From positions 36,627 through 70,516 of the forward strand of contig PAQF01000030.1 in NCBI GenBank assembly GCA_002709695.1: DNA of 33,890 nucleotides, written 5' to 3'. The stretch's first letter is position 1. The number at the start of each line of letters is the position of its first letter. Below, piece by piece: positions 1 through 33,890 of the stretch. Origin of the DNA: Candidatus Poribacteria bacterium (lineage in GTDB: Bacteria > Poribacteria > WGA-4E > UBA9662). The notes beneath the pieces were generated by a model. The model was not told the DNA's origin. It made no database searches and was given only the letters and a program-made list of their open reading frames with translations. Made by a program: the position numbers and the translations under genes.

Positions 1-821
1 CCCGATAAACCACTGATATTTGCATGGTCCGAAGCATCGAGACGAGCACTTATTGTGTGATCTCCTGGTAATACAATCGGTGAAGTACTATGCCGAAGTT
101 GGCTGACGCTTGTACTGGATAAGCTATCAATGTCTGCTAACCCTGAATTGACTTGGGACTTAATGGTGTAGGTTTCTCCTAGTGCGGGTTGGATCGATGA
201 ACTACTATATCTGATACCCGTTATTGCCGTGTCAGACAATTTACTGATATCTGCTAGCCCACTGACGTCAATATGCTCATCACTCAAGGTATAAATCCCT
301 TTACGAACATCATGGGATAGATTTGCATTTTTGATGTTGATTCCTATCACATCATCAGCAGTGGTATTGATTCTATGGACTTCATTTTTGTAGTCAGTAC
401 CGTTCAGCAAGTTCATCTCATTATATTCGGTGGCATGAGCAACCCGACTGATTTCATTTTTCAACGCTTGAAATTCGAGGTTGATGCTGGTTCTGTCATT
501 AGCATTAAGTGTATCGGTGGCGGCTTGTGTTGCTAGTTCCCGCATTCGACTTAGCATACCGCTAATGTCATTCAACCCGCTTTCTGCCATTTGAATCAGG
601 TTATTGGCTTGCTGGGAGTTCTCATTGGCTTGTTTCATACCCAGTATTTGGTTGTTCATTCGGGTGCTTACAGCTGATCCCGCAGAATCATCGGCGGCTT
701 TGTTGATGCGCAATCCGGAAGAGAGTCTTTGCAGAGTGTTATTAAGGCCAAATTGTGTTTGAGTCAGGTTTCTGTAGGCTAGTAAGGTTGCTGGATTACT
801 GCGTAATCTTAAACCGTTCAC
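1..821 (-). CDS. fliC: Flagellin, N-terminal part (runs off left edge)
   Basis: Reverse-strand translation gives about 273 residues of flagellin, the filament subunit exported by the flagellar type III apparatus. The N-terminus NGLRLRSNPATLLAYRNL and the segment LQRLSSGLRINKAADDSAGS are the conserved D0/D1 helices, the region that polymerises and that TLR5 recognises in other flagellins. A GTG start at 821-819 is chosen because an in-frame TAA lies directly upstream (824-822) and an AGGGGA ribosome site sits just ahead. From about residue 150 the protein enters a variable region built of loosely repeated units around SGLADI and YTI/HTI. The C-terminal D1/D0 helices lie outside the window. A hook-associated FlgL-like protein is the only close alternative; the strong D1 signature favours flagellin. 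Confidence 0.93.
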   Translation of the reverse strand, partial: MNGLRLRSNPATLLAYRNLTQTQFGLNNTLQRLSSGLRINKAADDSAGSAVSTRMNNQILGMKQANENSQQANNLIQMAESGLNDISGMLSRMRELATQAATDTLNANDRTSINLEFQALKNEISRVAHATEYNEMNLLNGTDYKNEVHRINTTADDVIGINIKNANLSHDVRKGIYTLSDEHIDVSGLADISKLSDTAITGIRYSSSSIQPALGETYTIKSQVNSGLADIDSLSSTSVSQLRHSTSPIVLPGDHTISARLDASDHANISGLS

Positions 822-871
822 TTATGTTTCCCCTTGTATTTTCACGTTGTAGTTGTGTTTGTAGCCCGCTT

Positions 872-897
872 GTTTGAGTTCCTACGCTCAATCAAAC
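872..897 (-). other. Inverted repeat at the 5' end of the flagellin leader
   Basis: GTTTGA (872-877) pairs with TCAAAC (892-897), leaving a 14-base loop. An alternative register pairs TTGAG with CTCAA inside it. The predicted sigma-28 transcription start lies at about 897, so the hairpin would form the extreme 5' end of the flagellin mRNA. A stabilising or regulatory leader hairpin is inferred; the stem is short. Confidence 0.35.
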
Positions 898-904
898 TAG
901 TTAT

Positions 905-932
905 ATATCGGCAGGAAACAGAGAAAACTTTA
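905..932 (-). promoter_or_regulatory. Sigma-28 (FliA-type) promoter of the flagellin gene
   Basis: On the minus strand, TAAAGTTT (932-925) and GCCGATAT (912-905) are separated by 12 bases. This is nearly the enterobacterial sigma-28 consensus TAAAGTTT-N11-GCCGATAA, with a spacer one base longer and the last base changed. It points at the flagellin start, with a predicted transcription start near 897 and a leader of about 75 bases. Such promoters are used for late flagellar genes. Confidence 0.8.
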
Positions 933-1401
933 GACTTTTTGCAAAAAAATTAGTAAAAAATGCATTATATGCATGATTATGAATAGGGAATAGGGAGAAA
1001 TTTAGTTATAAGTTAGCGGATTATTCAAATCAAAGTACACAAATATCTGTCATAATAAGTCAAGTTTTGCATGTTCAAAAGTTATCTATACATACTGAGC
1101 CAATCATCTTTCCAATATATTCCATCTGAAAAATGAGATTGCCTACATTATTGTCATTCCATAATTAGGAAACCGATTCCATTAGTTTTGGATTCTATAG
1201 ACGATGCTCTGCCAATTTCACCTAACTCGAAGGGATATCCTTTCCCCACTCAATTTTTTCGTTTGGACTAAGTATGTTTCAACGTCTTTTGTGTTTTAAA
1301 AAACAATCAGCAATAATCAAGTCTATTGTAGTCAAATTGTTTCAATTGTTCTTCGGTTACAAGTATGGTAATCTTGGAAAAATGCTTGATGTGATTACAT
1401 A

Positions 1402-1430
1402 TTGAATAACTCTTGCAGCCCGTATACAAT
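1402..1430 (+). promoter_or_regulatory. Sigma-70-like promoter upstream of PhyH
   Basis: TTGAAT (1402-1407) and TACAAT (1425-1430) are exactly 17 bases apart. They match 4/6 and 5/6 of the housekeeping consensus. The expected transcription start near 1437 leaves a leader of about 70 bases before the ATG at 1507. AT-rich DNA makes chance matches common, so this is a candidate only. Confidence 0.4.
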
Positions 1431-1506
1431 ATGCAAATGATGGTCATCTAGTGAAGTGTATATTTTAAAGATTATGTCATATTAGGTTTTTTCAAAGGAC
1501 TAACAA

Positions 1507-2361
1507 ATGGTACTTAGTAAAGAACAACTTAACTTCTTTGATAATTTCGGTTATCTGCTTGTTAGACAACTCTTTTCACCAACGGAAACTGAGAAGATTA
1601 TTGAAGGATTTGAATGGTCAATTCAAAATTGTGGTGGTGGTAGGAATCACGATGGCTCAAGCCGTACTATGTTTGGAGGGCCTATTGAGCACCATCCGGA
1701 AATGTGTGCGATCCTTGATCATCCTTCAATACTTGGTCTAATTGGAGGGGTGCTTGGAGAAGACTTCAATTATGGTGCTGGTGATGGGAACTATTATACT
1801 GGAGATACACATTGGCATCCTGATGGGAATTGGGGGCAGCTTTTTGCTGCTAAGATTGCTTTCTATTTGGATCCTCTGACTCGGGACACAGGAGCAGTTC
1901 GTTTAATCCCTGGTAGTCATCGACCAGATCATTTTGTTCGTAAGGAAAAAATAGATGTCAATAATTCACTTGAGCTTTTTGGTATTCTACCTACTGAGTT
2001 CCCTGGTAGTATCGCTGTTGAAACTAATCCCGGCGATATTGTGATTTTTAACCATGATTTATATCACGCAGCATTTGGTGGAGGAAATCGCAGACGTATG
2101 TTCACCATGAACTGTACACGTAGAGCCAAAACGCCAGAAGATTTGGAGGTGGCACATCGATATTTTAGCGTTCATTCACCAGGTGGATACAATGTTAAAA
2201 CAGGTGCTGGAATGTTTAATCCAACCATGATAGATACAGCTGATGAAAATCGAATGATACACCTCCGCCAACCAATAGAAATCCATGATCAACTTTTTCC
2301 GGACCTCGCTAGACATGTTGTTGATGGAGAATCAAGAGCAGAGGAGTCAGCTTTATCATAG
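1507..2361 (+). CDS. Phytanoyl-CoA dioxygenase (PhyH) family protein
   Basis: 284 residues, the usual length for compact PhyH enzymes, which are cytoplasmic Fe(II)/2-oxoglutarate-dependent hydroxylases. The metal triad is visible: H104-P-D106 in GDTHWHPDGNWG and distal H187 in FNHDLYHAAFGG. An arginine cluster at 195-197 (RRRMFTMN) probably binds the 2-oxoglutarate carboxylate. IPGSHRPDH at 134-142 is the conserved strand before the active site. The ATG at 1507 has AAAGGA about 7 bases upstream. It is closely similar to the PhyH genes at 14067 and 4069, sharing long blocks such as LDPLTR.TGA and PTEFPG.IA.ETNPGD. It precedes an epoxide hydrolase on the same strand with a 215-base gap. The substrate is unknown; phytanoyl-CoA itself is unlikely. 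Confidence 0.9.
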   Translation: MVLSKEQLNFFDNFGYLLVRQLFSPTETEKIIEGFEWSIQNCGGGRNHDGSSRTMFGGPIEHHPEMCAILDHPSILGLIGGVLGEDFNYGAGDGNYYTGDTHWHPDGNWGQLFAAKIAFYLDPLTRDTGAVRLIPGSHRPDHFVRKEKIDVNNSLELFGILPTEFPGSIAVETNPGDIVIFNHDLYHAAFGGGNRRRMFTMNCTRRAKTPEDLEVAHRYFSVHSPGGYNVKTGAGMFNPTMIDTADENRMIHLRQPIEIHDQLFPDLARHVVDGESRAEESALS

Positions 2362-2576
2362 GCAAAAATCTAGAATGTTTCGTACGTTTTTGTGAGATGA
2401 ACGGGATGATTCTGTCTGCAAGATTGGTTGGTTTTATGTGCAAACAAAGAAACAATTCAAGGGAATTAGGGAAAAAATGATCCCTACCTATTGTTATCAA
2501 CAAAGTGAACCGGTAGATGTCAGATATTTAGAAGTGTGAACTTTTCATCTGCACAGGTGAGTTGGGAAATTCTTCT

Positions 2577-3803
2577 ATGGTTACAGTTAGTCCTTACAAA
2601 ATTGATGTTCCTCAAGAAGTAATAGATGATTTGCGGGAGCGTTTACAGCGTACAAGATGGCCCGACGAAGTTTCTGGTACTGGCTGGAGCCGAGGTTGTG
2701 ATCTTTCATATATGAAAGATCTTGTTAGGTATTGGATTGATGAGTATGATTGGCGGAATCAGGAAGCGGCTCTCAATCAGTATAACCATTACCAAGGCAA
2801 TGTCGATGGTTTAAATATACATTTCCTGCATGAAAAAGGTAAGGGACCCAACCCGATGCCATTGTTTATGATGCATGGCTACCCGTGGTCATTTACCATG
2901 CTACTTCGTATTCTTCCCATGTTAACTGATCCTGAGTCCTATGGAGGAGATCCTGAAGATGCTTTTACTGTTATTGTTCCATCTATAATTGGTTTTGGAT
3001 TTTCGGAATATCCGATGGAGACTGGCTTTGGTTTCCAGCATCACCCGCGCAAGTACGATAAATTGATGGTCGAAGGGTTAGGTTACCCGCGTTATGGTAT
3101 TGAAGGCGGTGATTGGGGCGGATTTATTACCGCTCCTTATGGATTTATCTGTCCAGAAAATTTGATTGGTATACATCTTAACTGTTTGTTCCCGCGACTT
3201 GGGGATGAGAGGGAGCCGGAAGATAAAGACCCTGATATTCTCCGTGGGCTTGGCATGAAATGGGCTCCTCTCAAGCCCACCGACCCTGATATGCTCTGGT
3301 ATTGGAAAAACGTTGAGCGTTATTGGATTGATGAAGGTGCTTATTGTCACCAGCAAATGACACGGCCACAGACACTTTCTCTAGCAATTAGTGATTCTCC
3401 TGTAGGCATGGCAGCTTGGATTATTGAGAAATGGCGTGCCTGGAGTGGTTGGGGTGGAGATTTTGAAAAGCTATTCCCTAAGGATATGATAATCACCAAC
3501 GTTATGCTTTATTGGGTTACAAATTCATTTTGGTCAGCTATCCGGTTGTATAGTGAGTCCTATTATCATCCTTGGGAATTGGAGCCGGGAAGCCGTATCG
3601 AAGTGCCAACTGCTGTTGCGGCATATCCACATGAGTTGGCACCAATTGTTCGTAAACGGGCAGAGAGATACTATAATGTTGTCCATTTCAACAAATACTC
3701 AGAAGGTGGGCATTTCGCGATCCACGAGAGAGCTGAAGAAATGTCCGCTGATTTACGTGAATTCTTCCGTCCTCTTAGGAGAAAAGAAAATTTTTTATCC
3801 TGA
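2577..3803 (+). CDS. Epoxide hydrolase, microsomal type (alpha/beta hydrolase)
   Basis: 408 residues from ATG 2577. The N-terminal 110 residues are the epoxide hydrolase N domain (VSPYKIDVPQEVIDDLRERL, then RTRWPDE). The alpha/beta hydrolase core follows, with the oxyanion-hole motif HGYP at about 100-103. The nucleophile aspartate is in GGDWGG at about D179, and the catalytic histidine in GGHFAIHE at about H379. Family members open an epoxide to a vicinal diol with water through an enzyme ester. An in-frame TTG at 2562 would add five residues, but AGGTGAG is too close to it, whereas GGGA is well placed for 2577. No signal peptide or N-terminal membrane anchor is seen, so it is probably cytosolic, like bacterial relatives. 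Its nearest same-strand neighbour is the PhyH gene upstream, 215 bases away. Confidence 0.9.
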   Translation: MVTVSPYKIDVPQEVIDDLRERLQRTRWPDEVSGTGWSRGCDLSYMKDLVRYWIDEYDWRNQEAALNQYNHYQGNVDGLNIHFLHEKGKGPNPMPLFMMHGYPWSFTMLLRILPMLTDPESYGGDPEDAFTVIVPSIIGFGFSEYPMETGFGFQHHPRKYDKLMVEGLGYPRYGIEGGDWGGFITAPYGFICPENLIGIHLNCLFPRLGDEREPEDKDPDILRGLGMKWAPLKPTDPDMLWYWKNVERYWIDEGAYCHQQMTRPQTLSLAISDSPVGMAAWIIEKWRAWSGWGGDFEKLFPKDMIITNVMLYWVTNSFWSAIRLYSESYYHPWELEPGSRIEVPTAVAAYPHELAPIVRKRAERYYNVVHFNKYSEGGHFAIHERAEEMSADLREFFRPLRRKENFLS

Positions 3804-3855
3804 AGAACAATTGGGCAGTTGTCAGATAGCTTTTCTAATTCAGTTCTATCCGATT

Positions 3856-3892
3856 GCTGATACTTCTGTGTGAATTTGATAGAAGTATCGGC
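3856..3892. terminator. Hairpin between convergent genes
   Basis: GCTGATACTTCT (3856-3867) pairs with AGAAGTATCGGC (3881-3892) over 12 base pairs including one G-U, with a 13-base loop. It lies between the convergent epoxide hydrolase (plus) and PhyH (minus) genes, where a transcript end is expected. Neither strand has a clear U-run after the stem, so it may stabilise 3' ends rather than act as a classic intrinsic terminator. Confidence 0.5.
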
Positions 3893-4068
3893 TTAGACGT
3901 ACAACGAAAATCTCTATAATTCCGGTGTGTTTCGAAATTCGGCTCTGCTCGGTTATTTGCTATTGGTATGTTCTGTTTGCTTAAATTATCGTTGTTTTCT
4001 ACTGTTTTTGGTTATATTAAGGAATAGCTAGAATTGAAATCAGCTATTGGTTCGTCAATCACTGGGAA

Positions 4069-4896
4069 TTATAAGGTTGGAAAAGGACGAAGGATAGTAT
4101 CATTGGGGTGAACGAGAGCATGACGTTCATGACATTGCTCCAGATGCTTTAAACGCTCAGGTGGTGCTGTATCTAGAATAATGTCGGTGTACATACCACC
4201 AATTTTGAAACCGTGTGCAACAGGGCAATGGGCTTTTAGATAACCATCAACACGAGCTATCCCTTCCTCAGTATGGCCACGCTTGTGCAAATTCATTGTG
4301 AACATTCGCCGTCGCGAACTTCCGCCAAAGGCTGCATGAAAAGTGTTGTGATTGAAAACTACAAGATCGCCAGGATTGGTCTCTAAGGCGACAGCACCGG
4401 GGATTTCGGTCGGTGAAATCCCGAGTAGGTCTTGGGATTGGTTCCAATCTTGACCCGATGTTCTCCACGAAGAATCGAGTCGATGACTGCCGGGAAGAAC
4501 ACGTAAACAACCGGTATCTCGTGTTAGAGGATCGAGGTAGAAAGCTAATTTGATGGCAAACAACTCAGGATAGCCTCCGTCAGGGTGCCAGCCGGTATCA
4601 CCTGAGTAATAATTTCCATCGCCTGAACCGTAATTAAAATCATCACCTAAGATCTCCGAGGAAATTCCTAGAATGCGAGAGTCATCAAGTAATGTAGATA
4701 ACTTTGCACTGTAATCTATCGTAGGCACAATAATGGTTCGTTTTGACCCGTCATGGCTTTTTCCCTCTCCGTGAGTTTGTAGAACCATTTCGAATTCCTC
4801 AATGATCCAAGAGACTTCTTCTGGTTTAAAGAGCTCCGGAAAAGCTAAGTACCCAAAAGTATCGAAAAAGCTAAGTTGTTGTTCAGATAGCTGCAT
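4069..4896 (-). CDS. Phytanoyl-CoA dioxygenase (PhyH) family protein
   Basis: 275 residues. The Fe(II) triad falls at the same positions as in its paralogues: H104-P-D106 (TGWHPDGGYP) and H187 (HNTFHAAFGG), followed by RRRMFTMN. PGSHR is at 135-139. The start is supported by a GGAGG ribosome site about 9 bases upstream on the minus strand. It is more divergent than the 1507/14067 pair: VPTIDYSAKLS replaces the EHHPxMCAIL segment, so substrate contacts may differ. It is the last of three minus-strand genes (LamG, GH36, PhyH), 159 bases after the glycosidase stop, so co-transcription is plausible. A role in oxidising a sugar or glycoside product is only an inference from that neighbour. Confidence 0.88.
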   Translation of the reverse strand: MQLSEQQLSFFDTFGYLAFPELFKPEEVSWIIEEFEMVLQTHGEGKSHDGSKRTIIVPTIDYSAKLSTLLDDSRILGISSEILGDDFNYGSGDGNYYSGDTGWHPDGGYPELFAIKLAFYLDPLTRDTGCLRVLPGSHRLDSSWRTSGQDWNQSQDLLGISPTEIPGAVALETNPGDLVVFNHNTFHAAFGGSSRRRMFTMNLHKRGHTEEGIARVDGYLKAHCPVAHGFKIGGMYTDIILDTAPPERLKHLEQCHERHALVHPNDTILRPFPTL

Positions 4897-5055
4897 GTCT
4901 TCTTCCTCCCAATTATATTGATTTTACCAAAATAATTTTACGAAGTTTGTTTACATTGGGACTATAAGTCCTTGTGGAATTTCTCGCAATTTTTAAGTTG
5001 CTGAATGTGTCTTCTGTTAAGGGGGTTAAATAACATTCAAGTGACTTTCGTACTG

Positions 5056-7020
5056 TTAACCCTTCAATTTGTAGCTAATGATTGCAGAACCAGGTTGTTC
5101 GGTTATAGAAACGAGTAAACCTGATTCCATTAGTTCCCGGCCAGTCACCTCAACTTCATCTAATTGATCAAGGTTATTCAATGTATATTTAGCTTCAGCG
5201 ATTAGTCCTTGCAGGCGAAAGCGGGCAGATTCATATACACTGTCTGGTCGGCGAAAAACTTGTATCACTCCTTCGCCTAGTTCCTGTCGATCGAACTGCC
5301 AAGCCATCCAGACCTCGTTGGTCGAATTGTATGGTGTCAGTGGATAATAATCTCCTAAACTATAGGGACTGACAACACTCCACTCGGCATATCGTTGGCG
5401 TAATTCTTCAAAATCCTGATCAGGATTTCTCATATCATAACAAGCTGTGGAATGAACGCACATTTGGCTTCGAAAAGTGTAGGCATCAAAAGCATTAATA
5501 CCCGTGCCGTAGAAAGGAATCCAAGACGCAATACCATATGTATGATTTTGTTGCGCTGTCGGTTCTAAAATTAAGTCACTTCGGAGTAAAGGCACGGCGC
5601 GTCTTAATGTTTCCAAATCATTTCGTCTTCCACCAGAAGCGCAAGTGTCAATTAACATGTCAGGATGACGCCGACGCAACTCATCCCAGTAGTCAAGGAA
5701 TCCCATTACGTATTTTATTTCGGTAATACCTTGACGATTTTCCGAGTCATTACCCTGCCAGAGGGCTAGGGGATCTATGTTGAAATCAACACGGTAAAGA
5801 TCAATACCCTGTTCATTAATGAGATTGTCTACATGTTCTATTAACCAGGAACGCGCGTCAGAATTACCAAGATTAAGTAATTTCCACTCAGTGTCTCCCA
5901 ATAACCATTCAGGATGACTATCATATAACCATGTACCGGGTGTTACTCGCTCAACTTCGAACCAAACGATACTTTTAACATCCTTACTACGACCGTAATC
6001 CGTAATAGCGCGTAGTTGATTAGGAAATCGAATTGTATCAACTTCCCAAGTTCCAGTGTTTGTCCAACCCGATTCGTTTGGATACCACCCAGCATCCATC
6101 CACCAATAATCTAGTTTTAGTCCTTCCCGGAGATAACCATCTATAAACATCTTCTGGTTTTCCTCGTTGGCGTTGATCATTTCTTCATATTGATGCGAAC
6201 TACAGGCTGCGGTTTGTGGAGCAACCGGCTGACCATATGGACGAGGAAGATTTTGTGTCAACATCCAATAACGCCAAGTGTTATGAGCCCGAAGACTATC
6301 AGTATCCCAAAATTGTATCGCTATTAAAGGACTTCGTACCTCCTCACCTGGATGCAGTAGGAAATGAGTCAGTTCTTGTCCAGCCCGGACATGTAACTCG
6401 GGGTTCTCGTCACGATCAAACTTGATTGACCATTGTCCTGGCCATCCGATTGCGATGAGTACTCCACCTTCTGACAATTGGAGGTTGAAATATGGAAAAT
6501 CGCTGTTAGAAGACCTACCACCAGAAGTAGAGATTTCTTTGCTAGTCTCTGGTTCCAATAGGGTTTGGTGAGGTTGATAATCAGTTGGAGTACAGGGGCT
6601 CCCCGTATGGTGATTAAGCAGATATTCTCCTTCTGAGCTGGTAAATTTAGTGTCTAACGCTTGGATATCCGCTATGATTGGTGTGTTCTCCGAGCCTGTG
6701 TTTCGGAAGGAGAGTGTCCATTCAACAATGGGGAAGTGATTGTATTCCACCATCAAACAACTAAGGACTACACCTGTTACTGTATCTGTATATACTAGTT
6801 TGTTTTCAGTTCGGTGTTCATCCAGTTTTTGGGTATGACGTTGCAGATCCCAATTTTTAAGTAATTGGTGGGATGGTTGTCCTCCATAACTGAATGAAAA
6901 TGGCAAATCAAGGTAGCTTCGATCCTCATGTTTGAATTTTTCAGTTACCCAATGTTCTCTCTTAGACATCTCGGAGGTAACCATGTACTTAGTAACAGGT
7001 ACTTGCGAAATCACGCTCAT
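5056..7020 (-). CDS. GH36-type alpha-galactosidase (melibiase)
   Basis: 654 residues, near the usual length for clan GH-D family 36, which hydrolyses terminal alpha-galactosides with retention. The N-terminal beta-sandwich (about 1-260) carries FSFSYGG. The TIM barrel begins near 300 with LDYWWMDAGWYP. WFEVERVTPGTW lies at 353-364. The nucleophile is D412 in YRVDFN and the acid/base D468 in CASGGRRND. The C-terminal part is a beta domain ending near 654. No signal peptide is visible, so it is predicted cytoplasmic. AAGGAG precedes the start with a rather long spacer of about 12 bases. It lies between a LamG gene and a PhyH gene on the same strand. The 24805 gene is a clear paralogue. Activity on another alpha-linked sugar within clan GH-D is possible. 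Confidence 0.88.
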   Translation of the reverse strand: MSVISQVPVTKYMVTSEMSKREHWVTEKFKHEDRSYLDLPFSFSYGGQPSHQLLKNWDLQRHTQKLDEHRTENKLVYTDTVTGVVLSCLMVEYNHFPIVEWTLSFRNTGSENTPIIADIQALDTKFTSSEGEYLLNHHTGSPCTPTDYQPHQTLLEPETSKEISTSGGRSSNSDFPYFNLQLSEGGVLIAIGWPGQWSIKFDRDENPELHVRAGQELTHFLLHPGEEVRSPLIAIQFWDTDSLRAHNTWRYWMLTQNLPRPYGQPVAPQTAACSSHQYEEMINANEENQKMFIDGYLREGLKLDYWWMDAGWYPNESGWTNTGTWEVDTIRFPNQLRAITDYGRSKDVKSIVWFEVERVTPGTWLYDSHPEWLLGDTEWKLLNLGNSDARSWLIEHVDNLINEQGIDLYRVDFNIDPLALWQGNDSENRQGITEIKYVMGFLDYWDELRRRHPDMLIDTCASGGRRNDLETLRRAVPLLRSDLILEPTAQQNHTYGIASWIPFYGTGINAFDAYTFRSQMCVHSTACYDMRNPDQDFEELRQRYAEWSVVSPYSLGDYYPLTPYNSTNEVWMAWQFDRQELGEGVIQVFRRPDSVYESARFRLQGLIAEAKYTLNNLDQLDEVEVTGRELMESGLLVSITEQPGSAIISYKLKG

Positions 7021-7254
7021 CCGATCTTTAAACTCCTTGCATGATGTGTTAAAAAATTGTTTGCGTACAAGTAGACGAAAAATATTGATGTCAGTGTAAT
7101 AGGAACTTTAACCTTGTTTCTAATTAGTTTCCACCCCAAGCTTGGTTGCGTCCAATTCTAAGTTTGCATCCGTAAATTCAAAAATGCACAACCACAGCTA
7201 AAATCGAAACATAAACAACAGTGCAGTTACCATTGAAATTCGATTCTTTAAGTT

Positions 7255-8070
7255 TTACTGGGTCTTGACCACAGACCAAATTGAAGTTAATCGGTTCGTG
7301 GATGCTACCGCAAGGGCACCGACTAAACCCTGCTTCATGATTTTCTTGATTTCTTCTTCAGTCAAAGCGACATTAAAAATTCCGAGTTCATCAATTGCCC
7401 CAGTAAAATGGAATGCTTTTTCCGGTAAATTTGTGCCAATACCCAGAACTGCGTTTACTGTCTCGCATTGGTTTTTGAGATTGCCCCCGTGTGCCCCAGA
7501 TTCTAGCCTTTTACCATCAAGATAAAATTCTGCTTCCCATATCCCTCCAGGAAAAACAATAGCAACATGCTGCCACTTTTTAAAAGGAATTGGTACTTCA
7601 GTATTTGCTGCACATCTGAGTTCGCCGACAAACAGGCTTTTTTTAGGTCCTTGAGGACCATTAATCTCAACCGAGAAGTATTTCATAGGTTGTTTCTCTC
7701 CCCAAGCAACAATGGTTTGCCTTTCGTCTTCCTTCATTGGTCGGAACCAAAAAACAACTGTTCGATGTGCGTTACCACTAATACCCAGTTTCTTTCTGGA
7801 AACGGCATGTGAACCATTGCCGAAATCTAGTGCTGTGCCGAACTTTCCTGGGACCCACTTTGGACTTCGCATCAGGTTACAATTATTGCGCCTAGGGGAT
7901 GAATCTTTGGCAATATTGCCGCTTCCGTCATCAAACAACCAAATCCCGAAAGCATTGTTAATATCAATTGCAAAAACATCGGCAGTTAAAATTATGTTGA
8001 TACATATGATGCTGACGTATAAACAACTCAATTTTTTTGTAAACACGACTGTCAATTTACCTTCCCACAC
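7255..8070 (-). CDS. Secreted LamG / concanavalin A-like domain protein
   Basis: 271 residues. A signal peptide spans roughly residues 9-34 (KKLSCLYVSIICINIILTAD, then VFA). One LamG-type jelly-roll fold follows, recognisable from FGIWLFDDGSGNIAKDSS, PGKFGTALDF, KWQHVAIVF, FYLDGKRL and GAIDELGIFNVALTEEEI. Such domains bind carbohydrate or protein outside the cytoplasm and show no catalytic residues. The C-terminus RLTSIWSVVKTQ resembles the tails of the two other LamG proteins here. The start is uncertain: GTG 8070 is the longest option, while TTG 8055 and GTG 8046 lie downstream of a GGGAAGG site and also leave an intact signal peptide. It is the first gene of the LamG-GH36-PhyH set, so binding the substrate of the glycosidase is a fair guess. 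Confidence 0.85.
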   Translation of the reverse strand: MWEGKLTVVFTKKLSCLYVSIICINIILTADVFAIDINNAFGIWLFDDGSGNIAKDSSPRRNNCNLMRSPKWVPGKFGTALDFGNGSHAVSRKKLGISGNAHRTVVFWFRPMKEDERQTIVAWGEKQPMKYFSVEINGPQGPKKSLFVGELRCAANTEVPIPFKKWQHVAIVFPGGIWEAEFYLDGKRLESGAHGGNLKNQCETVNAVLGIGTNLPEKAFHFTGAIDELGIFNVALTEEEIKKIMKQGLVGALAVASTNRLTSIWSVVKTQ

Positions 8071-8505
8071 TAGTTTTTAAAACGAAAGTATCCAACTAAC
8101 TGAGTTTTGTAGCTGAACCCCCTTGTTTATCAACTGTTCCTATATCAACCATGCTATGCAGGTACTTGGAAGTGTTTCAGTTGAAACGTTAATTAGAGGA
8201 TATATCGAATCTTGCCTCTAATATGACATATTTTATTATAATATAGTAAACTACTTTGTTTGTTCGTGGCAAAGGTTTTTGATGCGTCTTTGAATTCAGA
8301 ATTAATGTTGTATGATATCTCTTCAATAGTGGTAAACAGATCTAATCACATGTTCCTATATTTTCTGTTCGCCTCTAGGTGTAATATAAGGCTTTATGGA
8401 CCATTAAGATTGATGACGTAGAAATTGTCTTTACCAACAGATTTTTCCCATAATTGTTGCAGGAAAATTGGGGGAAATATTATTCAACTGAAAGGAAATT
8501 ATTAA
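8071..8505. other. Divergent intergenic region, LamG / cupin
   Basis: This AT-rich 435-base gap separates the minus-strand LamG gene from the plus-strand cupin gene. It contains two inverted repeats close together (8174-8187 and 8192-8222), listed separately. I see no convincing ORF or consensus promoter elsewhere in it. Confidence 0.55.
8174..8222. promoter_or_regulatory. Paired inverted repeats, possible operator
   Basis: GTTTCA-GT-TGAAAC at 8174-8187 is a 6-2-6 palindrome. Four bases later ATTAGAGG (8192-8199) pairs perfectly with CCTCTAAT (8215-8222) over a 15-base loop. They lie in the divergent region between LamG and cupin, where a repressor or activator could control either side. No known regulator family is recognised from the sequence. 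Confidence 0.35.
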
Positions 8506-8922
8506 GTGTCTAAAATCACTACATTCAAAGGCTACGATTCGGATTCTTCCGCACAGCGCCCAAATGAAAGAGTATTACCAAATATTGTAACAGCCCGGGA
8601 CGGAGTACCAGTAAAATACCCTAATTGTGAGGGGCTTGGTGTCAGAATCGTGCACCCCGCTAATCCGAAAGCACCGGCGCAAAATATGGGGTTAATTATG
8701 TTCTATATACCGCCTCATGTTACTTTTGAGCCTAGCAGCCATCACACCGAAGAATGCTATGTTATTTTGAGGGGAAAAGGAACAATGATATTAGCTGGGG
8801 ATGAGGTACAAGTGGAGGCAGGTATGTTTGTTCATCTTCCTCCTTGGTGTGAACATGGTATAGAGAATACAGGTGATGAAACTCTGGAGGTTCTGATATG
8901 TACTTCACCTCCTAATCCTTAA
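8506..8922 (+). CDS. Small cupin-domain protein
   Basis: 138 residues with a single Cupin_2 barrel. Motif 1 is in SSHHTEECYVILRGKG, supplying histidine and glutamate metal ligands and the terminal glycine. Motif 2 is in EAGMFVHLPPWCEHGIEN, supplying the last histidine and asparagine. It begins with GTG 8506, preceded by AAAGGA at a normal distance. Stand-alone cupins include dioxygenases, sugar isomerases and ligand-sensing proteins, so no reaction is assigned. There is no signal peptide. An SDR gene follows 179 bases later but has its own promoter. Confidence 0.85.
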   Translation: MSKITTFKGYDSDSSAQRPNERVLPNIVTARDGVPVKYPNCEGLGVRIVHPANPKAPAQNMGLIMFYIPPHVTFEPSSHHTEECYVILRGKGTMILAGDEVQVEAGMFVHLPPWCEHGIENTGDETLEVLICTSPPNP

Positions 8923-8929
8923 ATTCAGC

Positions 8930-8958
8930 TTGACATGTGATAGTACTTCAGCTGTAAT
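8930..8958 (+). promoter_or_regulatory. Sigma-70 promoter of the SDR gene
   Basis: TTGACA (8930-8935, perfect) and TGTAAT (8953-8958, 5/6) are separated by exactly 17 bases. The element starts only 8 bases after the cupin stop and points toward the SDR start at 9102. It gives a leader of roughly 135 bases. This is one of the two best housekeeping promoter matches in the window. Confidence 0.6.
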
Positions 8959-9090
8959 ATGCCCAATTTTCGGTTCTGTTGTAGGTACTAGCAGGGAGCC
9001 TATATGAGGCGAAAATGAGGCGAAAACAGAAATTTTTAGAATCGTAGCTTAGGATACCCGCAGGGCGTTCTGGCTTATGAGTGATTTTAC

Positions 9091-9096
9091 GGAGGG
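9091..9096 (+). promoter_or_regulatory. Ribosome binding site fixing the SDR start
   Basis: GGAGGG lies five bases before the ATG at 9102. It selects that codon over an in-frame GTG at 9081, which would place this site inside the coding region. Confidence 0.75.
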
Positions 9097-9101
9097 CATG
9101 G

Positions 9102-9899
9102 ATGAAAGTCGATCTTACAGGTAAAGTAGCGTTAGTAACTGGCGCGGCACGTGGTATTGGTAAATCAATTGCCAATACATTGGCAGAAAACGGCGCGGAC
9201 GTTGTTTTTGCCGATATTGATTTTGAACAAGCAGAAGAAACCGCATTAGAGGCCAACCAAACATATGGTGGCAACAACAAATCTTTACAAATGGATGTGA
9301 GAGATTCTGATCAGGTCGAACTCAGTATCGAAAAAATCTTAGCTGACTTTGGGCATTTGGATATTTTAGTTAACAATGCTGGCGTTAACACTCTAGCGCA
9401 TCGTGTGAACATAGACCAATTTCCTTTAGAAGAATGGAATCGGATTTTAGACGTAGATTTAACCGGGTTATTTATCGTAAGTCAATTTGCTTCGAGACCA
9501 ATGATTGAACAAAAGCATGGCCGTATTATCAATATTGCTTCGGTTGCAGGTATAATGCCTCTGCGTTTGCAGTGTGCGTTTGTAGCGGCCAAGGCTGGAG
9601 TGGTGAACTTGACGAAAGCCATGGCCATAGAACTTGCTTCGTCAGGAATAATTGTGAATGGCATAGCCCCTGGTTCAGTACTAACAGAAGGTACAAAGGA
9701 GCTATTTTATGGTAATGACGCCAAGTTCCAAGAATCGATGAGAAACATGTTATCTCATGTTCCGCTTGGTCGTCCTGCTGAAACGGAAGAAATTGCTCAT
9801 GCTGCACTTTTTTTGGCTGATCCGGAGACTTCTTATATTACTGGACATGTATTAGTTGTTGATGGTGGTTGGACTGCTGGGTACATACGAGATTTTTAA
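9102..9899 (+). CDS. Short-chain dehydrogenase/reductase with altered catalytic residues
   Basis: 265 residues with a classical SDR Rossmann fold. The cofactor motif TGAARGIG is at 13-20. An aspartate after strand 2 (VVFADID) suggests NAD rather than NADP. NNAG is at 91-94, and the C-terminal motif ITGHVLVVDGGW is conserved. The catalytic serine S147 (IASVAG) and lysine K164 are present, but the YxxxK tyrosine is phenylalanine: F160 in CAFVAAKAG. The supporting asparagine of the usual NVNLTG motif is aspartate (DVDLTG, D119). The fold and cofactor site look intact, so it may be an inactive or regulatory SDR, or use different chemistry. A single base-call error (TTT for TAT) would also explain F160. 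The other SDR in the window, at 23805, keeps all four residues. Confidence 0.88.
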   Translation: MKVDLTGKVALVTGAARGIGKSIANTLAENGADVVFADIDFEQAEETALEANQTYGGNNKSLQMDVRDSDQVELSIEKILADFGHLDILVNNAGVNTLAHRVNIDQFPLEEWNRILDVDLTGLFIVSQFASRPMIEQKHGRIINIASVAGIMPLRLQCAFVAAKAGVVNLTKAMAIELASSGIIVNGIAPGSVLTEGTKELFYGNDAKFQESMRNMLSHVPLGRPAETEEIAHAALFLADPETSYITGHVLVVDGGWTAGYIRDF

Positions 9900-9947
9900 T
9901 AACAAGCTAATTTTTTTCAGTTTCAAGTTTGAGAGTTGGTTATTTCC

Positions 9948-9977
9948 TTGACATATATTACTTTTTTTAGGTAATAT
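9948..9977 (+). promoter_or_regulatory. Sigma-70 promoter with embedded inverted repeat, upstream of LamG
   Basis: TTGACA (9948-9953, perfect) is followed 18 bases later by TAATAT (9972-9977). ATATTAC (9955-9961) and GTAATAT (9971-9977) form a perfect 7-base inverted repeat around TTTTTTTAG. The repeat spans the spacer and the -10 element, as an operator would. The target is the LamG gene at 10101, with a leader of about 115 bases. Confidence 0.5.
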
Positions 9978-10100
9978 CTTTAGCTGTATGGTTGTATGTT
10001 TTTGAAAATAAATAGGCGTGAGATTGGAATTCGGATTGTATATATTGTTTCGGATTGCGATATTACGGCAAAGTTTAATATTTAAGGAGTATAGATAATC

Positions 10101-10910
10101 ATGAGAAATCAGTTTTCTAGATTCTCCCTGCTTTGTGTGGCCTTAGTTTTTATTAGTGTCACTTTAACTAACCTCGGTTATGCGTTAAGTGTTAGCAAAG
10201 ATGCAGTAATAGCCGTTTGGTTGTTTAACGAAGGCAAAGGGGATACAATCAAAGATTCATCAGGTAATGGGAATGATGCCGCATTTGGTATGGGGAGTCC
10301 TGCTTGGGTTGATGGAAAATTTGGAAAAGCCTTGAAGTTCAATGGTACCAAAGATTGGGCTGAAACGGCTAAACCTGTTGTTGTCGATACTAAGACTTTT
10401 ACTATGGGATGTTGGGCCAACCCAATTGCCAAACAAAAAGCTTGGAGTAACATGATCTCCAGTCACCTTGAGCCTCCTCGACGTGGTATTTCCTTTGAAC
10501 AGAAGGATAAGAAGCACAATTTATACGGTCTTGCGCTTGGTGATGGCAAGAATTGGGGAGCTCCAGAGGAATTCGGTCTTCAAATCGAAGCGAATAAGTG
10601 GAACCATATGGTGGTAGTTCGTGACGGTTCCACTGGTTATTGGTATTTGAACGGTAAAGAAGTCCAGAAAATAAAATTCCCGCATGACCGAGCAGTACAT
10701 CCAACCGATAAAAACTTTCGTTTTGGCAATTGGGTGAACGGTGGTCGTGAATGGGGAGGCATACTCGATGATGTCTTTATTTTCAAGAGAGCTTTGAGTG
10801 CTAGCGAGGTAGCAGTCGTACATAAGTCGGGAATCGGTGGCACAGCTACTCCAGTAGATTCGAAGGGAAAAGTTTCTACTTATTGGTCTGAAATCAAATC
10901 AATCTACTAG
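10101..10910 (+). CDS. Secreted LamG / concanavalin A-like domain protein
   Basis: 269 residues. The signal peptide covers about residues 1-29 (basic MRNQFSR, hydrophobic LLCVALVFISVTLT, then GYA). One LamG jelly roll follows, with AVWLFNEGKGDTIKDSSGNG, KFGKALKFNG, KWNHMVVVRDGSTGYWYLNG and GILDDVFIFKRALSASEV. The tail KVSTYWSEIKSIY resembles those of the other two LamG proteins. AAGGAG precedes the ATG by about 11 bases. It is a tandem duplicate of the next gene: both contain EPPRRGISFEQ, and the REW segment before the last strands is shared. It has its own promoter and a strong terminator, so it is probably a separate, well-expressed unit. A role in carbohydrate or surface binding is inferred from the fold only. 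Confidence 0.88.
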   Translation: MRNQFSRFSLLCVALVFISVTLTNLGYALSVSKDAVIAVWLFNEGKGDTIKDSSGNGNDAAFGMGSPAWVDGKFGKALKFNGTKDWAETAKPVVVDTKTFTMGCWANPIAKQKAWSNMISSHLEPPRRGISFEQKDKKHNLYGLALGDGKNWGAPEEFGLQIEANKWNHMVVVRDGSTGYWYLNGKEVQKIKFPHDRAVHPTDKNFRFGNWVNGGREWGGILDDVFIFKRALSASEVAVVHKSGIGGTATPVDSKGKVSTYWSEIKSIY

Positions 10911-10922
10911 TTAATTTATACT

Positions 10923-10973
10923 CCATTCAATATTGTGAAGGTAACAGTTTCACAATATTGAATGGTTTTTATT
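10923..10973 (+). terminator. Intrinsic terminator after first tandem LamG gene
   Basis: A perfect 17-base-pair stem (10923-10939 with 10949-10965, beginning CCATTCAATATTGTG) encloses a 9-base loop and is followed directly by TTTTTATT. It starts 12 bases after the LamG stop codon and separates it from the second LamG gene only 23 bases further on. Confidence 0.9.
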
Positions 10974-10995
10974 AGAAAAGTCTAATTATTAGCGA

Positions 10996-11814
10996 GTGAG
11001 TGTGATGATGAGCGGTAATTTGCGTGTATCTGTTTTATTTGTTGTGTTTGTTTTATTTGCAATGATGGTATCGGACCTTAGTTATGCCGGACTGTCTTTG
11101 GATAAGGTCTTAGGGATTTGGCTGTTCGATGAAGGAAAAGGTACCATAGCTAAAGATTCGTCTGGAAATGGAAACGACGCGGAAGAAGCTATGAAAGGGC
11201 CATTATGGGCTAAGGGTAAGTTCGGTCAAGGCTTAAAATTCGAGCAAAAAGGTTGGTATGATTGTGATAATCCCGTTATGACAGAAACTGTTAACTTCAC
11301 TATGGGTGTTTGGTGCCTTCCAGCAGATAAACAAAAAACGTGGACCAACATTTTGTCTACACATCAAGAGCCACCTCGTCGAGGCATTTCCTTCGAACAA
11401 ACGGAAAACAACGTGAACACAATAGGCTTAGCCCTGGGAAATGGTGCTGACTGGGCTGCACACCCTGACTTCAAGGTTAAAATGACAACGGATAAATGGA
11501 ACCACATTGTGGTTGTCAGAGACGGTGGTACCGGTTATTATTACAAAAATGGTGAAGTTGTTTCCGAACAGCCCTTTAAAGGCCCCAAAAAACCAGTTGC
11601 TCTACCTACCAGTAATTTCCGAATCGGTAACTGGGTACTAGGTGGTAGAGAGTGGAATGGTGTTGTGGATGAAGCCTTCCTTTTCGAAAGGGCATTAAGC
11701 AAAGATGAAATTAAATCCATTTTTAAGCTAGGTTTGGAGGGGGCTCAACCAGTTTCTCCCAAAGACCGCGCTGCTACTTGCTGGGGAAAACTTAAGAGTT
11801 GGAGAAAAGACTAG
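10996..11814 (+). CDS. Secreted LamG / concanavalin A-like domain protein
   Basis: 272 residues, tandem paralogue of the gene at 10101. The signal peptide is MMSGNLRVSVLFVVFVLFAM and the following VSDLSYA. The LamG fold shows GIWLFDEGKGTIAKDSSGNG, KFGQGLKF, EPPRRGISFEQ, KWNHIVVVRDGGTGYYYKNG and GVVDEAFLFERALSKDEI. The C-terminus RAATCWGKLKSWRKD matches the shared LamG tail. The start is uncertain between GTG 10996 and ATG 11002 or 11005, none with a strong ribosome site. The gene follows the upstream terminator by 23 bases, so it needs read-through or a promoter inside or just beyond that hairpin, and none is obvious. Its own terminator follows at 11865. The ligand is unknown. Confidence 0.87.
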   Translation: MSVMMSGNLRVSVLFVVFVLFAMMVSDLSYAGLSLDKVLGIWLFDEGKGTIAKDSSGNGNDAEEAMKGPLWAKGKFGQGLKFEQKGWYDCDNPVMTETVNFTMGVWCLPADKQKTWTNILSTHQEPPRRGISFEQTENNVNTIGLALGNGADWAAHPDFKVKMTTDKWNHIVVVRDGGTGYYYKNGEVVSEQPFKGPKKPVALPTSNFRIGNWVLGGREWNGVVDEAFLFERALSKDEIKSIFKLGLEGAQPVSPKDRAATCWGKLKSWRKD

Positions 11815-11864
11815 TACTTCCCACATATCTTTCAATTTGATTAACTTTTGTATTTTTTGTGTTG

Positions 11865-11917
11865 AAGCTGAATTTTCTAAGAAAACGCTAGAGTTTCTAG
11901 AAAATTCAGCTTTTTTT
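11865..11917 (+). terminator. Intrinsic terminator after second tandem LamG gene
   Basis: AAGCTGAATTTTCTA (11865-11879) pairs perfectly over 15 bases with TAGAAAATTCAGCTT (11898-11912). A T-run continues to 11917. It lies 51 bases after the LamG stop and isolates that gene from the TPR gene downstream. Confidence 0.88.
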
Positions 11918-12003
11918 GTGTATGATGATTGTGGCTTGGTGTCTTGCTCGAAATTACCTTTAGATTTCATCTACCCATTGGGTTACAGGGGAAATATAGA
12001 GTT

Positions 12004-13887
12004 TTGAACTTCAAATTTTTATTAATCAGTCAATTTTTATTGTTGCTTGGTAGCGTTTTTATGGCGACTCTTTCTATTGCAGGTCAAGATTTGACCAAAA
12101 CTGTGTGGAAGTTTCAGCAAGACGCTGAAGAGCATCCTCAATCCCTAGATGTACAAATGAGGCTGTTTTTTGCCTTAATGGCTTTGGATGGATATGAACA
12201 AGCCGTCAAGGTTCTTGCCAATGTCATTAACATAGACAAAAAATTTGCTGAAGGGCACTATTGGCTTGGCCGAATAAACTACATCCAAGAACGTTTTGAG
12301 GTAGCAGCACCTTCTTTTTTAAGTGCAGTTAGTTTAGCTCCGGAATGGAGCGGTGCATATGCGGAATTAGGATTATGCTATTTTCGAATGCACAAGTATA
12401 CGGAAGCCGAAAAGGCTTTTTTGGAGGCGTTTAGACTGTCATCGTCTACAGTGAATTATAGTTTCCAGTGTCCAACTCCTAATTTTTCTAGTAGTGATGA
12501 ACGATGGGAATCTAAGGTCTCGTCCTTGTCACCAGCTAATATGCTTCACTATCTTGGTTTAATTTCCTTTGAAAGAGGACTTTTTGAGAAATCGGAAGAA
12601 TACTACCTGAAAGGTATTAAACTCGACCCAGATTTTGCCGATCTGCACTTTCAGCTTGGTTTGGTTTATACACGACAGAAAAAATGGAAGCTTGCAGAAG
12701 AGTTTTTTCTCGAAACCGTTCAACTTAACACCCAAATGGCTCAGGCTCATTATCAATTAAGTTTATTATATTTCAAACGTGGGAAACATCAAGAAGCCAA
12801 ACAGGAAATGGATATTTCTCAGCGACTCAACAAAACGTTAGAAGAACGATTGGATCAACAGGTGGCGCTGATGAGAAATGAAGATAAAGCTCCTGTTCTA
12901 TCAAATTTGGGGAGAATGAATTTAAATGATCAGAAATACGAAGCAGCAATTCGAGATTATAGAAAAGCAATTTGGCATAATCCTAATTTGGCTGAAGCAC
13001 ATAACGGTTTAGGATATGCCTATGTCCTACAGGGAAAATGGGAATTAGCTCTGGAGGCGCAGGAAAAGGCACTTCAGTTAAACCCTAAGATGCCAGAAGC
13101 CTATTCTGGAATTGGAATGGTCTGGTTTCGGAAGGCTGAAATTTCAGGGAAGATAACAGATTACGAAGAATCTCTGACTGCCTACCGGAAAGCTATAGCT
13201 CTAAAAGTTGATTTTCCAGAAGCGTTGGCAAATATTGCTAACATCAACATGAAACTACACCGTTTTGAAGATGCTGAACTCAATTATGGAAAACTTCTGT
13301 TGTTGCAACCGGAAAATCCAAAAATTCGTCTTGCGCTGGCGGAGGTCTATTTTCAGCAACAGAAATATGGGCTGGCAGAGGTTCATTATCATAAGTTGCT
13401 CCAGACGGATTCTCACCTGATTGAACCGTATTATAGGCTTAGCACGATTACGGCTAGCCAAGGAAATCTGGATATAGCTATAGGCCATCTTAAATCAGCA
13501 TTGAAAATACAACCTGATACAGTACAAACGTATTATCGTCTTGGAGAAATCTACACGTTCCAAGGTGCGTTTGAACAAGCGAAAAAGTCATATCAGCAAG
13601 TAATTGCTTTGCAGTCATCCGCTGCATATGCCTATGATCAATTAGCACATCTTTATGGTGAAAAACGTCAATTAGATGAAGCACTTCAAATGTCCCAGAG
13701 AGCCGTCGAATTAGAGCCTGAGGAAGCGGTATACTTGAATACATTATCCTGGTTATATTATTTGGTAGGTACTTATTCCAAGGCGGAACAAACTATTAAA
13801 CAAGCATTGCTCTTGGATCCTGATAATTCCCTTTATAGAGAAGCTCTTACTGCCATTAAACAAGCCCAAACGTCAGGCAAAAACTGA
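12004..13887 (+). CDS. Secreted or periplasmic tetratricopeptide-repeat protein
   Basis: About 627 residues from TTG 12004. The N-terminus NFKFLLISQFLLLLGSVFMA is a signal peptide or anchor. Roughly a dozen or more degenerate TPR units fill the rest, for example KYEAAIRDYRKAIWHNPNLA and KWELALEAQEKALQLNPKMP, each a helical hairpin used for protein-protein contact. A less regular stretch with SSSTVNYSFQCPTPNFSSS interrupts the array near residues 148-170. The start is uncertain: TTG 11929 would add 25 residues ahead of the signal peptide, while TTG 12004 has AGGGGA about 10 bases upstream. No enzyme domain is attached. The gene stands alone between the LamG terminator and the PhyH gene at 14067, so its partner cannot be named. 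Confidence 0.82.
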   Translation: MNFKFLLISQFLLLLGSVFMATLSIAGQDLTKTVWKFQQDAEEHPQSLDVQMRLFFALMALDGYEQAVKVLANVINIDKKFAEGHYWLGRINYIQERFEVAAPSFLSAVSLAPEWSGAYAELGLCYFRMHKYTEAEKAFLEAFRLSSSTVNYSFQCPTPNFSSSDERWESKVSSLSPANMLHYLGLISFERGLFEKSEEYYLKGIKLDPDFADLHFQLGLVYTRQKKWKLAEEFFLETVQLNTQMAQAHYQLSLLYFKRGKHQEAKQEMDISQRLNKTLEERLDQQVALMRNEDKAPVLSNLGRMNLNDQKYEAAIRDYRKAIWHNPNLAEAHNGLGYAYVLQGKWELALEAQEKALQLNPKMPEAYSGIGMVWFRKAEISGKITDYEESLTAYRKAIALKVDFPEALANIANINMKLHRFEDAELNYGKLLLLQPENPKIRLALAEVYFQQQKYGLAEVHYHKLLQTDSHLIEPYYRLSTITASQGNLDIAIGHLKSALKIQPDTVQTYYRLGEIYTFQGAFEQAKKSYQQVIALQSSAAYAYDQLAHLYGEKRQLDEALQMSQRAVELEPEEAVYLNTLSWLYYLVGTYSKAEQTIKQALLLDPDNSLYREALTAIKQAQTSGKN

Positions 13888-14066
13888 AGATTACAATTAC
13901 AATACAGCATTTCTCCAACATCACAAGAGAAGTTAGAATAATATCTCTTACTGGTCGTCTTGTCTTTTTATATTCGAAAAGGTAGGCAACGCGGAGATTT
14001 TAACACCAGACAAAAAATGTAAACCAACGATTTTTTTTCGTCAATACACTAAGGAGGTAACTATAG

Positions 14067-14903
14067 ATGGCACTAACTCAGGAACAGTTGGGCTTTTTTG
14101 ACGCTTTTGGCTACTTGATGATCCCTCAACTATTTTTGTCAAGTGAAACAGATGAAATTATTGAGGCATTTGAGTGGACAATTCAAAATTGTGGTGGAGG
14201 CAAAGATCACGATGGTTCGAGCCGTACCATGTTTCCAGGACCAATTGAACACCATCCCAGAATGTGTGCTATCCTCGATCACCCCGAGATATTAAACCTA
14301 ATCGATGGAGTTTTGGGTGAGGATTTTAATTATTGTGGTGGTGATGGAAATTATTATACTGGGGACACTGGCTGGCATCCGGACGGAGGGTGGGGAAGCC
14401 TTATAGCGGCGAAAGTTGCTTTTTATTTAGATCCTTTGACTCGAAATACAGGAGCACTCCGCGTTATTCCTGGTAGTCACCGGCCTGATCATTTTGTACG
14501 TAAAGAGGGAATAGATGTCAATAATTCACTTGGACTTTTTGGTATACCGCCTACGGAATTTCCTGGCGCTATAGCTCTCGAAACTAATCCTGGAGATGTT
14601 GTTATCTTCAATCACGATTTGTTTCATGCCTCATTTGGTGGTACTTCACGGAGACGTATGTTTACCATGAATTGTACTATCAAACCTGAGACTTCGGAAG
14701 AACTAGAACAAGTGCGTCGATATATGCAGGCTCATACACCAGGTAGTAATAACTATGTGACTGGTGCAGGGATGTACTATCCTCCGATGATAGATACCGC
14801 TGATGAAAATCGGTTGCATCATCTTCGTCAACCGATAGAGATCCATGATCAGCTTTTCCCTCACTTGGCCCGAGATGTCGTTAATCAGGAATCGACAGTC
14901 TAA
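14067..14903 (+). CDS. Phytanoyl-CoA dioxygenase (PhyH) family protein
   Basis: 278 residues and the closest relative in the window of the gene at 1507; they share EHHPxMCAILDHP, HFVRKE.IDVNNSL and a C-terminal LRQPIEIHDQLFP. The Fe(II) ligands are H104, D106 (TGWHPDGGWG) and H187 (FNHDLFHASFGG), with arginines in RRRMFTMN for 2-oxoglutarate. A very strong AAGGAGG (14051-14057) lies 9 bases before the ATG, so high translation is likely. A thiamine-diphosphate enzyme follows on the same strand after a 149-base gap, so a shared transcript is possible. A short hairpin sits right after the stop codon (14904-14921) but has no U-run. The substrate is unknown. Confidence 0.9.
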   Translation: MALTQEQLGFFDAFGYLMIPQLFLSSETDEIIEAFEWTIQNCGGGKDHDGSSRTMFPGPIEHHPRMCAILDHPEILNLIDGVLGEDFNYCGGDGNYYTGDTGWHPDGGWGSLIAAKVAFYLDPLTRNTGALRVIPGSHRPDHFVRKEGIDVNNSLGLFGIPPTEFPGAIALETNPGDVVIFNHDLFHASFGGTSRRRMFTMNCTIKPETSEELEQVRRYMQAHTPGSNNYVTGAGMYYPPMIDTADENRLHHLRQPIEIHDQLFPHLARDVVNQESTV

Positions 14904-15042
14904 GTTTTGGCTAGCTAAAACCCGAGTGCAAAAAACCAGGACAGATCTTATCTGAAAACTTGTACTAGCATCATTTCAAGATCGGAATTGCCAAAACCAG
15001 ATGGTCTTGGCAAATGCGATTTAATCGACAAATCGAGAAAAA

Positions 15043-15047
15043 GGAGG
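15043..15047 (+). promoter_or_regulatory. Ribosome binding site fixing the ThDP enzyme start
   Basis: GGAGG lies five bases before the ATG at 15053. It favours that codon over the upstream in-frame ATG at 15014, which has no ribosome site. Confidence 0.75.
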
Positions 15048-15052
15048 CTCAA

Positions 15053-16759
15053 ATGGCGCGGATGACAGGAGGGGAAGCTGTGGTTCGTTCTTTATCAGCA
15101 CACAGTGTTAGCATTGTATTTGGAATTCCAGGTGCTCATAATTTGGCTATATATGATGCATTAGTTGATGTAGCTGATATTAAGCATGTTGTTGCACGTC
15201 ACGAACAAGGTGCGGCATTTATGGCTGATGGGTATGCTCGTGTCAGTGGGCTAGCTGGAATTTGTATATGTACTACTGGTCCTGCTGCGCTCAATACTTT
15301 GGCCTCACTCGGTACTGCACTCAGTGATTCTTCTCCTGTACTTTGTATTGCCAGTCAGATTCCAGCAGCTGGAATAGGTTTAAATAAAGGGTATTTACAT
15401 GAATGTAGTGATCAGCTTAGTTGCTTTCGCCCAGTGACTAAGTGGTCAGGCCGTGCTAATACGGTATCTTCAATTCCCAGCGTGATAAAGGAAGCTTTCA
15501 AGCGAATGTTGAGCGGTCGCCCTGGTCCTGTCGCTGTTGAAATTCCGTGTGATGTGCTTGATGCCAGTGAAAACGTTGAGATTCCTGAACCAACTGTAGT
15601 TACTCGTCCAAAACCGGATTTTGAGCATCTGCGCCAAGCAGCCCAGTTGATTGCCAAAGCTCAACGCCCAGTCATTTGGGCAGGAGGAGGAGTAATTGTT
15701 AGTCAAGCAAGTGACTCTTTATCGAAATTAGCTGAGCTTATTCAAGCGCCAGTCTTTACCACTGTCTTGGGTAAGGGGGCAATTTCTGATGAGCACCCTT
15801 TGGCTGCGGGCAGCGCAATCCTGCATCCTGTCTCATGCGAATACTTGTTTGGAAAATCAGTATCTGGTTCTACTGAGACCCTTGAAACCAAAGAATTCTT
15901 TTCAGGTTGTGATGTAATGATTGCTGTTGGTACGAGGTTTACTGAAGAGGAAACCGATAGATGGAACCTTCGTCTGCCTAATTCATTGATTCACATTGAT
16001 ATAGATTCAAATGAGATAAATCGTAATTATCCAGCGACAGTTGGTATTGTGGGAGATGCGAGGCAATCCCTACAGGAACTCAACAAATTTTTAGGCTCTA
16101 TGTCCCTCCAGAACAGTTCCAATCGGGTTGAGGAAGTTAGCGAACTGAGAAAGCTTGTTCTTCGAGACTGTTGCCAACTTGCACCAACGGGTGTCGAATT
16201 GGTCACAAGGCTCCGCGCTGCGTTACCACGTGAAACAATTATTGTCAGTGATTTGACCATTGGTGCCTATTGGTGTCGCCGGTTACTTGACCTATATCAG
16301 CCTCGTACGTATGTCTATCCGTGGGGTTTCTGTACACTTGGGTTTGGTGTGCCAGCAGCAATTGGAGCCAAATTAGCACAGCCGAGCCAACCTGTTGTGC
16401 TCTTATCTGGTGATGGGGGATTTTTGTTTAATTGTCAGGAACTTGCAGTTGCTATACAGTTCAATGTACCAATTGTGGTACTCCTCTTCAACGATAATGC
16501 GTATGGTGTTTTGAAACCACAACAAGAAGTCCGTTATGGTCGAACATCCGCTGTTGATTTGGTCAACCCGGATTTTATGACATTGGCTAGAGCATTTGGT
16601 GTGGACGGGCAACGGGTTGAATCTATAGATCAACTCGGTTTGGCAGTGGCTACGGCAATTGCATCAAACAAAACGACAATTATCGAAGTTCCTTTGTCAT
16701 TACCATTGCCTGTGATGGAACCGGCACCGCGATTGCTCCACCAAATGGGAAGCCAATGA
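15053..16759 (+). CDS. Thiamine-diphosphate-dependent enzyme, acetolactate synthase-like
   Basis: 568 residues with the three-domain layout of the acetolactate synthase / pyruvate decarboxylase superfamily. The N-terminal PYR domain contains GIPGAHN (24-30) and the cofactor-activating glutamate E51 in RHEQGAAFMADGYAR. A central domain spans roughly 190-350. The C-terminal PP domain has the ThDP/Mg motif from GDGGFLF (453-459) to NDN (480-482), with canonical spacing. Family members decarboxylate a 2-oxo acid and may ligate the product. No regulatory small-subunit gene follows, and the downstream gene is a PhyH pseudogene on the other strand. This favours a stand-alone catabolic decarboxylase or lyase over branched-chain amino acid synthesis. 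An exact substrate cannot be assigned from motifs. Confidence 0.88.
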   Translation: MARMTGGEAVVRSLSAHSVSIVFGIPGAHNLAIYDALVDVADIKHVVARHEQGAAFMADGYARVSGLAGICICTTGPAALNTLASLGTALSDSSPVLCIASQIPAAGIGLNKGYLHECSDQLSCFRPVTKWSGRANTVSSIPSVIKEAFKRMLSGRPGPVAVEIPCDVLDASENVEIPEPTVVTRPKPDFEHLRQAAQLIAKAQRPVIWAGGGVIVSQASDSLSKLAELIQAPVFTTVLGKGAISDEHPLAAGSAILHPVSCEYLFGKSVSGSTETLETKEFFSGCDVMIAVGTRFTEEETDRWNLRLPNSLIHIDIDSNEINRNYPATVGIVGDARQSLQELNKFLGSMSLQNSSNRVEEVSELRKLVLRDCCQLAPTGVELVTRLRAALPRETIIVSDLTIGAYWCRRLLDLYQPRTYVYPWGFCTLGFGVPAAIGAKLAQPSQPVVLLSGDGGFLFNCQELAVAIQFNVPIVVLLFNDNAYGVLKPQQEVRYGRTSAVDLVNPDFMTLARAFGVDGQRVESIDQLGLAVATAIASNKTTIIEVPLSLPLPVMEPAPRLLHQMGSQ

Positions 16760-16876
16760 CTCAGTGGATTTGATGCCATCACTAATCACTGGAGTGCTCT
16801 AAATTGTGTTTGTCCCATCAAGTCAAAACATAAATGGTATGCGGATGGATAATGTTGGGTGAGGAAATTCTAGGAC

Positions 16877-17835
16877 TTAGGTGTCAATCCTCACTTGGTA
16901 AGGTGACAGGTCCATATTGGGAAAACGCATTGATATATTTTTTAGCGTTGTTTCTGTATAATATGGATGTCCTTCCTTTGGCCAGCCGAAGAGGGACCGC
17001 ACTCGCGGGGTCGTCTTTTCCCAGAAAGTCTGAAAAAATTGTTGCTCTGGATCGCTCCAAGGGTTAGCCATATTCGGGTTGATGAAACGGCTTGTATCAC
17101 TTCTTGTCATTGATAGCGACCAAAGTGCACGTTGTTTACGTTTGTTTTTAAATGGAACAGCGGCATGTACCAAATTAAGAGGAATAAAATAAGGCACTGT
17201 CTACCTTAGCAGATGTTGGCACAGGCTCAGCAAATTCAGGAACTTCTCGAATGTCTTCGATCAAATAAGTCTCGTTGAACCGAAGGTGGCACATCCGCAG
17301 CTTGTCGATGTGACCCCAGAATAACATGCATGGGTGCAGAGTCTTCATCTACATCGTGTAGATACACACTACTGTTTACGTAATCAAACGAACCCACAGC
17401 ATGGCTTGCCGGCAAAAAAGTATTGGTGGGATTGTCAAATGGTAACCTTGCCAAGGGTGTTCAGAGTGCCGTGTATCCGTTCGTCCTGAGCGCATAAACA
17501 AGTGTGCGTTGCAATAACTGACATCATTGGTTCCCCAGACACTGAGCGAAAATGTCAAGATATGCCTCGTTTCCAATTAGCCGATCTAAAGCATTAATTC
17601 CTGTTGGGAACTGTGCGCGCCCAAAAATCCCAGTTGGACCAATGTTTGTTACAGGGTTAGGATCGGGTTTTCCTGTTTTGTCTAGCTTCTCCAAGTATTC
17701 AGCAAAAGATTTATCGTAAAATGTTTTTTCCATTTTATCTAAGGCTGTTGCTATATTATTGAGATCGAACAAATCTTCGACTAGGATGAAGCCATCATGA
17801 TTGAACACTTCGAGTTGATTTTGAGTTAAAAGCAT
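16877..17835 (-). pseudogene. Decayed PhyH-family dioxygenase with at least four frameshifts
   Basis: Joined reading frames on the minus strand recover one PhyH protein of about 320 residues. The start at ATG 17835 has GGGAGG five bases upstream and gives MLLTQNQLEVFNHDGFILVE. The frame changes near 17528 into NDVSYCNAHLFMRSG and TDTRHSEHPWQGYH. It changes again near 17439 into DNPTNTFLPA and SFDYVNSSVYLHDVDED. A third change lies near 17280 (YLIEDIREVPEFAEP), and a fourth near 17195 (VPYFIPLNLVHAAVPFKNKR through to the end). The second shift falls inside the expected H-x-D iron motif (GYH|xDN). The recovered text differs from the other PhyH genes here, so it was a distinct subfamily. Loss of function is very likely unless these are assembly errors. 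Confidence 0.85.
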
Positions 17836-18363
17836 CATGACCTCCCACAATTAAGGAATTAATTATCAGCATATTATAAAGTTTTGTGAATAAGGGAATC
17901 ATCTGCTCGATTAAAATATTCGATCTGTTTTCCTAAAAATGTTCTGATTTTTAGCTGAGATATATCATCGGTTTGTTTTCCATATGTTAGCAGTATATAA
18001 TAACGGTCATTATTACGAAGGCTCCCAACGTAAATTCAAATCAACTGTTACTGGCGTGGATTGGAATTTTTTACTTGCTAGAAGTCCAATTTCTAATGTT
18101 GCAAATCTTCTTGCCTAAGATTTGATCAAGTTTTATGAATTAAGGTAGAGATGTTTATACCATGGTGTATGGAATTTGGCATAATATGGAAAATTGGCTA
18201 AGACCTGCTACCAGATGCGAATTTTCTGTTTTTCTTGTTGAAGACGAACTTGATTTTATGGAAGTTGCTACTCGTAACAAAAACATGCTATTCTGATTTT
18301 TAAAAACTACATTTTAATTTGGCATTCAGTATCGACTGCCTTAACTTGTTGGAATAAACATAA
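17836..18363. other. Intergenic region, PhyH pseudogene / TPR gene
   Basis: 528 AT-rich bases without a convincing ORF. A weak promoter-like pair, TTGTTT (17973-17978) and TATAAT (17996-18001), has a 17-base spacer on the plus strand. A small inverted repeat TAATAA-N6-TTATTA (17998-18015) overlaps the -10 element. The next plus-strand gene starts 360 bases downstream, so the link to it is doubtful. I see nothing else. Confidence 0.5.
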
Positions 18364-20292
18364 TTGAGTTTCAAAATTATTCTACAAATGACCGATTTTA
18401 ATCAAGAAAGCAAGCGAATTTTGGACGTTACTTCCTCCCTACATGTCGGTATGCTTTTCCTGTTGGTGTTTGGTTTGACAAACAGTTTCCGTGATGGATC
18501 GTTTGCTGCCACAATTGATGCTGCCAAACATACAGGAATTGGTACTGCTAACTACAAAAAAGGCAATTTAGAGGCAGCAATAACAGAATATAGAAAAGCT
18601 ATTGAATCAGACCCCAATTATGCTGACGCATATTTTAACTTAGGAAACGCATATTTAACCCAAGGTAATTTGGAATCAGCTATTGCAGCGTATCAAAATG
18701 TCATTCGGATTAACCCTCAAGATTCTGACGCGTATGTCAACTTAGGAAATGCTTATGCCAGCCAAGGCAACTTCGAAGCTACGATTATTGAATGCCAAAA
18801 AGCTATCCATATCAATCCAGGGCATGCTAATGCACACTTCAATTTAGGTAATGCATATTCTAAGCTCGGAAATTTCGGTAAGGCTATAACCGAATATCAA
18901 GAAGCTATCTATATCGATCATGAGTATGTTGATGCGCACTTCAATTTAGGAAATACATATACTAAGCTCGGAAATTTGGATGAAGCCATAACTAAGTATC
19001 AAGAAGCTATCCACATCGATCCCAAATATCTTTCAGCATATGATGGATTGGCTAATGTGTACGTTAAAAAGCGGAAATTATTAGATGCGATTGCTGAATA
19101 TAGAAAAGCTATTGAAATCAATCCCAGATATGCTGATGCCTATTATAATTTAGGTGAGATTTATTTTAATCAGGGCAATTTGAATGAGGCAGTGAAACAG
19201 TATCAGAAGGCTATTGAGATCAATGCCAACTATCCCAGAGCTCATTACAATCTGGGGAGAATCTACCAAAACCTCGACAATCGAGAATTAACTATTAGTG
19301 AATACAAAAAAGCCATTGAGATTGATCCTAAGTTCACAGATGCTCATTACAATCTAGGTGAAATTTATTTTAATCAAGGCAAACTAAACGAAGCGAAACA
19401 GCGATATGTTAAAACTATCGAGATTGATCCTGATTATTTGGAAGCTTACATGGGATTAGGAAACGTTTATGCAAGGCAAGGCAACTTGGATGCAGCTGTA
19501 TCTGAATATCAAAAAGCAAAAACAAGGAAGCAAAATATTACTGTTGCCGAACATAAAAAAAATATTAATATCAATCCAAATGATGTAGCGGCACATTATA
19601 GTTTAGGCGTTACCTACCAAAACCAAGGCGATTTGGATGCTGCTGTTACAGAATACAGAAAGGTTATTGAACTTAATCCTAAACATGCAGCTGCGCATTA
19701 TAGTCTGGGGGGCATTTATCAGAATCGAGGTAATCTGGATGCTGCTGTTGCTGAATATAGAGAAGTCACTAGAATTAATCCAGTTGATGGTGATGCTTAC
19801 AGTAAACTAGGAGAAATCTACCATAAACAGGGTAAGCTGAAAGATGCCGTGATCGAGTATGTAAAAGCTGTAGATATCAATCCACAGGATGCCGGTCTGC
19901 ATAACGATTTAGCAGCAATTTACCTCAGGCAGGGGAACCTAAATACTGCTATAACCGAATATCGTAGCGCGTTAGAAATCGATCCTAAACATGTGTCTGC
20001 ACAAATTGGTTTGGGTATTGCCTACTCGGAGCAGGGTAACCTAGATGATGCTATTACTGCAGGAGCAAAAGCTGTCCTACTAGAACCTAAGAATGCTTGG
20101 GCTCGATATTATTTGGCTTTTTCTTACGCTTTGAAAAATGAGGTACTTCTGTCTATAGATGCACTGAAACAAGCGGTGAATTTAGATGCAAGAATGATTA
20201 GTTTCTTGCAAACGGACAGTAGCTTTGATGGAATTCGAAGCAGACCAGAGTTTGTGAGATTCGTAGAGTCTTTGGCACCAAATGAAAAATAA
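18364..20292 (+). CDS. Tetratricopeptide-repeat protein with about 15 tandem units
   Basis: 642 residues. An N-terminal hydrophobic segment (HVGMLFLLVFGLTN, near residues 27-40) looks like a signal peptide or anchor. From about residue 60 regular 34-residue TPR units run almost to the end, with the consensus GNL..AI.EYQKAIEIDP.Y.DAHYNLG. Unit 10 is irregular: about 15 extra residues around KTRKQNITVAEHKKNININP look like a collapsed or degenerated repeat. The C-terminus (DSSFDGIRSRPEFVRFVESL) resembles the capping end seen after many TPR arrays. Starts TTG 18364 and ATG 18388 are both possible; GGA lies about 10 bases before TTG. A scaffold role, probably outside the cytoplasm, is inferred. 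It precedes the DUF6785 gene by 218 bases. Confidence 0.85.
   Translation: MSFKIILQMTDFNQESKRILDVTSSLHVGMLFLLVFGLTNSFRDGSFAATIDAAKHTGIGTANYKKGNLEAAITEYRKAIESDPNYADAYFNLGNAYLTQGNLESAIAAYQNVIRINPQDSDAYVNLGNAYASQGNFEATIIECQKAIHINPGHANAHFNLGNAYSKLGNFGKAITEYQEAIYIDHEYVDAHFNLGNTYTKLGNLDEAITKYQEAIHIDPKYLSAYDGLANVYVKKRKLLDAIAEYRKAIEINPRYADAYYNLGEIYFNQGNLNEAVKQYQKAIEINANYPRAHYNLGRIYQNLDNRELTISEYKKAIEIDPKFTDAHYNLGEIYFNQGKLNEAKQRYVKTIEIDPDYLEAYMGLGNVYARQGNLDAAVSEYQKAKTRKQNITVAEHKKNININPNDVAAHYSLGVTYQNQGDLDAAVTEYRKVIELNPKHAAAHYSLGGIYQNRGNLDAAVAEYREVTRINPVDGDAYSKLGEIYHKQGKLKDAVIEYVKAVDINPQDAGLHNDLAAIYLRQGNLNTAITEYRSALEIDPKHVSAQIGLGIAYSEQGNLDDAITAGAKAVLLEPKNAWARYYLAFSYALKNEVLLSIDALKQAVNLDARMISFLQTDSSFDGIRSRPEFVRFVESLAPNEK
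18832..19020 (+). repeat. 102-bp tandem DNA repeats inside the TPR gene
   Basis: Adjacent TPR units are nearly identical at the DNA level here. AATTTAGG.AAT.CATA begins at 18841 and again at 18943, exactly 102 bases (34 codons) later, and CTAAGCTCGGAAATTT is shared by both copies. This points to recent unit duplication. A weaker pair 204 bases apart is seen near 19141 and 19345 (GGTGA.ATTTATTTTAATCA). Confidence 0.7.
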
Positions 20293-20457
20293 CCTTTCCA
20301 TTATGTATCCATTGAAAAACCAACCATTTTATGCTCAGTTGCATTTAAATCAAGGTGTGGCCATCTAGTATGAAAGATGATTTTTTCTATGCTTGATCTG
20401 GATATGAGAAACAGTTCTAATCCCACCAATCTCCACGTTCCTGTAATACAGTCGGTT

Positions 20458-20479
20458 CCGTTTAAAACGGGTTTATACT
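20458..20479 (+). promoter_or_regulatory. Palindrome and -10-like element upstream of the DUF6785 run
   Basis: CCGTTT-A-AAACGG (20458-20470) is a perfect 6-1-6 palindrome. It is followed three bases later by TATACT (20474-20479), a fair -10 element. No good -35 lies 17 bases upstream, as expected if an activator bound at the palindrome. The position 30-50 bases before the start at 20511 suits control of the six-gene run. Confidence 0.35.
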
Positions 20480-20510
20480 ATTCCGGCTCAGACTGATTTA
20501 TTGACTAATT

Positions 20511-22442
20511 ATGCTAACTCAATCCCGAAATTCTCTGAACCAACGAACTGGTATTCGTTGGTTCGCCATATTAGTTGGGCTATTTCTCATTCCGTTTAAT
20601 TCGTTCTGGATTATGCAGATGGAAGCGGTCTATTATTCAGCGCATTCAACGACCTATTCTCTCTTTTTCAATACCATCTGTAGCTTATTAGTTTTAGTAG
20701 CTGTTAATGTGCCGTTGAGAAAAGTACATCGTAATCTAGCTTTGAATCGCGAAGAATTAATTACAGTTTTCGTCATGTTGAATCAGAGTTCTGCTTTGGT
20801 TGGGCATAGTATGCTACAAATTCTACCGTCCACCATGGCAGCGCCTTTTGGTTTATCAACACCAGAGAACGAATGGATACAATTATTTAGCCAGCACATT
20901 CCAACGTGGTTGATCATTAGCGATACACACGCTTTAGAAAACTACATTAAGGGAGGGAAAAGTGAATCCTCTCTATATATAGCAGAGCATTTTAATGCTT
21001 GGTTGATACCAGTTCTTATCTGGTCTGTGTTTATATGTCTGTTAATGTTTGTCATGATTTGTATCAACACCATTCTTAGACAACATTGGATGAACCAGGA
21101 AAGGTTAGCGTTTCCCATTGCTCAACTACCGAATGAAATTGCTAATCCTGAATCCGGGTTCTTCAAAAATAAACTATTCCTAATTAGCTGCGCTCTTGTG
21201 AGCATCATAAATATTGTTAATGGGTTGCACTTCCTTTTGCCTCAAGTTCCTTATTTACGAGTTGCTCCATACGATCTAGGGGTGTTTTTTACTAACAAAC
21301 CTTGGGATGCTATGGGGTATATGCCGTTTACACTTCGTCCTTTTCTAATTGGGCTTATTTTTCTGATCCCTTTAGATATAACCTTCTCTTGTTGGGTTTT
21401 CTTCTTTTTCTGGAAAGCTCAGCTTGTTGTAGGCAGTGCTCTGGGTTATCAACAGCGGCCGGAGTTTCCCGAACAAAGTGCAGGTGCCTACATTGCCCTG
21501 TGTTTCATTGCAGTTTGGATGGCTAGAAGACACATCCTAGGCATTTTTAAGTCGTTATTTCAGACATCCGCTGGTAATACCCAAATTATTACGGAACCAT
21601 TACCATACAAAACGGCTGTATTAGGTGGGATTGTTGGGTTTTTGCTGATGATAGTTTTCTGTTGTTGGGCGGGAATGTCTTTCTGGATAGCAGGGCTCTT
21701 CTTTACATTATATTTAATGACTGCTATCTCTGTAACGCGAGTTCGGGCTGAAGTTGGATCGCCGATCCACGACTTGCATTTTGCCGGTCCCGAATATCTG
21801 ATTATTAATGCTTTTGGAACTAGAAAACTTGGTCCAGGAAACTTAGCCATTTTGCCATTTTTCTGGTTTTTAACACGGGCTCATTACAGTGATGTAATGC
21901 CCCATCAATTGGAAGGGTTCAAGCTTGCTGACAGAGCTAAAGGATATAATCGGCGTTTTTTAGTTGCTATGCTAGTCGCAACTATCTTTGGTACGCTTGT
22001 CGCCTTCTGGGCTATATTAGATTCTACTTATCGACACAGTGGAGCAGCGATGTCATGGGCAGGTAGAGAATCTTTTTCGCGTTTGGCTCTCTGGTTGTCT
22101 CATCCAGAGCCAATGAACATCACAGGTATGGTGTTCTTTATATATGGTCTTCTTTTTGGTATTTTCATTATGTTTATGCGAACCAAATTTTTGTGGTGGT
22201 CGTTGCACCCAGCTGGATATGCAGTATCAAGTACATATGGAATGAGGGATTACTGGTCTTTATTTGTCTTGGTATGGTTAATTAAATGGTTAATTTTAAA
22301 ACTTGGGGGATTAAAAGCACATCGACGGGTCTTGCCCATTTTTTATGGTATGATTGTCGGCGAATTTGCCGTGGGAGGTTTCTGGGCACTGTTTGGCATT
22401 TTATTCAGGACGCAGACTTTCAACTTCACAGCTTGGTGGTAG
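20511..22442 (+). CDS. Multi-spanning membrane protein, DUF6785/DUF6784 type
   Basis: 643 residues dominated by about a dozen hydrophobic segments, beginning with IRWFAILVGLFLIPFNSFW at 15-33. Blocks conserved with the paralogue at 29806 include TPEN.W..LF..HIP near 117, NKPWDA and FLIGLIFLIPLDITFS in the middle, TRVRAEVGSP near 409, MPHQLEGFK near 463, and LHPAGYAVSS plus YWS toward the end. I recognise these as the uncharacterised DUF6785/DUF6784 family, found in Poribacteria- and Planctomycetes-like genomes. The function is not established; the topology and the RVRAE.G.P loop suggest a transporter. No strong ribosome site precedes ATG 20511, but the hydrophobic start supports it. It heads a run of six same-strand genes including a GH36 enzyme, so uptake of the substrate is inferred. 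Confidence 0.8.
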   Translation: MLTQSRNSLNQRTGIRWFAILVGLFLIPFNSFWIMQMEAVYYSAHSTTYSLFFNTICSLLVLVAVNVPLRKVHRNLALNREELITVFVMLNQSSALVGHSMLQILPSTMAAPFGLSTPENEWIQLFSQHIPTWLIISDTHALENYIKGGKSESSLYIAEHFNAWLIPVLIWSVFICLLMFVMICINTILRQHWMNQERLAFPIAQLPNEIANPESGFFKNKLFLISCALVSIINIVNGLHFLLPQVPYLRVAPYDLGVFFTNKPWDAMGYMPFTLRPFLIGLIFLIPLDITFSCWVFFFFWKAQLVVGSALGYQQRPEFPEQSAGAYIALCFIAVWMARRHILGIFKSLFQTSAGNTQIITEPLPYKTAVLGGIVGFLLMIVFCCWAGMSFWIAGLFFTLYLMTAISVTRVRAEVGSPIHDLHFAGPEYLIINAFGTRKLGPGNLAILPFFWFLTRAHYSDVMPHQLEGFKLADRAKGYNRRFLVAMLVATIFGTLVAFWAILDSTYRHSGAAMSWAGRESFSRLALWLSHPEPMNITGMVFFIYGLLFGIFIMFMRTKFLWWSLHPAGYAVSSTYGMRDYWSLFVLVWLIKWLILKLGGLKAHRRVLPIFYGMIVGEFAVGGFWALFGILFRTQTFNFTAWW

Positions 22443-22539
22443 ACTTTCAGAAAACATTGAATTTTTACATAACGTGTCCGAAGCCTACTTTTAAATTCGA
22501 TTAAGGGGAATAAGCACAAAATTTTGCTAGGAGGAAAAA

Positions 22540-23769
22540 ATGCAGGTAGATCCACAACAATTGGTAGATGATGGTTTTATCATCATTAAGGAGTGTATTC
22601 CTTCGCATCAACTAGACGAATTACGTCATAGTTTCGAAGAGCTGGTTGAGCGGCAAAAGTCAATATGGGCACGTGATCGTACCTCCACCGATCCTCCTGG
22701 TGGTATGTGGGAGACATCAGGGCAACCACGTTTGTCTTTCAGCACACTTATTGATTCAACAACTGCTAATGCAATTGAATTTTGTCTACATGAAAACACT
22801 TGGGGCGTTAGTTCCGAGGTGATTCGCGATTCTAAAACTGTCCTGAAGTACATTACGATGATGTGTAATCCTGTTCGTGATCATGGTCCGGCCGTTTGGC
22901 ATAGAGACATTGAACCTTATCGTGATGGTCCGTTATGCGGCTTGCAAGCGGATATGCGAGCAAACGGTATTGGTACAGTACAATGGAACATTGCTATGTA
23001 TGAAGATGATGTTTTGTGGGTAGTACCGGGTAGCCATATTCGTCCGAATACTGAGGTAGAAAACCAACAACTTCTTGATAATCCACGAGTGCCGATTGAA
23101 GGTAGTATTCCGGTAAAGCTCAAGGCTGGTGACGGAGTTGTTTATTCTAATGCTATTTTGCATTGGGGCAGTAATTATAGCACCAAATTACGTCGTACGA
23201 TCCATTTGGCGTTTCGTCCCTTCAATGGGAGCAAATACTCATATCGACCATATATACACTGGAATTCAGATTTTGTCACACATCTGTCTTCTTGGGCGCA
23301 GAAGAGATTCGAAAGTTTTTCCAATCAGGTGGGTGAAGAATTTGATACGGTTGGTCGAACATTTCGAGCTGTGATTGAGAAAGATTTGCAGGGATTTCTG
23401 GATGGGCTAGCCATACTCCATCCCGTTGAAGAACAACGAATGGTATGCGTCATGCTATTGACTAAATTAGCATATAAGGTTCATAGGTTAAATCATCCAG
23501 ATGTTTCTCAACTTACTGATGCATCGTCGCGTGCGGATGCGATTGCATGGCCCTTAGATAGCCTTTATCTTTTAGAAAAAATTGCTCGCCAGTTTTCCGT
23601 TAGTGAAAGTAATAAACTGTGGTCACGCTTTGTACCAATGGAGAACAGGTTAAAGTCGGATGAGGATCAGTATATTCCTGGATTTCAAACTGGTCCTACT
23701 AAATACTTTTTTAACGATATGCCAGCAGACTATAATCTGGAAAATTTTATGGCTGAATGGGATATTTAG
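22540..23769 (+). CDS. PhyH-family dioxygenase, long form
   Basis: 409 residues, about 130 longer than the other PhyH proteins here and from a different subfamily. The Fe(II) ligands are H121 and D123 in VWHRDIEPY and H208 in NAILHWGSNYS. The 2-oxoglutarate-binding arginine is R218 or R219 in KLRRTIHLAF. VVPGSH is at 161-166. The extra C-terminal region from about 240 is helical-looking, with no recognised domain. AGGAGG (22529-22534) is placed five bases before ATG 22540. An SDR gene follows after only 35 bases, so the two are almost certainly co-transcribed. Oxidation of a hydroxylated product by the SDR would be a sensible pairing. The substrate is unknown. Confidence 0.88.
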   Translation: MQVDPQQLVDDGFIIIKECIPSHQLDELRHSFEELVERQKSIWARDRTSTDPPGGMWETSGQPRLSFSTLIDSTTANAIEFCLHENTWGVSSEVIRDSKTVLKYITMMCNPVRDHGPAVWHRDIEPYRDGPLCGLQADMRANGIGTVQWNIAMYEDDVLWVVPGSHIRPNTEVENQQLLDNPRVPIEGSIPVKLKAGDGVVYSNAILHWGSNYSTKLRRTIHLAFRPFNGSKYSYRPYIHWNSDFVTHLSSWAQKRFESFSNQVGEEFDTVGRTFRAVIEKDLQGFLDGLAILHPVEEQRMVCVMLLTKLAYKVHRLNHPDVSQLTDASSRADAIAWPLDSLYLLEKIARQFSVSESNKLWSRFVPMENRLKSDEDQYIPGFQTGPTKYFFNDMPADYNLENFMAEWDI

Positions 23770-23804
23770 CAAAATGATACATAACATATAAACTGAGGAC
23801 AAAA

Positions 23805-24629
23805 ATGAGTAATAACGGAATGAAAGGTAAGCGAGTGCTTGTAACCGGTTCAGGAACAGGCATAGGTCGGGAAATTGGGTTGGAGTTTGCTCGAGAAGGT
23901 GCCTCTGTAGTGTTTCATTACGCGCATAGTGAAGATGGGGCAGCCTCTGCAGTTAAAGAAGTCCATCAGGCGGATGGCAAATCAGCGGTATTCAAAGCGG
24001 ATTTCAATGATGTTGATTCCGTCAAGAGCTTAGCCGAAAGGTCAATTGAATTTCTTGGAGGACTTGACGTTCTCGTTAACAATGCTGGAATTACCATGAA
24101 CCTGCCATTTGAGAAGGTGACCCCAGAGCAATTTGACACCTTGTATAATGTTAATATCCGTTCCATGTTTTTCTTGACGCAAGCAGTGTTACCCTCATTG
24201 CTCGAAAGTAAAGGTGTTGTCATCAATCTGACGTCTGTTCATGCCTTTTCAGGTTCACCAGAACATTCGGTATATGCAGGTACAAAGGGGGCGATCGTTG
24301 CTTTTACACGTGAACTTTCTATTGAATTGGCTCCAAGAGGAATCCGTGTTAATGCAATTGCACCTGGGGCTGTGGCGGTTGAAAATCACTTTAAAGCTAT
24401 TTCAGATTATGATCCAGAGGCTAATGGGCGACTTATTCCTTGTGGTTTTCAAGGGGAGGCTCTAGATATTGCTAAAGTTGCCGTTTTCTTAGCTTCAGAA
24501 GGAGCTAGGTATATTGTTGGTCAAACACTAATTGCTGATGGAGGAACTACTTCTTGGATGTCCTTTCATGATGGGTTTCGTCAATCAAGTACTGCACGTT
24601 TTGGTCGGGGATACGTGCCAGGACTATAG
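23805..24629 (+). CDS. Short-chain dehydrogenase/reductase (active-site complete)
   Basis: 274 residues, classical SDR. TGSGTGIG is at 14-21 and NNAG at 92-95. The full catalytic tetrad is visible: N117 (YNVNIRS), S144 (NLTSVHAF), Y157 and K161 (SVYAGTKGA). The segment after strand 2 (VVFHYAHSEDG) lacks the NAD-selecting aspartate, which suggests NADP use. The tail after VGQTLIADGG is longer than usual, about 30 residues ending FGRGYVPGL, and might shape the substrate pocket. GAGGAC lies 8 bases before the ATG. It sits 35 bases after a PhyH gene and 175 bases before a GH36 gene on the same strand. An FabG-like role in fatty acid synthesis is unlikely in this setting; a sugar or alcohol dehydrogenase is more plausible. 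Confidence 0.9.
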   Translation: MSNNGMKGKRVLVTGSGTGIGREIGLEFAREGASVVFHYAHSEDGAASAVKEVHQADGKSAVFKADFNDVDSVKSLAERSIEFLGGLDVLVNNAGITMNLPFEKVTPEQFDTLYNVNIRSMFFLTQAVLPSLLESKGVVINLTSVHAFSGSPEHSVYAGTKGAIVAFTRELSIELAPRGIRVNAIAPGAVAVENHFKAISDYDPEANGRLIPCGFQGEALDIAKVAVFLASEGARYIVGQTLIADGGTTSWMSFHDGFRQSSTARFGRGYVPGL

Positions 24630-24804
24630 CCAGGCTAAACGGCGTTTGAAAAGTCTCCACTGTTTATTTCGACTAGTAAATATTGTGAACGATGTTGATG
24701 GAAAAGTATACCGTCTAACGTGTATTCTTGTCTTGCTGACCGGTTTTAGTGGTGTTTATATTGACGCTATAACGGTTGCTCGTGATCATCAGAGGCAAAC
24801 GGAA

Positions 24805-26808
24805 ATGAACTCAAAAGATCTAATGAAACCAACTGCTGAAGAGATATCGCTATCGAAAGAATGGGCAACCAATTTTTTTTCGTTAGACATATCTAATTTG
24901 GCTTTTACTTTTTCCTATGGTGGTGAGCCCTCTTCGGTTCTGATTGAAAATTGGGATTCGAATCAGTCCGATGAACAGTTAGACGAATATCGGAGACGGC
25001 GTTCGCTTGTTTTTTTCGACTCAGAGACCGGGCTTGAATTACAATGTGTGTTGACAGAATATACCGATTATCCTGCGTTGGAGTGGGTCGTTTCTTTTGA
25101 GAACAAAGGTAATGATGTAACTCCAGTTATCTCGGATATCCACGTGGCCGACTTAACTTTTTCTGCCAAAGATCCTGGAAACTTTATACTTCACTACGCT
25201 GCCGGGAGTCAAGCCCAGATTACAGATTTTCAGCCACAGACTGAGACCTTAATGCCTGGTCAGAAGAAGCGGTTTGCTCCATATGGCGGCCGATCTTCAG
25301 ATGGCATATTGCCTTTCTTTAATTTGGAAAAACCAGATGGTACAGGAGTGATAACTGGGATTGGTTGGAGCGGACAATGGGAGACGTCCTTCATTATTCA
25401 GGATAAAAAAAATGTTGATTTTAAAGCAGGAATGGAGTTAGCTAGTTTGGTATTGTACCCGGGTGAAAAGATTCGGACCCCTGCCATGTTATTACTCTTT
25501 TATAATGGTGATTGGATACGTGGGCAGAATTGTCTCAGGCGACTTCTGCTTACCCATTTTTCTCCCTTTTTTAGTGGGGAAACAACTAATCCGCCTGTTA
25601 GCGCTTCACCTCATTCCTCTGTGAGTTTCGAGGCAACGACATCCGCTAATATGATCGAAGGAATTAAGAAAATTTCAGACAATAACCTCCCTGTGGATAC
25701 ATGGTGGATTGATGCCGGTTGGTACCCTTGCCTAGATCCAAAAACTGGCAAACGTAATTGGGCTTGTGGGGTCGGCAATTGGATTGTAGATCCTGATCGA
25801 TATCCAGATGGAATGAAACCGGTAGCTGATGTCGCTCATGATAGAGGTTTTAAGTTTCTTCTTTGGTTTGAACCTGAACGTGTTATGCCAGGTACTTGGA
25901 TGCATGATAACCATCCTGACTGGATTCTGCCCCCAGGGGAATTTCCACCAGAACAACAGTACCAAGCTAATGATGGTTTCCATCTGTTGGATTTAGGGAA
26001 TTCGGAAGCGTTGGAATGGTTAAAATCCAAGTTGTCTTTGATGGTTGATGAGATCGGTATAGACGTTTACCGCCATGATTTTAATATGTATCCGCTTAAC
26101 TATTGGCGACAACGTGACTCTGAACAACAGCAAGGCTTGACAGAAATTCGTTATGTTACGGGGTTGTATGATTTTCTCGACACTCTCTTAGATAAACACA
26201 GCAATCTGGTTATTGATAACTGTGCCAGTGGAGGTCGACGCATTGATTTTGAAATGTTGCGACGTTCTCTAGTTCTATGGCGAAGTGATTTGTGTTGGGA
26301 ACCGGTTGCTGAACAGTGTGCCACATACGGGCTTTCTCTCTGGATACCTTTGCATGGTGTTGGTTCTGTTTCTCTTGATCCGTATCATTTTCGTAGTGGT
26401 ATGGGTAGTAATTTTTCCCTTGCTTTGAACTATTATGATGATCCTTCAATTTGGGAACCGGCGACCAAATTGCTCAATGAATACATAGAAATCAAACATA
26501 TATTTAGAGGAGATTTTTATCCGCTTACTCCCTACAGTACCTCCCGAAAAGTTTGGATTGCTTGGCAATTTAATCGCCCAGATGTGGGGCAGGGGCTGAT
26601 ACAGGCGTTCCGCCGGTCAGAAAATGATTCGACTACAAAAAAAATCAAGCTTCAAGGGTTACAACCTGATGTACACTACGAGTTGATTAACTTTGATACT
26701 GATTCAACGCTAAAAATCACTGGTCATGATTTAATGGAGGGAGGGTTGGAATTGGATATGGAAAATTGCCCTGATTCTCTTACTATTAAATACCGATATC
26801 TTAAATGA
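24805..26808 (+). CDS. GH36-type alpha-galactosidase (melibiase)
   Basis: 667 residues from ATG 24805, which has AGAGG 9 bases upstream and gives the same N-terminal length as the paralogue at 5056. The beta-sandwich contains FTFSYGGEPSS. The barrel has TWWIDAGWYPC, WFEPERVMPGTW, the nucleophile D425 in YRHDFN, and the acid/base D481 in CASGGRRIDFE. It keeps the canonical FEPE motif where the 5056 protein has FEVE. The reading frame stays open upstream into the end of the SDR gene. A GTG at 24685 would add a hydrophobic stretch (TCILVLLTGFSGVYIDA) resembling a signal peptide, but it lacks a ribosome site. The preferred form is cytoplasmic. It is the glycosidase of the six-gene run, and the sugar linkage is inferred from the family. 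Confidence 0.88.
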   Translation: MNSKDLMKPTAEEISLSKEWATNFFSLDISNLAFTFSYGGEPSSVLIENWDSNQSDEQLDEYRRRRSLVFFDSETGLELQCVLTEYTDYPALEWVVSFENKGNDVTPVISDIHVADLTFSAKDPGNFILHYAAGSQAQITDFQPQTETLMPGQKKRFAPYGGRSSDGILPFFNLEKPDGTGVITGIGWSGQWETSFIIQDKKNVDFKAGMELASLVLYPGEKIRTPAMLLLFYNGDWIRGQNCLRRLLLTHFSPFFSGETTNPPVSASPHSSVSFEATTSANMIEGIKKISDNNLPVDTWWIDAGWYPCLDPKTGKRNWACGVGNWIVDPDRYPDGMKPVADVAHDRGFKFLLWFEPERVMPGTWMHDNHPDWILPPGEFPPEQQYQANDGFHLLDLGNSEALEWLKSKLSLMVDEIGIDVYRHDFNMYPLNYWRQRDSEQQQGLTEIRYVTGLYDFLDTLLDKHSNLVIDNCASGGRRIDFEMLRRSLVLWRSDLCWEPVAEQCATYGLSLWIPLHGVGSVSLDPYHFRSGMGSNFSLALNYYDDPSIWEPATKLLNEYIEIKHIFRGDFYPLTPYSTSRKVWIAWQFNRPDVGQGLIQAFRRSENDSTTKKIKLQGLQPDVHYELINFDTDSTLKITGHDLMEGGLELDMENCPDSLTIKYRYLK

Positions 26809-26858
26809 TCATAGACCGGTAATTCAATTTATCTGTATGTTGCTCCTAGGTTGAAATT

Positions 26859-27926
26859 ATGAATTGGAAACATTTATCAAATTGTAAAGTGATCCGGTTG
26901 AATGCAACCTTGTTTCCGGTGAGCAAGTTCGAAACCAAGCTATATCAAAAATATTGCTTTAATCCCTTGCAAATCGAAGCTAATACTCCAGACGAAATAA
27001 TTCCGCATGTTTCCGATTGTGATGCGATTTTTGCCATTGCGGTCTCCTTGCCAAAGGTCGTAATCGAAAGCTTATCGCGGTGTCGAGTTATATCAAGATT
27101 GGGTACTGGTACAGACAAAATAGACGTTGAAACAGCGACTCAAAAAGGAATTTTAGTCACTAATGTACCGTATTTTTGTGTGGAAGAACAGGCTGATCAT
27201 ACAATGGCTTTTTTATTGGCGCTTGCGCGCAAATTGCCACAAATGTCTCAAGCCATGCAAGAGGGTGCTTGGAGTAGATCTAAAGTCCAAGCTGGAAGTA
27301 ACCAGCGCCTTTCCAATTGCGTCCTTGGACTAATCGGTTTTGGAAATTCAGCACAAGCTGTTGCCAAACGTGCCCGAGGGTTTGGTCTTAAAGTTCTCGC
27401 TACCCGCCGTAACATGTCTGCTTCTAAACATGAAGCCAATTGCTTGGGAGTAGAAATGGTTTCTTTGGATGATGTCTTATCAGAATCTGATTATTTATCA
27501 TTGCACCTTCCTTTGACAAGCCAAACCTATCATCTTATTGATCAAAATGCTTTTAATAAGATGAAACCCGGTGCTTATTTAATTAATACTTCGCGTGGTG
27601 CGCTTGTAGATGAAAATGCTCTGGTGGAAGTCCTTGAAAATGGATATTTGGCAGGTGCTGGTCTCGATACTTTTGAAAGAATAAATCCTTTTTCCGAAAC
27701 TGAAACGCCACTGGATGATCCATTACTATCCTTTGATAATGTTGTTCTGACTCCGCATGTAGCTGCACATTCCATACAAGCTGCCCAAGATGTTGCCGAG
27801 GGAGGGATCCAAAATGTTGTGTCCATACTCAGTAATCATTGGCCTAAGCCTGAGAACGTTGTTAACCCAGAGGTCAAGCCGATCTTTCCCTTAACTGATT
27901 ATGGTGCAGCAATGTTTCTAGATTAA
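26859..27926 (+). CDS. D-isomer-specific 2-hydroxyacid dehydrogenase
   Basis: 355 residues. This family interconverts a 2-oxo acid and a D-2-hydroxy acid with NAD(P). An N-terminal catalytic half (GTGTDKIDVETA at 82-93) and an inserted Rossmann domain are visible. The nucleotide loop is GFGNSA at 160-165, with alanine at the last glycine position of GxGxxG. The catalytic residues are R246 (NTSRGALVDE), E273 (LDTFERINPF) and H300 (LTPHVAAHS), and the C-terminus ends as usual after ENVVNPEV. No ACT or other C-terminal domain follows, unlike many SerA proteins, so serine synthesis is less likely than oxidation or reduction of a catabolic acid. AGG lies about 8 bases before the ATG. It is 50 bases downstream of the GH36 stop and 13 bases before the next gene. 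Confidence 0.9.
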   Translation: MNWKHLSNCKVIRLNATLFPVSKFETKLYQKYCFNPLQIEANTPDEIIPHVSDCDAIFAIAVSLPKVVIESLSRCRVISRLGTGTDKIDVETATQKGILVTNVPYFCVEEQADHTMAFLLALARKLPQMSQAMQEGAWSRSKVQAGSNQRLSNCVLGLIGFGNSAQAVAKRARGFGLKVLATRRNMSASKHEANCLGVEMVSLDDVLSESDYLSLHLPLTSQTYHLIDQNAFNKMKPGAYLINTSRGALVDENALVEVLENGYLAGAGLDTFERINPFSETETPLDDPLLSFDNVVLTPHVAAHSIQAAQDVAEGGIQNVVSILSNHWPKPENVVNPEVKPIFPLTDYGAAMFLD

Positions 27927-27939
27927 CTAGTGTGAGCAA

Positions 27940-29685
27940 ATGACTATTCTGTTTGATCTTAGTAATTGTATTATGGTGTCATCTTTTTGGAAATTGTCAA
28001 CAAAATCGATTGATCGAATCTGTCTGCCAAGTTTCCTAATTTTTTTCCTTTGTCAAAATTTAGTTGGCGCGCAATTCAATTTTGCTGATGCCACGTTAAT
28101 TTCAAAAATTGATTTTAAGCATTATGATGGTCGAAGTGGAAAACGTTACTTCACCGAAACATTAGGATCAGGGGCAGCTTGGTTCGATTATGACCAAGAT
28201 GGTGATCCCGATATATTTTTTGTTAATGGAGCAAGTTTGGACAATGATTCTGGCACTACACCACCGACAAATAAGCTGTATCGCAACAATGGTGATGGGA
28301 CTTTTACAGACGTAACAAAAATAGCTGGTGTTGACGACACTGGATATGGATTTGGTTGTTGTGTTGGTGATTATAATAATGATGGATTTAGCGATTTGTA
28401 TGTGACAAATTTTGGTCCGAACTTACTATATCATAACAATGGAGATGGGACTTTCAGCGACGTTGGAAAACAAGCTAACGTTGCCGATAGCAGATGGGGA
28501 ACATCTTGTGCTTTTTCTGATTATGACCGGGATGGCCATCTGGATTTATTTGTGGCGAATTATGTCGATTACCAGTTAAATGACCATCAACCTTGCCAAC
28601 GAAGAAATCTACAGGTTTATTGCCCACCAGCAGATTTTGTTGGGACACCTGATATCTTATACCGGAATAATGGAGATGGAACTTTTACTGATACTACACT
28701 TAATGCGGGTCTAGTTCCCACGGAAAATGGGAAAGGCCTCGGGGTGGTCTGGGGGGATTATGACAATGATGGGTATCCAGACCTAAGTATTGCTAATGAT
28801 ACTACGCCAGACATGCTGTATCGAAATAATGGAGATGGGACATTTATAGACGTTGCACTTTTTGCAGGTGTAGCTCTTGGTATGAAAGGAGTTGCGTTGG
28901 GGGGCATGGGAGTAAACTTTGGAGATTATAACAATGATGGGTGGTTAGACTTGGTGGTGACTAACTTCGAAGCTGATCCTAACGGGCTTTTCCTCAATGA
29001 TAAAGATGGTGCATTTGTTGATGAAGCATATGCAGCCAAGTTTGGTGGTATTGGAACTCCTTATGTTGGTTGGGGGGTTGATTTTGTGGATTTCGACAAC
29101 GATGGTTATCAAGATATCTTTGTCGCTAATGGACACATTTATGATAATGCGGAGGAAATTCATGAAGGAGTCAATACATTCAGTAGTTATGCACAGTTGA
29201 ATCATTGCTTTCTAAACCTGAGAGATGGAAGTTTTAGTGAGGTCTCAGGAAAATCTGGCCTAGGTTTATTGATAGATAAAGTTAGTCGAGGAGCAACATT
29301 TGCTGATTACGACAATGATGGCGACTTGGATATCCTGATAACCAACTCTAATCAAAAACCAGATCTGCTTAGAAATGATATTTCCAACACAAATTACTGG
29401 TTAATTGTCCATATCGTTAGCGATCGAAACAACGGGAATGGAGTGGGTACACGTGTCAAAATCACAACGGGTAGGACATCACAAATACGCGAGGTCAAAA
29501 GTGGTTCTAGCTACCTGTGCCAGAGCGATATGCGGTTGCACTTTGGGCTTGGTAAATCTGCGTATGCTGATCAAATAGAAGTTCTATGGACAAGTGGGCT
29601 GGTTGAAAAAATACAAAATATTAAGGCCAATCAGAGATTGTATTTAAAGGAAGGTGTAGGAATAGTAAAATTCAATGTGCAGTGA
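27940..29685 (+). CDS. FG-GAP / ASPIC-UnbV repeat protein, secreted (CRTAC1-like)
   Basis: 581 residues. A signal peptide lies near residues 25-48 (ICLPSFLIFFLCQNLVGA). At least seven FG-GAP (VCBS) blades follow, each with a calcium-loop motif such as DYDQDGDPDIFFVNG, DYNNDGFSDLYVTN and DYDNDGDLDILITN, predicting a seven-bladed beta-propeller. Several blades repeat LYRNNGDGTFTDV. The C-terminal 90 residues are the ASPIC/UnbV domain (NYWLIVHIVSDRNNGNGVGT to IEVLWTSGLVEKIQ). ATG 27940 is used; ATG 27973 would still leave the signal peptide intact, and neither has a strong ribosome site. With only 13 bases after the dehydrogenase gene it belongs to the same run. Extracellular adhesion or glycan binding is inferred from the family; no enzyme activity is seen. 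Confidence 0.88.
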   Translation: MTILFDLSNCIMVSSFWKLSTKSIDRICLPSFLIFFLCQNLVGAQFNFADATLISKIDFKHYDGRSGKRYFTETLGSGAAWFDYDQDGDPDIFFVNGASLDNDSGTTPPTNKLYRNNGDGTFTDVTKIAGVDDTGYGFGCCVGDYNNDGFSDLYVTNFGPNLLYHNNGDGTFSDVGKQANVADSRWGTSCAFSDYDRDGHLDLFVANYVDYQLNDHQPCQRRNLQVYCPPADFVGTPDILYRNNGDGTFTDTTLNAGLVPTENGKGLGVVWGDYDNDGYPDLSIANDTTPDMLYRNNGDGTFIDVALFAGVALGMKGVALGGMGVNFGDYNNDGWLDLVVTNFEADPNGLFLNDKDGAFVDEAYAAKFGGIGTPYVGWGVDFVDFDNDGYQDIFVANGHIYDNAEEIHEGVNTFSSYAQLNHCFLNLRDGSFSEVSGKSGLGLLIDKVSRGATFADYDNDGDLDILITNSNQKPDLLRNDISNTNYWLIVHIVSDRNNGNGVGTRVKITTGRTSQIREVKSGSSYLCQSDMRLHFGLGKSAYADQIEVLWTSGLVEKIQNIKANQRLYLKEGVGIVKFNVQ

Positions 29686-29805
29686 AAAGATGCCGTGCTA
29701 GAAGTCATCCTTTTGGCCACCTTGCAATAAAACAGCGTTGAATTTGAATTTATTGTTAACTCTTTATTTCGCATTTAGGAACCTAACCGATTTCTAAGTA
29801 AGAAT

Positions 29806-31761
29806 TTAACCAGGAGCAAAATCATAAATTGGTTGTTGAATGACAACGCTCAATACACTCCAAAATGCACCTACACAATATTCACCTAATAGAACACCAA
29901 AGAAAAATAGCACCGCTTTCTGATACAAGGTGACACCACCAAATCTCAAGATAATCAATTTAATGGTAGAACTTATTACCAAACATGACCAAAAGTAACG
30001 AACACCACCCGCCATCGAAATAGCGTATCCAGCGGGATGGAGGGGCCACCAGATAAATCGCATTCGCATCAGCATTAAAATAAAAGTGAAGGCCATGCTG
30101 CCTGCCATGAACCCAACGGCAGGAATATCCATTTCTTTAGGGTAAGTCAGTGTAGTATCAAGCCATTGGAAGATATAAGTCACATGCTTGATAGAAGGAC
30201 CAATTCCGCCACCTGCACCGGTGACGGCGCCACCTAAGCGATAAAGTTCACTTATTGTAGCCCAAAAGGAAGCAATCGAACCAAAGATTACAGCGATGAT
30301 CATTGCTGTAACCAGTCGTTTGGTATTCATTTGGGTTCGCTCTGCCATCTTGAACGATTCGAGTTGATGAGGCATTATGTGCTCTCTATAACCACGGCCA
30401 CTAAAAAACCAAAAGAGTGTAAAAACAGTCAGGTTCTTTGGTCCAACTGCACGCGTCCCCAACAGGTTTATCAGAAACCGTTGTCCATTTACCCAACCGG
30501 CCATTTGGTGAGCGGGAGGGCCAATTTCCGCACGAACTCTTGTGATGGCCAAGGACAGTGCAAAAAAGAAAGCAAAATAAGGGAGAATGATCAGCAATGT
30601 CATCCCAGCTTTCAGACAGAACCAAATAATAAATGTACTCGCTAAAATAATCAGCAAAATAGCCGTCCGGTAACGAATAGGTTCGGTGGAATCATCGATA
30701 TCGCTCGGTCTCCCCAAAACGACGTTTACTACATTTAGCAGGTGCCTTCTTGTTATGGCCAATGTTGCGATGAAAATTGCCATCCAAGCCCCAATAGATT
30801 GTTCATCAAAATATGGGTATGGTAATGGCATGCTAACCGCACTAGCAAAAACTCGCTGTAGCTTTTCGAAAACATAGAAGAACCAGATTGAAAACGAGAG
30901 ATCAAGTGGCAATAAAAACCCAAGGCCTATCACAAAGGGGTATAGTGGAACGGGGATACCTCCAACAGCATTCCACGGTTTTTCCGTAAAGAATCTTCCC
31001 CAGTTTCGTGCGTTGTGATGAACACTAAAATCTGGTAGGGATGGGTAAAAGTATGCCAGACCATGCCAGATGTCCAGCACAGCAGCAATGATAAAACCGT
31101 ACCATAATACACGATTTTGAAAGAAACCGGAAGTACCTCCTCTATCTGTAATTGCCAATGGTAGCTGAATAATCGGATACGCTAGCTTTTCGTGCTCTGT
31201 CCACTGCTTACGGACAATCACGTTCATACAAATCATGATCACACCAAGTGCAAGAATGAATACTGTCCACCATAGTGTTGGACCGATCCATGCATTTAGG
31301 ATTTTAGAGGTGTAAAAATTAGTATCACCTTCGTAAAATCCACGAATAATTTCTGTATCAGCGACAACAAGGTGCCTTGGTATATGGGGATGAAAAAGGG
31401 ATGCCCAGTCATTTTCAGGTGTAGCAAACCAAAAGGCGTGGGGAATGGCTGGAATGGTCAGGGCAAGTGTATCATGACCAGCAAGTCCAGATGCAATTGA
31501 GAGCATGGCATAGATGGTAATCATCTCAGCTTGTGTCAATGCTGCTCTCGGTGTAACCTTCTTCAGGAGGAGATTAATCAGGATCAAACCGAATAGATTG
31601 AGGACAACATTCCAAAACAGCGAGATGGTTGTGGGGTGACCAGAGTGCCAAATACATTCGACCTCGATAACCCAAAAAACATTCGGTGGTATCAGCAGAA
31701 GTCCAATCAGGATTGAACGCCAAGTAACAGCTGTTTGATGGTGCTGATTTCTCTGTTTCAC
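29806..31761 (-). CDS. Multi-spanning membrane protein, DUF6785/DUF6784 type
   Basis: About 651 residues from GTG 31761, paralogue of the 20511 gene. Shared blocks include TPENDWASLFHPHIP, EKPWNAVGG, IGLGFLLPLDLSFSIWFFY, TRVRAEIGPPAHQ, MPHQLESFKMA and WWPLHPAGYAIS. Roughly a dozen membrane segments are seen, the first being WRSILIGLLLIPPNVFWVI. A TTG at 31773 would add four residues, but GGTGG is well placed only for 31761, which also matches the paralogue's N-terminal length. It is transcribed toward the FG-GAP gene and separated from it by 120 bases. Two 12-base perfect palindromes lie in its upstream gap. A transporter role is inferred from topology; the family is uncharacterised. Confidence 0.8.
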   Translation of the reverse strand: MKQRNQHHQTAVTWRSILIGLLLIPPNVFWVIEVECIWHSGHPTTISLFWNVVLNLFGLILINLLLKKVTPRAALTQAEMITIYAMLSIASGLAGHDTLALTIPAIPHAFWFATPENDWASLFHPHIPRHLVVADTEIIRGFYEGDTNFYTSKILNAWIGPTLWWTVFILALGVIMICMNVIVRKQWTEHEKLAYPIIQLPLAITDRGGTSGFFQNRVLWYGFIIAAVLDIWHGLAYFYPSLPDFSVHHNARNWGRFFTEKPWNAVGGIPVPLYPFVIGLGFLLPLDLSFSIWFFYVFEKLQRVFASAVSMPLPYPYFDEQSIGAWMAIFIATLAITRRHLLNVVNVVLGRPSDIDDSTEPIRYRTAILLIILASTFIIWFCLKAGMTLLIILPYFAFFFALSLAITRVRAEIGPPAHQMAGWVNGQRFLINLLGTRAVGPKNLTVFTLFWFFSGRGYREHIMPHQLESFKMAERTQMNTKRLVTAMIIAVIFGSIASFWATISELYRLGGAVTGAGGGIGPSIKHVTYIFQWLDTTLTYPKEMDIPAVGFMAGSMAFTFILMLMRMRFIWWPLHPAGYAISMAGGVRYFWSCLVISSTIKLIILRFGGVTLYQKAVLFFFGVLLGEYCVGAFWSVLSVVIQQPIYDFAPG

Positions 31762-31803
31762 ATATGCCACCAATATAATTATCGATTCACAATTCTAACT
31801 GTG

Positions 31804-31891
31804 GCCTTGCAAGGCGGCCATGACAACCTGTGACTGTTGCAGAATGTTTCTGAAAACAGGTGCGTTCTTCACTCCATAGCGAGAATTCTCG
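31804..31891. promoter_or_regulatory. Two perfect 12-bp palindromes upstream of the DUF6785 gene
   Basis: GCCTTGCAAGGC (31804-31815) and CGAGAATTCTCG (31880-31891) are both perfect 12-base palindromes in a 186-base gap. They lie about 45 and 120 bases before the membrane-protein start, and downstream of the lipoprotein stop. They could be operators or, for the first, part of a 3'-end hairpin. They are not copies of each other. Confidence 0.3.
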
Positions 31892-31959
31892 TCATCTAAT
31901 CGCTGGTGGGCAAAAACGTGAGGGTAGTGAGGCCATGCTACACTTGGGAAATAGTAAGT

Positions 31960-32898
31960 CTACTGCTGCGCAACAGGGAATCCTGACACACATCGAAAGC
32001 CGGAGTTGGGGTTGAGCCTACGATTCGGAGTGTTGCTGAGGCGGTAAGCTACCCGCAGGGTGAGAGTACCGCTGGTCCAATGACCACCCCGCAAAACACG
32101 GGTACTACCCGAACTTGGTCCTTGAGGATTACGTAAAGGCGATTTGCTATAATAATCTTTATCATACCAGTCAGAACACCACTCCCAAACGTTGCCCGCC
32201 ATGTCGTAGAGACTGTAGCCGTTGGGCTTGAAACTACCTACCGGTGCTGCTAATTTATCCCACTTGTCCTTACCATCGGTGCGCTTGTAATTGGCATAAT
32301 CTCGTGCCACCTTTTCATCATCACCCCAGGGATACCGTTTGCCTACTTGGCCACCTCGGCCTGCGTACTCCCATTCTGCTTCGGTGGGTAGACGCTTGCC
32401 AGCCCACTTGGTATAAGCAGTCGCGTCGTTCCAACTGACATAAATCACCGGGTGTTTGTCAGTAGGCGAATACTTTTTCACCTCATTCCAGAATCTATTG
32501 ATTTCCCAGCCTCCTTTAACTGCCTCAGGCTTATATCCACTCTCCTTGAGAAACCTTTTAAATTGACCAACTGTTATCTGGTGGCTATCCATGTAAAAAT
32601 CATCTAGTTCTACCTTATGCACCGGCAGGGCATTCGACATCTTATCCAAATGATCCCCCATCTGAAAGGATCCGCTTGGGATCAGCACCATTTTTGATCC
32701 ATCCTTCTCCCAGGTGATCTTTTTTTCATCTTCAACTAAAGCTTCATCTTCAACTAAATCCTTGATAGCTTTGTCTTCAACTAAAGCTTCATCTTCAACT
32801 AAATCCTTGATAGATTTGTCTTCATCATCAGCAATCTCCTCACCACATCCAACAAAAACAACCACCAGCACGAACAACATCCAACTAAATTTCCACAT
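31960..32898 (-). CDS. Lipoprotein with FGE-sulfatase-like (SUMF1) domain, catalytic cysteines absent
   Basis: 312 residues. A lipoprotein signal (MLFVLVVVFVGC, lipid-modified C18) is followed by an acidic stalk of two identical-type 15-residue repeats at 28-57 (IKDLVEDEALVED). The SUMF1/EgtB-like fold comes next: MVLIPSGSFQMGD, PVHKVELDDFYMD, ITVGQFKRF, HPVIYVSWNDA, KRLPTEAEWEYAGRGG, YDMAGNVWEWCSDWY and SGFRCVSG. In formylglycine-generating enzymes two cysteines lie just after RGGSW. Here that stretch reads RGGHWTSGTLTLRVAYR with none, so sulfatase activation is unlikely. It may be a binding or scaffold member of the family. Its ATG overlaps the stop of the upstream oxidoreductase by one base (TAATG), with GGAGGAG just ahead, so the two are translationally coupled. 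Confidence 0.88.
   Translation of the reverse strand: MWKFSWMLFVLVVVFVGCGEEIADDEDKSIKDLVEDEALVEDKAIKDLVEDEALVEDEKKITWEKDGSKMVLIPSGSFQMGDHLDKMSNALPVHKVELDDFYMDSHQITVGQFKRFLKESGYKPEAVKGGWEINRFWNEVKKYSPTDKHPVIYVSWNDATAYTKWAGKRLPTEAEWEYAGRGGQVGKRYPWGDDEKVARDYANYKRTDGKDKWDKLAAPVGSFKPNGYSLYDMAGNVWEWCSDWYDKDYYSKSPLRNPQGPSSGSTRVLRGGHWTSGTLTLRVAYRLSNTPNRRLNPNSGFRCVSGFPVAQQ
32728..32817 (-). repeat. Two 45-bp tandem repeats in the lipoprotein stalk
   Basis: Two 45-base copies (32728-32772 and 32773-32817) encode the 15-residue units K[AS]IKDLVEDEALVED. They are almost identical in DNA, differing mainly at the alanine/serine codon, so the stalk was lengthened by recent slippage or duplication. Within each unit LVED is itself repeated. 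Confidence 0.75.
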
Positions 32899-33890
32899 TA
32901 TACTCCTCCAATCGTTCCTGCAACCATAGGTTCAGCTACATCTCCGTTTTTAATCATACTTAATAGCGGCGAATCTTCTATGTCAAGTGGGAGGGTTATT
33001 TTTTTTCGGCAGCGACTGGATTCATAGGTGGCAAATATTAATTCAGTCGCTTGTAATGCTTTTCGCCCACTAAGTTCTGGTTCCTCTCCAGTTTTAACGC
33101 ATTCTATCAAGTTAAGCACCGATAGAGTTGTATCATTATAACCTTCAGGAACAGCACCTCGAGGGTCCACTGTTTCCCAATCGGATGCTCCTCGGGCTAA
33201 TACCCGTAATGATACCCCGGATGAGTGAACCTCGATCCTTCCGTGGGTGCCGATGAGCCTATTTCCTGCACCTGTTATCCCTGTTCCGCCTGTTCCGAGT
33301 AACCCTTCCAACCCGTTTTTCCAGCGGATCCAAGATAGACCACAATTTTCAACTGGTACGCCAAATACTCTATGGGTTGATGTTCCGTCAATTTGGCCGA
33401 TAACCCAATCTACTGGCTCATCGTTGTTGTAAAAGAAGAACATGTCGAACCAGTGAGTACCCCAGTCTAGTAAGTTGCCACAGGATGCTTCAACACGAAC
33501 AAGATCACCAATTGTACCATCGTGTGCTAACTCCCTTGCTCTAACAAATTCGGGTCCAAATCGACGTTGATGACAAAATGTAATCATGACATGATTATCA
33601 ACGCAAGCTTGGTATTGTTTTTTTGATTCTCCCCAAGTAGGAGCCATTGGTTTTTCTGCATGGATAGCTTGGATACCACTGTTAGCTGCATTGACAATCA
33701 TGTCAGTGTGCATTTCGATCCAAGTGCAAACGCTGACAAAATCAAGGTCTTCCTGATCTAGCATCTCATTGTAGTCCTGATAAACTTTTGGTACACTGAA
33801 ATGCTCGGCAAAATTGTTCCCACTATCTTCAATAGGGTCAGCACAGGCAATAATATCGACGTCATCTGATGCCTGGTAACCTTGGGCATG
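32898..33890 (-). CDS. Gfo/Idh/MocA-family oxidoreductase, partial (runs off right edge)
   Basis: 330 codons are visible and the frame is open to the window edge, so the true start and the first Rossmann motif are outside. The visible N-terminal part (VDIIACADP, then DLDFVSVCTW) is the NAD-binding fold. The signature EKP is in IHAEKPMAPT, and a likely active-site histidine is in DWGTHWFDMFFF. The C-terminal beta-sheet domain contains GTGGTGITGAGNRLIGTHGR. Family members oxidise or reduce sugars and inositols with NAD(P). The stop codon overlaps the lipoprotein start (TAATG), which indicates an operon. The substrate cannot be assigned; action on a sugar is the usual case for this family. Confidence 0.88.
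   Translation of the reverse strand, partial: HAQGYQASDDVDIIACADPIEDSGNNFAEHFSVPKVYQDYNEMLDQEDLDFVSVCTWIEMHTDMIVNAANSGIQAIHAEKPMAPTWGESKKQYQACVDNHVMITFCHQRRFGPEFVRARELAHDGTIGDLVRVEASCGNLLDWGTHWFDMFFFYNNDEPVDWVIGQIDGTSTHRVFGVPVENCGLSWIRWKNGLEGLLGTGGTGITGAGNRLIGTHGRIEVHSSGVSLRVLARGASDWETVDPRGAVPEGYNDTTLSVLNLIECVKTGEEPELSGRKALQATELIFATYESSRCRKKITLPLDIEDSPLLSMIKNGDVAEPMVAGTIGGV

Follow-up and report, generated by a model that had tools for sequence, protein, structure and literature searches.

A putative lipid-anchored FGE-fold protein of Candidatus Poribacteria with loops bearing the codon pattern of a DGR target

The window analysed here, i.e. the whole stretch of 33,890 nucleotides taken from a contig of Candidatus Poribacteria, contains a gene (31960-32898, minus strand) encoding a putative lipoprotein with the fold of the formylglycine-generating enzyme (FGE), hereafter the focal gene. 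Its product is very probably a lipid-anchored binding protein of the C-type-lectin fold, with loops that would have been recently rewritten by a diversity-generating retroelement (DGR), the core of which may be unbinned, lost or located elsewhere. Since the active-site loop appears as a variable region, the most likely role of the protein is to bind a ligand while carried on a lipid-anchored stalk; surface exposure, which goes beyond lipid anchoring, is something that we infer. Poribacteria are known mainly from sponges and marine particles.

The focal gene and its surroundings

The features of the locus are listed below, from upstream to downstream.

32898-33764, minus strand: gene for a GFO/IDH/MocA-type oxidoreductase, located upstream and overlapping the start of the focal gene by one base (TAATG)
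32903-32909, minus strand: Shine-Dalgarno-like GGAGGAG, read from the sequence preceding the focal gene
31960-32898, minus strand: gene for the FGE-fold lipoprotein, 312 amino acids, ATG start
32845-32898, minus strand: putative signal peptide with lipobox-like VFVGC and Cys18, read by eye from the translation
32729-32818, minus strand: acidic stalk, two tandem 45-nt repeats of 15 residues each, from repeat comparison
31987-32697, minus strand: PF03781 FGE-type (C-type-lectin-fold) domain, residues 68-304, from Pfam and the predicted fold
32002-32076, minus strand: DGR-like variable region, with loops at residues 275-280, 287-290 and 292-299
31979-31998, minus strand: conserved stretch TTTCGATGTGTGTCAGGATT right after the loops, a candidate IMH-like element
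31960-31976, minus strand: hairpin CTGTTGC-GCA-GCAGTAG, which includes the stop codon, from a shuffle test

The lipobox-like VFVGC spans residues 14-18, and the same pattern is present in part of the paralogues of the focal gene. The lipid anchor proposed in the initial annotation agrees with this signal as read by eye. The annotation had also described a stalk of two near-identical repeats: the two copies are indeed equal at 44 of 45 bases, with one mismatch, and are modelled, at modest confidence, as part of a single helix covering residues 27-57. As to the number of units in relatives, the two genes compared (L303 and L309, both from genome G002) have one K-A-[VL]-x-DLV unit ahead of the domain, against two in the focal gene, and for this reason the duplication looks recent and particular to the focal copy.

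A shared transcript of the focal gene and the oxidoreductase gene is possible, given their overlap. Elsewhere the window encodes three secreted proteins of the LamG type (PF13385; 7258-8070, 10101-10907 and 10996-11811), of which two are adjacent, and two DUF6785/DUF6784 membrane proteins (20511-22439 and 29809-31773).

Fold and catalytic cysteines

PF03781 is the sole Pfam domain of the focal protein (E 6.5e-71, profile positions 3-254 of 255), and the predicted structure has a mean pLDDT of 85.1. When the model was compared with known structures, the nearest folds were those of FGE (e.g. 2q17, 6muj and 1y1e; Z 31-33, rmsd 2.3-2.8), PvdO (Z 30.7) and TvpA, the variable protein 1 of Treponema denticola (PDB 2y3c; Z 30.0, rmsd 2.2 over 223 residues). 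CalU17 (Z 28.1), EgtB (Z 24.5) and the phage variable protein Mtd (Z 14.5) came after. In the predicted structure the FGE/SUMF1-type fold is thus intact, as initially annotated, and is common to FGE, EgtB and PvdO, the proteins with which a comparison had been proposed.

Three cysteines are present, at residues 18 (in the lipobox), 241 and 303. Alignment with relatives showed that Ser276 and Leu281 occupy the columns of the two catalytic cysteines of canonical relatives, both of which are therefore missing, as had been claimed; substitute cysteines at the active-site positions, named beforehand as grounds for abandoning that view, were looked for in the alignment and none was found. Cysteine loss by itself appears ordinary. 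The catalytic pair is present in only 6 of 38 aligned stretches from relatives, a few of which (e.g. L111) stop before the cysteine segment, and in none of the 46 motif-like strings obtained from loci of the own genome, some of which are out-of-frame noise. Since most of the aligned PF03781 relatives lack the pair, its absence is a weak argument for a binding protein; the original proposal of a binding derivative, and not a sulfatase activator, does fit the findings, but not for the reason then given.

Two enzymatic readings bear on these data. That the protein activates sulfatases in a non-canonical way, with no cysteine pair, is highly improbable. It would agree with the 59 PF00884 matches in the own genome, with the Cys-type motif found in at least 15 of the 30 sulfatase loci examined and with the finding of no canonical two-cysteine FGE among the own-genome motif strings; radical-SAM sulfatase maturases could however serve these sulfatases, and the candidate was rejected on the absence of both catalytic cysteines, for which no substitute is present. 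It is also very unlikely that the protein is an enzyme of the EgtB, PvdO or CalU17 kind, using the fold without the FGE cysteines. The likeness of fold reported above and sub-cut-off NCBIfam matches to PvdO and EgtB speak for such an enzyme, but these matches score 114 against a cut-off of 500 and 109 against 360, no further Pfam domain such as DinB is present, and the would-be active-site loops are the variable ones. Identity with EgtB, PvdO or SenA was discarded, all NCBIfam equivalog scores being below cut-off.

Codon signature of the variable loops

Downstream of RGGxW, three variable loops of six, four, and seven or eight residues are followed by LRVAYR, P and GFRC, respectively. In the focal gene the framework elements LRVAYR and P separate the three loops, the third of which is eight residues long. 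Among their 18 codons, 17 end in C or T, against 10.7 expected from codon usage (P 2e-4). The loop which bears the catalytic cysteines in true FGE has, in the focal gene, this DGR-type codon pattern: the fold is the same, the cysteine pair is absent and the loop is variable. The site of the FGE cysteines being a variable loop, the protein would be a binder and not a formylglycine-generating enzyme. One feature of DGR targets, a C-type-lectin-type fold with a C-terminal variable region, is present (loops within residues 275-299 of 312).

A DGR works through an error-prone reverse transcriptase (RT), which copies a template RNA and introduces mutations at adenines; the resulting cDNA takes the place of the variable region. 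AAC and AAT codons in this way become NNC and NNT, with codon positions 1 and 2 randomised and the third base, like the framework, left as in the template.

Loops were collected from three draft genomes of the family by a motif pattern, which yielded 28 sets in the own genome (G000), 26 in a genome of the same genus (G001) and 19 in one of another genus of the same family (G002). The resulting 73 sets come, for G001 and G002, from fetched copies only, and PF03781 copies outside the motif pattern were dropped. Sets with C or T as third base in at least 85% of loop codons were called codon-marked; 23 of the 73 reach this threshold (4 of 28, 7 of 26 and 12 of 19, respectively). Among the codon-marked copies, differences in the loops approach saturation at codon positions 1 and 2 and position 3 is kept, while the framework shows the reverse; as the third base was the criterion for this class, part of its low third-base difference follows from the selection itself.

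Column-wise tests address the identity of the kept base. The third base depends on the column in 22 marked loop sets, all with seven-residue third loops and not including the focal gene (z 15.6, 0 of 2000 shuffles), and position 1 is free (z -0.3). Column specificity of the third base is also found in 17 loops of G002 that were not chosen by codon (z 13.8); these were fetched mainly by protein similarity to the focal gene, three of them through an AAY-like pattern, and the 14 remaining after removal of the pattern-fetched loci give z 10.0. The specificity is absent in 36 codon-poor loops (z -0.5). Marked and codon-poor loops are both column-specific at position 2 (z 11.8 and z 11.9, respectively), which for this reason cannot separate the two classes.

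A third-base template shared across genera

A third-base template was built from the 17 G002 loops only and scored on 54 loops of G000 and G001. The focal gene matches it at 16 of 16 columns, with 4.2 expected, and is the best of the 54; its p of about 4e-10 treats codons as independent, as do the other p-values, and includes multiplication by the eight gap placements tried for its third loop. When the three loops fetched by the AAY pattern were left out of the template, the focal gene was again the best (13 of 13, p 2e-8). As a control, the same geometry was applied to 166 places in the body of the focal gene, where at most 9 of 16 columns matched. In both runs five of the 54 loops pass the Bonferroni threshold and nine have p < 0.01.

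The agreement extends to the framework codons, in which the focal gene differs at no third base from 4 of 19 G002 copies, at one from 6 and at two to five from 9. By contrast, where residues are identical in the gene bodies, the share of third bases that differ from the focal gene is 30% for L299, 65% for L319 and 59% for L295, three examples from the 32 comparisons listed out of 72. The combination of differing loop residues with agreeing silent and framework bases is what writing from a shared template would leave, unlike ordinary divergence, and a third-base fit without exception points to recent writing and not to an old relic.

Family members and relatives

PF03781 matches are present in all 84 phylum genomes searched, 45 of them in G000. 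At first look, candidates numbered 53, 95 and 127 in the genomes of the focal family and at most 38 elsewhere; scoring being capped at 27, these are unconfirmed counts. Within the family, 18 reciprocal best pairs between G000 and G001 keep 11 to 17 of 17 loop residues, a retention about equal to that of their bodies (70-90%), and much of the family appears to be inherited with fixed loops. Forty-five of the 54 G000 and G001 loops do not fit the template at p < 0.01. Because of this misfit and of the loops kept by the 18 pairs, most PF03781 family members in the genus are seen as lacking the DGR mark and apparently not being rewritten. Genes without an orthologue might have been expected to be the codon-marked ones, but they are not richer in C/T-ending codons (p 0.25), and this idea was dropped.

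These data also weigh on the view that the focal gene is an ordinary enzyme-fold paralogue, from a PF03781 family that multiplied and whose loops diverged by mutation and selection with no retroelement involved. The many copies in G000, the stable pairs, the misfitting loops and the failure to find RT, Avd or template (see below) all favour it. Amino-acid selection, on the other hand, would not keep silent C/T choices column by column; yet it is the silent base that is conserved in the focal gene and in a few more, with positions 1 and 2 near saturation, and all 16 columns of the focal gene fit a third-base template from another genus. On balance an ordinary paralogue is improbable, and loops rewritten by a DGR are the preferred reading of the focal gene.

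The focal gene has no reciprocal best partner among the G001 loop sets. Its closest relative, about 74-75% identical, is found in the other genus (G002:C155), the nearest one in the own genome being 68% identical, and the two loci have no neighbours in common. For these reasons an arrival of the gene already written, by transfer, would also fit.

Other members of the family differ in state and size. Two relatives of the focal gene with in-frame stops (L067:134-988, and L021 on G000:C12) are pseudogenes. Within about 10 kb on G000:C4 (L330) are found two genes for sulfatases and two for FGE-fold proteins, one of the latter being codon-marked (L009). In G002 (C58, loci L321, L325 and L327; C44), FGE-fold domains occur in open frames of 1331 to 4762 codons, so that giant multi-domain forms seem to exist.

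Elements downstream of the loops

A sequence closely similar to TTTCGATGTGTGTCAGGATT follows the loops in many codon-marked copies of the three genomes, and the stretch is a candidate for an IMH-like element. The hairpin at the end of the focal gene was not equalled in any of 200 shuffles. Hairpins scoring at least 5.5 are found in 8 of 35 copies codon-marked at 0.82 or more, against 0 of 37 other copies, with a cut-off chosen post hoc. In phage BPP-1 such a hairpin, also containing the stop codon, is needed for retrohoming, according to PMC3240598; as given there, the loop has four bases in phages of the BPP-1 type, against three in the focal gene.

Search for a DGR core

A template for these loops would be expected to resemble the loop segment around CTGCGGGTAGCTTACCGC and to be AAY-rich. 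Neither RT nor Avd was found in G000, G001 or G002, and no template was found in these genomes, where the matches were variable loops or scattered strings; in G000 (a draft, 96.15% complete; G002 is 80% complete) the template pattern matched about as often as a reversed-pattern control. The search for core and template was extended to viral contigs, where each of four patterns gave 0 matches, to phage records, with no match, and to plasmid records, with 30 matches; in each of these less than 80% of the query is covered, and the top four in the list are annotated as FGE family. Because RT, Avd and template were not found in the G000 draft, the focal gene is not classified as part of a complete DGR, and is filed as working like, or descended from, a DGR target. 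An open-literature search retrieved no account of this Poribacteria case; among the records listed, DGRs and Poribacteria occur together in a paper on deep-sea viruses, and Poribacteria and formylglycine in one on Latescibacteria.

Complete DGRs elsewhere in the phylum

RVT_1 matches are present in 43 of the 84 phylum genomes, and Avd passes its cut-off in 7. The DGR-like motif GNLTSQ was found in only 3 of the 30 RT loci scanned. A scan for adenine-biased repeats at six RT loci of the phylum gave clear pairs in L255 and L256 only and no pair in L253, L254, L257 or L258; AAY-rich template-like stretches are readable in L253, L254 and L257.

At locus L255 (genome G053) a template accompanies a PF03781 target, an RT bearing the GNLTSQ motif and an Avd that scores above the NF033474 cut-off. 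Over the best stretch of 90 nt all 14 mismatches fall at template adenines: the three loops hold 13 and the proline codon the remaining one. One non-adenine mismatch lies just beyond this stretch. In the best stretch of L256 (genome G071) all 15 mismatches are at template adenines, including two within the framework codon that precedes the second arginine. RTs closely related to that of L255, at least 84% identical, are found in G053, G071, G068 and G055, and a fifth one, at 49%, in G012. L255:5192-6661 is a complete Poribacteria DGR, the target of which joins cohesin, dockerin and FGE-type domains.

The targets of L255, L256 and L253 resemble the focal protein in phylum, in the PF03781 fold (detected by Pfam in L255 and L253, by reading in L256) and in the position of the loops. 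A GNA-loop hairpin is common to L255, L256 and the focal gene, following the variable region with a GTA loop in the former two and a GCA loop in the latter. Unlike the focal gene, these targets adjoin Avd, RT and template; those of L255 and L253 carry a dockerin (L255 also a cohesin), whereas the focal protein is a short lipoprotein form.

Discussion

In the proposed model an acidic helical stalk, lipid-anchored, would carry a C-type-lectin (FGE-type) domain with a ligand face made of the C-terminal loops (275-299), presumably written by a DGR. The core of this DGR may be unbinned, may have been lost recently or may act from elsewhere, or else the gene may have arrived written. A broader scenario, which we put forward as speculative and rather unlikely, is that of a scattered FGE-fold repertoire rewritten in part, in trans, from one template of a separate DGR core, probably mobile and crossing genera, on an unbinned element; the focal gene would be freshly written, and the stable paralogues would be retired specificities fixed by selection.

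Known systems offer partial parallels. TvpA has an FGE-type domain, as does the focal protein; it differs in that its own DGR is known, whereas the search for a core of the focal gene in three genomes, from two genera, found none, and the stalk of the focal protein is duplicated. In PMC4891356 the DGR targets of T. denticola are reported to have lipoprotein signals in most cases, and strains without RT and template to retain target genes, described as leftovers. FGE-type variable domains are likewise found in the targets of Thiohalocapsa PB-PSB1; some of these targets lie away from the RT and the template, and PMC10907252 gives action in trans as the best explanation. As described there, those targets differ from the focal protein in being STAND-NTPase conflict proteins and not lipoproteins, with the core present in the genome.

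The label 'formylglycine-generating enzyme' need not imply sulfatase activation in genomes of this kind. Few bacterial proteins are known to have binding sites varied on purpose, DGR targets being among them, and a lineage with dozens of FGE-fold genes, some of them sharing a silent-base template across genera with no machinery found, might reveal how repertoires of this kind come to be written, spread and then fixed.
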